In this document: one piece after another, positions 1 to 64,000 of the stretch
Layout: each line of letters opens with the position of its first letter
Position numbering within the stretch: the stretch's first letter is position 1
Assembly (NCBI RefSeq): GCF_024623785.1
Contig: NZ_JANKBZ010000028.1
Location: 1 to 64,000, forward strand
Length of the DNA: 64,000 nucleotides
Direction of reading: 5' to 3'
Source of the DNA: Archangium lipolyticum
Lineage (GTDB): Bacteria > Myxococcota > Myxococcia > Myxococcales > Myxococcaceae
Notes under the pieces: generated by a model
Told to the model about the DNA's origin: nothing
Databases searched by the model: none
The model's input: only the letters and a program-made list of their open reading frames with translations
Translations under genes and position numbers: made by a program

Positions 1-323
1 AGCGCGGCCAGGTGCTGGCCAAGCCGGGCTCCATCACCCCGCACACCAAGTTCAAGGCGCAGATCTACGTGCTCACGAAGGAAGAGGGTGGCCGTCACAC
101 CCCGTTCTTCAAGGGCTACCGTCCGCAATTCTACTTCCGCACCACGGACGTGACGGGTACGGTGAAGCTGCCGGAGAACGTCGAGATGGTGATGCCGGGC
201 GACAACATCGCCATCGAGGTGGAGCTGATCACCCCGGTGGCCATGGAGAAGGAACTCCGGTTCGCCGTCCGTGAGGGTGGTCGTACCGTGGGCGCCGGCG
301 TCGTGGCCGAGATCATCGCGTAG
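1..323 (+). CDS. tuf: Elongation factor Tu, C-terminal part (gene truncated by window edge)
   Basis: EF-Tu carries aminoacyl-tRNA to the ribosome as a GTP-dependent ternary complex. Only about the last 106 codons are present. They cover the end of domain II and domain III, recognisable by the stretches [23 protein letters not shown] and [15 protein letters not shown], and finish at TAG 321-323. The GTPase domain lies outside the window. It sits directly upstream of rpsJ, the usual str-to-S10 junction. Identity is certain; the start cannot be seen. Confidence 0.97.
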
Positions 324-334
324 TTTCCGTCGTA

Positions 335-378
335 CCCACTTCCCTGGTCTTTTGTTCAGAAAAGTCCGGGGAGGTGGG
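335..378 (+). terminator. Large hairpin after tuf (terminator or processing site)
   Basis: Arms 335-347 and 366-378 pair over 13 positions with two G-U pairs. Inside them, after a T/T mismatch, CTTTT (349-353) pairs with AAAAG (360-364) around a 6-base loop. No long T-run follows, so it may be a weak terminator, an RNA processing site or a stability element between tuf and rpsJ. Confidence 0.5.
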
Positions 379-385
379 AATAAGG

Positions 386-414
386 TTGCATCCACCAGGG
401 GCCGGTGGTACAAG
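386..414 (+). promoter_or_regulatory. Possible housekeeping promoter for the S10 operon
   Basis: TTGCAT (386-391) is separated by exactly 17 bases from TACAAG (409-414), about 100 bases before the rpsJ start. The match to the -35/-10 consensus is partial. The position, just after the tuf hairpin, makes a separate S10-operon promoter reasonable. Confidence 0.35.
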
Positions 415-512
415 CCGCGCCCCTTCGTTCGAAGAAATGGCTCTGTGACATCCAGGGGACGTTGGTCGTAGCGCCTCCCGAAGGCAGAGGCCGTTTAAAG
501 AGGTTTTTGCGA

Positions 513-821
513 ATGGCGACACAGAAGATCCGCATCCGGCTGAAGGCGTACGACTCCAAGCTCCTGGATCAGAGCGCTGGGGAGATCGTCGAGACTGCTC
601 GGCGCACGGGCGCCAAGGTGGCCGGTCCGATCCCCCTGCCCACGCGCATCAACAAGTTCACGGTTCTGCGCTCGCCGCACGTGGACAAGAAGAGCCGCGA
701 GCAGTTCGAGATCCGCACGCACAAGCGCCTGCTCGATATCCTCGAGCCGACCCAGCAGACGCTGGACGCGCTGATGAAGCTGGATCTCTCGGCCGGTGTT
801 GACGTGGAGATCAAGTCCTGA
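513..821 (+). CDS. rpsJ: 30S ribosomal protein S10
   Basis: S10 is a small-subunit head protein, also the NusE antitermination factor. The ATG at 513 gives 102 residues beginning [14 protein letters not shown], the normal family length. AAAGAGG at 497-503 serves as ribosome binding site. An upstream extension to 405 is open but has no S10 homology and was rejected. The characteristic GPIPLPT and [10 protein letters not shown] motifs are present. The next gene is rplD, not the expected rplC. Confidence 0.97.
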
Positions 822-874
822 GGAAGCGGGGCTGAGCCCTCGCGGTTCCACTCCGTTCCCCAGAGGAAAGAGCC

Positions 875-1498
875 ATGGCGAAGTTCGACGTAGTCGACCT
901 GGATATGAAGAAAGTGTCGGAGCTTGAGCTCTCCGACGAGGTTTTCGGCGCCGAGCCGAACGCGCACCTCTTCTATGAGGTCGCGAAGATGCAGCAGATC
1001 AACCGGCGCCGGGGTACGGTGGCGGTGAAGAACACCTCGCTGGTGAGCGGTGGTGGCAAGAAGCCCTGGAAGCAGAAGGGTACTGGCCGCGCCCGCCAGG
1101 GTTCCATCCGCGCCTCCCACTGGGTGGGTGGCGGCAAGGCGATGGGCCCCAAGCCGCGGGACTACTTCTACCGTCCCCCCAAGAAGGTCCGCCGCGGTGC
1201 GCTCAAGGCGATTCTGTCGCTGCGCGCCCGTGAGAAGTCGCTCATCATCGTGAACGACTTCAACCTGTCCGCTCCCAAGAGCAAGCAGGCCTTCGAGGCC
1301 CTGACCAAGCGGCTGAAGCTGGCCGATGCGCTGGTCATCGACGCCAAGACCAACACCAACCTGCACCGCAGCGTGCGCAACCTGGCGAAGTTCGACGTGC
1401 TCCCGCCCGAGGGCCTGAACCTCGAGTCCGTCCTCCGCCACAAGCACCTGGTGCTCACTTCCGCGGCCGCCAAGGCCATCGAGGGGGCGCTCTCGTGA
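875..1498 (+). CDS. rplD: 50S ribosomal protein L4
   Basis: L4 binds 23S rRNA early in assembly and lines the exit tunnel with a long loop. The 207-residue product shows that loop ([16 protein letters not shown], then [13 protein letters not shown]) and the C-terminal globular fold. The ribosome binding site is AGAGGAAAG before ATG 875. The final TGA overlaps the GTG start of rplW by four bases (GTGA), implying coupled translation. It follows rpsJ after only 53 bases, leaving no room for rplC. Confidence 0.97.
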
Positions 1499-1788
1499 AT
1501 ATCAACGACGTCATCAAGGGGCCGCTCATCACCGAGAAGCTGGACCAGGCCCGTGAGAAGTTCCGGCAGTACTCGTTCATCGTGGACAAGAAGGCAACCA
1601 AGCACGACGTGGCCCACGCCGTCGAGTCGCTCTTCAAGGTGAGCGTCGAGGGTGTGCGCACCAACATCGTCCGCGGAAAGACGAAGCGCGTGGGCCGCTC
1701 GATTGGCAAGCGGCCGAACTTCAAGAAGGCCGTCGTCACCCTCAAGGAGGGGGACAAGATCGAGCTCTTCGAGGGAGGCGCGGTCTAG
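1495..1788 (+). CDS. rplW: 50S ribosomal protein L23
   Basis: L23 sits at the polypeptide exit and is the docking site for SRP and trigger factor. The 97-residue protein starts [15 protein letters not shown] and ends in the [16 protein letters not shown] strand typical of the family. The start is GTG 1495, overlapping the rplD stop. No independent ribosome binding site is needed if translation is coupled. Confidence 0.96.
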
Positions 1789-1820
1789 CGCACGGCGCTG
1801 ACCGTCGTTGAGGAACCACC

Positions 1821-2666
1821 ATGGGCATCAAGAAGTACAAGCCGACCTCCGCCGCCCGTCGTCTGATGACGGTGTCCGACTTCGCGGACATCACCAAGGG
1901 CAAGCCGGAGAAGAAGCTCACCGAGTCTCTCACCAAGTCCGGCGGCCGCAACGTCCACGGCCACATCACCCGTCGTCACCAGGGTGGTGGTCACAAGCGC
2001 CGCTACCGCATCATCGACTTCAAGCGTCGGGACAAGGACGGCGTGCCGGCGAAGGTCGCGGCCGTCGAGTACGACCCGAACCGCTCCGCGAACATCGCCC
2101 TCCTGCACTACGCGGACGGCGAGAAGCGCTACATCCTCGCTCCGGTGGACCTGAAGGTCGGGGACACCGTCATGGCGGGTGAGAACGCGGATATCCGTCC
2201 GGGCAACACGCTGCCGCTGCTCAACATCCCGGTCGGTACCATCATCCACAACGTGGAGCTGAAGCCGGGCCGCGGCGGGCAGATCATCCGCTCCGCGGGC
2301 TCCTCCGGTCAGCTGATGGCCAAGGAGGGCCGCTACGCCCAGGTGCGTCTGCCCTCGGGTGCCGTGCGCATGGTGCTCATCGAGTGCCGCGCCACCGTGG
2401 GCCAGGTGGGCAACCTGGAGCACGAGATCATCCGCATCGGCAAGGCGGGCCGTAGCCGCTGGCTGGGCATCCGGCCCACCGTCCGCGGTCTGGCGATGAA
2501 CCCTGTCGACCACCCGCACGGTGGTGGTGAGGGTAAGTCCGGTCAGGGTAACCCGCACCCGGTGTCGCCGTGGGGTCAGAAGACCAAGGGCCTCAGCACC
2601 CGCAAGAACAAGCGTACTGACAAGTTCATCGTGAGCGTCCGCCGTCCGGGCGCGCGCAGCCAGTAG
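1821..2666 (+). CDS. rplB: 50S ribosomal protein L2
   Basis: L2 is needed for subunit association and peptidyl transfer. The 281-residue protein has the full family layout: N-terminal KPTSAARR, the central [12 protein letters not shown] segment, and the C-terminal [17 protein letters not shown] loop containing the functionally critical histidine. Length and motifs are normal. It lies 32 bases after rplW and 15 bases before rpsS. Confidence 0.98.
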
Positions 2667-2681
2667 TCGAGGGTTCACACA

Positions 2682-2963
2682 ATGGCGCGTTCGATCAAGA
2701 AGGGTCCGTTCGTCGATGGTTACCTCGTCAAGAAGGTCGAGGACATGATCAAGACGAACAAGAAGAGTGTTGTGAAGACGTGGTCCCGGCGTTCCACCAT
2801 CCTGCCGGAGTTCGTGGGACACACCTTCGCGGTGCACAACGGCCGCAAGTTCATCCCCGTCTTCGTGACCGAGAACATGGTGGGCCACAAGCTCGGCGAG
2901 TTCGCCCCGACGCGTACGTTCGGCGGTCACTCGGCGGAGAAGAAGGTCGCCAAGGGCAAGTAG
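2682..2963 (+). CDS. rpsS: 30S ribosomal protein S19
   Basis: S19 forms a complex with S13 in the head of the small subunit. It has 93 residues, starts [15 protein letters not shown] and contains the signature [20 protein letters not shown]. It lies in the S10 operon between rplB and rplV. A short GGCGG/CCGCC stem (2979-2991) follows. Confidence 0.97.
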
Positions 2964-3003
2964 CCGGCCCCGCTGACAGGCGGCGTCCGCCAGAGGAGAT
3001 GAC

Positions 3004-3351
3004 ATGGAGTCGAAGGCACATCTGAGGTTCCTGCGCATGTCGCCCCGGAAGGTTTCCACGGTGGCGGCGCTCGTCCGGGGCAAGCCGGTGGAGCAGGCGT
3101 TGAACATCCTGCGTTTCACCAGCCGCGCCGCGGCCGTCCCGGTGGCCAAGCTCATCAAGAGCGCCGTGGCCAACGCGACCGACCTGTCCAAGGGCCAGGT
3201 CGACGTGGACAAGCTCGTCGTGAAGACGATTTCGGTGGATCAGGGGCCGACCCAGCGCCGCTACATGCCGCGCGCCATGGGCCGCGCCACGCGCATCAAC
3301 AAGAAGACCAGTCACATTCACGTGGTGCTGGCGGAGGCGGCCAAGAAGTAA
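3004..3351 (+). CDS. rplV: 50S ribosomal protein L22
   Basis: L22 lines the nascent-peptide tunnel. The 115-residue protein shows the N-terminal LRMSPRKV motif and the C-terminal hairpin ending in KKTSHIHVVLAE. AGAGGAG at 2992-2998 precedes ATG 3004 as a good ribosome binding site. Length is normal. Confidence 0.97.
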   Translation: MESKAHLRFLRMSPRKVSTVAALVRGKPVEQALNILRFTSRAAAVPVAKLIKSAVANATDLSKGQVDVDKLVVKTISVDQGPTQRRYMPRAMGRATRINKKTSHIHVVLAEAAKK

Positions 3352-3399
3352 GGCCTGCCGCCTGGCGCCCCCACGCAACCGATTCGAAGGAGAAGCACG

Positions 3400-4065
<666 letters not shown>

Positions 4066-4073
4066 CTCCCCGG

Positions 4074-4097
4074 GAGCCGCCCCGGGAGGGGCGGCTC
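4074..4097 (+). other. Intercistronic hairpin between rpsC and rplP
   Basis: GAGCCGCCCC (4074-4083) and GGGGCGGCTC (4088-4097) are perfect 10-base complementary arms around a GGGA tetraloop. No T-run follows, so it is more likely an RNA stability, processing or translation-tuning structure than a terminator. Confidence 0.6.
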
Positions 4098-4121
4098 GCT
4101 CGGGCTTGAAGGACACCGACG

Positions 4122-4541
<420 letters not shown>

Positions 4542-4550
4542 TTCCGCCCT

Positions 4551-4579
4551 CGGGCGGCCCCTGATAAGAGGGCCGCCCG
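4551..4579 (+). other. Intercistronic hairpin between rplP and rpmC
   Basis: CGGGCGGCCC (4551-4560) and GGGCCGCCCG (4570-4579) are perfect 10-base complementary arms with a 9-base loop. No T-tract follows. It belongs to a series of similar structures in this cluster. Confidence 0.6.
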
Positions 4580-4602
4580 CTGGCTCTGAGGAGATTTAGA
4601 AG

Positions 4603-4809
4603 ATGGCGACTGCGAAGGAACTCAAGGAGCTCTCGGCGGACGACCTGAAGCGGCGGGCGGCCGAGCTGCGCGACACGCTGTTCCAGGACCAGCTCAAGCG
4701 GGCCACCGGCTCGCTGGACAACCCGTCCGAGCGCACGCAGCACAAGCGCGACCTGGCTCGCATCCTGACCGTCCTGGGGGAGAAGACCCGGGCGGAGAAG
4801 AAGGCTTAG
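4603..4809 (+). CDS. rpmC: 50S ribosomal protein L29
   Basis: L29 is a small coiled-coil protein near the tunnel exit. It has 68 residues, with [14 protein letters not shown] at the N-terminus and [14 protein letters not shown] at the C-terminus, matching the two-helix family. GAGGAG upstream of ATG 4603 is a good ribosome binding site. It lies 11 bases before rpsQ. Confidence 0.95.
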
Positions 4810-4820
4810 GAGCTTTTCCC

Positions 4821-5135
4821 ATGGCTGAAGCGACTCAATCCACCTCTGCCAAGACCACCTCCCGCGGCCGTCCCAAGACGCGCGTGGGCATTGTCACCTC
4901 CAACAAGATGCAGAAGACGGTGGTGGTCACCGTCTCCCGCCGCGCCGCTCACCCCAAGTACGGGAAGATCATGAGCATGCGCGAGAAGTACAAGGCGCAC
5001 GTCGAGGATCACGACTACCCCGCGAAGATCACCATCAACGAGGGTGACCGGGTGCGCATCGCCGAGACCCGTCCCGCTTCCAAGGACAAGCGCTGGCGCG
5101 TGGTCGAGGTGTTGGAGAAGAGCAAGAACGTCTGA
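4821..5135 (+). CDS. rpsQ: 30S ribosomal protein S17
   Basis: S17 is a primary 16S-binding OB-fold protein. At 104 residues it is about 20 longer than usual because of a Thr/Ser/Lys-rich N-terminal tail. The core runs from [15 protein letters not shown] to [18 protein letters not shown]. The ribosome binding site AGGAGC precedes ATG 4821. Identity is certain; the role of the tail is unknown. Confidence 0.96.
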
Positions 5136-5243
5136 GCCGTCCGAGCTCGCGCCGCCGTTCAGGCGCGCGCGGCCGTGGCTCGAGCCCGCGCGGTGCCCGT
5201 CCTCGCCGGAGGGGCCTGCCGTAGCTAGAGAAGGAGATTCCAG

Positions 5244-5612
5244 ATGATTCAGATGACGAGCGTGCTCGACGTGGCCGACAACTCGGGCGCCAAGAAGGTG
5301 TTCTGCATCAAGGTGCTTGGCGGTTCCAAGCGCAAGTACGCGTCCATCGGCGATGTGATCGTCGTGTCGATCCGCGAGGCGCTGCCGAACTCCAAGGTGA
5401 AGAAGGGTGACGTGGCCAAGGCGGTCATCGTGCGCACCGCGCGCGAGGTGGGCCGTCCGGATGGCAGCTACATCAAGTTCGATGGCAACTCCGCCGTCCT
5501 CATCAACAAGGACATGGAGCCCATCGGGACGCGTATCTTCGGGCCGGTCGCCCGTGAGCTCCGCGCCCGCAAGTTCATGAAGATCATCTCGCTCGCTCCC
5601 GAGGTCCTCTAG
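5244..5612 (+). CDS. rplN: 50S ribosomal protein L14
   Basis: L14 forms the inter-subunit bridge with 16S rRNA. The 122-residue product starts [18 protein letters not shown] and contains [13 protein letters not shown]-like [13 protein letters not shown], both family signatures. GAAGGAG precedes the start. A 108-base spacer upstream is GC-rich with short inverted repeats. Confidence 0.97.
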
Positions 5613-5649
5613 TAGGGCGTCAGGCGGTCCGCGAGGAGGGAGAGGAACC

Positions 5650-5979
5650 ATGGAGAAGCTCAAGGTTGGAGACACCGTCCAGGTCATCGCCGGCGCCGAG
5701 CGCTCGGAGAAGACCCCGGCGACCAAGCGCGGGAAGATCCTCAAGATCGACCGCGAGGCCCAGCGCGTGACCGTGGAAGGCGTGCGCCTGGTCAAGCGGC
5801 ACCTGCGCAAGACGCCCCAGCAGCCCGAGGGCGGAATTGTGGACAAGCCGGGCACCATCCACATCTCGGATGTCCAGCTGGTCTGCGCCAAGTGCGACAA
5901 GCCGACCCGCGTGGGTATCCGGGCGGATGGGGACAAGAAGAAGCGGTTCTGCAAGAACTGCGACGCTCTGATTGACTAG
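5650..5979 (+). CDS. rplX: 50S ribosomal protein L24 with Cys4 C-terminus
   Basis: L24 is an early assembly initiator with a KOW fold. The N-terminal half shows KVGDTVQVIAG and KRGKILKID. At residues about 80-105 the C-terminus carries two CxxC pairs (CAKC and CKNC), consistent with a small zinc-binding knuckle seen in a subset of bacterial L24 proteins. The 109-residue length is normal. A GGGCGCG/CGCGCCC stem starts at its stop codon. Confidence 0.96.
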   Translation: MEKLKVGDTVQVIAGAERSEKTPATKRGKILKIDREAQRVTVEGVRLVKRHLRKTPQQPEGGIVDKPGTIHISDVQLVCAKCDKPTRVGIRADGDKKKRFCKNCDALID

Positions 5980-6044
5980 GGGCGCGGGTTCGGGCATGTA
6001 TGCGCGCCCTTTGCCCTACCCGGGTGAGGGGAGGGCGGGCGAGC

Positions 6045-6083
6045 ACACCGGAAGCCCTGAAGAATCGGTAGGGGCTCCGGTGT
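6045..6083 (+). other. Hairpin in the rplX-rplE spacer
   Basis: ACACCGG (6045-6051) pairs with CCGGTGT (6077-6083) and, past one bulged A, AGCCC (6053-6057) pairs with GGGCT (6072-6076). A second stem, GGGCGCG (5980-5986) with CGCGCCC (6003-6009), lies just upstream. In enterobacteria S8 represses the spc operon by binding mRNA at the rplE start, so a regulatory role is possible, but the S8 consensus was not demonstrated. Confidence 0.45.
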
Positions 6084-6153
6084 TTCCAGTTTCCACGCAG
6101 TACTGATCGGCGCACTGGGTCCACGACGGCGCTCCGAAGCAGAGGGTCAGACG

Positions 6154-6807
6154 ATGGCTGAAGAGAAGAAGGAAGCGGCTCCGAAGAAGGAGAAGAAGGG
6201 CCGCAAGAAGGAAGAGCTCAAGAAGGCAGGCTTCGCGGCGAACATCGAGGAAGGTCTCGAGTCCAAGCCGGCGCGTCTCAAGCTGCGCTTCCGCAAGGAA
6301 GGCGTCCCCGCGCTGATGAAGGACCTCGGGCTGAAGAACCCCATGCAGGTTCCCCGCCTCGAGAAGATCGTCGTCAACATGGGTCTGGGCGAGGCGCTCG
6401 CCAACAACAAGATCCTCGAGTCCGCCGTGGACCAGCTGGGTGCCATCACCGGTCAGAAGCCCGTGGTGACCCGCGCCCGCAAGTCCATCGCGAACTTCAA
6501 GCTGCGCCAGGGCCAGGCGATCGGTTGCGCCGTCACCCTGCGCGGCGATCGCATGTATGAGTTCCTGGACCGCCTCATCACCGTGGCCCTGCCGCGCGTG
6601 CGTGACTTCAAGGGCGTGTCCCCGAAGGCCTTCGACGGGAATGGTAACTACACGCTCGGCGTCCGCGAGCAGATCATCTTCCCGGAAATCAACTACGACC
6701 AGATCGAGAAGGTGAAGGGGCTCAACATCAGCTTCGTCACCACCGCGAAGAACGACGAGCAGGGGCTGGCGCTGATGCGTCACTTCGGCATGCCGTTCCG
6801 CACGTAA
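6154..6807 (+). CDS. rplE: 50S ribosomal protein L5 with basic N-terminal extension
   Basis: L5 contacts 5S rRNA and P-site tRNA. The core begins near residue 43 ([16 protein letters not shown]) and includes [16 protein letters not shown] and [17 protein letters not shown]. Total length is 217 residues against about 180 usually. The extra N-terminal 40 residues are Lys/Glu-rich. ATG 6154 follows a GCAGAGGG binding site. An internal start cannot be excluded, but the extension is in frame without interruption. Confidence 0.96.
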
Positions 6808-6821
6808 GAGGATCCGCATCC

Positions 6822-7007
6822 ATGGCCAAGCTCTCGAAGATCGCCCAGGCGAAGCGCAAGCCGAAGTTCTCCGTCCGCGCGTACAACCGCTGCCCGCTCT
6901 GCGGCCGGCCCCGCGCGTTCCTGCGGAAGTTCAACATGTGCCGTATCTGCTTCCGGCACCGCGCGCTCCGCGGCGAGATCACCGGCGTCACCAAGTCGTC
7001 CTGGTAG
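6822..7007 (+). CDS. rpsN: 30S ribosomal protein S14, zinc-binding type Z
   Basis: S14 is a small-subunit head protein. The 61-residue length and two CxxC pairs (CPLC and CRIC) identify the short zinc-containing form, as opposed to the 101-residue zinc-free form. It is placed between rplE and rpsH as in the canonical spc operon. A 180-base spacer with several GC stems follows. Confidence 0.97.
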
Positions 7008-7187
7008 TCGGACGCGGGCGTCCCGGTCCCTGACAGGGGGCCGGGGAGCCTGGTCTGCCCGCGAGCGGGTGGGCCGAATGCAGGACACGCATGGCAATTC
7101 GTGGCGAACCCCCGGGATGGGCCCGGCAGGCGCGGCGGTTGCGAACGCGGAGGCGGCCAGGCCGCTCCGCACGGAAGGTAGCCATTC

Positions 7188-7589
7188 ATGTCGGTCGTCA
7201 ACGATCCCATCGGCGACATGCTGACCCGCCTGCGCAACGGTTCGCGCGCGCGGCACGACAAGGTCGTCATCCCCCACTCGAACCTCAAGCTCGAGATCAT
7301 CAAGGTCCTCAAGTCCGAGGGCTTCATCGGGGACTACACCGTTCACGAGCGCAAGCCGCAGAGCGAGATCAGCGTCCAGCTGAAGTACGGCCAGGACCGC
7401 GCTCCGGCCATCACCGGCATCCGCCGCATCTCCAAGCCCGGTCTGCGCCGTTACACCAACTCGCGTGAGATTCCCCAGGTGCTCGGCGGCCTGGGTATCT
7501 CCATCCTGTCCACGTCCCGCGGCGTGATGGTGGACACCGATGCTCGCAAGCAGAAGGTCGGCGGCGAGCTGCTCTGCACCGTCTACTAG
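7188..7589 (+). CDS. rpsH: 30S ribosomal protein S8
   Basis: S8 is a primary 16S rRNA binder and the classic repressor of the spc operon. It has 133 residues and includes [26 protein letters not shown] and the C-terminal [14 protein letters not shown] signature. The ribosome binding site is GGAAGG before ATG 7188. Length is normal. Confidence 0.97.
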
Positions 7590-7594
7590 CCAGC

Positions 7595-7630
7595 AGCCCG
7601 GGTGCCGCGGCTCGCGCCGCGACCTGGGCT
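7595..7630 (+). other. Compound hairpin between rpsH and rplF
   Basis: AGCCCGGGT (7595-7603) pairs with ACCTGGGCT (7622-7630) with one G-U pair. Inside, CGCGGC (7606-7611) pairs with GCCGCG (7616-7621) around TCGC. No T-tract follows. Confidence 0.55.
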
Positions 7631-7647
7631 CACCGCAAGAGGGAATC

Positions 7648-8217
7648 ATGAGTCGGATTGGAAAGCTTCCGGTCAAGCTGGCGGACAAGACGAAGGCCAC
7701 TGTTTCGGGCCGCCAGGTCAGTTTCGAAGGTCCCAAGGGCAAGATGGTCGTCCAGCTGCCCGCCACCGGCGTGAAGGTGAAGATCGCCGGCAACGAGGTG
7801 ACGGTCGAGCGCGAGAACGATTCGCGCGAGGCCCGCAGCCTGCACGGCCTGACCCGCACGCTGCTGGCCAACGCGGCCAAGGGCGTGTCGACGGGCTTCG
7901 AGCGTCGCCTGGACATCCGCGGCGTCGGTTTCCGCGCCGAGGTGAAGGGCAAGACGATCAACATGTCGCTGGGTTACTCGCACCCTGTGGTGTTCAACCT
8001 GCCCGAGGGTGTCACGGCCGAGGTCGACAAGGCGGCCCGCACCGAGGACGGTCTGCCCACGCTGGGTCTGACGTTGCGGTCGGCGGACAAGGAGGCCCTT
8101 GGGGCCGCCGCGGTGAAGATCCGCGCGCTGCGCCCGCCCGAGCCCTACAAGGGCAAGGGCATCAAGTACTCCACCGAGAAGATCCGCCGCAAGGAAGGCA
8201 AGACCGGCACCACCTAG
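7648..8217 (+). CDS. rplF: 50S ribosomal protein L6
   Basis: L6 lies near the factor-binding site of the large subunit. The start ATG 7648, preceded by AAGAGGG, gives 189 residues beginning MSRIGKLPVKLADK. An upstream in-frame extension lacks family homology. The two duplicated L6 domains are visible, with RPPEPYKGKGIKY near the C-terminus. Length is normal. Confidence 0.97.
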   Translation: MSRIGKLPVKLADKTKATVSGRQVSFEGPKGKMVVQLPATGVKVKIAGNEVTVERENDSREARSLHGLTRTLLANAAKGVSTGFERRLDIRGVGFRAEVKGKTINMSLGYSHPVVFNLPEGVTAEVDKAARTEDGLPTLGLTLRSADKEALGAAAVKIRALRPPEPYKGKGIKYSTEKIRRKEGKTGTT

Positions 8218-8236
8218 TCGGAGTGAACACCCAACC

Positions 8237-8260
8237 GCGCGGCTCCCTGAGGGGCCGCGC
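8237..8260 (+). other. Intercistronic hairpin between rplF and rplR
   Basis: GCGCGGCTCC (8237-8246) pairs with GGGGCCGCGC (8251-8260) over 10 positions with one G-U pair, closing a CTGA tetraloop. No T-tract follows. Confidence 0.55.
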
Positions 8261-8313
8261 AATCATCCGGCGGTGGAATTCCCCATCATCGCCGGACGGA
8301 GAAGGAATCATCC

Positions 8314-8670
8314 ATGTCGAACAAGCTCGATCCGCGCCTCAAGAGGAAGGACCGCATCCGCCGGAAGATCTCGGGAACCACCGAGCGCCCGCGGCTCACG
8401 GTCTACAAGAGCCTCAAGCACATCTACGCCCAGGTGGTGGACGACACCACGGGCCGCACCCTGGTCTTCGCTTCGTCGCTCTCCAAGGAGCTCAAGGGCA
8501 AGGACGAGGGGGACAAGAAGGCCGAGGCCAAGCGCGTGGGCGCTCTGATCGCGGAGAAGTGCAAGGCGGCCAACGTGAACGCGGTGGTGTTCGACCGCAA
8601 CGGCTTCCCGTACCACGGGCGCATCGCCGCCGTGGCGGATGCCGCGCGTGAGGGCGGGCTGAAGTTCTAG
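8314..8670 (+). CDS. rplR: 50S ribosomal protein L18
   Basis: L18 attaches 5S rRNA to the large subunit. The 118-residue protein carries [18 protein letters not shown] and the C-terminal [23 protein letters not shown] motif. The binding site GGAGAAGG precedes ATG 8314. Length is normal. Confidence 0.97.
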
Positions 8671-8697
8671 AAACCTTTCGAATAAGGAAGTTCCCAA

Positions 8698-9216
8698 GTG
8701 GCAACTCCGATCAATCCGAACGATCTCGACCTCACCGACCGGGTGGTGAACATCAACCGCGTCGCCAAGGTGGTGAAGGGCGGCCGGCGGTTCTCGTTCG
8801 CCGCGCTGGTGGTGGTGGGCGATGGCGCCGGTCATGTTGGCGTCGGGCTGGGCAAGGCCAACGAGGTTCCCGAGGCCATCCGCAAGGGTGGCGAGAACGC
8901 GAAGAAGAACCTCTTCCGCGTCCCGCTGCAGGGTCACACCATCCCCCACGAGGTGCTCGGGCACTTCGGCGCGGGCTGGGTGCTCCTGAAGCCGGCCGGT
9001 GAAGGTACGGGCGTCATCGCCGGTGGTGCGGTGCGCGCGGTTCTCGAGGCGGCGGGCATCCGCAACATCCTGACGAAGAGCCAGGGTTCGCGGAACCCCC
9101 ACAACGTGCTCAAGGCGACCATGGCGGGCCTGAAGAACCTGCGCTCGCCGGAGCAGGTGTCGCGCCTGCGTGGCAAGGACGTGGGTCCCCAGAAGTCTGA
9201 AGAGGCGAGGGGTTAA
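8698..9216 (+). CDS. rpsE: 30S ribosomal protein S5 (GTG start)
   Basis: S5 affects decoding fidelity and mRNA unwinding. The 172-residue protein begins at GTG 8698 after AAGGAAG and shows the [18 protein letters not shown] and [15 protein letters not shown] signatures. It ends 2 bases before rpmD, so the two are probably translationally coupled. Confidence 0.97.
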
Positions 9217-9218
9217 TC

Positions 9219-9488
9219 ATGGCGCTCAAGGTCAAGCTGACGAAGAGCTTCGCGGGCTCGTCCGAAGAGCAGCTCGCGACGATCCGGGGCCTCGGGCTGA
9301 AGAAGTTCGGCGACGAGCGGCTCCTGCAGGACACGCCGGCGGTTCGCGGCATGGTGAACAAGGTGCGTCACCTGGTGACGTCCGAGACGGTGCAGGGTGA
9401 TGCTCCCAAGCCTTCCCGCCGCAAGCCTCGGAAGATTCGGGCTCGGGACGCCGCGCGCGCCCGTGCTGCCCAGGCCGCGAAGGCCTAG
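9219..9488 (+). CDS. rpmD: 50S ribosomal protein L30 with basic tail
   Basis: L30 is a small large-subunit protein of about 60 residues in most bacteria. Here residues 1-60 match the family ([36 protein letters not shown]) and a further 29 Arg/Lys/Ala-rich residues follow, probably an rRNA-binding tail. Position between rpsE and rplO is canonical. Confidence 0.93.
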
Positions 9489-9506
9489 TGCGAGAGGGTT
9501 CAGACA

Positions 9507-10028
9507 ATGGCGACTACGCTCCATAACCTGAAGCGCCCTGAGGGCTCGTGGCACCGCAAGAAGCGGGTGGGCCGCGGCCAGGGTAGCGGTCTGGGCAAGA
9601 CGGCCGGCCGCGGTGGCAAGGGCCAGAAGGCCCGTACCGGCAACATGCGTTTCGAGGGCTTCGAGGGCGGTCAGAGCCCGCTGCAGCGCCGGCTGCCGAA
9701 GTTCGGCTTCATCTCCCCCAACCGCACCGTGTACGCGGTGGTGAACCTGTCGGACCTCGAGGGGTTCGACGCGGGCGCCACGGTGGACGTGGCCGCGCTG
9801 GAGTCCCGGGGCCTGGTGAAGGGCCGCTACGACGGCGTGAAGGTGCTCGGCAACGGCACCCTCTCCAAGAAGCTCTCCGTCCGGGCGCACAAGCTCTCGG
9901 CGACCGCCCGCGAGGCGATCGAAAAGGCGGGCGGCTCCGTGGAGGAGCTCCCCCTGGTGGCCCACAAGCCGGAGTCCGCGGCCAAGGCCCACTCCGGCAA
10001 GGGCGTCAAGCAGGCCAAGAAGTCGTGA
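9507..10028 (+). CDS. rplO: 50S ribosomal protein L15
   Basis: L15 is a late-assembly protein. It has the Gly-rich rRNA-binding N-terminus ([26 protein letters not shown]) and the C-terminal globular domain, then a Lys-rich tail bringing it to 173 residues, longer than the usual 145 or so. Two hairpins follow, the second with a T-rich run. Confidence 0.96.
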
Positions 10029-10032
10029 GGGT

Positions 10033-10065
10033 AGGGCGCGTTACACTCTTAGTGGTGCGCGCCTT
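10033..10065 (+). terminator. First hairpin after rplO
   Basis: The arms around AGGGCGCG (10033-10040) and CGCGCCTT (10058-10065) pair with one G-U, with an inner CACT/AGTG stem (10044-10047 and 10051-10054). TTTCC follows. It acts alone as a weak terminator at best, but it sits directly before a stronger one. Confidence 0.45.
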
Positions 10066-10084
10066 TCCATCCGTGTAGGATTCC

Positions 10085-10123
10085 GCGCCCCTTTCCGAAT
10101 TCGGACAGGGGCGCTGTTGTTCT
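10085..10123 (+). terminator. Intrinsic terminator or attenuator between rplO and secY
   Basis: GCGCCCCT (10085-10092) pairs with AGGGGCGC (10107-10114). Inside, after one mismatch, TCCGAA (10094-10099) pairs with TTCGGA (10100-10105). The T-rich run TGTTGTTCT (10115-10123) follows at once. This is the full architecture of a Rho-independent terminator placed inside what is normally one operon. Confidence 0.65.
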
Positions 10124-10154
10124 GGCTGAAACCTTTCTGGGGGATGGATCCCAC

Positions 10155-11501
10155 GTGGCTCTGAACGCCTTCGCCAACGTCTTCCGCATCGCGGAGCTGC
10201 GCAGCCGGCTCATCTATACGCTGATGCTGCTCGCGGTGTACCGCATCGGTATCTTCATCAACACGCCTGGCGTGGACCGGGCGGCGATGAACGCGTTCAT
10301 GGACGCCCAGCGCCAGTCGGGCGGCCTGTTCTCGCTCTTCAACCTGTTCTCCGGCGGCGCCCTGAACCAGATGTCGATCTTCGGTCTGGGCATCATGCCG
10401 TACGTGTCCGCCTCCATCATCATCCAGCTCCTGGCGGTGGTGGTGCCCAGCCTGGAGCGGCTGCAGAAGGAAGGCGCCGGCGGCCGGCAGAAGATCAACC
10501 AGTACACCCGCTACGGCACCATCGCGCTGTCCATCGTCCAGGGCGTGGGCATCTCGCGCTGGCTGGCCTCGCTGGGCCGCAGCGACGCGGGCCAGTCCGG
10601 CTTCAACCAGGTGGTCGTTCCCAACGACAACGTCTGGTTCACCTTCATGACGGTGGTCAGCCTGACGGCGGGCACCGCGTTCATCATGTGGCTGGGTGAG
10701 CGCATCACCGAGCGCGGCATCGGCAACGGCATCTCGCTCATCATCTTCGCGGGCATCGTGTCCGGCCTGCTGCCCAGCGGCAAGACGCTGCTGGATCTGG
10801 TCCAGCAGGAGGTCGTCAGCATGGCGGCCGTGGCGGCCCTGTTGCTCTTCATGGTGCTCGTCGTCGGTGTGGTGGTCTACGTCGAGCGCGGCATGCGGCG
10901 CATCCCGGTGCAGTACGCCAAGCGCATGGCCGGCCGGCGCATGTTCGCCGGGCAGGCCACGTACTTCCCGATGAAGGTGAACACCTCGGGAGTCATCCCG
11001 CCCATCTTCGCCGGCGCGCTGCTGTCGTTCCCGGCCACGCTGGGCACCTGGTTCCCGTTCCTCCAGGGCGTGCAGCGCAGCATCGAGTCGAGCCCCTGGG
11101 TCTACAACGGCATCTTCGTCCTGCTGATCATCTTCTTCTCGTACTTCTACACGGCGCTGACCTTCCGGCCGGACGACGTGGCGGACAACATCAAGAAGCA
11201 GGGCGGCTACATCCCGGGCATCCGTCCGGGCCGGCAGACGGCGGACTTCATCGAGGGCGTGCTCAACCGCATCACCTTCGGCGGGGCCCTGTACCTGGCC
11301 GCCATCTGCGTGATTCCGTCCATCATCAGCAACATGCTGGGCGTCAACTTCACCTTCGGAGGCACGGCGCTGCTGATCGTCGTGGGCGTGGCGCTGGACA
11401 CGGTGCAGCAGATCGAGGGCCACCTCATCAGCCGCAACTACGAGGGCTTCGCGGGTCCGCGCGGTCCCCGGATCCGCGGCCGGGTCCGCGTGGCGGCCTG
11501 A
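10155..11501 (+). CDS. secY: Protein translocase subunit SecY (GTG start)
   Basis: SecY is the pore of the SecYEG channel in the inner membrane. The 448-residue product shows ten hydrophobic helices, the N-terminal RLIYTLMLLAVYRIG helix, the plug/pore region, and the cytosolic loop RRIPVQYAKRM characteristic of the family. GTG 10155 is preceded by GGGGGATGG. It lies between terminator-like hairpins on both sides, so its expression may be uncoupled from the ribosomal genes. Confidence 0.97.
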   Translation: MALNAFANVFRIAELRSRLIYTLMLLAVYRIGIFINTPGVDRAAMNAFMDAQRQSGGLFSLFNLFSGGALNQMSIFGLGIMPYVSASIIIQLLAVVVPSLERLQKEGAGGRQKINQYTRYGTIALSIVQGVGISRWLASLGRSDAGQSGFNQVVVPNDNVWFTFMTVVSLTAGTAFIMWLGERITERGIGNGISLIIFAGIVSGLLPSGKTLLDLVQQEVVSMAAVAALLLFMVLVVGVVVYVERGMRRIPVQYAKRMAGRRMFAGQATYFPMKVNTSGVIPPIFAGALLSFPATLGTWFPFLQGVQRSIESSPWVYNGIFVLLIIFFSYFYTALTFRPDDVADNIKKQGGYIPGIRPGRQTADFIEGVLNRITFGGALYLAAICVIPSIISNMLGVNFTFGGTALLIVVGVALDTVQQIEGHLISRNYEGFAGPRGPRIRGRVRVAA

Positions 11502-11520
11502 GCGAGGAAGGCGTTCTCGG

Positions 11521-11561
11521 GCGCTCCTCCCCATCACCCCGGGGAGGGGCGCTTCGTTGTT
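11521..11561 (+). terminator. Intrinsic terminator between secY and adk
   Basis: GCGCTCCTCCCC (11521-11532) and GGGGAGGGGCGC (11541-11552) pair over 12 positions with one G-U pair. The T-rich run TTCGTTGTT (11553-11561) follows immediately. Confidence 0.65.
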
Positions 11562-11641
11562 CCAGGGGTGTGAGAGCGGCGCGGGGGGCATGTTCGCCGT
11601 GGTCCCCAGCGCGCTCCTTCCTGATGAGCTGAGAGGAATAC

Positions 11642-12289
11642 ATGAACCTCATCCTGTTTGGCCCTCCGTTCGCGGGGAAGGGCACCCAGGCGAAGCTGCT
11701 GTATTCGGAGTTCAAGATTCCGCAGATCTCCACGGGTGACATCCTCCGCAAGGCGGTTCGTGAGGGCACCGAGATGGGCAAGCTGGCCGGGCCGTTGATG
11801 GCCGCCGGTGCCTACGTGCCGGACGAGATCGTCATCGGGATCGTGGAGGAGCGCCTGAAGGAGCCGGACTGCGCCAACGGCTTCATCCTGGACGGCTTCC
11901 CGCGCACCACGCCCCAGGCCGAGGCGCTCGAGCGCATGCTGGCCCGTCTGGGCAAGAAGATCGATACGGTGGTGTCTCTCGAGGTGCCGCACGAGAAGCT
12001 CATCGAGCGCGGCTCGGGCCGCCGTTCCTGTCCTGTCTGCGGCGCCGTCTACCATGTCTACCAGAGCCCTCCGAAGCGGGCCGGCTTCTGCGACAAGGAC
12101 GACGCCAGCCTCGTGCAGCGCGAGGACGACAAGGCCGAGGTCGTCGAGAAGCGCCTGAAGAAGTACGAGGCGGAGACGGCTCCCCTGAAGCAGTTCTACG
12201 CGCAACGCGGGCTGCTCAAGAGCATCGATGGTGTGGGGTCGCCCGAGGGCGTCTACGCGGATATCAAGAAGGCGACGGGCAAGGCCTGA
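11642..12289 (+). CDS. adk: Adenylate kinase
   Basis: The enzyme interconverts 2 ADP with ATP and AMP in the cytosol. The 215-residue product has the long-form layout: P-loop GPPFAGKGTQ at residues 7-16, AMP site (STGDILR), DGFPRT, and a LID domain with Cys3-Asp zinc ligands (CPVC, then CDKD). The third P-loop position usually holds Gly or a small residue; here it is Phe. GAGAGGA precedes ATG 11642. The map gene that often follows adk is missing. Confidence 0.96.
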   Translation: MNLILFGPPFAGKGTQAKLLYSEFKIPQISTGDILRKAVREGTEMGKLAGPLMAAGAYVPDEIVIGIVEERLKEPDCANGFILDGFPRTTPQAEALERMLARLGKKIDTVVSLEVPHEKLIERGSGRRSCPVCGAVYHVYQSPPKRAGFCDKDDASLVQREDDKAEVVEKRLKKYEAETAPLKQFYAQRGLLKSIDGVGSPEGVYADIKKATGKA

Positions 12290-12672
12290 TCACCCGTGCA
12301 GCGGGCCACCAGGCGAGGGCCGGGCGCGCGGAGTGGGCGTCCGGCGAGCTTCGTCCAGGAATGGTCCTCCCAGTCGAGCCCATGGTGAACCAGGGCACGG
12401 ATGAGGTGGAGCTCCTCGGCGATGACTGGACAGCCGATCCCCTCGACAACAAGCTTTCCGCGTACTTGGAGCATTCGGGTGCTCCTTCACCAAAGGGGGG
12501 CCGCAAGTCCTCATCTGGCGACGGGCCGGGTAGGTACGTGGAATACAAGGGTGTACGCAGGGAGTTCGTAGAATTTCGGGGTTTTCAGCGCGAGGATGCT
12601 TGCCACTTCAGGACCAAAGTGTTATCCCGCCGCGCTTCCAGTGTTCAGGTGGTCCGCAAGAGGGTTATCTGA
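12290..12672 (+). promoter_or_regulatory. adk-infA spacer with possible promoter
   Basis: No convincing gene is seen here. An in-frame open stretch at 12361-12672 has no homology or good start. TTGCCA (12600-12605), a 17-base spacer and TATCCC (12623-12628) form a weak housekeeping promoter candidate about 45 bases before the infA start. The local composition is less GC-rich than the flanking genes, as expected for a regulatory spacer. Confidence 0.3.
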
Positions 12673-12891
<219 letters not shown>

Positions 12892-12894
12892 CAG

Positions 12895-12943
12895 GGGCCT
12901 GGTTCCGCGGAATGGCGGACAGGCCCTCGAGGCTTTTCTTTTC
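12895..12943 (+). terminator. Terminator-like hairpin between infA and rpmJ
   Basis: GGGCCTG (12895-12901) pairs with CAGGCCC (12920-12926). Inside, TCCGC (12904-12908) pairs with GCGGA (12915-12919). TTTTCTTTTC lies at 12934-12943, seven bases after the stem. A second AT-rich stem, GCTTTT/AAAAGC, overlaps this T-run. Confidence 0.5.
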
Positions 12944-12970
12944 TAAAAGCGAAGGAAGGGAAGTACCGCC

Positions 12971-13087
12971 ATGAAGGTTCGGGCGTCCGTCAAGAAGATC
13001 TGCGACAAGTGCAAGGTTGTCCGCCGCAAGGGCATCGTGCGCGTCATCTGCGCCTCCAACCCCCGGCACAAGCAGCGCCAGGGCTGA
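12971..13087 (+). CDS. rpmJ: 50S ribosomal protein L36
   Basis: L36 is the smallest large-subunit protein and binds one zinc ion. The 38 codons read [20 protein letters not shown] and continue to a C-terminal HKQRQG. The CxxC at residues 11-14, Cys27 and His33 are the expected zinc ligands. GAAGGGAAG precedes ATG 12971. It lies between infA and rpsM as in the canonical alpha operon. Confidence 0.96.
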
Positions 13088-13139
13088 GTCCCCCAGGGAC
13101 TGAGCTCCAGACCAACTCCACCCAGAAGGAACGACGAAG

Positions 13140-13523
13140 ATGGCTCGTATCGCCGGCATCGACCTCCCGCCCAACAAGCGCGCGGTGATCTCGCTGCAGT
13201 ACATCTACGGGATCGGCAACAAGTCCGCCCACGACATCATCGAGGCGGCGGGAATCGACCTCGCCACCCGGACCAAGGATCTCACCGAGGAGCAGACGCG
13301 GAAGATCCGCGACCTCATCGAGACCAACTACAAGGTCGAAGGTGACCTCCGCCGCGAGGTGACCATGAACATCAAGCGGCTGATGGACCTGGGCTGCTAC
13401 CGGGGTCTGCGTCACCGCAAGGGTCTGCCGGTTCGTGGCCAGCGGACGCACACCAACGCGCGTACCCGCAAGGGTCCCAAGCGCGGCATCGTGCGCGCCA
13501 AGCCGGCGGCGGGCGCTCGCTAG
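13140..13523 (+). CDS. rpsM: 30S ribosomal protein S13
   Basis: S13 bridges to the large subunit and contacts P-site tRNA. The 127-residue protein shows [13 protein letters not shown], the helix-two-turn-helix IYGIGNKSA, and the C-terminal [19 protein letters not shown] tail. AGAAGGA precedes ATG 13140. Confidence 0.97.
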
Positions 13524-13592
13524 TTCTTCCACCTGCGCCGGTTCCCGCCAGGAGCCGGCGTCGATCACCTACCTTCAGGAGCAACGAGTTCC

Positions 13593-14039
13593 ATGGCTGA
13601 AGAGACCAACGCGCCCGCGGCAACCGAGGCGGCCCCCGCGACCGGCGAGGCCCCTGCCGCTGCGCGCAAGAAGGGCAAGAAGGGCAAGAAGAGCATCCTC
13701 AACGGCGTGGTCCACATCCAGTCCACGTTCAACAACACCATCATCACGATCACGGACGTGTCCGGGAACGTGATCTCCTGGTCCTCCGCCGGCGCCCGCG
13801 GTTTCCGCGGCAGCCGCAAGTCGACGCCGTTCGCCGCCCAGGTGGCCGCCGGTGACGCCGCGGCCAAGGCCATGGAGCACGGCCTGAAGAACGTGACGGT
13901 GCTGGTGAAGGGTCCGGGCGCTGGCCGTGAGTCCGCCCTGCGCGCGCTCGCCGCCGCCGGCCTGAAGATCTCGCTCATCCGCGACGTGACGCCCATCCCG
14001 CACAACGGCTGCCGTCAGCCGAAGCGCCGCCGCGTCTAG
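13593..14039 (+). CDS. rpsK: 30S ribosomal protein S11 with Ala-rich extension
   Basis: S11 shapes the platform of the small subunit. The core from about residue 33 reads [18 protein letters not shown] and ends with the signature [13 protein letters not shown]. The 148-residue length exceeds the usual 129 or so because of an N-terminal Ala/Thr/Glu stretch followed by a Lys-rich patch. The start ATG 13593 is preceded by AGGAGCAACG. Confidence 0.96.
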
Positions 14040-14048
14040 TTCCACTCC

Positions 14049-14075
14049 GGGCCGCTCTCCTCGTGGGAGCGGCCC
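14049..14075 (+). other. Intercistronic hairpin between rpsK and rpsD
   Basis: The arms 14049-14059 and 14065-14075 (GGGCCGCTCTC and GGGAGCGGCCC) pair over 11 positions with one G-U pair, around a 5-base loop. No immediate T-tract follows. Confidence 0.55.
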
Positions 14076-14102
14076 CAGACCACCTTTACACGGAGAAGCA
14101 TC

Positions 14103-14729
14103 GTGGCCCGTTATACCGCCTCCGCCTGCCGCATCTGCCGGCGTGAGAACCTGAAGATGTACCTGAAGGGTGACCGCTGCTACACGGACAAGTGTGCCAT
14201 CGAGCGGCGTCCCTATCCCCCCGGCCAGCACGGCCAGGGTCGCGTGAAGTTCTCTGGCTACGGCGTGCAGCTGCGCGAGAAGCAGAAGGTCAAGCGCATG
14301 TACGGCCTGCTGGAGAGCCAGTTCCGCGGCTACTACCACCGCGCCTCCGCCGCCAAGGGCAAGACCGGTGAGAACCTCCTGCAGCAGCTGGAGCTGCGCC
14401 TGGACAACGTGGTGTTCCGCATGGGCTTCGCGGACACCCGCGCCGAGGCCCGCCAGCTGGTGCGTCACGGTCACTTCACGGTCAACGGCAAGCGGGTCAA
14501 CATCCCGTCCTTCGCCGTGAAGCCGGGCGCCACCATCGAGGTGGCCGAGAAGAGCCGGAAGATCCTCCGCATCTCCGAGGCGCTGGAGACCGTGGACCGC
14601 CGCGGCGTGCCGCAGTGGATCGACCTGGACAAGAAGTCCTTCAAGGGCACGGTGCGCACCGCTCCGAACCGCGAGGACCTCACCATGCCGATCCAGGAGC
14701 AGCTCATCGTCGAGCTCTACTCGAAGTAA
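14103..14729 (+). CDS. rpsD: 30S ribosomal protein S4, zinc-type N-terminus (GTG start)
   Basis: S4 nucleates 16S assembly and affects accuracy. The 208-residue protein starts at GTG 14103 after GGAGAAG. Its N-terminus has CRIC and later CYTDKC, the four-cysteine form of S4. The S4 RNA-binding domain ([23 protein letters not shown]) lies at about residues 98-160. Confidence 0.97.
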
Positions 14730-14933
14730 TTGGCCTGGCTCGCCCACCTGCTGGGCGCGCTGCCGCTGGAGCTGTCGTACGCGCCCTGGCCTCACCGCCG
14801 GGGCGTCGTGCTTCTACCGGCCCGCCCCGAGCAACTCCGGGCCGGGCCGTTCATCCAAGAACCCCACGTGCCCATCCTCCCGTCATCCGGCGGGTAAGTC
14901 GGTGGTGGCGCACGGCATGAGGAGTACACGGAC

Positions 14934-16016
<1,083 letters not shown>

Positions 16017-16190
16017 TCGTTTCCGCAGCACCTCCTCCCACGGGGCGGCACCGCCGCATGCCTCGCGGGAGGAGGGGGCCTTCGCGGGCCCAACACAGCA
16101 ACGGTGGAGCCCGTGCCGGTTCCATCCTTCCCACCCGGTACCTCATACGGCCGGAGTGGTGGGTCCACTGAGGACCCGGAAAGTCAGCCC

Positions 16191-16619
16191 ATGCGTCACA
16201 AGGTCGGACAGAGGAAGCTCCACCGCACCACGAGCCACCGGCTCGCGATGCTCCACAACATGGTCACCTCGCTGCTCGAGCACGAGGCCATCCGCACCAC
16301 GCTGCCCAAGGCCAAGGAGGCCCGGGCTCTCGCCGAGCGCATCATCACCCTCGGCAAGCGCGGTGGTCTGGCCAACGTGCGCCTCGCGGAGCGGACGGTT
16401 CGCAACCGCGCCATCCTCCAGAAGGTGTTCAGCGAGTACAAGACCCGCTACGCCAATCGCCCGGGCGGTTACACCCGCATCGTGCGCCTCGGCTTCCGCA
16501 AGGGTGACGGCGCCGAGATGGCCCTGCTGGAGCTGGTGGATCGTCCCGCCAAGGCCGTTCAGCCCGAGGGCACCGAAGAGGCCGCTCCTCAGGCCACGGA
16601 GCCCAAGACGGAGGGGTAG
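16191..16619 (+). CDS. rplQ: 50S ribosomal protein L17
   Basis: L17 is a large-subunit protein near the tunnel exit. The start ATG 16191 gives [20 protein letters not shown], the family N-terminus. The open stretch upstream to 16104 lacks homology. Residues 1-115 match the family and the remaining C-terminus is Glu/Pro/Ala-rich, for 142 residues in all. It is the last gene of the cluster. Confidence 0.97.
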
Positions 16620-16650
16620 TCCACCACCGTCGGCAAGGTAGTGCACGAGA

Positions 16651-16686
16651 GCGTCCTTCCTCCGGGAAGGGCGCTTTCGCGCTTTC
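16651..16686 (+). terminator. Terminator at the end of the ribosomal cluster
   Basis: GCGTCCTTCC (16651-16660) and GGAAGGGCGC (16665-16674) pair over 10 positions with one G-U pair and a TCCG loop. They are followed by TTTCGCGCTTTC. A second stem, GGGGCC/GGCCCC (16688-16705), may serve the leftward gene that ends at 16713. Confidence 0.6.
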
Positions 16687-16712
16687 TGGGGCCTTTGACG
16701 GCCCCCTGGGTC

Positions 16713-17345
16713 CTACTCGACGGTGAGGTTCTTGCCGTTCTCGAGCAGCGTGGCGCGGCCCTCGGAGGTCCGCATCTCCACACCCTTGATGTCGATATTC
16801 GCGGGCGCCGCCTTGCTGCCACTTCCCAACAGCTGCTTGGGAGTGATGGTGACTTCACTGGCGGGCTCCACGCGCGCCACCGAGGCACGCCACTCCGCGC
16901 CTCTCGCGTCCTTGACGATGACGAGGACGTCCGTCCAGGGCTCCTCGCTCTTGTTCATGATCATCACCGTGGAGCGCTCGCGGTACTCCACGAGCGTCGC
17001 GCCGAAGTCTCCCGTGTCCTTCGTGCCCCGGGCCCAGGTGGCGCCGACGGTCACGGCGGAGATCAGGACCCAGCCGGCCACGATGAAGGCCTTGTACTTG
17101 AAGAAACGGTCCTGCTGACGGAACTCCTCCACCTTCTCCTTCACGACGGAGACGGCGTTGAGGGCCACGTTGGCGGACTCGGACTTCAGCCGCTGGCTGA
17201 GTGCCTCCTGCTGCTTGTCCTTCGGCAGGGGCGCCGCTCGCGTGGCACTCATCACACGCAGGTTCGTCTGAGACACGCGCGGCACGTTCGACGACGACGG
17301 AGTCCCGCGCTGCGGCTGCTGGGGCTTGTTGGCACCTTCACTCAT
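16713..17345 (-). CDS. Single-pass membrane protein of unknown function
   Basis: The 210-residue product is not recognised. Residues 1-80 are polar and Lys/Gln-rich, including an amphipathic VVKEKVEEFRQQDRFFKYK stretch. One transmembrane helix follows at about 83-103 (FIVAGWVLISAVTVGA). The C-terminal 105 residues look like a beta-rich domain, probably periplasmic. GGAGG precedes the start. It lies 36 bases downstream of the TPR lipoprotein gene, so the two are probably co-transcribed. Confidence 0.8.
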   Translation of the reverse strand: MSEGANKPQQPQRGTPSSSNVPRVSQTNLRVMSATRAAPLPKDKQQEALSQRLKSESANVALNAVSVVKEKVEEFRQQDRFFKYKAFIVAGWVLISAVTVGATWARGTKDTGDFGATLVEYRERSTVMIMNKSEEPWTDVLVIVKDARGAEWRASVARVEPASEVTITPKQLLGSGSKAAPANIDIKGVEMRTSEGRATLLENGKNLTVE

Positions 17346-17381
17346 CGGGCCTCCAGTGTAGAAGGCCCGGGCTCCCGCTGG

Positions 17382-18779
17382 CTACTGGCCGGGGGTCTTC
17401 AGCTGCTGCAGCGCCCGGGAGGCCACCACGTTCTCCGGCTGGGCCTCCAGCACCTTGCGTAGCCAGCGCTCCGCCTTCTCGGCCGCTACCCGGCGCTCCT
17501 CGGGCTTCGAGGACTGCTTCGCCTGCTCGGTGAAGAGGATGCCCAGCCGCAGGGTGAACTCGAGGTTCTCCGGGTCCCTGTCCACCACCCGCATCAGCTC
17601 GCGCTCGGCGCCCGCCCAGTCGCCCTCCAGCTGGAGCACCAGCGCCAGCTTGCCCCTTGGCGGCACGGCGTCCGGCTGTAGATGGGTCAGCACCCGGAAG
17701 GCCTCTCCCGCCGCCTTCAGGTCCTTGCGCTCCAGGTGGAGGTCTCCCAGCCGGAGCCACGCCGTGTCCAGCAGCGGGTTGAGCTCCACCGCCTTCTCCA
17801 GGTACGGCCTCGCCGCCTCCGGCCTCTGCCGCCCCAGGTACAGCTCGCCCAGGTAGAAGTGGTTCTTGCCGTCCTCGGGCGCCAGCTCGATGGCCCGCTT
17901 GAACTCCTCCACCGCCCGGCCCGCGTCGTCCAGTCGCTGCCACGCCAGCCCCAGCAGCGCGTGCACCACCGCCAGGTCCGGGTAGTCCCGGAGGATCTCC
18001 TCGAAGTTCACGATGGCCGGGTGCGGCGCGTCCAGCTCCTGCAGGTAGCGCATGGCCTCCTCCAGCTTCGGCTCGGCCGCCTTGGGGAAGCGCGCGAAGG
18101 GGTCCGCGATCTGATCCATCAGTACCCGGGCCCTGGCCACCTCGGAGGGGCTCGGCTCCATCTTCACCAGCGCCCCCAGTGCCGCCACCGCCCCCGCCGC
18201 GTCCCCCGTGTGGTGCAGCGCCTTGGCCAGCGGCAGGCGCACGCCGGCGCGCTCCGGGGCGAGCTCGGCCGCGCGGCGCAGCGGACCCACCGCCTCCGCG
18301 TACTGCTCGGACTCCACCCGGGCGAGCCCCAGGCGGTAGTGGAACTCGGGCTCGTCCGGCTTCAGCGCCAGGGCCCGCTCGAAGGCCGCCACCGCCGGGC
18401 TCCCCGCGTCCGAGGCTCGCGAGAAGTACGCCAGGCCCAGCATGTAGTGGTTCACCGCGCGCTCCGCCTGGGCGTTGCGGCGTTGCAGCTCGGCGATCCA
18501 CGCGTCCGTGTGGCCCGCCTTCACCTGGGCCTCGGTGAGGGCCCGCGCCAGCGTCAGGTCCTCCGGAGCCCGGGCGAGCTCGGCCTCCAGCAGCGGCACG
18601 GCGCGCTCGGGCTGGTTCTTCGCCAGGTACGCACGGGCCTGGTCGCGAGGATCGAGGGAGCGCTCGGCGGCGGTGCCATGGCCGCAGCCGCTGGCGAGGC
18701 CCAGGCCCAGCACGGCCACTCCGGCCCAGGTGGTGAGGCGGCGCGCGGCGCGGCGGGAATCGGAGGGGGGAAGTCGCAC
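17382..18779 (-). CDS. TPR-repeat lipoprotein
   Basis: This 465-residue protein is predicted to be exported and lipidated: the N-terminus is basic, then hydrophobic, ending in the lipobox LASGC. The rest is a long array of tetratricopeptide repeats (for example AVEEFKRAIELAPEDGKNHFYLGELYL), likely a protein-protein scaffold in the periplasm or on the outer membrane. The start is GTG 18779. It lies 15 bases downstream of the acyltransferase gene. Confidence 0.88.
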   Translation of the reverse strand: MRLPPSDSRRAARRLTTWAGVAVLGLGLASGCGHGTAAERSLDPRDQARAYLAKNQPERAVPLLEAELARAPEDLTLARALTEAQVKAGHTDAWIAELQRRNAQAERAVNHYMLGLAYFSRASDAGSPAVAAFERALALKPDEPEFHYRLGLARVESEQYAEAVGPLRRAAELAPERAGVRLPLAKALHHTGDAAGAVAALGALVKMEPSPSEVARARVLMDQIADPFARFPKAAEPKLEEAMRYLQELDAPHPAIVNFEEILRDYPDLAVVHALLGLAWQRLDDAGRAVEEFKRAIELAPEDGKNHFYLGELYLGRQRPEAARPYLEKAVELNPLLDTAWLRLGDLHLERKDLKAAGEAFRVLTHLQPDAVPPRGKLALVLQLEGDWAGAERELMRVVDRDPENLEFTLRLGILFTEQAKQSSKPEERRVAAEKAERWLRKVLEAQPENVVASRALQQLKTPGQ

Positions 18780-18794
18780 GGGGGATCGGTCTCC

Positions 18795-19580
18795 TCAGGA
18801 GGCGCTGCGGGAGCGGGATTCACCCTCGACACCGGCGGCGGCGACGGCGCGCTCGGGATCGCCTCCCTTGCCGCCCAGCTCGAGGCTCTGCGCGATGATG
18901 ACGTCGCGGACGGCCCGGGCCAGTCCCTCGCGGTCGTCCTCGTCGAAGGCCGTGGTGTCGATGGGCTTGCCGATCTTCACGTACACGGGGCCGGGCTGGA
19001 TGTTCCAGGAGTTCTTCGGCATCACCCTGCCGGAGCCCTCGATGGTGATGGGCACCACGGGCACCCGGGACTTGAGGGCCAGCGCGAAGGGGCCCTTCTT
19101 GAAGGGCAGCACGCGGCCGTCGTCCGAGCGCGTACCCTCGGGGTAGAGGAACACGCTCGTGCCGCCGCGGATCTTCCGCGCCGCGTCATCCAGAGAGGCG
19201 ATCGCCTTGTCGCGCCTGCCCCGGTTGATGAAGATGTGCCCGGCCATCCACAGGTACCAGCCGATGAGCGGCACGTACTTGAGCTGGTGCTTGGCCACGT
19301 AGCGGAAGTTCACCGGCACCGCCACGAAGTGGATGGGGATGTCCAGCGTGGACTGGTGGTTGGAGACGTAGATGGTGGGCCGCTTGGGGTCCACGTTCTC
19401 CTGGCCCGTCACCACCACGCGTGCCCCACCGGTGAGGATGAGGATGGGCGACCACAGCCGGCGGGCCACCCATACCGTGGCCCCCGGATCCAGGGTGACG
19501 AGCGCCACCACCACGGTCATGGGGAAGAAGATGGCGGTGGCGATCACCGTGACCACTATGCACAACAGGTTGCGGAGCAT
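18795..19580 (-). CDS. plsC: 1-acyl-sn-glycerol-3-phosphate acyltransferase family protein
   Basis: PlsC-type enzymes transfer an acyl chain to the sn-2 position of lysophosphatidate in membrane phospholipid synthesis. The 261-residue product has an N-terminal membrane helix (residues 4-30), the catalytic NHxxxxD motif (NHQSTLD, residues 74-80) and the substrate-binding PEGTRS (147-152). The Ser/Arg-rich C-terminus is variable. It is first in a leftward group with the TPR lipoprotein and diverges from the deoxynucleoside kinase gene. Substrate specificity cannot be told. Confidence 0.9.
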   Translation of the reverse strand: MLRNLLCIVVTVIATAIFFPMTVVVALVTLDPGATVWVARRLWSPILILTGGARVVVTGQENVDPKRPTIYVSNHQSTLDIPIHFVAVPVNFRYVAKHQLKYVPLIGWYLWMAGHIFINRGRRDKAIASLDDAARKIRGGTSVFLYPEGTRSDDGRVLPFKKGPFALALKSRVPVVPITIEGSGRVMPKNSWNIQPGPVYVKIGKPIDTTAFDEDDREGLARAVRDVIIAQSLELGGKGGDPERAVAAAGVEGESRSRSAS

Positions 19581-19746
19581 CCTGACGACCTCGGCTTCGT
19601 CCTAGGGGCAGCCCACCACACGGGCCCTGGCCCCCGCTGTACCGCCGGAAACGCACGAACAGTGGAGCCTCCGGCCTCTGTTCCGTATGTACCATGTCAC
19701 CTTGTCTCTGGTGTGTGCCGCCCGGTGGGGGTACAAGCGAGGCGCC

Positions 19747-20361
19747 TTGGCCAGGAAGAAGTTCATCGCGATCGCGGGCAACATCGGGGCCGGGAAGACG
19801 GAGCTCACGTCCTTCCTCTGCCGGAAGTACGGCCTCACTCCCTTCTTCGAACCCAATGAGGAGAATCCCTACCTCGCCGACTTCTACAAGGACATGAAGA
19901 CCTGGGCGTTCCGCTCCCAGCTCTTCTTCCTCACGGCCAAGTTCCGTCTCCATCGCCAGCTCGAACGCTCCCCTGGCACCGCCCTGCAGGATCGCACCCT
20001 GTATGAGGACGCGGAGATCTTCGCCAAGAACCTCTACCGGCAGCGCTACATCGACAAGCGCGACTGGGGCATGTACCGGGAGCTCTACGAGTCCATCTCC
20101 GAGACGCTCGCCCCGCCGGATCTGATGATCTACCTGCGGTGTCCCGTACGGACCCTGCGCCAGCGCATCCGTCTGCGCGGCCGGGAGATGGAGCAGGACA
20201 TCCCCACCTCGTACCTCAAGCGGCTGAACGACCTGTACGAGGAATGGTTCACTGGCTACAAATTGTCCCCCATTCTCGTTCTCCCGACGGACAAGCTGGA
20301 TTATCTGACCAACCTGGTGGATCGCGTGGACCTCTTCCGACAGATCGAGAAGCACCTGTGA
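19747..20361 (+). CDS. Deoxynucleoside kinase (deoxyadenosine/deoxyguanosine type)
   Basis: The enzyme phosphorylates deoxynucleosides at the 5' hydroxyl in nucleotide salvage. It has a P-loop near the N-terminus (AGNIGAGKTEL), the substrate motif DRTLYEDAEIF and the LID region RIRLRGREMEQ. TTG 19747 gives 204 residues starting MARKKFIAIAGN, the usual N-terminus. An upstream ATG at 19687 would add 20 unrelated residues. The stop overlaps the next gene by four bases (GTGA), so translation is coupled. Confidence 0.88.
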   Translation: MARKKFIAIAGNIGAGKTELTSFLCRKYGLTPFFEPNEENPYLADFYKDMKTWAFRSQLFFLTAKFRLHRQLERSPGTALQDRTLYEDAEIFAKNLYRQRYIDKRDWGMYRELYESISETLAPPDLMIYLRCPVRTLRQRIRLRGREMEQDIPTSYLKRLNDLYEEWFTGYKLSPILVLPTDKLDYLTNLVDRVDLFRQIEKHL

Positions 20362-21530
20362 AGGAGGTCTACCTCGTCGCCAGCTCTCGCGGTTCGCCTG
20401 TGTCCCTGGAAGCGCTGCGCGCCTCCTTCGAATCCGAGGAGATGACCTTCCTCCCCGGAGCGGACGGCAAGGGCTTCAACGTGGAGGCCGAGGGCGTCCG
20501 CGTGGAGGTCGTCTTCGAGCAGCGGCCCACGCCCCAGGAGTGGACGTCGGACCTGTTCTCCGGCAGCGAGCCCGCGTTGTCGTCGCTCGGCCGGGCCCGG
20601 AGCTTCTACCGCTTCGCCTTCGAGGTGGGCTCGCCCCAGCCCACCGTCCCCGTCTTCGTGGCGCTGATGTGCGCCCGAATCCTCCTGCTGCACGCGGAGG
20701 GTGTGTTGGTGGACATCACCTCGTCCAAGGTCCACGAGGCCGAGGACGTGGCGGAGCTCACCGAGCTGGACTTCGACATCCGCGACCACCTCAACCTCCA
20801 CGCCGTGGAGGTCATCGAGGGGGATACCCCCCTATGGGTGCACTCGCACGGCATGGAGAAGTTCGGCGCGAGGGATCTGGAGATCTTCCACCTGGGCGAG
20901 CAGGACCTGCTTCCCGCCGAGGCCTTCCTCCACGAGCTGTGCACGGACCTGGCCTTCGGGCAGGTGCCGGCGCTGCGCACGGAGATGGGAACCAGCGAGG
21001 GGCAGACCTTCATGCTGGTGCCCTCGGAGGAGGCGCGGACGAACCTGCTCGGGGTGCCCCTGGAGTCCTTCGAGGGCCATGAGGGCCTGTTCCTCACCGT
21101 GGTGTCGCCGCAGGGGCGGCACAACACCGCGGAGCTGCTGAGGCCCTTCCGGGAGCGCTTCGCCCAGGAGCCGACCGAGCGCACCGAGTCCATGCAACGG
21201 GAGACCCAGGCGCTCCTGCCGGCCTTCAAGGCGCGCTTCCTGCGCCGGGGCCTGATGGAGCCGCTCACCTTCGTGGTGCGCTCCCCCTTCGAGACCCACC
21301 CGGAGGGCAATACGGTGACGGAGCAGCTGTGGATGGAGGTGCTCTCCTGGGACGAGGGGATCGTGGTCGGCCGCCTGGTGGACGGGGCAGTGCACACCAC
21401 CGAGTGGCGCAAGGGCGCCCACGTCGAGGTCCCCGAGGCCGAAATCAACGCGCTGGCGCTCAGCCGCGAAGGCCGTACCCTGGACGAGGAAGAGGTCCGT
21501 GCCCTGCTGAATGCCGAGCGACCGATGTAG
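20358..21530 (+). CDS. DUF2314-like protein
   Basis: The 390-residue product has no sure function. The C-terminal 80 residues (LWMEVLSWDEGIVVGRLVDG, then an ADVEVP-like hydrophobic strand) resemble DUF2314 domains, which recur in myxobacteria and near stress or toxin genes. The first 280 residues are acidic and unassigned. The start GTG 20358 overlaps the kinase stop, with GAGAAG upstream. An FHA regulator gene follows after 30 bases. Confidence 0.72.
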   Translation: MKEVYLVASSRGSPVSLEALRASFESEEMTFLPGADGKGFNVEAEGVRVEVVFEQRPTPQEWTSDLFSGSEPALSSLGRARSFYRFAFEVGSPQPTVPVFVALMCARILLLHAEGVLVDITSSKVHEAEDVAELTELDFDIRDHLNLHAVEVIEGDTPLWVHSHGMEKFGARDLEIFHLGEQDLLPAEAFLHELCTDLAFGQVPALRTEMGTSEGQTFMLVPSEEARTNLLGVPLESFEGHEGLFLTVVSPQGRHNTAELLRPFRERFAQEPTERTESMQRETQALLPAFKARFLRRGLMEPLTFVVRSPFETHPEGNTVTEQLWMEVLSWDEGIVVGRLVDGAVHTTEWRKGAHVEVPEAEINALALSREGRTLDEEEVRALLNAERPM

Positions 21531-21560
21531 AGGGCCGGTGTAGCATCGCGGCCCGCCCCC

Positions 21561-23264
21561 ATGCCCGCCCTGTTGCTCCTCTCCGGCCCCTCCGCCGGCC
21601 TTCGCTACGAGGTCGTAGCGGAGGCGACCATCGGCCGCAGCCCCTCGTGTGAGATTCCCCTCCCCGAGGACGACCAGATGTCCCGCCGCCACGCGCGCTT
21701 CGCCGTGGTGGATGGACAGGTGCGCCTGACCGACCTGGGCTCGCGCAACGGCACGGCCGTCAATGGCGAGCGCATCTCCGGCGAGGTGGTGCTCCACCCC
21801 GGCGATCGCGTCCTGGTGGGCAAGACGACGGTGCTCGTGGAGCCGCTCGGCGCGGCCGCGCTGGTGGGCTCGGCCCCGGGTGACGCGAGTCACCTCCCCA
21901 TCGAGGAGGTGCTGCCGCACGTGGGCGCGGAGGCGGCGCTGTACTCGGCGGGGGCGGCGCTGCTGGGCGCCACCAGCGAGGCCATGGTGCTGCGGCTCGC
22001 CGCGCAGGAAGCGCTGCATGCGCTGCACGCGGACGCGGCGGCGGCGCTCCTCGGGAGCATCAAGGGGTTGCTCACCGCGGCCGTGGTGGGCGCGCCCTCC
22101 GTGGAGGTGCCCCGCGACATGGCCCTCACCGCGCTGGAGCGCTCCGAGCAGGGACGCACGGCCAATGCCCTGTGCTCACCGCTGGTGGCCTCGGGCGGGC
22201 AGCCCTTCGGGTTGTTGTACGTGGAGCGCTCCGAGCCTCCCTTCTCCGAGGCCGATGGACGGCTGGCGGCCATGCTGGGACGGCTCGCGGGCGAGGCCTA
22301 CGTGGCGGTGCGCTCGCGCGCCGGGGCACCGCCCCGGGTGGACATGGCCGGCAACTCGCGCCCCTTCCGCAAGGTGGTGGAGCAGGCCCGCCGCGCCGCC
22401 GCCAGCGCCGCGCCCGTGGTGATCTCCGGCGAGCCCGGCTCCGGCAAGAGCCTGTGCGCGGGTTACATCCACTCGCGCTCGCCCCGGGCCCTCGGCCCCC
22501 TGGTGCGCGTGGACTGCCGGGACGCGGCGGCCTCCCTGGAGGAGGTGCTCTTCGGACGCTCCAGCGGCTCCGGCCAGCCTCCGGTGTCCTCGGCGCTGCT
22601 CGTCGCGGACGGGGGCACGCTGGTGCTGCACCACGTGGAGGCCCTCCCGCACGCCATGGCGGAGCGGCTGGCCCGGCTGCTCGCGCGCAAGACGGCGCCG
22701 GCGCGGCGGGGCGGCGAGGAGCCCGTGGACTTCCGCCTCATCGTCACCACCAGCGCCCCGCTTCACGTGCTCGCCGCGAAGGGGGAGGTGGAGGCCTCGC
22801 TGGTCCGGCAGCTCGCGGGCATCGAGCTGCAGGTCATCCCCCTGCGCGAGCGCCGCGCCGACGTCCCCATGCTCTTCGAGCTCTTCGCCACCCGGGGCGC
22901 GCGTGCCACCCGGATGGGACCTCCCGTGCTCACCCCCGAGGCCCGGCGGTTGCTCGTGGACTACGACTGGCCGCACAACGTGCGTGAGCTGAGCCTGCTC
23001 GCCGAGCGGCTCGCGCAAGTGCACGCCGGCTCGCAGATCCACGCGCTGAACCTGCCGCCGGAGATCCAGCAGGGCAGTGCCTCGTCCTCGCCGCTCACCC
23101 TCCAGGAGCGCGTCACCCGGCTGGAGCGCGACGCCATCGCCGAGGCCCTGCGCACGGCCGGCGGGAAGAAGATCGTCGCCGCCCGGATGCTGGGCATCAG
23201 CCGGCCCACGCTGGACAAGAAGATCGAGGACTACGGCCTCACCGTGGCGCGGCGGCGCGTGTGA
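21561..23264 (+). CDS. FHA-GAF-AAA-HTH regulator with degenerate ATPase core
   Basis: The 567-residue protein is built like an NtrC-type regulator but departs from it. It has an FHA phosphothreonine-binding domain at 1-97 (IGRSPSCEI, SRRHAR, DLGSRNGTAVNG), a GAF-like sensor at about 125-255, an AAA core at about 265-490 and a Fis-type HTH at about 525-565. Walker A (GEPGSGKS, near 290) is intact. The GAFTGA loop that contacts sigma-54 is absent, and Walker B reads LVLHHVE instead of LFLDEI. It may therefore bind DNA and phosphoproteins without activating sigma-54 polymerase. Confidence 0.85.
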   Translation: MPALLLLSGPSAGLRYEVVAEATIGRSPSCEIPLPEDDQMSRRHARFAVVDGQVRLTDLGSRNGTAVNGERISGEVVLHPGDRVLVGKTTVLVEPLGAAALVGSAPGDASHLPIEEVLPHVGAEAALYSAGAALLGATSEAMVLRLAAQEALHALHADAAAALLGSIKGLLTAAVVGAPSVEVPRDMALTALERSEQGRTANALCSPLVASGGQPFGLLYVERSEPPFSEADGRLAAMLGRLAGEAYVAVRSRAGAPPRVDMAGNSRPFRKVVEQARRAAASAAPVVISGEPGSGKSLCAGYIHSRSPRALGPLVRVDCRDAAASLEEVLFGRSSGSGQPPVSSALLVADGGTLVLHHVEALPHAMAERLARLLARKTAPARRGGEEPVDFRLIVTTSAPLHVLAAKGEVEASLVRQLAGIELQVIPLRERRADVPMLFELFATRGARATRMGPPVLTPEARRLLVDYDWPHNVRELSLLAERLAQVHAGSQIHALNLPPEIQQGSASSSPLTLQERVTRLERDAIAEALRTAGGKKIVAARMLGISRPTLDKKIEDYGLTVARRRV

Positions 23265-23276
23265 GCCCCCGAGGCC

Positions 23277-24197
23277 TCAGCGCCTGCGGCTGACGAGCAC
23301 GCCGGAGATGACGAGCCCCGCGCCGAGGATCTGCCACCCGGTGGGCTGCTCGCCGCGCACCAGCCACGCGGTGACGGCCGCCACCACGGGCGTGCCGCTG
23401 TTGTAGATGGCCGTGCGGCTGCTGCCCACCGCCTGCACGCTGCGGCTCCAGACGACATAGGCCAGCACCAGCGGGATGAGCGCCGAGTACACCAGGCCGA
23501 ACCAGGCGCCCGGGCCGATGCTCTCCACCTTCAGATCCGCCACCGAGGGCAGGCCCATCAGGATGACCCCGGGCGCGCCGGTGATCATCGTGAGCGCGGT
23601 GATGCGCAGCGCGGACAGCTCGGCGCCGAGCGAGCGGAGGCCCACGGTGTAGAGGGCCCAGCACAGCGAGCCGCCGAGGATGAGGAGGTCGCCCTGGCGC
23701 GTGGCCGCGTCCAGCTCGGGGCCGCGGGCACTGACGATGAGCAGCATGCCCGGCACCGCGAGCACCAGTCCCATCGCGAGCGGCTTGCGGATCCGATCCA
23801 CGCCCAGCGCCGCGCCCAGCAGCGCCGTCAGCACGGGCGTACCCGAGGTGAGCATCCCGCTGTTGGCGGCGGTGGTGTGCGAGAGGCCCAGGATGAAGCA
23901 GAGCTGGTAGAGCGTGTTGCCCACGAACCCGAGCCCCACGAGCTTGAGCAGGGTGGAGCGGGGCAGGGGCTTCCAGCCCTCGCGCGTGTGGAGCACCACG
24001 GCCATGGCCACCGCGGCGATGGCGAAGCGCAGCGCCATGAAGGCCAGCGGCGGGAAGGAGCCCAGCGCCTCCTTCACCACCGTGTAGTTCGTGCCCCAGA
24101 TGATGACGACGAGGACGAGCGCGAGATCCGAGAGGGAGAGCGCGCGGGGGGCGTCTGCGGAAACGGGAGCGGCGGCGGTGGTGCTCGGGGAGCTCAA
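23277..24197 (-). CDS. EamA/DMT-family transporter
   Basis: The 306-residue protein has ten hydrophobic helices arranged as two EamA repeats, for example VVIIWGTNYTVVKEAL near the N-terminus and a second repeat with ALIPLVLAYVVWSRSV. Such proteins export small metabolites across the inner membrane; the substrate is not predictable. The N-terminal 25 residues are Ser/Ala-rich. It converges on the FHA regulator (13 bases apart) and diverges from psuG. Confidence 0.9.
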   Translation of the reverse strand: MSSPSTTAAAPVSADAPRALSLSDLALVLVVIIWGTNYTVVKEALGSFPPLAFMALRFAIAAVAMAVVLHTREGWKPLPRSTLLKLVGLGFVGNTLYQLCFILGLSHTTAANSGMLTSGTPVLTALLGAALGVDRIRKPLAMGLVLAVPGMLLIVSARGPELDAATRQGDLLILGGSLCWALYTVGLRSLGAELSALRITALTMITGAPGVILMGLPSVADLKVESIGPGAWFGLVYSALIPLVLAYVVWSRSVQAVGSSRTAIYNSGTPVVAAVTAWLVRGEQPTGWQILGAGLVISGVLVSRRR

Positions 24198-24279
24198 GGC
24201 GGGTGCGGCATACAGCCCCCGGGTTGTGCTGGCAATGGACAGCAGGTGCGTGCACCACCAACGGTTCGTGCCTCCTTGC

Positions 24280-24310
24280 TTGTCCTGTCCGGCCGCCCGT
24301 GGCGTATATG
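24280..24310 (+). promoter_or_regulatory. Possible promoter giving a leaderless psuG message
   Basis: TATATG at 24305-24310 lies only 8 bases before the psuG ATG, with TTGTCC at 24280-24285 (19-base spacer). No Shine-Dalgarno sequence is visible before the ATG. Transcription would begin close to the start codon. Confidence 0.3.
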
Positions 24311-24318
24311 CCGGACAT

Positions 24319-25233
24319 ATGGACTTGCGTTATTCCGAAGAGGTCCGGCGCGCGAAGGAGCAGGGCGCGCCGCTGGTGGCGATGGAGACGAGCGTCGTGG
24401 CGCAGGGGTTGCCGTACCCGGACAACCTCGGGGCCGCGCGGGCGTGCGAGGAGGCCGTGCGCCGGGCGGGCGCCGTGCCCGCGCCCATCGCCGTGGTGGA
24501 CGGGCAGGTGTGCATCGGGCTGGAGGAGATCCAGATGCGCCGGCTCGCCGAGGGCCGTGAGCGCCTGCTGAAGCTGGGCTCGAGGGACCTGGCCGTGGCC
24601 ATCGCCCGGGGCGCCACCGGCGGCACCACCGTGAGCGCCACGTGCGAGCTGGCGGCGGCGGCCGGCATCCGCGTCTTCGCCACGGGCGGCATCGGCGGCG
24701 TGCACCGGGGCGTGGCCGAGCACCTGGACATCTCCCAGGACATCTGGGCGCTGGCGCGCTTCCCGGTGGCCGTGGTGTGCGCCGGGGCCAAGTCCGTGTT
24801 GGATCTGCCCAAGACGATGGAGGCGCTGGAGAGCGCCGCGGTGCCCGTCATCGGCGTGGGCTCCGACGAGCTGCCGTCCTTCTACAGCCGCTCGTCCGGG
24901 CTGATGCTGGAGCACCAGGTGGAGGACGCGGTGGCGGCGGCGCGCGTCGCCCGGGCGCGCTTCGAGACGCTGGGGCAGGGCGGCATCCTCTTCACGCTGC
25001 CTCCGCCCGAGGAGACGTCGCTGCCCCGCAACGAGGTGGAGCTGCACATCGCCTCCGCCCTGGCCGAGGCCGACCGGCAGGGCATCCGCGGCAAGGCGGT
25101 GACGCCCTTCCTGCTCTCGGAGATGGCCCGGCGCACTGGCGGTAAAACCCTGCGCGCCAACCTCGCGCTGCTGACGAACAACGCCCGCTTCGCGGGGCAG
25201 CTCGCGGTGGCCTACGCCCAGGCACGCACCTGA
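24319..25233 (+). CDS. psuG: Pseudouridine-5'-phosphate glycosidase
   Basis: PsuG cleaves the C-C glycosidic bond of pseudouridine 5'-phosphate to uracil and ribose 5-phosphate in pseudouridine degradation. ATG 24319 gives 304 residues, the family length. Signatures are METSVVAQGLPYPDN near residue 22, RGATGGTTVSAT, FATGGIGGVHRG, CAGAKSVLDLPKTMEALES and IGVGSDELPSFYSR. No psuK kinase gene lies next to it. The divergent EamA exporter may or may not be related. Confidence 0.93.
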   Translation: MDLRYSEEVRRAKEQGAPLVAMETSVVAQGLPYPDNLGAARACEEAVRRAGAVPAPIAVVDGQVCIGLEEIQMRRLAEGRERLLKLGSRDLAVAIARGATGGTTVSATCELAAAAGIRVFATGGIGGVHRGVAEHLDISQDIWALARFPVAVVCAGAKSVLDLPKTMEALESAAVPVIGVGSDELPSFYSRSSGLMLEHQVEDAVAAARVARARFETLGQGGILFTLPPPEETSLPRNEVELHIASALAEADRQGIRGKAVTPFLLSEMARRTGGKTLRANLALLTNNARFAGQLAVAYAQART

Positions 25234-25269
25234 GCGCTGCGCCTGATGCGCTGCCCGGCGGACGTGCGG

Positions 25270-25298
25270 ACATGTAAAGTGTCAGCCACTTTACATGT
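25270..25298. promoter_or_regulatory. Perfect 12-base palindrome, probable operator
   Basis: ACATGTAAAGTG (25270-25281), the spacer TCAGC, and CACTTTACATGT (25287-25298) form a perfect inverted repeat. It is AT-rich in a GC-rich setting. TTTACA within the right arm (25290-25295) could serve as a -35 element toward the kinase genes. The alternative is a terminator stem for psuG, but no T-run of useful length follows. Confidence 0.6.
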
Positions 25299-25416
25299 TT
25301 GGGCGCTGTGTTAGGTGTGCATACGAATCCACCTGGCTGTGGGAGTCCGGGGTTGCTCCACGACAGCGGCTCGTGATGGGGGACGATTCGTCTGGATGGA
25401 GCGCCGAGAAGGCATC

Positions 25417-26682
25417 ATGGGCGTTCATCCTCATAACGAAAATCCCGGGACCGCACCCGCGAACGAGACGACGCTCGAGGACCTGCTCGAGCTCGTCTCC
25501 CGGATGGCGGCGAACGAGCCTCACGCGCAGTGCCGCACCAGCGGAGGTCCTCTCGCTCCGCTGGCCCAGGCACTCCATCACCTGGCGGCCCAGCTCGCGA
25601 CACGCCATACCCGGGTGGAGGATGCGTTCGGCATCCAGGCGCTGATCGAGCAGTCGCCGAACATCATGTTCACCTGTGATGTGAACGCGAGGATCCGCTT
25701 CCTCAACTTCACCATTCCCGGGCAGACGGTGGCGGACGTGGTGGGCGCCAACCTCTATGACTTCATCGCCCCGGAGTCGGTGGAGAATGCCCGCGCCGCC
25801 ATCCAGCGGGTGCTCGCCACGGGAGTGCCCGACGGCTACGAGGCCCGGCCCTCGGCCACCACCGGCGCCGAGTGGTACGCGGCCCGGGTGGGTCCCATCA
25901 AGGTGGGCCAGGAGATCGTCGGCTTCACGGTGATCCTCACCGACATCACCGACCTCAAGAGGACCCAGCTCCGTCTGGAGCAGTCCAACCGCGAGCTGGA
26001 GAGCTTCGCGTACGTCGCCTCGCACGACCTGCAGGAGCCGCTGCGGAAGATCCAGACCTTCGCGGAGCGCTTGAAGGCGACGTCCTCCGCCGCGCTGGGC
26101 CCCGAGGGGCTCGGCTACCTCGAGCGGATGTATGGCGCATCGGCCCGCATGCGCCGGCTGATCGACGATCTGCTCTCCTTCTCCCGGGTGGCCTCGAAGG
26201 CGCAACCCTTCAGCCGCGTGGAGCTCGCGGAGATCGCACGCGATGTCCTGGGAGATCTCGAGACGGCCATCGAGAAGCAGGGGGCGGCCGTCACGATAGG
26301 CGAGCTGCCCGTGCTCGATGCCGATCCGATACAGATGCGGCAACTGCTCCAGAACCTGGTGAGCAACGCCCTCAAGTTCCGCCGCGAGGACGTGGCGCCC
26401 TCCATCTCCATTCGCGGCACGGTGGATGAGAAGGCCGGCCGGTGCGAGCTGGTGGTCCAGGACAACGGCATCGGCTTCGACGTGAAGTACGTCGACCGCA
26501 TCTTCAATGTCTTCCAGCGCCTGCATGGGCGCACCAGCAAGTACGAGGGCACGGGGATCGGTCTCGCGATCTGCCGCAAGATCGCCGAGCGGCACGGCGG
26601 AAGCATCACGGCACACAGCTCGCCCGGGGAGGGGGCGGCATTCATCGTCACGCTACCGCTCGAGCAACACTCGGACAGGTGA
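25417..26682 (+). CDS. PAS-domain sensor histidine kinase
   Basis: This is a cytosolic kinase of 421 residues without membrane segments. A PAS domain spans about 75-190 (LIEQSPNIMFTCDVNARIRF to VILTDITDLK), HisKA has the H-box SHDLQEPLRK with His203, and the HATPase_c domain holds N, G1 (DNGIGFD) and G2 (YEGTGIGLAICRKI) boxes. ATG 25417 with AGAAGG upstream was chosen; ATG 25396 is an alternative. DLQEPL places it with phytochrome-like kinases. The hybrid kinase gene begins 33 bases downstream. Confidence 0.9.
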   Translation: MGVHPHNENPGTAPANETTLEDLLELVSRMAANEPHAQCRTSGGPLAPLAQALHHLAAQLATRHTRVEDAFGIQALIEQSPNIMFTCDVNARIRFLNFTIPGQTVADVVGANLYDFIAPESVENARAAIQRVLATGVPDGYEARPSATTGAEWYAARVGPIKVGQEIVGFTVILTDITDLKRTQLRLEQSNRELESFAYVASHDLQEPLRKIQTFAERLKATSSAALGPEGLGYLERMYGASARMRRLIDDLLSFSRVASKAQPFSRVELAEIARDVLGDLETAIEKQGAAVTIGELPVLDADPIQMRQLLQNLVSNALKFRREDVAPSISIRGTVDEKAGRCELVVQDNGIGFDVKYVDRIFNVFQRLHGRTSKYEGTGIGLAICRKIAERHGGSITAHSSPGEGAAFIVTLPLEQHSDR

Positions 26683-26715
26683 GCTTCCTGAAGTGGAGAG
26701 AGCCGATTGTCCCCC

Positions 26716-28674
26716 ATGCGGTCTGACCCGGAGCAAGCCTCACGTCCCATCCGCGTCCTGCTCGTCGAGGATGATGAAGATGATTACCTCCTGACGCGTG
26801 AAGCGCTGCGGCCCCTGGGCCCGCGCCGGAGGATGGTGCTCGAATGGGCGCGGACCTGCGAGCAGGCGCTCGAGGAGATGGCGTCGGGGCGCCATGACGT
26901 GTGCCTGCTCGACCATCGCCTCGGAGCCCTCACCGGGCTCGAGCTGCTCGAGCAGGCGCGGCGCAGGGGGTGGCGTGGCCCGGTCATCCTGCTGACCTCG
27001 CTGGGGGATGACGCGCTCGACCATCAGGCGATGGAGGCCGGGGCCGCCGACTTCCTCGAGAAGTCGCAGCTGACGCCGACGCTCCTGGATCGCTCCATCC
27101 GCTATGCGCTCCAGCACGCGCGCACGTTGGAGGAGTTGCGCCGCTCTCATGAGAGCTTCCGGGAGCTCACCGAGCGGCTGCCCGATGGAATCGCCGTGCT
27201 GGATGAAACGCACCTGCTCTACGCCAACCTGGCGCTCCTCTCGCTGCTCGGGTGCTCGTCACCGGACGAGATCGTGGGGAAACGGGTGACCGAGCTGGAG
27301 GAGTATTTCATCCACCCGGAGGATCAGCCGCAGCTCCTCCAGGGTCTCCGCGAGGCGACGAAGGCGAGGCGGGCGATGCCGCCAGGGGAGGTCCGCCTCC
27401 TGCGCAAGACGGGGGGCCTCGTCTCCGTGGAGCTCGCCCAGACGCCCGTGGTGTTCGATGGCCGGCCGGGGCTGGTCCGCATCGTGAGGGACCTCACCGA
27501 GCGCAAGCAGATGCAGTCCCGGCTGATGTTCTCGGACCGCATGGCCTCGCTCGGGACGCTCGCGGCGGGAATCGCGCACGAGATCAACAACCCGCTCGCC
27601 TACACGATCGCCACCCTGGGCCACGTGGAGACAGAGGTCCTCCCCCGGTCGGGAACGCAGCAGGACGAGCTGCGCAAGCTGATCGCCGACGCGCAGATGG
27701 GGGCGGGCCGCGTCCGGGACATCGTCCGGCAGCTGAAGCTGTTCTCGCGCGCGGACGAGGACGCGCGGCCGGGACCCGTGGAGGTGCGGGGCGTGTTGGA
27801 GACGGCGATCCGCATGGCCTCCAACGAGATCCGGCACCGCGCGCGGCTGGTGTGTGACTTCTCGGAGGGGCTGGTGGTCGAGGCGAACGAGAGCCGGATC
27901 GGACAGGTGTTCCTGAACCTGCTCGTCAATGCCGCGCAGGCCATCCCCGAGGGGCAGGTGGAGCGCAATGAAATCCGCGTCATCTCCCGGCCCCATGCCG
28001 AGGAGGTGGTGGTCGAAGTGCGCGATACGGGCTCGGGCATCCCGGCGGAGCACCTGGAGCGGCTGTTCGAGCCGTTCTTCACGACCAAGCCCATTGGAGT
28101 GGGAACGGGGCTCGGGCTGCCGATCTGCCACGGCATCGTGAGCGGTTTCGGTGGACGGATGGAGGTGGAGAGCGAGGTGGGCAGGGGGAGCACCTTCCGG
28201 GTCATCCTGCGCGCCGCGACGAGGGAGGCCCCGTCTCCGGCCGCTTCTCTCCAGGTCCCTGGGTCGCGGACCTCCAGCGAGGCCCCCGCGGCACCGAGGA
28301 GGGGCCGGATCCTGGTCGTGGATGACGAGCCCATGCTGGGAGTGTCGATCCGCCGGACGCTCCAGCGGGAGCACGACGTCGTGACGCTGACGAGCGCGCG
28401 CGAGGCCTGTGCGCGGCTCCTGGGCGGCGAGCGCTTCGACGTCATCCTGTGCGACATCATGATGCCGGAGATGAGCGGGATGGAGCTGCATCAGGAGCTC
28501 GAGCGCCGCTCACCCGAACTGGCCGGACGGATGGTGTTCCTGACCGGAGGCGCCTTCACGCCCAACGCCCGCGCCTTCCTGGAGCGGGTCGTCAACCACC
28601 GGGTCGAGAAGCCCTTCTCCGCGCAAGAATTGCGCGAGCTGGTGCAGTCGTTGGTGGCCAGGGAGCGCGGCTGA
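26716..28674 (+). CDS. Hybrid histidine kinase, REC-PAS-HisKA-HATPase-REC
   Basis: The 652-residue soluble protein has an N-terminal receiver (VLLVEDDEDD, phospho-Asp66 in LLDHRLG), PAS at about 140-265, HisKA with His288 in GIAHEINNPLAYT, HATPase_c, a Ser/Pro linker and a C-terminal receiver (VVDDEP, Asp580 in CDIMMPEMSG). The first receiver resembles those paired with the upstream type of DLQEPL kinase. It could take phosphate from that kinase and pass it through its own relay. ATG 26716 was chosen over TTG 26707. Confidence 0.9.
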   Translation: MRSDPEQASRPIRVLLVEDDEDDYLLTREALRPLGPRRRMVLEWARTCEQALEEMASGRHDVCLLDHRLGALTGLELLEQARRRGWRGPVILLTSLGDDALDHQAMEAGAADFLEKSQLTPTLLDRSIRYALQHARTLEELRRSHESFRELTERLPDGIAVLDETHLLYANLALLSLLGCSSPDEIVGKRVTELEEYFIHPEDQPQLLQGLREATKARRAMPPGEVRLLRKTGGLVSVELAQTPVVFDGRPGLVRIVRDLTERKQMQSRLMFSDRMASLGTLAAGIAHEINNPLAYTIATLGHVETEVLPRSGTQQDELRKLIADAQMGAGRVRDIVRQLKLFSRADEDARPGPVEVRGVLETAIRMASNEIRHRARLVCDFSEGLVVEANESRIGQVFLNLLVNAAQAIPEGQVERNEIRVISRPHAEEVVVEVRDTGSGIPAEHLERLFEPFFTTKPIGVGTGLGLPICHGIVSGFGGRMEVESEVGRGSTFRVILRAATREAPSPAASLQVPGSRTSSEAPAAPRRGRILVVDDEPMLGVSIRRTLQREHDVVTLTSAREACARLLGGERFDVILCDIMMPEMSGMELHQELERRSPELAGRMVFLTGGAFTPNARAFLERVVNHRVEKPFSAQELRELVQSLVARERG

Positions 28675-28747
28675 GAGTCTCTCGTACTGCTCGAGAAGCT
28701 CCGAGTAATGTCCAATAGCGGACCCCTCAGCCGAGGCAGAGCGCGAC

Positions 28748-30979
28748 ATGCTGCTTTCCCACCGTCCGGCGGCCTCCCTCTCCCGTTCGACACTCGTGAA
28801 GATGGGCGTGCGCATCGCCGGGGTCGTCGCCCTGGCCACGCTCTTCAGCTACCTCCACGTGTTGCACTCGGTGCGCACCGAGAACCTCGGGCGGCTGGAG
28901 CGGTATGTCGTGGAGCGCGGCCAGCGCGAGCAGGGCATCTTCCTCCTGGCGCAGGACAATCACGCCGTCCTGAAGGAGGCCCTCGCGGAGAAGCTCCAGG
29001 CCTCGCGGCAGGAGGACGTGAGCGCACGTTTCGACAGCCTCTTCGCGCGGATGCCCGATGGCACCCTCCGCAACCGTCCCGAGGTCTTCGACGGCACGCG
29101 CATGCCGGGCGTCTTCATCCCCGGGAAGCTGGAGCTCGACGCCGAGCTGCGCCGGCGCATCCTGGCCTCGTATGACGTGCTCGCCCAATACGGGCCCGCC
29201 TTCCGTACGCGCTTCACGAACACGTTCATCGTGCTCCCGGAAGGAGTGCTGGTGCTCTACTGGCCGGAGCGCCCCCAATGGTGCCAGGAGGCGGAGACCG
29301 GTTTCGAGGTCGTCGCGCTCGACTTCTTCATCCGGAGCCTGCCCGAGAAGAACGCCGGGCGGCGGACGGTCTGGTGCGGCATCTACGCGGATCCGGGCAC
29401 CCGGAAGCCGATGGTGTCGGTCTCCACGCCGCTGGACGTCGACGGCCGCCACGTGGCGACGTTCGGCCACGACGTGCTGCTGGAGCAGTTGATGGCCCGC
29501 GCCATCCGCGACCACATGCCGGGCGCGTACAACATGATCCTCGGCGAGGAAGGGGCGCCCATCGCCCATCCCGATTTGAATCCAGAGGGCGCCAGCGACG
29601 CCTCCCACGGCGATGGACAGCACGGGACGGTTGGCACCCTGGGCACGGAGGAGCAGCGGCTGCACGTGAGGCGCATCTTCGAGCGGCTGAGGGCCGCGCC
29701 GCCGGGCCAGGTGGTGATGGAGCTGCCGGAGTACGGCGAGTACCTGTCCCACGCGCGGCTCGAGGGCCCCGGTTGGGACTTCGTCACGGTGCTGCCCGAG
29801 CGCGTGGTGTCCCAGCCCGCGCTGGCGGCGGCGCGCTACGTGCTGCTGTTCGGCCTGGCGTCGCTGCTGCTGGAGCTGGCCATCATGTACTGGGTGATGA
29901 AGCAGCAGATCACCCGTCCACTGGCGGCCTTCGCCCAGGCCACGGACCGGGTGGCGGCCGGGGACTTCCATGTCGAGCTGGACACCTCGCGCGACGACGA
30001 GCTGGGGCAGCTCGCACGTGCCTTCCGGCTGATGGCCGACCAGGTGCAGCGGCGCGAGGAGGAGCTGCGGCAGGCCAACGAGGGACTGGAGCATCGGGTC
30101 GAGGAGCGCACGCGGGAGCTGAAGGAAGTCCACCAACGGCTCGTGGATTCGGCCCGGCGGGCGGGGATGGCGGAGATCGCCACCAACGTGCTGCACAACG
30201 TGGGCAACGTGCTCAACAGCGTCTACACCTCCACGCAGGTCGCCAAGGAGCGCCTGGGGCGGGCGCGGTTCGAGCAGGTGGGCCGGGTGGCGGGCCTGCT
30301 CCAGTCGAATCAGGACGACCTCGCCACGTTCCTCAGCCGGGACGAGCGCGGCCGGCACATCCTCCCGTTCCTGGACAAGCTGGGGCAGCACCTGGTGGAG
30401 GAGCGCCAGGGCATCCTCTCGTTGCTCGACGACGTGAGCCGGTACACCGAGCACATCGGAGACATCGTCAAGGTGCAGCAGGACTACGCCAGGACGCCCC
30501 GGATGCACGAGCCGGTGCTCCTGCCGGAGCTGGTGGAGGACGCCCTGCGCATCAACTCGGCCGGGCTCACCCAGCACCACGTGCGGGTGGAGAAACATCT
30601 GGCCGCCCTGCCTCCGGTGCTGACCGACAAGCACAAGGCGTTGATGATCCTGGTCAACCTGATCAGCAATGCCCGGTATGCATTGGACGCGGTGTCACCG
30701 GACGAGCGCCGCCTGACGGTGCGGTTGGAGACGCACGCCGCCGAGCGCTTCCGCCTGGAGGTCCGCGACAACGGAATGGGCATCGAGCCGGAGATGCTGA
30801 CCCGGATCTTCCAGTACGGGTTCACCACGCGCGAGGAGGGGCATGGCTTCGGTCTGCACTCCAGTGCCTTGGCGGCCCAGGAGCTGGGCGGCTCGCTCAC
30901 GGCGCACAGCGACGGTCCGGGGCGAGGGGCCACGTTCACGCTGGAGCTGCCCTTTCAGCCGGCCCGGAGCGTGGCCTGA
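28748..30979 (+). CDS. Membrane sensor histidine kinase with HAMP and HNVGN-type H-box
   Basis: The 743-residue protein has a transmembrane helix at about 19-42, a large periplasmic Cache-like sensor to about 360, a second helix at about 365-388, HAMP, a coiled coil, and a kinase core. The phosphoacceptor is in NVLHNVGNVLNSV (His483), a variant H-box found in a distinct kinase subgroup. The ATPase boxes are NLISNARYALD, DNGMGIE and GHGFGLHSSA. It follows the two soluble kinases after 73 bases; a shared signalling role is inferred. Confidence 0.9.
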   Translation: MLLSHRPAASLSRSTLVKMGVRIAGVVALATLFSYLHVLHSVRTENLGRLERYVVERGQREQGIFLLAQDNHAVLKEALAEKLQASRQEDVSARFDSLFARMPDGTLRNRPEVFDGTRMPGVFIPGKLELDAELRRRILASYDVLAQYGPAFRTRFTNTFIVLPEGVLVLYWPERPQWCQEAETGFEVVALDFFIRSLPEKNAGRRTVWCGIYADPGTRKPMVSVSTPLDVDGRHVATFGHDVLLEQLMARAIRDHMPGAYNMILGEEGAPIAHPDLNPEGASDASHGDGQHGTVGTLGTEEQRLHVRRIFERLRAAPPGQVVMELPEYGEYLSHARLEGPGWDFVTVLPERVVSQPALAAARYVLLFGLASLLLELAIMYWVMKQQITRPLAAFAQATDRVAAGDFHVELDTSRDDELGQLARAFRLMADQVQRREEELRQANEGLEHRVEERTRELKEVHQRLVDSARRAGMAEIATNVLHNVGNVLNSVYTSTQVAKERLGRARFEQVGRVAGLLQSNQDDLATFLSRDERGRHILPFLDKLGQHLVEERQGILSLLDDVSRYTEHIGDIVKVQQDYARTPRMHEPVLLPELVEDALRINSAGLTQHHVRVEKHLAALPPVLTDKHKALMILVNLISNARYALDAVSPDERRLTVRLETHAAERFRLEVRDNGMGIEPEMLTRIFQYGFTTREEGHGFGLHSSALAAQELGGSLTAHSDGPGRGATFTLELPFQPARSVA

Positions 30980-31051
30980 GAGGCACATGAATCGGGTCCT
31001 CTGACAGGGGCGCATGACGTAGCCTGGGGACCTCTTTCAACGGAGGTCTCC

Positions 31052-31876
31052 ATGTTCGTGTTCAATCGTCAGTTCGAGAAGAGGGCCCCGGCGCGACACC
31101 TGCTCGCGGTGCTCCTGGCCCTGGGTTCCATGGCGGCGCATGCGGATGGGATGAGCCTGGCCGAGGCCTACAAGGTCATCTCCACGCGCAAGTTCGTCGA
31201 TCTCACCCAGAGCTTCAGCCCCAGCACTCCGGTGTGGCAGGGCTTCGGGCAGGCCAGCTTCACCACCGCGTCGGATCCGAAGACGTACCGGCCCTACAGC
31301 CTGGAGCAGGATGGCTTCCGGACGACCTACTATTCCATGGTGGGCCAGTACGGCACCCACGTGGATCCGCCCGCGCACTTCCACGCGAAGGGGATCACGA
31401 TGGATCGGATTCCTCTCAAGGAGATGATCCTGCCGCTGGTGGTGATCGACATCACGCCGCTGCTCGCCAAGGATCCGAACCACGCGCTCACGGTGCAGGA
31501 CATCCAGGCATGGGAGAAGAAGAACGGCCGGGTGCCAGCGGGGGCGTTCGCCGCGCTGAGGACGGACATGTCCAAGGACTGGACCACGAACCCCGAGCGA
31601 TTCAAGCGCCACCCGTTCCCCGCGTGGTCGCTGGCGGCCATCAAGTTCCTCTTCGAGCAGCGGAACATCACGGCCATCGGGCATGAATCCATGGACACGG
31701 ACACCACGCCGACGATGGAGTCACAGAAGTGGGTGTTGGAGCAGGGGCACTATCAGATCGAGGTCATGGCCCACCTGGACCAGGTGCCGCCCACGGGGGC
31801 ACTCATCGTGGTGTCCTGGCCCAAGGTGGAGAACGGGTTCGGCTTCCCAGCGCGCGCCTTCGCCATCCTTCCGTGA
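31052..31876 (+). CDS. Secreted cyclase/kynurenine-formamidase-family hydrolase
   Basis: The 274-residue protein has a signal peptide (hydrophobic residues 15-29, then AHA-D) and a PF04199-type fold. The metal-binding motif is YGTHVDPPAHF near residue 101, with further conserved positions in GHESMDTD and HLDQVPPTGA. The family includes N-formylkynurenine hydrolases and other metal-dependent amidases or lactonases; the periplasmic form here has no assigned substrate. GGAGG precedes ATG 31052. It converges on an unknown leftward gene. Confidence 0.85.
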   Translation: MFVFNRQFEKRAPARHLLAVLLALGSMAAHADGMSLAEAYKVISTRKFVDLTQSFSPSTPVWQGFGQASFTTASDPKTYRPYSLEQDGFRTTYYSMVGQYGTHVDPPAHFHAKGITMDRIPLKEMILPLVVIDITPLLAKDPNHALTVQDIQAWEKKNGRVPAGAFAALRTDMSKDWTTNPERFKRHPFPAWSLAAIKFLFEQRNITAIGHESMDTDTTPTMESQKWVLEQGHYQIEVMAHLDQVPPTGALIVVSWPKVENGFGFPARAFAILP

Positions 31877-31897
31877 GGAACCGCGGGGCTCCGAGAG

Positions 31898-32347
31898 TCA
31901 GGGCTCCGCCAGTCCAGAGGCGAGCAACGCGAGCCGGGGGACGATCTGCTCCTCCGTGAGAGGAATCAGCTTGCTGATCGAATACAGCAGGCTGATGCGG
32001 ATGCCGTGATTCCTCATCCACAGGATGAGCTCTTCGACATCCTCCACGTCATCGTGTTTGACAATGAATTTCCCGTCGATGGGAATCCGGGACAGATAGA
32101 GCGCCTGAAGTGTGTCCAGGGCGCTCCCGGAGTAGACGGGGTAGGTGTGCTTGAACCAGGGTTCGACATCCTCCAGGAGCCATTGGATGCGAGTGCTCTT
32201 GAAGCGTTCGAGCTTCAGGAACTCCTCCAACTGGTCGCGCTCCAGGAGGATGCAATCATCGCCGGCACACCACGCCTCGATGCTGAGGTGATGTGCCAGC
32301 AGGCGGTGCTGGCGTCTGCAGTACTCGCGATGGGGCTCGGTGGCCAT
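31898..32347 (-). CDS. Hypothetical protein
   Basis: The 149-residue product is not recognised. It has no signal or transmembrane helix; it is rich in charged residues, Trp, His and Leu, and looks mostly helical (LERDQLEEFLKLERFKSTR). Base composition is slightly lower in GC than the flanking genes. It starts 19 bases downstream of the lytic transglycosylase stop on the same strand, so it is probably co-transcribed with it. Confidence 0.7.
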   Translation of the reverse strand: MATEPHREYCRRQHRLLAHHLSIEAWCAGDDCILLERDQLEEFLKLERFKSTRIQWLLEDVEPWFKHTYPVYSGSALDTLQALYLSRIPIDGKFIVKHDDVEDVEELILWMRNHGIRISLLYSISKLIPLTEEQIVPRLALLASGLAEP

Positions 32348-32366
32348 ATCCGTGTTCTACACGGCC

Positions 32367-34511
32367 TCAGAAGCTCACGCCCTCGGTGGCTGGCGCGGGC
32401 ACCGTCAGCGACAGCCGCTGCGGCGCGGCGTCCTTCCCGTAGAAGGACTGGTACAGGTACAGGTCCGCCAGCACCTGCTTCACGTAGCCGCGCGTCTCGC
32501 GGAACGGAATCTCCTCGACGAACAGATCCAGCGGCAGCGAGCCCTTCTCCTTCACCCACCGCACCGTCGCTTCGGGCCCCGCGTTGTAGGCGGCCGCCGC
32601 GAGCGCCGGGTGGGAGAAGCGCTTCATCAGCTGGGACAGGTACCACGCCCCGTACTTGATGTTCAGCGAGGGCGAGAACAGCTCCGCGGGCGCCGGGGCC
32701 GGCTCCGCCAGCTGCTTCGCGATGGCCCGGGCCGTGGGCGGAATCACCTGCATCAGCCCTCGCGCGTCGGCGGCGCTGGCGACCTCGGGCCGGAAGGCGC
32801 TCTCGCGGCGCATGATGGCCCAGACGAAGAAGGGGCTCACCTTGTAGCGCGTGGCCTCGCTCTCCACCGCGTTGGCGAAGGCGCGCGGGTAGAAGGCGGC
32901 GAGCGCCTCGGGCAGCCGTGCCCCGAAGGCCCGGCCCCACAGGTGTCGGGCGGCCACCGCGTGCGCGTGTCCGTACTCGCCCAGCCGCAGCAGCGCGTGC
33001 GCGAAGGCCATCGCCTGCTCCTGGTTGTGGATGCGCGAGGTGCGGGCCTGCACCTCCTCGGCCGCGTCGCGGAACAGCCCCGCCTCGGTGAGTGCCATCG
33101 CCAGCTTCAGCTCCGGCGGCACCTCGGCGCGCTCCAGCTGCTTGGGTGCCTCGGGGAAGGCGGCGGGCGGCTCGCGGCCCAGCTCCCGCAGCCGCTCGGA
33201 GGCCAGCAGGGCGTAGTAGGAGTTGGGCGCGCTGGAGATGACGGCCTCGTACGCGGGCCCGGTGACAGCCGCCGGAGAGCCCTCCAGCTCGTGGCCGCGG
33301 GCCGACCAGTAGCGCGCCTGCGGCACCAGGCTGCTGCGCGGGAAGGTGTCCACCAGCGTGTCGAGCACCTCGCGCGCTGGCCCGTACTGCTTCAGCCGGA
33401 TGTGCGCGAGCGCGCGGAACCACATGGCCTCGTCGCGCTTGCGCGAGCGCGCGTGCCGCTGGTCGAACGCCGTGAAGGACTTCACCGCGTCCTCGAAGCG
33501 CCCGGCCTGCAGGTCCAACCAGCCGACGTAGAAGCCCGCGTCGTCGGCCACGCCCTCCTTGGGCCAGCCCTTCTCCACGGCCGCCATCAGCTCGCGGGCC
33601 TTCAGGTTGTCATCGGTCTTGAGCGCGCGGCGCGCGGTGAAGTAGGCGGCCTCGGCGGCCACGGAGGTAGGCCCCTGGCGCGCCACGGCCAGCGCCTGCT
33701 CCGCCTCGTCCTTCTTGCCCGTGGCGTAGAGGGCCTGGGCGCGCACCAGCGCCACCTGCGCCTTGTCCTGCTTCGCGCGCACCAGCTTCTGGGCCTCGGC
33801 CTTCTCCAGCTCCTCCAGCGCGCGCTTCGCCTCACCGGCGTCGAGCAGCCCGCGCGAGCGCTGCAGGTACTCGGCCAGCGTCAGCTTCAGCGGGGGCTTG
33901 AGCGCCTCGAGCTTCGCCAGCGCCTCGTCCGCGTACGGGTGTGCCGGGTAGCGCAGCGCCACGGCCTTCAAGTCCGCCCGCTCGCCCGTGGCGTTGCCCA
34001 CCGCCAGCCGCGCCTGGGCCCGCTGGAAGAGCAGCTCCGCCGAGGGATCCTCGGTGGCGGCGGCCTCCAGCGCCTGGGCGGCCTCCTTCGCCTTGCCCGC
34101 GGCCAGCAGCGCCTCGCCCAGCCGGGCCTGGACCCTCGGCGCCAGGGCCGGAGACGCCTTCGGCGCCGCCCGGGCGAAGGCCACCGCCGCCGCCGCCGGA
34201 TCTCCCGCGTAGAACTGCGCCTGACCCTGGTAGTAGGCCAGGTAGGGCTGGAGCGGCTCGGCCACGGTGGCCCCGGTCAACAGGGTGCGGGCCTCTGCCA
34301 CATCCCCCTCGGCCAAGGCCAGGGTTCCCGCGAGCAGGGCGATACGGCCCGCGTCGGGGCACTTCTTCGCCACGCAGGCCTCGAGGTCCTTGCGGGCGAG
34401 CTCCCGGGCGTCGGAGCGATGCAGCCGGACGGACTCGAGCGTCTCCGGGGACTGCGCCCATGCCCCACCTGTCCCCACCAACACCGTCAGGAGCCCGGTC
34501 CACCGCCGCAT
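32367..34511 (-). CDS. Soluble-type lytic murein transglycosylase
   Basis: The enzyme cleaves the MurNAc-GlcNAc bond of peptidoglycan with formation of 1,6-anhydroMurNAc in the periplasm. ATG at 34511, with AGGAGAGG upstream, gives 714 residues: a signal peptide ending GGAWA, a long helical superhelix of TPR-like repeats, and a C-terminal SLT domain. The catalytic Glu lies in MRRESAFRPEV near residue 569, followed by ARGLMQVIPPTA and AAYNAGPEAT. An upstream in-frame extension to 34622 lacks a signal peptide and was rejected. Confidence 0.92.
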   Translation of the reverse strand: MRRWTGLLTVLVGTGGAWAQSPETLESVRLHRSDARELARKDLEACVAKKCPDAGRIALLAGTLALAEGDVAEARTLLTGATVAEPLQPYLAYYQGQAQFYAGDPAAAAVAFARAAPKASPALAPRVQARLGEALLAAGKAKEAAQALEAAATEDPSAELLFQRAQARLAVGNATGERADLKAVALRYPAHPYADEALAKLEALKPPLKLTLAEYLQRSRGLLDAGEAKRALEELEKAEAQKLVRAKQDKAQVALVRAQALYATGKKDEAEQALAVARQGPTSVAAEAAYFTARRALKTDDNLKARELMAAVEKGWPKEGVADDAGFYVGWLDLQAGRFEDAVKSFTAFDQRHARSRKRDEAMWFRALAHIRLKQYGPAREVLDTLVDTFPRSSLVPQARYWSARGHELEGSPAAVTGPAYEAVISSAPNSYYALLASERLRELGREPPAAFPEAPKQLERAEVPPELKLAMALTEAGLFRDAAEEVQARTSRIHNQEQAMAFAHALLRLGEYGHAHAVAARHLWGRAFGARLPEALAAFYPRAFANAVESEATRYKVSPFFVWAIMRRESAFRPEVASAADARGLMQVIPPTARAIAKQLAEPAPAPAELFSPSLNIKYGAWYLSQLMKRFSHPALAAAAYNAGPEATVRWVKEKGSLPLDLFVEEIPFRETRGYVKQVLADLYLYQSFYGKDAAPQRLSLTVPAPATEGVSF

Positions 34512-34634
34512 GTGCCTCTCCTTTTGTTCCAAGACTCTCATCGCGTGAGCGAGGGACGGGTAACAGCAGACCCGGAGATTCCATTCCCAACTTGTTTGAG
34601 GTCCAGGTCGGAATTCGCACACACAGGGTGCGGT

Positions 34635-34663
34635 TTGACAGCCGGGCCGACAAGCCCTAGATC
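34635..34663 (+). promoter_or_regulatory. Promoter candidate for the 78-residue Cys protein
   Basis: TTGACA (34635-34640), a 17-base spacer, and TAGATC (34658-34663). The -35 match is perfect. It would give a leader of about 245 bases before the gene at 34914. A second candidate, TTGCGT-N17-TAGGTT, lies at 34766-34794. Confidence 0.4.
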
Positions 34664-34913
34664 GGCCCCCGCAACGGCAGGGCAGGGGTTGTTCACCGGC
34701 GGTCAGTGCATTTGCCGGAGAGATCCTTGAAGTGAGTTTTATTGCGTGAAATCGGCCCTGTCCGGTTGCGTCAAAAGGGGGCGCTTCTTAGGTTGTGCCG
34801 CCTTTTCAGGGCATGACCTGAAAGGTCGCCGATGAGGTGATCTGCGTTCCGGGCCGTTCGCGGTCCCATGCGTTCGGGGGGGAAACAAGCTCTACCAGGG
34901 AGGGCTCCGTTCC
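34664..34913 (+). promoter_or_regulatory. Long untranslated leader region
   Basis: No gene is seen in this 250-base stretch. It contains CCGGC/GCCGG and GACCT/AGGTC (34815-34827) inverted repeats, a G-run (GGGGGGG near 34877), and GGGAGGG just before the ATG as binding site. No known riboswitch class was recognised. Confidence 0.35.
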
Positions 34914-35150
34914 ATGCTGAAGCCGTGTCCGACTGATCTGCCGCAGACCATCAACCCCGAGGCCGGGCCCAAGCGGGCTGGCGTCGAGACGCACCGCAAC
35001 CTCAACTGCAACTACTACGACAACTGCCTCGACGAGGCGGTGCGCCGGGGGTGGCAGTCCTTCACCTGCGTGAAGTGCCCGATGAACCAGCAGGTGGCTC
35101 CGCCGCAGATGGGCATCGAGGCGTACGCTACACAGCGGCGCGCCATCTGA
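34914..35150 (+). CDS. Small four-cysteine protein, unknown function
   Basis: The 78-residue soluble protein has Cys in NLNCNYYDNCLDE and FTCVKCPMN, a C-x5-C and a CxxC pair that could bind zinc or an iron-sulfur cluster. The N-terminus also has Cys5. No known family was recognised. GGGAGGG lies 9 bases before the ATG. It stands alone after a long leader and is followed by a hairpin shared with the convergent CAP gene. Confidence 0.75.
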   Translation: MLKPCPTDLPQTINPEAGPKRAGVETHRNLNCNYYDNCLDEAVRRGWQSFTCVKCPMNQQVAPPQMGIEAYATQRRAI

Positions 35151-35184
35151 GATTTGAAACCGCTGTCAGGCCGAACGCGAAGCG

Positions 35185-35210
35185 GGCTCCCGGCTGTGCG
35201 GCCGGGAGCC
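35185..35210. terminator. Bidirectional hairpin between convergent genes
   Basis: GGCTCCCGGC (35185-35194) and GCCGGGAGCC (35201-35210) are perfect 10-base arms around a 6-base loop. It lies between the stops of the 78-residue protein (35150) and the leftward CAP protein (35215). T-runs are weak on both strands. Confidence 0.55.
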
Positions 35211-35214
35211 ACCC

Positions 35215-36723
35215 TCAACGCGTGGCCGCGTAGATGACGACCATCCAGTATTGGCCCTTGCCGTAGGTGCGCGAGTCCCCACGGACGGCGCCCACCCCCA
35301 CCACGGTGTTCTTGCGGTCCCCGAGGCTCTTGGAGTCCGGGAGCAGGGACGGGCTCTCCGCCACGTAGAAGTCCACCGAGGCGCTCCTGGCTTGTTCGAG
35401 GGCACCGAAGACGCGGTCGTGCACCTTGGAGCCGGGCAGCTGCACCTTGGGCTCGTCCTGGGCGAGGGCACGCCGGGCATGGTCCAGGGCGATGCGCTCC
35501 AGCTCGGGGCTGCGCTGCAGCGGGGGCAGGCCACGCGCGGCGCGGTGGGAGGCGAGCGTCTGGTAGGCCTCCTGGAGCGGGTCCACCGGCTGTCGGCTGT
35601 CGGCCCCGGCGGAGGAGAAGACCTCGGTGAGGATGGCCTGGTCGCGGCCGTCCAGCTTCTGGAAGGCCACGCCGATGCCCGCGTGGGTGAAGTGCGTGCC
35701 GAGCAGGTTGCTGCGGTGGCCGGGGCTGTGCTCGATGCCGAAGTGGGCGGAGAGGGGCCCGGAGGCCAGGCCGAGGTTCTCCCCGGCGGTGCGGTAGGTG
35801 GAGCCGGCGGCGGCCAGGCGCCCGCGCAGGTCCGAGCCATCCGGGGCCACGTGGGCGAAGAAGCCCTCGCGGGCCATGCGCTCGCTGTAGGCCTGGGCCA
35901 CGGAGTTGAGGGTGTCGTCGAGCGCCAGCTCCCGTGCGCCATGGGCGCGGCGCAGGGCGTTGATGCGGGCCAGCACCGCCACGCGGGCGCCCTCCACGGT
36001 GGTGGGCTCCACCAGCCGCTCGCCCTTGCCGCGCTGCCGGGTGGCGCCCACGTCCACGAGGAAGAGGGCGGCGACCTCGGGCCCCTTCGCGCCGCGGCCG
36101 ATGATTTCCACGGTGTAGCGGCCGGCGGTGGGGAAGAGGATCCGGGAGCAGAAGGAGGGGCCCTGCTCGCGCGTGAGGGCGGGGCGCTCCACGCGGCCAT
36201 CGGGGAGGGTGACGTAGACCTCGGCCCAGCGCAGTGGGGCCTCCAGCTCGCCGCACAGGCTCTGGCTGGCGCCGGGCTTGTCGAAGGTGCGCGGGAAGCG
36301 CTGGAGGGTGGTCTTGCGCTCGGCCAGCAGCACCACGAGGGCGGCGCGCTCGCCCTCCACCTCCACGCCCACGCCCATGTGGGTGGCGGGCTCCTGGGAG
36401 AGATCCTTGCGCTCGAGCAGGGTGGCCACGGTGTGCTCGCGAGCCCAGGCGCGGATGACGTAGGAGCGGGGGCTGGGATCGATCCCACCCGCGTCGCTGA
36501 CGGCCTCGGTGAGGGCGAGCAGCTCCACGGCGCCGGAGGGGCTGTCCTCGAGCGCCTCGCGGGCCAGCTTGCGCGCGGCCTGGGTGAGGGCGGCATCGGC
36601 CTGGGGTGCGCGCCGGCCCACGCGCTCGAACTCCTGGAGCACGTGCCGCGAGGCCTGCTGCTCCATGGTGGTGGGGGAGAGGGGCGTGGCCGCCAGCAGG
36701 GCGGTGAGGGCGAGGGCGAGCAT
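35215..36723 (-). CDS. Secreted protein with two CAP (SCP/PR1) domains
   Basis: ATG at 36723 gives 502 residues with a signal peptide (MLALALTALLAATPLSP). The middle region is unassigned and beta-rich. A CAP domain at about 260-385 shows GENLGLA and HSPGHRSNLLGTHFTHAGIGVAF. A second, less conserved copy follows to the C-terminus. CAP proteins act outside the cytoplasm in varied roles; bacterial forms are poorly characterised. The upstream gene ends 2 bases before its start, so the two are coupled. Confidence 0.85.
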   Translation of the reverse strand: MLALALTALLAATPLSPTTMEQQASRHVLQEFERVGRRAPQADAALTQAARKLAREALEDSPSGAVELLALTEAVSDAGGIDPSPRSYVIRAWAREHTVATLLERKDLSQEPATHMGVGVEVEGERAALVVLLAERKTTLQRFPRTFDKPGASQSLCGELEAPLRWAEVYVTLPDGRVERPALTREQGPSFCSRILFPTAGRYTVEIIGRGAKGPEVAALFLVDVGATRQRGKGERLVEPTTVEGARVAVLARINALRRAHGARELALDDTLNSVAQAYSERMAREGFFAHVAPDGSDLRGRLAAAGSTYRTAGENLGLASGPLSAHFGIEHSPGHRSNLLGTHFTHAGIGVAFQKLDGRDQAILTEVFSSAGADSRQPVDPLQEAYQTLASHRAARGLPPLQRSPELERIALDHARRALAQDEPKVQLPGSKVHDRVFGALEQARSASVDFYVAESPSLLPDSKSLGDRKNTVVGVGAVRGDSRTYGKGQYWMVVIYAATR

Positions 36724-36725
36724 CG

Positions 36726-37019
36726 CTACTCCAGCCGGAAGACGAGGGCGGACACGGCGCCGGTGCCCAGCCGGGCGTTGAGCTGCTCGCGCAGGGAGGA
36801 CTCCTGCCGCGACAGCGTGTGGGCCCACTCGGCGCTGGCCACGGTGATGACCAGCTCGCCACCCTCGAGGGTGTAGGGCCGGGTGTGCTTGGAGATGTGA
36901 GGTCCCACGGTGGCGTTCCAAACGGGGACGAGGGACTGGGCCTTCCCGGATTGCTCGGCCAGGCGGGCGAGGACGCGGGGGAGGAGCTGTTCGAGGGTCT
37001 GCGGGTCACGCCGGGCCAT
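36726..37019 (-). CDS. DUF721 / DciA-like protein
   Basis: The 97-residue product matches the DUF721 layout: an N-terminal helix (TLEQLLPRVLARL), the core W-x-x-x-V-G-P (VWNATVGPHISKHTRP) and a KH-like C-terminus (LVITVASAEWAHTLSR). DciA proteins of this family help load the replicative helicase in bacteria without DnaC. No clear Shine-Dalgarno sequence was found and the exact start is uncertain, as in-frame ATGs exist up to 37175. Coupled to the CAP protein gene. Confidence 0.78.
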   Translation of the reverse strand: MARRDPQTLEQLLPRVLARLAEQSGKAQSLVPVWNATVGPHISKHTRPYTLEGGELVITVASAEWAHTLSRQESSLREQLNARLGTGAVSALVFRLE

Positions 37020-37220
37020 GGTGGGAGGCATCATCGGCCGGGGAGGGGTGAATGCCAACGGGGGAATGCAGGGCATGGATGTCATGGGGCCGGGGGGATG
37101 TTGGGCGTGCAACCCCTTGGAATCCGGGCCCGGCATGGAGCTGGCTAGGAGGAGGGAGAGCCCCCCGCTTGACAAGGTCCGAGGGGAGCCGTTTCCCTGC
37201 CCCTCCGACTGGAGCCGCCG

Positions 37221-39875
37221 ATGAACCCCCCCCTTCGTCAGGCGCTATGCGCCGTCCTGCTGTGTACGAGTCTGCTGTGGACCGGTTGTGCCGCGGGAGG
37301 TCCGGATGAGCCACCCGGGCCCACGCCGCCGACGCCGGTCGAGCCGGGTGTGTGCCAGGTGGATCAGGACTGCCCGGATCCCGGGCTCTTCTTCTGCGAC
37401 ACGGTGACGTCGCGCTGCCTGGCGGCCTGCCGGACGCAGGAGGACTGCACGGCGGCGAAGCGGGGGGAGTACCGGATCGCGGAGTGCGACGGAAACCCAC
37501 TGGGCTGCCGGTGTGACAACAGCCGGTGCGAGGTGGCGTTGTGCTCGGCGGACGCGGAGTGCGCGGCGTCGGGAAAGGTGTGCAGGGATGGGAAGTGCAT
37601 GCCGGCACCGGCGGCGAGCGCGGTGGCGTCGTGCCGGGTGACGCCGGACTTCGTCATCGGGAGGGAGGGGACGTCGGCGCGCTTCTCGGTGCTGGCGAGT
37701 GACGCGGCGGGCGTGCCGGTGGTGGTGCCCGCGGGGGCGACGTGGACGGCGGAGGGGGAGAGCGTGAGGGGGAGCGGCACGGGGGTGGAGGCCTCGTTCG
37801 TGCTGGCGGAGCCCACGGAGGAGCCGGCGGAGGCGGTGGTGGCGCGGGTGGGAAATGCCACCTGCACGGCGCGCGTGGGGGTGTTGGGGGTGGCGGTGGC
37901 ACCGGGGCAGATGCGTGTGGTGGTGACGGACGAGCAGACGGGCCGTCCCATTGCGGACGCGGTGGTGGTGACGGCGGACGCACAGGGGGCGGTGAAGAGC
38001 ACGGCGCCGACGGACGCGAGCGGCGTGGCGCTGCTGGCGGAGCTGGAGGAGGAGGGGAGCGTGTCCGTCTTCCATGAGGCGTACGGCTACCTGACGGTGG
38101 CCTACGAGGGGACGGGGAGCCCGAGGGATCTGGCGCTGCCGCTGAGGCGCAACCCGGCGGACAGGTACGGGGGCTACAAGGGCACGTTCCTGCACATGCC
38201 GACGACGCAGGACATGCATGCGGGGCTGGCGGGGCTGTCGTCGCCGGACGCGGTGTCGGACCTGTCGGCGTCGCTGCTGGTGGGGCAGACGCGGAGGGTG
38301 AGCTTCACGTCGCAGGGGCAGACGCGCGAGGCGACGCTGCCGGCGGGGGCGTACGTGGTGCTGCCGGGCACGACGCTGTCGGCGACGGACGTCTCGGCGC
38401 AGGGGCTGGCGGGCGCGTGCGACGCGACGCTGGCGGGGGTGACGGATCCGGAGGAGGCGATGGTGGCGGGGGCGTGTGGCACGAGGACGGCGTGGGCACT
38501 GGGGGGGGACATTCCGCTCACCGCGCTGTCGCCGGGCTCGGTGACGGGCGCGGTGGACGTGGGGCAGCTGCTGGCGCGGACGATTCCGCTGCTGCGCACC
38601 TTCAGCTCCTCGGTGAAGCGGGACGTGCAGTTCCGGCTGAAGGAGACGCCGCGGACGGGCACGGGGGCGCCGGATTACAGCGACCAGACGCACTTCACGG
38701 GGGTGGACCACGACTTCGCGAAGGGCCAGAGCCTGCCGTTGGGCTTCCACTTCGCGGTGCGGGTGCCGGCGCTGCCGAAGTACCGGGGAGTGTGGATGGA
38801 CAGCGCGGCGGTGTTGGGTGTGGCGCGGGTGGCGGGGCGTGGCGTGGTGCCGCTGGGCCTGGGCATGGGGGCGAACACGATGCCGGCGGACCCGAACACG
38901 GACACGCAGGCGGGGCTACCGGGGCCGGGGCTGGTGAACGTGCGGATGGCGCCAGCGCACCATGGGCTGGAGGGGAGCCCGTATGAAGTGATTCTCACGG
39001 CCTCGTCGTCGGCGGCGGCGAACGACGCGACGGCGGGAGCGGCGTCCAGCGTGCTCATCCACCGGACGCTGGAGAAGCTGCCGTTCGATCCGAAGGGAGG
39101 AGCGCCGGTGACGGTGGGCGGACCCTTCCTGCCGGTGCCGGAGGGATTCCGTTACAACTACAACGGGGATGCGGCGGGAGGACTGGAGGGGAGGCAGCTG
39201 CGCTTCACGCTGTCACCCGAGTCGATGACGCTGCCGGTGTCGACGGTGCTGCGGGCGGTGTTCACGAACCGGGAGGAGCACCGGTGGGTGGTGCTGATGG
39301 ACGTGGCGAGGGCGAGCGTGGGGGTGAGGCTGCCGGTGCCACCGGCGCCCTTCGAGGACCGGACGTATTACGGGGACGTCACGGGGTCGCGAGCGCCGTT
39401 CGGGATGCAGGCGCTGGTGACGAGGCGGACGGGGACGTCGGCGGGAGCGGAGGTGGACCTGAACGGGCTGGTGGAGGCGGACGGGGTGGATCTGGAGCAC
39501 CTGGGGGAGCTGACGGTGGCGTACTCGGTGCTGGACTACGGGAGGCCGCTGGTGACGTGGGTGACGCCGGCGGAGGATGGCCAGAGCGTGAAGGAAGGCT
39601 CGAAGGTGAAGGTGAGGGTGCAGTCCTTCCGGGTGGGGAGCGGAAACCAGGACGAGGGCTACGTGAAGCTGACGTTCATGGGAGGGACGGGGTGCGTGGG
39701 CAACGTGGAGAAGGGGCAGGTGGTGGACTCGCAGGGGAGGGGAGAGGTGGAGCTGTTGTTGCCTGGGGGCTGTAGGGGAACGGACGTGCAGCTGACGGCG
39801 ACGCTGGTGGATCCGGAGGGCAACACCCTACGTCCCGCGGTGACGAGCACGAGATCCGTGACAATCACCCCCTGA
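37221..39875 (+). CDS. Cys-rich lipoprotein with carboxypeptidase-regulatory-like domain
   Basis: The 884-residue protein has a lipoprotein signal ending LLWTGC (Cys23), a Pro-rich linker and a Cys-rich zone at about 44-125 with repeated DxDC-type patterns common in myxobacterial surface lipoproteins. A region near 230-310 (VVVTDEQTGRPIADAVVVT) resembles carboxypeptidase-regulatory/CnaB beta-sandwiches. The remaining 570 residues are beta-rich and unassigned. It is probably on the outer membrane. Codons end in G to an unusual degree even for this genome. Confidence 0.82.
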   Translation: MNPPLRQALCAVLLCTSLLWTGCAAGGPDEPPGPTPPTPVEPGVCQVDQDCPDPGLFFCDTVTSRCLAACRTQEDCTAAKRGEYRIAECDGNPLGCRCDNSRCEVALCSADAECAASGKVCRDGKCMPAPAASAVASCRVTPDFVIGREGTSARFSVLASDAAGVPVVVPAGATWTAEGESVRGSGTGVEASFVLAEPTEEPAEAVVARVGNATCTARVGVLGVAVAPGQMRVVVTDEQTGRPIADAVVVTADAQGAVKSTAPTDASGVALLAELEEEGSVSVFHEAYGYLTVAYEGTGSPRDLALPLRRNPADRYGGYKGTFLHMPTTQDMHAGLAGLSSPDAVSDLSASLLVGQTRRVSFTSQGQTREATLPAGAYVVLPGTTLSATDVSAQGLAGACDATLAGVTDPEEAMVAGACGTRTAWALGGDIPLTALSPGSVTGAVDVGQLLARTIPLLRTFSSSVKRDVQFRLKETPRTGTGAPDYSDQTHFTGVDHDFAKGQSLPLGFHFAVRVPALPKYRGVWMDSAAVLGVARVAGRGVVPLGLGMGANTMPADPNTDTQAGLPGPGLVNVRMAPAHHGLEGSPYEVILTASSSAAANDATAGAASSVLIHRTLEKLPFDPKGGAPVTVGGPFLPVPEGFRYNYNGDAAGGLEGRQLRFTLSPESMTLPVSTVLRAVFTNREEHRWVVLMDVARASVGVRLPVPPAPFEDRTYYGDVTGSRAPFGMQALVTRRTGTSAGAEVDLNGLVEADGVDLEHLGELTVAYSVLDYGRPLVTWVTPAEDGQSVKEGSKVKVRVQSFRVGSGNQDEGYVKLTFMGGTGCVGNVEKGQVVDSQGRGEVELLLPGGCRGTDVQLTATLVDPEGNTLRPAVTSTRSVTITP

Positions 39876-39901
39876 AATCCAGCCCCACCCTCGCCAACTC
39901 C

Positions 39902-40007
39902 CCCTCTCCCTCCGGGAGAGGGTCGGGGTGAGGGTATCGAGGGCCCCGTGTATGCCCCCTCTCCCTCTGGGAGAGGGCTGGGGTGAGGGTCGGCCGGGAG
40001 AGGGTTG
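39902..40007. repeat. Cluster of REP-like palindromic repeats
   Basis: Two full units, CCCTCTCCC-N3-GGGAGAGGG followed by CGGGGTGAGGG or TGGGGTGAGGG, lie at 39902-39934 and 39957-39989. A third partial GGGAGAGGG lies at 39996-40004. Each unit is a 9-base stem with a 3-base loop. This is a dispersed repeat type known from many high-GC proteobacterial and myxobacterial genomes, and it may also stop transcription after the lipoprotein gene. Confidence 0.8.
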
Positions 40008-40138
40008 GTAGGGGTCCAGCGGGGACAAGGGCGTACCCAATCGCCTGCCAGTCGCCCAGGGGTACACGGTGTAGCCGCGCACGGAAACGAAGGTGTGCTG
40101 GCTCACGGCGATTTACGGGTGGTACCGTCCTATCCGGT

Positions 40139-41017
40139 ATGGCGCAGAACGAGACGGTCGTCACAGTCATCTCGAAGATTTCGGAGCGGCCGGTCAATCT
40201 GGATGCGGCGCTGGTGGTGATCTACGGCCTGGATCTGGGCCGGAAGTACGAGCTGGCGAAGGAGGAGATCCTGATAGGGCGCTCCTCGAAGGCGGACATC
40301 CAGGTGGATCAGGAGTCGATCAGCCGGAACCACGCGTGCATCACGAACACGACGAGGGGCGTGCACATCAAGGACCTCGAGTCGACGAACGGGACGTTCG
40401 TGAACGACGAGGCGGTGCAGGGGGAGAAGGCGCTGCACAACGGGGATCTGGTGAAGATCGGGAGGACGATCTTCAAGTACATCGCGGGAGGGAACATCGA
40501 GGCGGCGTACCACGATGAGATCTACCGGCTGACGACGATGGACGGGCTGACGCAGATCTACAACCGGAGGTACTTCGAGGAGGCGCTGGAGAGGGAGGTG
40601 TCGAGGTCTCGGAGGTACGAGCGAAGCCTGGCGCTGGTGATGTTCGACGTGGACCACTTCAAGCAGGTGAACGATCGGTACGGGCACCTTGCGGGGGACT
40701 ACGTGTTGAAGCAGCTGGCGTCGACGCTGCGGACGAAGATCCGGCGGGAGGACGTGTTCGCGAGGTACGGGGGGGAGGAGTTCGGGCTGTTGCTGCCGGA
40801 GATCGACGTGGTGGGGGCGGTGAAGCTGGCGGAGAAGTCGAGGAAGCTGGTGGAGAAGCAGCGCTTCGAGTTCGACAAGAACGTGATCCCGGTGACGATC
40901 TCGCTGGGGGTGGCGGTGCTGGAGGCGGAGCACAGGGATCCAGAGGATCTGAAGCGAGCGGCGGACGCGAAGCTGTACGAGGCGAAGGCGTCGGGCCGGA
41001 ACCGGGTCTGCTCGTGA
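40139..41017 (+). CDS. FHA-GGDEF diguanylate cyclase
   Basis: The protein makes cyclic di-GMP from two GTP. ATG 40139 gives 292 residues: an FHA domain at about 25-115 ([29 protein letters not shown]) and a GGDEF domain at about 130-290. The active motif is GGEEF (near 211-215), and RRED five residues upstream fits the RxxD inhibitory site. FHA input suggests control by Ser/Thr kinases, which are abundant in myxobacteria. Its last codons overlap the next gene by four bases. Confidence 0.92.
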
Positions 41018-41685
41018 GCGAGCGGGGCCCGGTGGAGGAGTGGCTCCTGGGCTTCGACGTACGCGAGCTGGGGCTCGACGTGGGGCGCGAGTGGCCCGAG
41101 TCCCGGCGAGGGCTGTACCTGCTCCGGGAGGACGTGAGGAAGCCGCTGGCGGTGGACACGGCGGTCTGGCCGTCACTCTTTGGAGAGGGACTCCCTGGGA
41201 GCGAGTGCGAGCGGCTCGGGCTGCGCGAGGCGGAGCTGCCGGCCTGGCGGGGTCCGAACGCGCCGCTCTGGGACGATCTGGAGCGGATGAAGGGCTGCCT
41301 GGAAACGCTCGGAGCGGTGAAGGAAGAGCCGCACGCCCTGATCGCGGTGAGCGTGTACTGGGACGGAAGACCCGCGGAAGGCACCTGGCCCGGGGTTCCC
41401 TACCGTGAGCGGACGATGCCATCGGTGCGAGGGGATGGCTGGAGATTCCTCGGCTTCGACGTGGGGGATGGCGGGCTCATCAGCGGCCTTGGCAACTGCG
41501 GGTACACGGAACCGGAGGCACCGGAGCTCCGGAGGCAGTGGGCGGGACGCCTGAACGAGCACCACCTGCTGGGTGAGCTGGAGCAGGCCCTGGCGTTTCG
41601 GGAGCTCAGTGACCGCCGCGTGCCCGAGCATGCGCCGTTCTTCGTGTGGGGACTCTGGCTCATCGACGCGGTGGGGATGCGCTGA
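41014..41685 (+). CDS. Hypothetical protein coupled to the diguanylate cyclase
   Basis: The 223-residue acidic soluble protein is not recognised. It is rich in Trp, Leu, Glu and Arg, with no signal or membrane helix. Features include [12 protein letters not shown] near the N-terminus and [22 protein letters not shown] in the middle. The start GTG 41014 overlaps the cyclase stop (GTGA), so the two proteins are made together and may act together. Confidence 0.75.
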
Positions 41686-41851
41686 CGGCGGTGCCCTCAT
41701 CTCGTCCCGTGGACGTGTCATCCGCGAACCGGGACGTCGTTTCCGAGTACCCACGCATAAGGCCTTGAAGTGACGGGACGGGGCCCCTGGCCCCCCGTTT
41801 GCCACGGCGGACGCAACCGCATTTCCGCGGTCTCATCCGTCGAGGTCTTGT

Positions 41852-42205
41852 GTGCGTCGTACTGTCTGGATGCTGGTGCTCGCAGCGGGAGCATGGGCGG
41901 GGTGTAGTGGCACGCGAGTGGAGCCCGGGCCCGCCGAGGGGGTGGTACCGGAGCTCCTCACGGAGCACCGCGCGCTGCGGGCCGAAAAGGCGACGAAGCA
42001 GGTGGGGGAGGATTGCACGGAGAATGGCGCCAGTGCGTGCCTGTCCGGTGTCTGCCTTCACGTGAAGCCTGGCCGGGAAGAAGGCTACGTCTGCAGCCGT
42101 GCGTGTCAGGGTGATCAGGAGTGCCCGCCCGACTGGCGCTGCGCCCAGGTGTATCCGACGCCCGACGGCCGGTTGTGCGTCCCTCCTCTCTCTTCTCACG
42201 AGTGA
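41852..42205 (+). CDS. Small Cys-rich lipoprotein upstream of the RHS gene
   Basis: The 117-residue protein begins at GTG 41852 with a short signal peptide and lipobox AWAGC (Cys18). The mature part has eight or so cysteines in a pattern (CTENGASACLSGVCLH, CSRACQGDQECPPDWRC) like the disulfide-rich zones of other myxobacterial lipoproteins. The stop is 3 bases before the RHS start, so co-expression is almost certain. It could anchor, chaperone or present the RHS protein; this is inference. Confidence 0.8.
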   Translation: MRRTVWMLVLAAGAWAGCSGTRVEPGPAEGVVPELLTEHRALRAEKATKQVGEDCTENGASACLSGVCLHVKPGREEGYVCSRACQGDQECPPDWRCAQVYPTPDGRLCVPPLSSHE

Positions 42206-42208
42206 AAC

Positions 42209-45200
42209 ATGAATCATTCACATCCATTCTTGTATTGCTGGCGTGCCTTTCACAGCCGTGGCCGATGGGGGGCGGGGTTGGTGGCGTTCCTGTGGCTCGT
42301 GGGCCTGCTGAGTCCCGTGACCTCTCATGCTCAGGCGAAGTACGAGATCTTGCAGTTCGTGAGAGAGAGCGACAATCCGTCCGCCTATGGGGATCTGTAC
42401 AGAGCCTATTCGTGTGTCTGTCCAGGGGAGGAACCCCAGACCTGCTACAACTGCTCGAGCCGCTCCCCAGCATGTCCCGGGCAGACTGTCGGCGATTGCT
42501 CGCTGGAGAGCAAGACGCAGTGTCTCGGGGCCGGTTCCTATAACATCCGTAACAAGCCGAGGACGACCTATGTCAGTTCCATCGACGCATGTCCGGGGGA
42601 TCAGGAGTGGGCGTGTAGACGCGATGCGGACTGCTCTACTTGTGGCAAGTGCGTTGGGAATACCGTGACGCTGTCGTTGGGCGGTGGTTCGGCCACGGTG
42701 CTGAAAGGGGAAGGCACGCACTGCGAATACCCGCCGGAGGTGTGTGGGGACAAGTTCGATAACAACTGCAATGGGGCAGTGGACGAGGGCTGTGCGGTCG
42801 TGGGGAGCGATGGTGGAACCGACGGAGGCTCGTCCTGCGGTGAGGAGCTCTGCGGGGACGACGTGGACAATGACTGTGACGGGGAGGTGAACGAGGATTG
42901 CGCGCCGGTCGAGCCGGATGGTGGGGCTCCGCCTTCCTGCAGCGGGCCGAAATGCAGATGCGACGGCACGAACCTGTTCGATCCCGTCAATATCGTCACG
43001 GGTACGAGCTACGAGCGGATCAAGGATGTGGAGGTCTTCGATGAAGTGGCGACGCTGAGCTTCGAGCGGACCTTCAGCTCGCGGGGGGACGAGTGGGTGC
43101 ATGACTCGCCGCTGGTGGGAGTGCCCAAGCCGTTTGGGGCCAGCCCCGGCAACGCGGGCTCGGTGGAGTGGTGGCACAACTGGCTGAGCCTGGTGGTGGA
43201 GCACCAGCAGCACTGGAGTGTGCGGGACAGGGACGGGCGGCTGCTGCGCTTCACTCCCTGCGCGGGGGTGCCGTGCCAGGCCTCCCTGACGGAGGGGACG
43301 CCCAGCCACCATGAGCGCTTGTGGCGGACGGCCTCGGGCTACGAGCTGGTGCAGGCGGATGGGTCCCGGCTCGTCTTCGAGGGACGCTTCGTGGCGGCGC
43401 CGGGTGGGCGCAACCGCTACTTCCTCTCGCGCGTCGTGTCATCGACGGGGGTGGACCAGGCGTTGCTCACGTATGCGGTGCCGCCCGTGGGGGGTTGTCC
43501 CCAGGGGGCGTCCGGGAGCAGTCCGGGAGTGCCCTATCTGTCGTCCGTGCGGACGGCGGCGGGGCGCATGTTCAGCCTCAGCTACCGCGCGCTGAGGCGA
43601 GCGGACGGGGCACTCGAGTGCGTCATCACCGCGGTGAACCTGGGCGGTGCGGCGTCGGACGGGGGCATCGGTGAGCCCGAGGTCCAGTACACCTACGCGG
43701 GCAATGGAGACGAGCGGCCCGGGCGTATCGCCAACGCCCGGTATCGCTACCGGCTGGATGAGTACCTGTATACGTCGGGAGAGTTCCGGCGTTCGCAGAT
43801 GGGGGTGGAGCTGGTCCGGCACACCTACGGAGCGGACAGGCGGGTGGGGTCGGTGGAGGCGGAGGGGCATGCCGTGTCCATCTCCTGGGATCCGACGGTA
43901 GGCAGTTGCCAGCTGGGCTCCAACTGCTGCGGCAGGGTGCCCCAGGTGAGACAGGCAACGGACTACGGGGTGGGGCGAGGGGATGGAACGGAGGGCTCGG
44001 CCTTCCTTACGTCCACCTACGAGACGCTCTCCAACTACGGACAGCAGATGGCCCCGCGCCTGTACCAGACGACGGAGTCATGTACGCCTGGCGAGGCGTG
44101 CAGTCCGGGCTCGGAGCGCACGGAGTGGGCGTGCTCGTCGGCCGGCACACCTGGCCATGAGGCGGCGCGCAAGGACAAGCGGGACAACTGGGAGGTGTAT
44201 GGCTACTCGCTGCCCACGGACACGCAGCCACGGCTGGAGCGGACCCGCGTGAAGCGTGGCGCCTCGGACATGCTGGGCACGGGAGCGCTGGAGGAGCAGA
44301 CCTTCAGCTACACCTACGGTTCCAATGGAGAGCAGTTGCCGCGGACCATCGAGGAGCGGAGCGTGTTGGGGGGCTCGGGAGAGCACAGGCGTACGTTGAA
44401 TGTGTACGAGGCCGGCAGCAACCGGAGGAAGGCCGTCATCGAGAGGGGCTGGACCCGGGAGCGCGCCAGCGATGGCTCCTGGACGACGAAGCCGCGCCTC
44501 GTGGGGACGTTCTCCTTCACCTCGCATGTGTCCCTGGGGGTGACGACGCCAGACCCGCTGGGCCGGACGATGGAGGTCCATGGACCCTGCATCGTCACGC
44601 GCGAGGACGCCACGGATTGCGAGCTGTCCGATTACCCGCTGACCCGGTATTCCTACCACGCCAATAGCAGCACGGTGGGAGTGCATCAGCGCAACCGGCT
44701 GGCGTCGGTGGAGGTCTACCCGACCCGCACCACCACGAAACCGTTGAAGACACTGTTCAGCGAGTACGACAAGCGCGGGCACGTCACGAAGACGACGGAG
44801 CCGAACGGGGTGTTGACCACCCTCACCTACGAGGAGGATCGGCTGACCGAGAAGGAGGTTGGGGGCCAGCCGAGTACCTATTACTTCTACGCGGATGGCC
44901 AGCATCTGACCGCCGTGCAGTACCCCTCGAAGAGTGTCGAGGTGTTCTGCTACCGGAAGGGGACGGGAGAGACCTGTCATGGAGGGACGCTGACGGACAA
45001 GGTGCAATGGAAGGCGAAGGCTGCGCTCCAGGACGGTACCGGGTGGACGGAGCGGGTGGTGTATGCGTACTGGCCGGACGGGACGCTGAAGGAGGAGCGC
45101 TACCTGTCGAAGACGGGCACGACGGTGGAGACGCGGCGGGTGTTGAAGTACGCGGCGGACGCGCACCGCAGGCCCACGTGGCAGAAGTGGGGCGAGGGCG

Positions 45201-48184
45201 TGGGGAGCTTCAGCTCGGCGAAGTCCTTCGATGGAGCGGACAACCTCACGGGCCTGGGACTGCCCTTCAACGATCCGCCCGCCTGGTGTGGAGGAGTGAG
45301 GCGGGGCGTGAGCCCGGAGTTGGACGGGACGCCGCTGTCCCAGCTGTGCTCCTCGATGGCGTATGACAGGGCCAACCGGCTGGTGCAGGTAGACGAGTAC
45401 CCGGCGGAGGGCGTGGCCCAGCGCACGCTGTTCCAGTACGACGCTCAGGGCAACGTGTCTGGGGTGAAGACGGGATGCGGGGCCACGGACAGCTTCGACA
45501 CCTGTGTGCAGCCGGCCGCCACGTATACGTACGATGACTTCGGCAAGGTGGTGGAGGTCTCTCTTCCGCACGCGGATGGCCCTGTGCGCTACGCGTATGA
45601 TGCGCTGGGCAACGTGGTGGTGAAGGAGACGGAGGCCATGCGCCAGGCTGGCGAGTACCTCGCCTTCACCTATGACATGCTCTCCCGGTTGAAGACGGCG
45701 GAACGTCGCTACTCCCGCCCTTCGACGGGGATCGATGTCCTGTACCGCCTCGTCTATGACGCGGACGGGGGAGCCATTCCACGCGGGTGCCCGAGCCCGT
45801 TGAATACGCTGGGCCGGGTGCGCTACCGGGAAGACTCCTTTGGAAAGACCTGGTACCAGTATGACGAGGAAGGTCGCGTCGTTCTCGAGTCCGGTGTGCG
45901 TGCGGGCACGTTGGCGTGTGGTTCCGCGGCCAATGCCAACCTGACGACTGCCTATAGTTACACGTCTAGCGGCAACCTCGCATCGGTGACGTATCCGAAC
46001 GGACGCAAGGTGACGTACACGTATGGGACGGGCGGCAACGAGGACCGGGTGGCGGCCATCGAGATGACGCTGCATGACGGTACGAATTGGACGACCAAGC
46101 CCCTGCTGCTGTTGAGCGACGTCACCTGGGAGCCGTACGGCGGGCTGCGGGGCTACACGATGAACCACCTCACGACGAACACGGTGAGCAGGGTGGAGTA
46201 CGCTCTGGGGGACAATGGCTCCGTGGCGCCCGCGGGCTGCTCGACGGCCATGCCGTCCGCGGCGGGCTCGGACCTGACGGGCCGGCTGCGCAGCCTGCGC
46301 GTCACTTCGCCCATGGAGAGCGGGGGGAGCAAGAACATCTACCAGCGCACCTACACGTGGAAGGCGGACCAGGTGGTGCGCACCGACACGTGCCTGCTGG
46401 GAGAGACGACGCCGAAGACGGAAACGTACAGCTATGACAGGACGCTGCGGCTGACGGGAGCGAGCCGGCCAGCGGGCAACTTCGACGCCACGGGTGGCGC
46501 CTTCGGCTCACGCACCTACGGGTACGATGGCCGAGGCAACCGCACCTCCATGAGCAGCGACGGCGTCGCCTACGATCTGAGCTACGCGGCCTCGCCTCGA
46601 GGGGACAGACTGACGGGCTGGAGCTCTTCCACGACGGGAAGCCTCCTGGGGTACTCGCTGGCGTATGATGTGGATGGACGCGTGACCCGGAAGGAGGGGG
46701 CTCGGAAGATGGATGGGCAGCCGACGCACGTGATGAGCTTCGCGTATGGCCCATCGGTGGGAGTAGCCACGGAGACGGTCTTCCGGGCGGTGAATGTGAA
46801 TGGAGGCTTCTACAACTACTACTACGACGCGAAGGGGCGTCGCCGGGCGAAGGTCTACCCCGGGGGAGCCTCGGACGAGTACTTCCACGACGTGCGGGAC
46901 CAGTTGCTGGTGGACCGGGGAAGCAGTGGCACCACTCCGCCGGTGGCGCACTACACGCAGGACGACTACGTGTGGCTGGACGGGCGCCCGGTGGCGATGG
47001 TGCGCGGCAAGCTGAGCAACACGTGGACGCGGCTGTCGGACACCTCGGAGGACTGCTCACGCAACGGTGAGGTGGCGGCGTGTGGGGTGTACTTCCCGGT
47101 GACGGACCACATTGGCAAGCCCGTGCTGATGCTGGACGGCAGTGGCCGTGTTGCGGGGACGGCGGACTACGACCCCTTCGGCCAGGTCAACCGGGTAGCG
47201 CTGAACGCGGAGACGGAGCACCCGCTCAACACCACGGGTAGTGCCTCTACGCTGGCGGAACTGCGGCAGCCCACGGACTCGTCCGTGACGGTGAAGATGC
47301 GGACGCTCTTCCACCTGCTGGACACGAAGGGCGTGGGCCATGTCGAATTGATCGACGGAGACAACGGAACGAGGCTGGTGGGCCCTTACGATAGAACCGG
47401 ACAGGGAGCTGTCTGGTCGGACTGGGCACAGCCGTCAATGGGACGCATCAAGGTGAGCCTTGCTCGGTACGGGACCGCTGGCGCTTCCTCAGCATCCGGT
47501 GTGGTGCTGGAAGGATACGAGTACCAGCGCTACCAAGCGGGGGCGCAGCCTTTCTGGACGCCGCTGCGTTTCCCAGGACAGTACTACGATGCAGAAACGG
47601 ACCTGTTCGAGAACTGGAATCGCTACTACGATCCAAGCATTGGCAGGTATTTGCAGGCAGAGCCGTTGGCGGCAGAGTCGCTATATCTCATAAAGATGGC
47701 GCGACAGGGGCATGGCGTTTTTGCGTACTCCTATGCTGGGAGCAATTCAATTGCATTCGTGGATCCCGATGGAAGGAGCCCTATCTTCGTCGCCATTGGC
47801 GTTGGTTTGGCTGGTTATGCTGGCTACTCCTATTGGAAGGGCAAAAAGTTGGCAGAAGACACTCTGTTTGATGCAGAGCGCTCGGGATTGCCTGGACTGC
47901 ACAATGGCGTCGCCGACGCGTATAGACACTGCCTTTGGAATTGCAGAATGACTCGCCAAATAGGCGGCTACCCTGCTTGGTTTATTGGTCTTGGTCACGA
48001 GTTCATTGACAATCGGGGAGGGCCGGAGGACGAGCGAAAGATGGATTTGAACAACAACTTGTGTGGTCGCACTTTGGGAGTAATGTCTCTTGAGACGTGC
48101 GAGAAAGCATGCCGCGATGCGGCCTTGTCAGACGACTTGACTACCATCACGCCCGCGAATGATCCGCCTTACCAGAGGTACTAA
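42209..48184 (+). CDS. Secreted RHS/YD-repeat protein with C-terminal toxin-like domain
   Basis: The 1991-residue protein has a signal peptide (residues 20-43, ending SHAQA), a Cys-rich N-terminus and two MopE-like metal-binding repeats (DKFDNNCNGAVDEGC and DDVDNDCDGEVNEDC, about 180-232). A DUF6531-type start of the RHS shell follows (DPVNIVTGTSY), then many YD repeats and the RHS core (RYYDPSIGRYLQAEPL, about 1805-1820). After DPDGRSP comes a hydrophobic segment and a tip with DAYRHCLWNC, GHEFIDN and MDLNNNLCGR, resembling the DUF6973 group seen in polymorphic toxins. GC falls sharply in the tip. Confidence 0.9.
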   Translation: MNHSHPFLYCWRAFHSRGRWGAGLVAFLWLVGLLSPVTSHAQAKYEILQFVRESDNPSAYGDLYRAYSCVCPGEEPQTCYNCSSRSPACPGQTVGDCSLESKTQCLGAGSYNIRNKPRTTYVSSIDACPGDQEWACRRDADCSTCGKCVGNTVTLSLGGGSATVLKGEGTHCEYPPEVCGDKFDNNCNGAVDEGCAVVGSDGGTDGGSSCGEELCGDDVDNDCDGEVNEDCAPVEPDGGAPPSCSGPKCRCDGTNLFDPVNIVTGTSYERIKDVEVFDEVATLSFERTFSSRGDEWVHDSPLVGVPKPFGASPGNAGSVEWWHNWLSLVVEHQQHWSVRDRDGRLLRFTPCAGVPCQASLTEGTPSHHERLWRTASGYELVQADGSRLVFEGRFVAAPGGRNRYFLSRVVSSTGVDQALLTYAVPPVGGCPQGASGSSPGVPYLSSVRTAAGRMFSLSYRALRRADGALECVITAVNLGGAASDGGIGEPEVQYTYAGNGDERPGRIANARYRYRLDEYLYTSGEFRRSQMGVELVRHTYGADRRVGSVEAEGHAVSISWDPTVGSCQLGSNCCGRVPQVRQATDYGVGRGDGTEGSAFLTSTYETLSNYGQQMAPRLYQTTESCTPGEACSPGSERTEWACSSAGTPGHEAARKDKRDNWEVYGYSLPTDTQPRLERTRVKRGASDMLGTGALEEQTFSYTYGSNGEQLPRTIEERSVLGGSGEHRRTLNVYEAGSNRRKAVIERGWTRERASDGSWTTKPRLVGTFSFTSHVSLGVTTPDPLGRTMEVHGPCIVTREDATDCELSDYPLTRYSYHANSSTVGVHQRNRLASVEVYPTRTTTKPLKTLFSEYDKRGHVTKTTEPNGVLTTLTYEEDRLTEKEVGGQPSTYYFYADGQHLTAVQYPSKSVEVFCYRKGTGETCHGGTLTDKVQWKAKAALQDGTGWTERVVYAYWPDGTLKEERYLSKTGTTVETRRVLKYAADAHRRPTWQKWGEGVGSFSSAKSFDGADNLTGLGLPFNDPPAWCGGVRRGVSPELDGTPLSQLCSSMAYDRANRLVQVDEYPAEGVAQRTLFQYDAQGNVSGVKTGCGATDSFDTCVQPAATYTYDDFGKVVEVSLPHADGPVRYAYDALGNVVVKETEAMRQAGEYLAFTYDMLSRLKTAERRYSRPSTGIDVLYRLVYDADGGAIPRGCPSPLNTLGRVRYREDSFGKTWYQYDEEGRVVLESGVRAGTLACGSAANANLTTAYSYTSSGNLASVTYPNGRKVTYTYGTGGNEDRVAAIEMTLHDGTNWTTKPLLLLSDVTWEPYGGLRGYTMNHLTTNTVSRVEYALGDNGSVAPAGCSTAMPSAAGSDLTGRLRSLRVTSPMESGGSKNIYQRTYTWKADQVVRTDTCLLGETTPKTETYSYDRTLRLTGASRPAGNFDATGGAFGSRTYGYDGRGNRTSMSSDGVAYDLSYAASPRGDRLTGWSSSTTGSLLGYSLAYDVDGRVTRKEGARKMDGQPTHVMSFAYGPSVGVATETVFRAVNVNGGFYNYYYDAKGRRRAKVYPGGASDEYFHDVRDQLLVDRGSSGTTPPVAHYTQDDYVWLDGRPVAMVRGKLSNTWTRLSDTSEDCSRNGEVAACGVYFPVTDHIGKPVLMLDGSGRVAGTADYDPFGQVNRVALNAETEHPLNTTGSASTLAELRQPTDSSVTVKMRTLFHLLDTKGVGHVELIDGDNGTRLVGPYDRTGQGAVWSDWAQPSMGRIKVSLARYGTAGASSASGVVLEGYEYQRYQAGAQPFWTPLRFPGQYYDAETDLFENWNRYYDPSIGRYLQAEPLAAESLYLIKMARQGHGVFAYSYAGSNSIAFVDPDGRSPIFVAIGVGLAGYAGYSYWKGKKLAEDTLFDAERSGLPGLHNGVADAYRHCLWNCRMTRQIGGYPAWFIGLGHEFIDNRGGPEDERKMDLNNNLCGRTLGVMSLETCEKACRDAALSDDLTTITPANDPPYQRY

Positions 48185-48188
48185 GGTG

Positions 48189-48572
48189 ATGACTGATAGA
48201 ATTTACCAGCTCGGCAAGGGCTCAAGCTTGTTTCTTGTGCTGATTGCTGGATTGCTCGTGTCCGTGGGGTGTCGCTCAAATACGACGACGGTGGAGGTCC
48301 GAAACAAGACGGAGCATGCGATCAGCAATCTGAAGCTGAGCTTCGGTGGAGGTGGGTGTGATGCCAAGCAGGTAGATGCCGGTGCAGCATTCAGCTGTAC
48401 TGTTGTGCCATCACGCAATTCCGATGTTGTTATGGAATACTCAACGCCGAGTGGCGGAGTGATCACGAAACGGCTTGATGTTTACGTTGCCGGAGGGATA
48501 TCCAGCAACATCGTGGCTTCGATCGAGCCCAGTGGTGACGTTTCTTTTGAGTCTAATCCAAGCTCACGGTGA
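48189..48572 (+). CDS. Small lipoprotein, candidate immunity protein for the RHS tip
   Basis: The 127-residue product has a signal peptide with lipobox VSVGC (Cys28) and a short beta-rich mature domain with one more Cys pair. No family was recognised. It starts 4 bases after the RHS stop (GTG 48186 is an alternative start) and shares the low GC of the RHS tip. Position immediately after a toxin-like C-terminus is typical of an immunity gene; the lipoprotein nature would place it outside the cytoplasm. Function is inferred. Confidence 0.7.
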   Translation: MTDRIYQLGKGSSLFLVLIAGLLVSVGCRSNTTTVEVRNKTEHAISNLKLSFGGGGCDAKQVDAGAAFSCTVVPSRNSDVVMEYSTPSGGVITKRLDVYVAGGISSNIVASIEPSGDVSFESNPSSR

Positions 48573-48725
48573 ATCAGATGTCTTCATGATGGTTGGTTTG
48601 GGATGGATGTTCGCTGCGTTGAATTCTGACGCAGCGAACGTTGGTCATTCGTGAGGCTTCGTTGAATGTCTGCGCTGCTTGGGGTTCCGGTTTCGTGGAC
48701 GGGTGGACGGCATGTAGGGGGACTC

Positions 48726-49121
48726 ATGGTGAGTGCTTGGAGACTGTCGGCTCTCAGTGTGTTGATTGCTTGTAGCGAATCACGACCAGGGCTTAGATGG
48801 GTTCTGCCGGAGAACTTCAATGATTGTGTTGATGCGCATTTTCAAGTAGGCGGTGCTCCGCCTCTACCTATGGAGGATGGCTGGTACCTGCTTGTCGTGC
48901 CCGAAGGAGGCGTAATCAAGACCGCAACCCAACCCCGCTGGGGAGAGGGGCTGAGATCCGAATTCTGGATGCAAGTGGGAGCGGAGCGCCGACGCATTGA
49001 GCCTTCATGCTTTGGCGGAACATACTCGAATGAGGCCCAGAAAACGGTCGAGGTGTCTTATTGCTTTGGTCGGGTGCCTGAAAAGGGGTGTTTTAGAAAG
49101 GGAGAGACGGTATCAAAGTGA
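48726..49121 (+). CDS. DUF6843-like lipoprotein
   Basis: ATG 48726, after TAGGGGGA, gives 131 residues with a lipoprotein signal (lipobox VLIAC). The mature part contains LPENFNDCVDAHFQVGGAPP and WYLLVVPEGGVIKTAT, resembling DUF6843 domains found next to RHS and other polymorphic toxins. Four further cysteines may form disulfides. An upstream in-frame ATG at 48666 would hide the signal peptide. A near-copy of its last 27 codons recurs at 50516-50601. Confidence 0.7.
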   Translation: MVSAWRLSALSVLIACSESRPGLRWVLPENFNDCVDAHFQVGGAPPLPMEDGWYLLVVPEGGVIKTATQPRWGEGLRSEFWMQVGAERRRIEPSCFGGTYSNEAQKTVEVSYCFGRVPEKGCFRKGETVSK

Positions 49122-49122
49122 C
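49036..49122 (+). repeat. Direct repeat, copy 1 (3' end of the DUF6843-like gene)
   Basis: This 87-base stretch and the 86-base stretch at 50516-50601 are similar along their whole length, for example TTGCTTTGGTCGGGTGCC and GGGTGTTTTAGAA. Both end in AAGTGAC over the stop codon. Copy 1 is the end of an intact gene. Confidence 0.85.
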
Positions 49123-49238
49123 AGCAGGGCTGGATACGCTCTTTAGGTTGATCGGGAGCTTGAACAGGGCCCATGCCGAGGAGATGTCCTGGTATGGGCT
49201 CTGACTTGCCGCATGGTCGATTGTGCTGATGGCGCGCC

Positions 49239-49646
49239 ATGGATTTGTTTGAACTGGCTTTTTGGGTGATGGGCTTGGTTGTTGCGGTCGTGGCAGCCGT
49301 TGTTGCGAGCCAACATTGGGGTCCTGGTGCTGGTGCAGCAGCGTTTGTTGTTGCTGGGGCTTTGTGGTTTCTTGTGTTGCGAATGGGCAATAGCGCGCTC
49401 CTCATGTCCTATGGGGTTCTGCCAGTTCGGCCGGTCTGTAGTAAAGGCCGCTGCCGCTCTGGTGATTATGCGTACTTGGGTTGGCAGGACGGAGGCTCTG
49501 TTTTCAAGTGTGGATGTGGGATTGAGTATGTGAGAATAAAGTCGGTTTTCTATGAGCGGGATGCCATGGGGAGATTGCGTCCTTATATGCGTAAGAGGTG
49601 GGGGATTATTTGGCGGCCATTCGAGACAGGAGGAAGGATGGACTGA
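49239..49646 (+). CDS. Small membrane protein of the toxin island
   Basis: The 135-residue protein has two hydrophobic helices (FWVMGLVVAVVAAVVAS at about 8-24 and AAFVVAGALWFLVL at about 33-46). A Cys-containing soluble domain (PVCSKGRC, FKCGCGIEY) follows, and the C-terminus is Arg/Trp-rich. No family was recognised. Low GC and position suggest an immunity or accessory role. The gap 49123-49238 upstream holds no gene. Confidence 0.6.
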   Translation: MDLFELAFWVMGLVVAVVAAVVASQHWGPGAGAAAFVVAGALWFLVLRMGNSALLMSYGVLPVRPVCSKGRCRSGDYAYLGWQDGGSVFKCGCGIEYVRIKSVFYERDAMGRLRPYMRKRWGIIWRPFETGGRMD

Positions 49647-49667
49647 GCAACAGCCAAGGCAAAAATA

Positions 49668-49849
49668 TGGATGAATTGAAGGTGTCGGTATGGCCTGGAG
49701 TGAGCCATGGGGCATGGAGTTTCATTGATGCGGCGCTGGAGCGGATGTTCCTGGAGGGGCTGGGGGTTCCTTGCTTTCGGGTGAGCGCGGCTCGATATCT
49801 GACATGCATCCATACCGAACCGAGGCCCGAAGGGTTTGTTTGCCGGTAA
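49668..49849 (+). CDS. Short reading frame, possibly a gene fragment
   Basis: ATG 49668 opens 60 codons (MDELKVSVWPGVSHGAWSF, ending GFVCR). AAGG stands about 10 bases upstream. No family was recognised, and it may be the truncated start of a longer gene. It lies between two more convincing low-GC genes. Confidence 0.35.
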
Positions 49850-49865
49850 GGCATAGGGGTTGCCG

Positions 49866-50501
49866 ATGAAAGATATTCATTCCCTTCTCGAGGACTGGCG
49901 TGATGCGATCCGGCGTGACGATTCTTGGCTACGGCGTCAAGAGCCACTTCACCAACTCTTGGAGTCGTTGCCTCCTGCTATTGCTCTAGAGGTGGCCCGG
50001 AGATGCCTGTTGGATTTTGTTCCGTACTTCGAGCGGAATACCTCTGGTGTGACGTGGGTCAGAGAATTTCTGAGTCAGCCCACTTTGTTTGGGCAGGCAA
50101 AGCCAAAAAAACCGGCAAATTTCGCTGAAGAGGAAGACCGGTATGCATTCCCGGGGGCGGGTAATTTCATCAATGCAATTGAGGAGTTTTGGATTGCTTT
50201 GGGTGATGTTTCTTTGCAGTTGATTGCAGAGCAAGTTGCGGCAGCGTTGAGTAGCGTCGTGATGGCTGAATTTATTGTGCGTCAAGCCAGCAAAGATCCA
50301 CTTCGGTGGCTGGTTCGAGAGAAAATGGCGATGCGAGCATTTGCTGCGAGAGAGAAAGGCGAGCGCGATCAGGATTCCCATGAATGGCTCTCTCGAGATT
50401 ATTCGATGCAGCGCAAGGATCCTTGGTGGCATGTGCAGATGGCTGAATTGTGGTTGCGTGTCGCGGATTTGATCGAGGAGGCAGTGTCTGTATGGATTTG
50501 A
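49866..50501 (+). CDS. Soluble helical protein of the toxin island
   Basis: ATG 49866, with AGGGG upstream, opens 211 residues rich in Trp, Leu, Glu and Arg, predicted mostly helical and without signal or membrane segments. Notable stretches are PPAIALEVARRCLLDFVPYF and MAELWLRVADLIEEA at the C-terminus. It resembles immunity-type proteins in composition and place only; no family was recognised. GC is low like its neighbours. Confidence 0.62.
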   Translation: MKDIHSLLEDWRDAIRRDDSWLRRQEPLHQLLESLPPAIALEVARRCLLDFVPYFERNTSGVTWVREFLSQPTLFGQAKPKKPANFAEEEDRYAFPGAGNFINAIEEFWIALGDVSLQLIAEQVAAALSSVVMAEFIVRQASKDPLRWLVREKMAMRAFAAREKGERDQDSHEWLSRDYSMQRKDPWWHVQMAELWLRVADLIEEAVSVWI

Positions 50502-50515
50502 GGGCACGGATGGGG

Positions 50516-50601
50516 CCCAACAACGGTGGAGGTGTCTTGTTGCTTTGGTCGGGTGCCGGAAAATGGGTGTTTTAGAAGGGAAGGGGCGGTATCGAAGTGA
50601 C
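50516..50601 (+). pseudogene. Orphan 3' fragment of a second DUF6843-like gene (repeat copy 2)
   Basis: The fragment translates as TVEVSCCFGRVPENGCF and continues RREGAVSK to TGA 50598-50600. It is nearly identical to the C-terminus of the lipoprotein at 48726-49121 (TVEVSYCFGRVPEKGCF). No 5' part of such a gene lies upstream, so it is the remnant of a duplicated or replaced gene. Confidence 0.8.
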
Positions 50602-50638
50602 TGGCGTGCATGTCCCGCAGGCACGAGAGGCGCTCACC

Positions 50639-50941
50639 ATGACGACCAGTTGGCTGAGAACTTTGGTGTACGGAGTACTGCCCGGAGCCACCTCTGGAGC
50701 GTTCGTCGGCGCTTACCATCGCGAGCGCTCTCTTGCCTATGACGCGCTCCGCTGGGCTGCGCGTCAGAGTGAGCCCTGGGGCGTGGGGCCGGGGCTCGTT
50801 CTCGGTGCCCTCGCGGGTGCGGTGGTCTTCGCGTTGGTTCGACGCTTGTTGCCACGCCTTGACGGACCGCTGGCTGCGATTCTCACCGCGAGCTGTGTGG
50901 TGCTCCTCGGGTTGGTGCTTTCCGTGAGTCGCGTTGATTGA
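50639..50941 (+). CDS. Small membrane protein
   Basis: ATG 50639 gives 100 residues with three likely transmembrane helices (VYGVLPGATSGAFVGA, GPGLVLGALAGAVVFALV, LAAILTASCVVLLGLVL). GC is back to genomic level. A GTG at 50597 overlapping the orphan TGA could extend the N-terminus by 14 residues. No family was recognised. It may belong to the island or mark its right border. Confidence 0.6.
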   Translation: MTTSWLRTLVYGVLPGATSGAFVGAYHRERSLAYDALRWAARQSEPWGVGPGLVLGALAGAVVFALVRRLLPRLDGPLAAILTASCVVLLGLVLSVSRVD

Positions 50942-50949
50942 GGGCTTCG

Positions 50950-51190
50950 TGCAGCGGCAGTTGCTGGCCATGCAGAGCCCACTGATCTCTCCGGCCCCTG
51001 CCGCGCTCTCCAGTGGCGCACTCGCCACTGCTGCGTCCGCAGCTGCCTCGGCTTGTAGCCGTCTTGCGGTTCATCCCCGCCCGGGTCGCCGCCAGTCCGA
51101 GGCGACCGTGCTTCACCATCTCTTCCATCAGCTTCCCCACCTGGGCATACACCTCGTCCTCACCCGTCCATCCGAACCTCGGACGTCACC
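50950..51190 (-). pseudogene. Relic of an IS21-type transposase (IstA)
   Basis: Read leftward from about 51152, the frame gives VGKLMEEMVKHGRLGLAA then RAGMNRKTA, the helix-turn-helix N-terminus of IS21-family IstA proteins. After KTA the frame shifts to RQLRTQQWRVRHWRARQGPE, matching a segment that lies some 60 residues further on in intact IstA. An internal deletion therefore joined the two parts, and the catalytic DDE region is gone. No terminal inverted repeats or IstB gene were seen. Confidence 0.6.
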
Positions 51191-51577
51191 GGGTTTTCAC
51201 CGGAGGCTGCCGTCACTCAGGATAGGGAGTCGCAGCTTCTCGTTGTGCAAGCAGTTTCAGGTTGGGGGGCCATTCAAAAGATGAATAAGACACTGGAATA
51301 CATCGTGTTCCAGGCCGACAAGCCATTGGCGTGATGGGCTTACTTTCGCGGTGATCTCGGGAGCCCCGAGGTTTCGAGTCAGGAGGCTCGGCACCGAAGC
51401 TGTTGCAACCTGTAACGGACAATCTCGCGCAAATGTTTCGCTGGACAATGCGTGCTGAATTTGACACTCAGGCTGCGCTTCAAGGGCTGGGTGGGCTTGC
51501 TGGGAGACCGGATTTTCCACGGTTCTCGTGTTCAAGAGTCACGTTGAGGTCGTCGGCTTGTTTGGGACGAGGTTCAG
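51191..51577 (+). promoter_or_regulatory. Upstream region of the PKS genes
   Basis: No gene is supported in this stretch. It is of mixed composition and should contain the PKS promoter. TTGACA at 51461-51466 has no acceptable -10 at normal spacing. GAGG at 51569-51572 is the ribosome binding site for GTG 51578. Confidence 0.4.
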
Positions 51578-54500
51578 GTGTCGGCGCAAGACGGGTCGTT
51601 GAGGAATGGTCTGGCTGAGGTGCGGGCGCGTCTGACCGCTGCACTTTCTCAGCGGTTGGGAATTGATGCGCGTACGCTCGACGTGTGCGAGCGCTTCAGC
51701 CGGTATGGGCTCGACTCACTGAAGGCCACGGGGTTCATCGCCGAGGTCGGTGCGATGCTCGGGCGCTCGTTGTCTCCCACACTCGTCTGGGAGTATCCAA
51801 CCCTCGAGTCCCTGGCCCGGTATCTCGCCGGAGAGCAGGGTCCCTCGGCCGCGCGGCCCATTTCCCGTGCTTCTTCGGCGGATGAGCCCATCGCCATCGT
51901 CGGTCTGGCATGCCGCTATCCCCAGGCACCGGATCCCTCTGCGTTCTGGCGTCTGCTCGCGGGTGGGCGTGATGCCATCACGGAAGTCCCTCCCGAGCGG
52001 TGGGACGCCGAGCGGCTCTATGATCGCGACCTCTCCACGGCCGGCAAGGCGAACACCCGCTGGGGTGGCTTCCTCGAGCGGGTGGATGGGTTCGATCCCC
52101 TCTTCTTCGGCATCTCGCCCAAGGAGGCGCTCCACATGGATCCGCAACAGCGGCTCATGCTGGAGCTGACCTGGGAGGCGTTGGAGGACGCGGGGATCGC
52201 CGCGGAGCGCCTGCAGGGCTCGCCCACGGCCGTTTGCTTCGGGGTGATCTGGACGGATTACGAGACGCTGTTGCAGCGGCTCGGTTTGCGGCGCATCTCC
52301 CAGCACACGGCGACCGGGTTCCACCACAGCATCATCGCCAACCGCGTTTCCTATGTGCTGGGTCTCCGGGGCCCGAGCCTCGCCATCGACACGGCGTGCT
52401 CCTCCTCGCTCGCGGCGGTGCACCTGGCGTGCGAGAGCCTGCGCAGGGGCGAGTCGACGCTCGCCCTCGCGGGCGGCGTGAACCTGAACATCGCGCCCGA
52501 CAGCACGGTGGGCATGTCCAAAGTTGGTGCCCTCTCGCCCGATGGGCGCTGCTTCACCTTCGATGCGCGCGCCAATGGGTACGTGCGCGGCGAGGGGGCG
52601 GGCGTGGTCGTGCTCAAGCCCCTCTCCCTGGCGATCGCGGATGGCGATCCCATCTACTGCGTCATCCGCGGCGGCGTCATCAACAACAACGGCGGCAGCA
52701 ACGGCCTCACCGCGCCCAACCCCAAGGCCCAGGAGGAGATGCTCCGCCAGGCCTATGCGCGCGCGGGCATCGAGCCCTCCGAGGTGCAGTACGTCGAGGC
52801 GCATGGCACCGGAACGCAGCTCGGAGACCCGATGGAGGCCCGGGCCCTGGGCGAGGTGCTCGGAGCGGGGCGGCCCGCCGACAGGCCGCTGCACATCGGC
52901 TCCTGCAAGACGAACATCGGCCACCTGGAGGCCGCCGCGGGCATCGCGGGGTTGATCAAGGTCGCCCTGTCCATCAAGCACCGCGCGCTCCCACCGAGTC
53001 TCCACTTCGAGATTCCCAACCCGCACATCCCCTTCGCGGAGCTGCGTCTGGAGGTCCAGCGCACCCTCGGGCCCTGGCCCGAGCCGGAGCGGAAGCTCGT
53101 CGCGGGAGTCAGCTCCTTCGGCTTCGGCGGCACGAACTGTCACGTCGTGGTCGAGGAGCCGGACGCGCCCCGGGCGGAGCTCGTGCCCCTGTCGGGCGAG
53201 ACTCCGGAAGCCCTTCGCGAGGCGGCGCGGCGGCTGCTCGAGCGCCTCGACGGCCCCGGGGAGCTGGTGCCCCTGTCCGAGCTGTGCCGCTCGGCCGTGG
53301 CCCACGTCGGCGGACATGCGCATCGCCTAGCGATGACCGTCCGCTCTCGAAAGGAGCTCCGGGAGCACCTCACGGGCTTCCTTCGCGGTGAGCCCAGGGC
53401 GGGGCTGTCGACGGGGCAGGTGGAGTCCGAGCACGCCCGGAAGCCGGTCTTCGTCTTCTCGGGGCAGGGCTCGCAGTGGCCCGGCATGGGCCGGGCGCTG
53501 CTGCGGACCGAGCCGGTGTTCCGGGCCGCGTTGGAGCGGTGCGATCGGCTCGTCCGGGAGCACCTGGGCTGGTCCCTGCTGGCCGAGCTGAGCGCCGATG
53601 ACGCGGCGGCACGGCTGGGGCGCATCCACGTCGCCTTCCCCGCGGTCGTGGCACTGGAGATCGCGCTGGCGGCGCTCTGGCGCTCCTGGGGGATCGAGCC
53701 CGCCGCGGTGGTGGGCCACAGCATCGGCGAGGTCTCGGCCGCGCACGTCGCGGGCATCCTGAGCCTCGAGGACGCCATGCGTGTCATCTGCGCCCAGGGG
53801 CGGCTGCTGAGCCGGCTCAGTGGCCGGGGCGCGATGGGGCTCGTGGGGCTTTCCTGGGAGCAGTCCGCCGAGCTCCTGGCCGGTTACGAGGGCCGGCTGT
53901 GCCGCGCCATCGACGCGAGCGTGGACTCGACGGTGCTGGCCGGTGAGCCGGACGCGCTCGCCGAGGTGTTCGCCACCCTGCGGCGGCGAGGCGTGTTCTG
54001 CCGCCAGGTGGAGACCGACGTGGCGGTGCACAGCCCGCAGGTCGAGGTGCTGCGCGGCGAGCTCTCAGAGGCCCTGCGGGGACTCCGTCCCGGCCGCGCG
54101 CTCATCCCCATTCTCTCCACGGTCACGGGCTCGCCGCTCGAGGGCGAAAGCTTCGATGCTGCCCACTGGGCGAAGAACTTCGCGGAGCCCGTGTTCTTCA
54201 CGGGCGCGCTCTCCCACGCGCTCCGCGAGGGGCACCGCACCTTCCTGGAGGTCGGCCCGCACCCGATCGTCAAACACTCCATCGAGTCGACCCTGCGGCA
54301 TTCCGGCCAGCAAGGGCTCGTCGTGCCGACCCTCCGCCGGCAGGAGGACGAGCGGGGCGTGATGTTCGACACGCTGGGGGTCCTGTATGCCCGGGGTCAG
54401 CACGTCCGGTGGGAGGCGCTCTTCACGGGAGGCACGGAGGAGGGGACCGCTCCCGCCCATGAGGAGCCGGTGCGGGTCCTGCCGCTGTCGGCGCGCAGCC

Positions 54501-57500
54501 CCGAGGCGCTGAAGTCGCTGGCCGCGGCCTACCGTGACTTCCTGGGTGACGGCGCGGCGCGGGGCGCGACACTCGAGGACATCACCTACACGGCGGCGGT
54601 GCGGCGGAGCCATCATGCCCATCGCCTGTCGGTGGTGGGCAGCTCGCGGCGGGAGCTGGCCGAGGCACTGGATGCCTTCGCACGGGGCGAGGCCCGTCCC
54701 GGTGTGAGTCAGGGCCGGGTGGGTCCCGAGGGGCGGGCCCGGGTCGCTTTCGTCTTCCCGGGGCAGGGGTCGCAATGGCTCGGGATGGGCCGCCAACTCC
54801 TGCGCGAGGAACCGGTCTTCCGGGCGGCGATCGAGTCTTGCGAGCGGGCGATGCGGCCCCACGTGGACTGGTCCCTCACGGAGGAGCTCGGCGCGGACGA
54901 GCAGTGCTCGCGCCTGCAAGAGATCGACGTCGTGCAGCCGGTGCTGTTCGCGATGCAGGTGGCGCTGGCGGCACTGTGGCGCTCGTGGGGCGTCGAGCCC
55001 GATGCGGTGGTGGGCCACAGCATGGGCGAGGTGGCCGCGGCGCACGTGGCGGGCGTGCTCGGTCTGGAGGACGCGGCGCGGATCATCTGCCGTCGCAGCC
55101 TCCTTCTGCGCCGCATGAGCGGGCAGGGGGCCATGGCCGTGGTGGAGCTCGGCCTGGAGCAGGCCCGCGAGGCGCTGGCCGGCTACGAGGCAAGGCTCTC
55201 CATTGGCGTGAGCAACAGCGCCCGCTCGACGGTGCTCTCCGGAGACACCGAGGCCCTGGAGGATCTGCTGCGGCGGCTCGAGGGCCAGGGCGTCTTCTGC
55301 CGCCGGGTGAAGGTGAACGTCGCCTCCCACAGCCCGCAGATGGATCCGCTGAAGGAGGATCTCCTGCGCGCGCTCGAGGGAATCTCTCCCCAGCGCGCGG
55401 CGGTGCCCATCTACTCCACGGTGACGGGGCGGACGGGCGATGGGAGCGACTTCCATCCGTCCTACTGGGTCAGCAACCTGCGCGAGCCGGTGCTCTTCCA
55501 TGGCGCCGTCGAGCGGCTGTTGGAGGACGGCCACGGCGTGCTCCTCGAGGTGAGCCCGCACCCCGTGTTGCTCGCCCCCATCGAGGAGACACTGCGCGAG
55601 TCGAAGCGGGACGGGCTCGCGCTCGCCTCGCTGCGGCGACAGGCGCAGGAGCGGCGGAGTCTGCTGGAGTCACTCGCGGCGCTGTACGCGCGGGGCGGCT
55701 CCGTCGACTGGCGGCAGCTGCACCCCTCGGGGGGGCGCGTCGTCGCGCTGCCCATGTACCCGTGGCAGCGGGAGCGGTATTGGCTCGTGGACGACGCGGC
55801 GGCCGCTTCACGGCACGTGAGCGCCGCGCGCGAGGGCGGTCCGGGGCATCCCCTCCTGGGTGGCTCGCTCTCCTCATCCGTGCAGCCCGGCACCTACTTC
55901 TGGGAGCGGGCCGTGAGCACGGAGGCGTTCCCGTACCTCTCCGACCACCGCGTGTGGAGTGAGATCGTCTTCCCGGGCGCGGGCTACGTGGAGATGGCCC
56001 TCTGCGCCGGAGCGGAGGTGCTGGGCGAGACGGGGCTCGTGCTCGAGAATGTTTCGCTCAGCGAGATGCTCACGCTCGCGCCGGATGGGGAGCGGAGCGT
56101 GCAGGTGGTGCTGAGCGAGGAGGGCGCGGACCGGGCCTCCTTCCAGATCTCCAGCCGGGCCGCGGGTGACAAGACCTGGCGCAAGCACGCGGAGGGAAGT
56201 CTGCGCCGGGAGGAGGGCGCCGCCCTGGAGCTGACCGCGGCGCCCGGGGTGCTGCGGGAGCGCCTGGAGGTGGAGGTCTCCTCCGAAGTGCACTACCAGC
56301 GCAGGCAGGAGCAGGGCCTCGAGTACGGCCCCGCGTTCCAATCGCTGCGGCAGCTCTGGCGGAGCGCGCGCGAGGGGGTGGGGCGCCTGGAGCTTCCCGA
56401 GCAGGTGTCCTCCGAGAGCGGGGCGTATCGACTCCATCCCTCGCTCCTGGATGCCTGCCTCCAGGTCGCGGTGGAGCTGGTCTCTCCGGCGGAAGCGGTG
56501 CCGGCGAAGGTGGGGACCCACGTGCCGGTGGGGCTCGGGCGGATGCGGCTCCTCCAGCGGCCCGGGCGTGCGGCCTGGGTGTGGGTGAAGGCCCTGGGTG
56601 ATGCGTCCGCGAGCGAGCGGGAGCACGCCTTCGACATCCGGCTCCTGGATGAGCAGGGCCATGTGCTGATGGAGCTCGAGGGGCTGCGGGTCTACAGGCT
56701 CGAGGCGGGCGCCGCGGTACGCAAGGAGCTCGGCGAGTGGACCTACCAGGTGGAATGGGAGGCGCAGCCGCTGCCGGCGGAGCCGCAGTGGACGGCTCGC
56801 TCGCCGGGGAACTGGTTGATTCTCGGCGATGGCGGTGGCGTGGGCCGGCGACTGGCCGCGTTGCTGCGGGAGCGTGGCGAGACCTGCGTGCTCGTTTCCC
56901 CGGGCGAGTCGTTCGGGGACGCGCTGGGGGCGGGAGCGCCTCCGTGCCGCGGAGTGGTGCACCTGTGGAGCCTCGATTGCGCCTCGAATGACGCGCTCAC
57001 GCCGTCGACGCTGGAGTCCGCGCGGCGGCTCGGCACCACCAGCGTGCTGCACCTGGTGCAGGCGCTCTCGCGGGCCGGCTGGAGGGATCCACCCCGGCTC
57101 TGGCTGGCCACGCGCGGCGCGCGCTCCGTCGGCAAGGCGCCGGAGCGGGTCAATGTGGCCCAGGCTCCGCTCTGGGGTCTGGGGCAGGTGCTGGCCCTGG
57201 AGCAGCCCGAGCTGCGCTGCACCCGCGTGGATCTCGAGGGTGACGCGGACGCGTGCGCCCACGCGCTGTTCCGGGAGCTGTCGTCCACGGCGTTCGAGGA
57301 TCAGGTCGCATGGCGTGGTGGCACGCGGCTCGTGGCGCGGCTCGCTCGGGCGGCGGACGCGTTGGCCGCCAGGGATCCGGCGACATTGCTCCGCGCCGAC
57401 GGCACCTACCTCATCACGGGAGGGCTCGGCGGTCTGGGTCTCGAGGTGGCGCGCTGGCTCGTCACGCATGGAGCACGTCACCTGCTGCTGCTCGGGCGCC

Positions 57501-58605
57501 GTGCCCCATCGGCGGAGGCCGAGCGCACGCTCGCGGAGCTGCGCCAGGCAGGCGCCCGGGTGGAGCCCTTCCAGGCCGATGTCGCGATCCCTGGGGACGT
57601 GGCGCGGGCGCTGGCTCGGGTAGACGAAGCGATGCCGCCGCTGTGCGGTGTGTTCCACGCGGCGGGCCTCCTCGAGGACGGTCTGCTGCTCAACCTCACG
57701 GAGGAGCGCTTCGCGTCGGTGATGGCGCCCAAGGTCCAGGGCACCTGGAACCTCCATGCCCAGACGCGTCATCTGCCGCTGGAGCACTTCGTGCTCTTCT
57801 CCAGCGCGACCTCCCTGCTGGGCACCCCGGGTCAGGCGAACTACTCCGCGGCCAACGCGTTCATGGATGCGCTGGCCCATGCCCGCCGGGCGGAGGGCCT
57901 GCCCGCGCTGAGTATCAACTGGGGCACCTGGACGAACGTCGGCCTCGCGGCGGCGCAAGCCAACCGCGGAGAACGCCTCGAGGCACGTGGCCTGCGTGGA
58001 ATACCGCCGGACAAGGCCCTCACGGCGCTCGGCATGTTGCTGGGGCAGGCCCGTCCGCAGGTGGGCGTGATGGCGCTCGAGCCGAGGCAGTGGCTGGGGT
58101 TCTACCTGGCCGCGGCGCAGTCGCCTTTCTTCACGCGCCTGTCCCAGGAGCGCGCCGGCAGGTCCGCCGTGGAGCCGGGGCGGAGCCGGATCCGCGAGCG
58201 GCTCGAGGCCGTCCGTGGCTCCGAGCGCCGTGCCCTGCTCGAACAGCTCCTGCGCGAGCAGATCGGCGGAGTGCTGAGGATGGCGCCGTCGCGCATCGAG
58301 CCACGCACCCCGCTGGGGAGCCTCGGCCTCGACTCGCTGATGAGCATGGAGATCCGCAACCGCCTGGAGGCGGAGCTGGGGCTGAAGCTCAGCGCGACGC
58401 TGGTCTGGACCTACCCGACGCTCGCCGCGCTCACCCCCTACCTGGCGGAGAAGCTGGGGCTCCCCTTCGAGGACAAGGACGAGGAGCCCCGGGCCGCGGC
58501 GGCTCCTCCACCGGCCGCGCCGAGCGCCGGGCCGGGCAGTGAGATTGACGAGATGTCGGAAGAAGAAGTCGAGCGACTGTTCGCTCAGAGGATGGCGCAG
58601 GGCAA

Positions 58606-58609
<4 letters not shown>
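51578..58609 (+). CDS. Type I modular PKS, loading plus first module: ACP-KS-AT-AT-DH-KR-ACP
   Basis: The 2343-residue protein starts at GTG 51578. Domains: ACP (Ser47 in GLDSL); KS at about 101-530 with the Cys274-His409-His449 triad; AT1 at about 622-925 (GHSIGE, Ser715); AT2 at about 1055-1370 (GHSMGE, Ser1148, with VASHSPQ); DH at about 1424-1700 (His1457, Asp1625); KR at about 1940-2120 (GGLGGLG; B-type Asp in LLEDG); ACP (Ser2253); acidic C-terminal docking helix. Tandem ATs behind an N-terminal ACP match the myxobacterial loading arrangement, where one AT charges the starter ACP and the other loads the extender. No ER is present. Confidence 0.93.

Positions 58610-64000
<5,391 letters not shown>

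Follow-up and report, generated by a model that had tools for sequence, protein, structure and literature searches.

An FHA-type relative of sigma-54 enhancer-binding proteins in Archangium lipolyticum with a predicted inactive AAA+ motor

Relatives of the sigma-54 enhancer-binding proteins (EBPs) that lack GAFTGA and act with sigma-70 are already known. Those reported in passages of PMC3162934 and PMC10274813 include TyrR and DhaR of E. coli and HupR and NtrC of Rhodobacter capsulatus. VpsR of Vibrio cholerae, which is also GAFTGA-less, is reported in the corresponding passage of PMC10274813 at sigma-70 promoters, with no requirement for ATP and with a conserved aspartyl phosphorylation site, and an excerpt of PMC10714721 reports that it binds c-di-GMP. 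Caulobacter NtrC has no GAFTGA because of a deletion in L1, and its Walker A and Walker B residues are reported to be needed in vivo (PMC10274813, in the part that treats this protein). It has also been pointed out, with Myxococcus xanthus named, that paralogues without sigma-54 contact have to be allowed for when sigma-54 activators are counted (PMC3162934, in the portion concerned with such counts).

Here we describe such a contact-less paralogue, which is present in 83 of the 96 genomes of its family and is encoded in Archangium lipolyticum (genome size 12.6 Mb) alongside the other members of a set of 58 Sigma54_activat domains. Its gene lies in the window, that is, the whole stretch of 64,000 nucleotides that was analysed. 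The regulator fits the group of TyrR, HupR and VpsR by the loss of GAFTGA with the AAA+ fold and the HTH kept, and it has this loss in common with DhaR, R. capsulatus NtrC and Caulobacter NtrC. However, as far as the passages cited above describe these proteins, it is set apart from TyrR, DhaR, HupR and R. capsulatus NtrC by additional changes in Walker B, the arginine fingers and sensor I, and by its input domains, which are FHA and GAF. Unlike Caulobacter NtrC, it is without the Walker B acids. VpsR resembles it in its AAA+ fold (Z 25.5) but has the c-di-GMP binding and the aspartyl site reported in those excerpts, whereas the Pfam scan of the regulator shows FHA and no receiver domain. Because the FHA input and the losses in Walker B and the fingers differ from TyrR, HupR and VpsR, we regard the protein as a variant on the known GAFTGA-less EBPs, with these features as what is new. 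A literature search by titles and the first parts of abstracts found no paper naming the regulator, an earlier mention in papers on M. xanthus EBPs being possible, and no locus tag for an M. xanthus orthologue was found in the literature.

The open reading frame starts with ATG and has no internal stops, and its G+C content at the three codon positions (0.77/0.53/0.95) resembles that of other genes in the window. The order of the Pfam domains, namely FHA, GAF, Sigma54_activat (residues 263-423; PF00158, E 5.9e-23), AAA_lid_14 and HTH_8, upholds the FHA-GAF-AAA-Fis layout proposed in the initial annotation. The GAF match, at 26.3 bits, is barely over the cut-off of 22.4.

21561..23264, plus strand: degenerate FHA-GAF-AAA+-HTH regulator, 567 residues (open reading frame, Pfam, orthologues, AlphaFold2 model)
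21627..21821, plus strand: FHA domain, residues 23-87 (Pfam PF00498, E 7.8e-19)
21921..22325, plus strand: GAF region, residues 121-255 as modelled (the model, and a Pfam match over residues 193-246)
22845..23090, plus strand: AAA+ lid (AAA_lid_14), residues 429-510 (Pfam)
23118..23234, plus strand: Fis-type HTH (HTH_8) with LGISRPTLDKK, residues 520-558 (Pfam PF02954, E 2.3e-10)

The AlphaFold2 model of the regulator had a mean pLDDT of 89.3 and a pTM of 0.68. Its AAA+ part matched FleQ (Z 27.9, rmsd 2.3, 247 aligned), NtrX (Z 27.5, rmsd 2.0, 240 aligned), PspF (Z 25.7, rmsd 2.4, 238 aligned) and VpsR (Z 25.5, rmsd 2.3, 239 aligned), and its FHA part matched a GarA-type FHA chain (Z 18.9, rmsd 0.9, 93 aligned). 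As modelled, the AAA+ fold is retained.

We located the motor motifs by aligning the regulator against ZraR and NifA; the names arginine finger, switch and sensor, which we take from general usage for EBPs, are applied to the positions that this alignment gives.

22428..22451, plus strand: Walker A, GEPGSGKS, residues 290-297, retained (sequence, orthologue alignment)
22557..22604, plus strand: replacement of the GAFTGA (L1) loop, RSSGSGQPPVSSALLV, residues 333-348 (orthologue alignment)
22629..22634, plus strand: former Walker B Asp-Glu, now His-His, residues 357-358 (sequence, alignment, genome-wide comparison)
22791..22811, plus strand: former arginine-finger stretch, residues 411-417, with E411 and Q417 (ZraR alignment, orthologues)

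The initial annotation had stated that GAFTGA is absent and that His-His stands in place of the Walker B Asp-Glu pair, and both statements are true. The L1 stretch reads LFG-RSSGSGQPPVSSALLV-ADGG, with a replacement loop of 16 residues as against 19 in the intact paralogue L126, and the Walker B stretch reads GGTLVLHHVE. In addition to these losses, both arginine fingers are changed and the sensor-I Asn/His position is S398 in the ZraR alignment. To place these changes within the genome, we read every Sigma54_activat match at E ≤ 1e-10, 58 in total. Of these domains, 57 have the Walker B Asp-Glu pair, the regulator being the sole exception and also the lowest-scoring match, and a GAFTGA-like loop is absent from only two, the regulator and L237. 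The latter belongs to a second FHA-AAA+ protein (L237/L244, G000:C18:69415-69909), in which GAFTGA is lost (LFGGLRSGGEEDDKGTKG) and the Walker B Asp-Glu pair and both fingers are kept. A change from Asn to Asp in the glutamate switch was considered as a further mark of degeneration and dropped, as Asp occurs there in 14 of the 58 domains, the regulator included.

The losses extend throughout the orthologues. At E ≤ 1e-60, orthologues were found in 85 of 145 order genomes, in a single copy in each, comprising the 83 family genomes and two genomes from other families; a search at phylum level (195 genomes, E ≤ 1e-75) matched 90 genomes, none of them outside the class. In a scan of named genomes, whose patterns fitted close relatives, two Archangium orthologues were 82% and 79% identical to the regulator, and the third match was a distantly related EBP with 33% identity across the portion from AAA+ to HTH. 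Each of the 85 genomes contributed a single sequence to the alignment, in which four rows are partial; two duplicate loci of named records were dropped. Identities ranged from 42 to 91%, no stop lay inside any of the 85 matches, and none had GAFTGA, which rules out the frameshift hiding the motif that the initial annotation had raised against itself. Judged from these alignments, the motif losses are neither chance nor sequencing error. The L1 replacement is conserved as a short loop rich in Pro and Ser, which is 16 residues long in 80 of 81 full-length relatives and 10 in the other. The Walker B Asp is found at position 357 in none of the 85 orthologues (Glu occurs there in 2) and the Glu at position 358 in none (Asp in 1); the first arginine finger (411) is Arg in 0/85 and the second (417) in 1/85. 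Position 358 is His in 61 of the 85, and position 357 is His in only 4, with Gln in 31, Arg in 23 and Leu in 20; on this alignment, His-His is not a conserved motif in its own right. Over the 81 full-length rows, positions 357, 358, 397, 398, 411 and 417 all showed more than the median variability of the AAA+ domain and lid (357 at the 86th percentile, 358 at the 65th, 398 at the 100th, 411 at the 62nd and 417 at the 90th). Variability fell below the median at the Walker A Lys, in the 39th percentile, and at the switch position, in the 38th. The two ends of the protein behaved differently from the lost catalytic positions. The FHA residues R26, S41, R42, H44, N63, G64 and N68 were invariant in all 82 relatives covering the domain, and the signature GISRPTLD[KR]K was present in 82 of the 84 orthologues with a C-terminus, in agreement with the earlier statement that the HTH is kept. 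By these counts, the phosphopeptide-binding residues of the FHA domain and the Fis-type HTH are under strong constraint.

To examine where the constraint lies, we compared the orthologues with paralogues that have kept the motor. The paralogue set comprised 15 loci of the order and the class, 10 with all motifs and 5 without. The 10 intact paralogues retain GAFTGA, the Walker B Asp-Glu pair and both arginine fingers, all of which the regulator is without; since they were chosen for intact motifs and are thus a selection, the test is the comparison of domain identities. Mean identity among the 10 was higher in the AAA+ domain (68.9%) than in the FHA domain (57.8%), and this order was reversed among 20 chosen orthologues (57.2% and 65.2%, respectively). 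For pairs with 40-62% identity in the FHA domain, AAA+ identity was 64.7% in the intact proteins and 49.5% in the degenerate ones. L126, L131 and the other intact FHA-type EBPs of the order align with the orthologue profile almost from end to end, and they have the HTH signature in common with the regulator. Three degenerate-looking proteins at class level (L127, L132 and L133) were not accepted as orthologues on account of a weakly supported place in the tree and long branches. L135 (G078) and L136 (G054) group with the intact paralogues but are degenerate, and were excluded from the 10; both are without the C-terminal HTH, GAFTGA and the Walker B Asp-Glu pair. For the FHA-EBP paralogues of G097 and G104, loss of the HTH is indicated by the match ends alone.

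The explanation we consider rather probable, from sequence comparison, is that the regulator is a derivative of an FHA-type sigma-54 EBP whose AAA+ motor no longer works, and that it binds DNA under phosphothreonine control, with no need of ATP hydrolysis or sigma-54 and with the AAA+ domain as a scaffold. From its motifs, it should be neither a sigma-54 activator nor an ATP hydrolase. In the mechanism we propose, the FHA domain would recognize a phosphothreonine carried by a kinase or by a partner protein, the GAF/AAA+ scaffold would pass this on as a change in dimerization or oligomerization, and the changed state would alter binding of the HTH to DNA. The protein may then act at ordinary promoters of the sigma-70 type, blocking or recruiting polymerase without hydrolysing ATP. 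The FHA and HTH functions are those predicted from motifs and folds. If the FHA reading is true, the protein would connect Ser/Thr phosphorylation directly with transcription, with no need for sigma-54. Its presence in most family genomes suggests gene switching by binding and not by ATP use.

A natural short form is consistent with this reading. In G092, the gene that follows the DUF2314 neighbour at the same locus encodes 257 residues from the conserved start. It matches FHA (E 8.8e-17) and HTH_8 (E 1.2e-12), with a remnant of the lid slightly below the cut-off; the GAF domain and the P-loop core are missing in frame, and the lid region has diverged. G092 is one draft assembly, in which a local assembly fault is unlikely, and its short form is the sole full-length match among the matches listed for 142 order genomes, the others being weaker or pieces of longer relatives. 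The initial annotation had predicted a DNA-binding protein gated by phosphothreonine and independent of ATP hydrolysis. The invariant FHA residues, the HTH signature and the G092 form without the GAF/AAA+ core favor that proposal, but DNA binding, phosphothreonine binding and the repressor role suggested there are themselves predictions. Together, the intact FHA-EBPs, the dead full-length form and this one FHA and HTH form make up a comparison set for a natural test of the role of an EBP without its motor. In G076-G079, G086, G091, G122 and G123, the DUF2314 neighbour is kept and no orthologue was found. Because the regulator is absent there while the upstream gene is kept, it is dispensable in these family members, which counts against the explanation proposed here.

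An alternative that we consider unlikely is that the dead subunit joins the rings of active EBPs, or competes with them for sites, and thereby dampens sigma-54 transcription. The retained AAA+ fold and the 57 other Sigma54_activat domains of the genome would permit this, and GISRPTLD[KR]K occurs in 10/10 of the intact paralogues taken but in 0/7 of the other EBPs examined in the same genome, where 57 others exist. Our search of 142 order genomes at E ≤ 1e-90 (the orthologue search covered 145), however, found the HTH-sharing paralogue in 34. All six genomes of this genus are without a match, and of the 85 genomes that encode the dead protein only 24 have one, which reaches the HTH in 20. Because of this distribution, competition with the HTH-sharing paralogue cannot be the general role; the suggestion that the protein antagonizes true activators retains the common HTH signature in its favor and would have to extend to other activators. 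Genomes without the dead protein point both ways. In G076-G079, where it is gone, the paralogue match stops before the HTH (residues 535-537 of 600), which would fit a link between the two, but these genomes form one clade, of which L135 of G078 was read; G091, on the other hand, has the HTH-sharing paralogue and no dead protein. The FHA and HTH relative in G092 also lacks the AAA+ core needed for entry into a ring.

It is also improbable, in our estimate, that the regulator is an ATP-binding but non-hydrolysing switch at sigma-70 promoters, like R. capsulatus NtrC, in which ATP bound at Walker A drives an activating oligomer. Precedent for such a switch is given in the relevant passage of PMC10274813. 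The Walker A glycines are invariant (84/84), 65 of 84 orthologues have the Lys and 64 of 85 the sensor-II Arg, and because the Lys is retained to this extent with below-median variability, a role in nucleotide binding is conceivable. Nevertheless, the Lys is replaced by Arg in 19 of 84 orthologues and the sensor-II Arg is lost in 21 of 85, for the most part in the same rows, the Walker B Asp is gone from all 85, and the G092 relative manages without the AAA+ core. Accordingly, the earlier statement that Walker A is kept holds for GEPGSGK in the regulator itself and not for all of its orthologues.

Finally, it is very unlikely that the gene is a decaying remnant passing from catalytic decay through deletion of the AAA+ core, as in G092, to gene loss, as in the eight genomes that keep the DUF2314 gene, since dN/dS medians in six congeners are 0.25-0.30 in the folded domains and 0.32 overall (rough values at this high G+C), the 85 matches are free of stops across 42-91% identity, and the FHA and HTH residues do not vary.

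For the reading of a phosphothreonine-controlled DNA-binding protein, the neighbourhood offers a candidate target, which is the deoxynucleoside-kinase locus of the regulator itself.

19687..20361, plus strand: deoxynucleoside kinase, with which the conserved gene run begins (neighbourhood comparison)
20358..21530, plus strand: DUF2314-containing protein, 30 bp upstream of the regulator, a neighbour conserved in the family (neighbourhood comparison)

At 76 of 85 loci, the genes for the deoxynucleoside kinase, the DUF2314 protein and the regulator follow one another in this sequence on the same strand. At two further loci, those of the other two families, the kinase directly precedes the regulator and there is no DUF2314 gene; at four, the DUF2314 gene alone lies within the sequence covered, with the regulator about 950 bp away in three of them; and three loci begin at a contig edge. 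The kinase thus adjoins the regulator in 78 of the 85 carriers, and no carrier examined was seen without it. Among the 13 family genomes without the full-length regulator, G092 included, six have a kinase of 76-80% identity and seven have none above 34%. Because six regulator-less genomes keep this kinase, it can persist without the regulator, and the link between the two genes is suggestive but not strict. Tentatively, the regulator may be a lineage-wide phosphothreonine-controlled factor made from a disarmed EBP, with an AAA+ scaffold whose core is dispensable in one relative, that links Ser/Thr-kinase signalling to deoxynucleoside salvage through this locus.

A comparison of 53 aligned upstream regions revealed no DNA site for the regulator. 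In many but not all of these regions, an element, TTGTYTCTGGTG...GGGGTTACAAGC, immediately precedes the start of the kinase near 19745; it is missing in the more distant rows among those listed. It was not accepted as a binding site for the regulator, as G076-G079 have the element and no regulator.

Elsewhere in the window, we noted a ribosomal protein L17 leader at 16103-16159, an FHA-GGDEF protein, predicted to be a diguanylate cyclase, at 39983-41017, a 1991-residue RHS-repeat protein with DUF6973 at its C-terminus at 42209-48184, and a modular polyketide synthase gene at 51578-58609, which is followed by a long open reading frame from 58606 to the window end.
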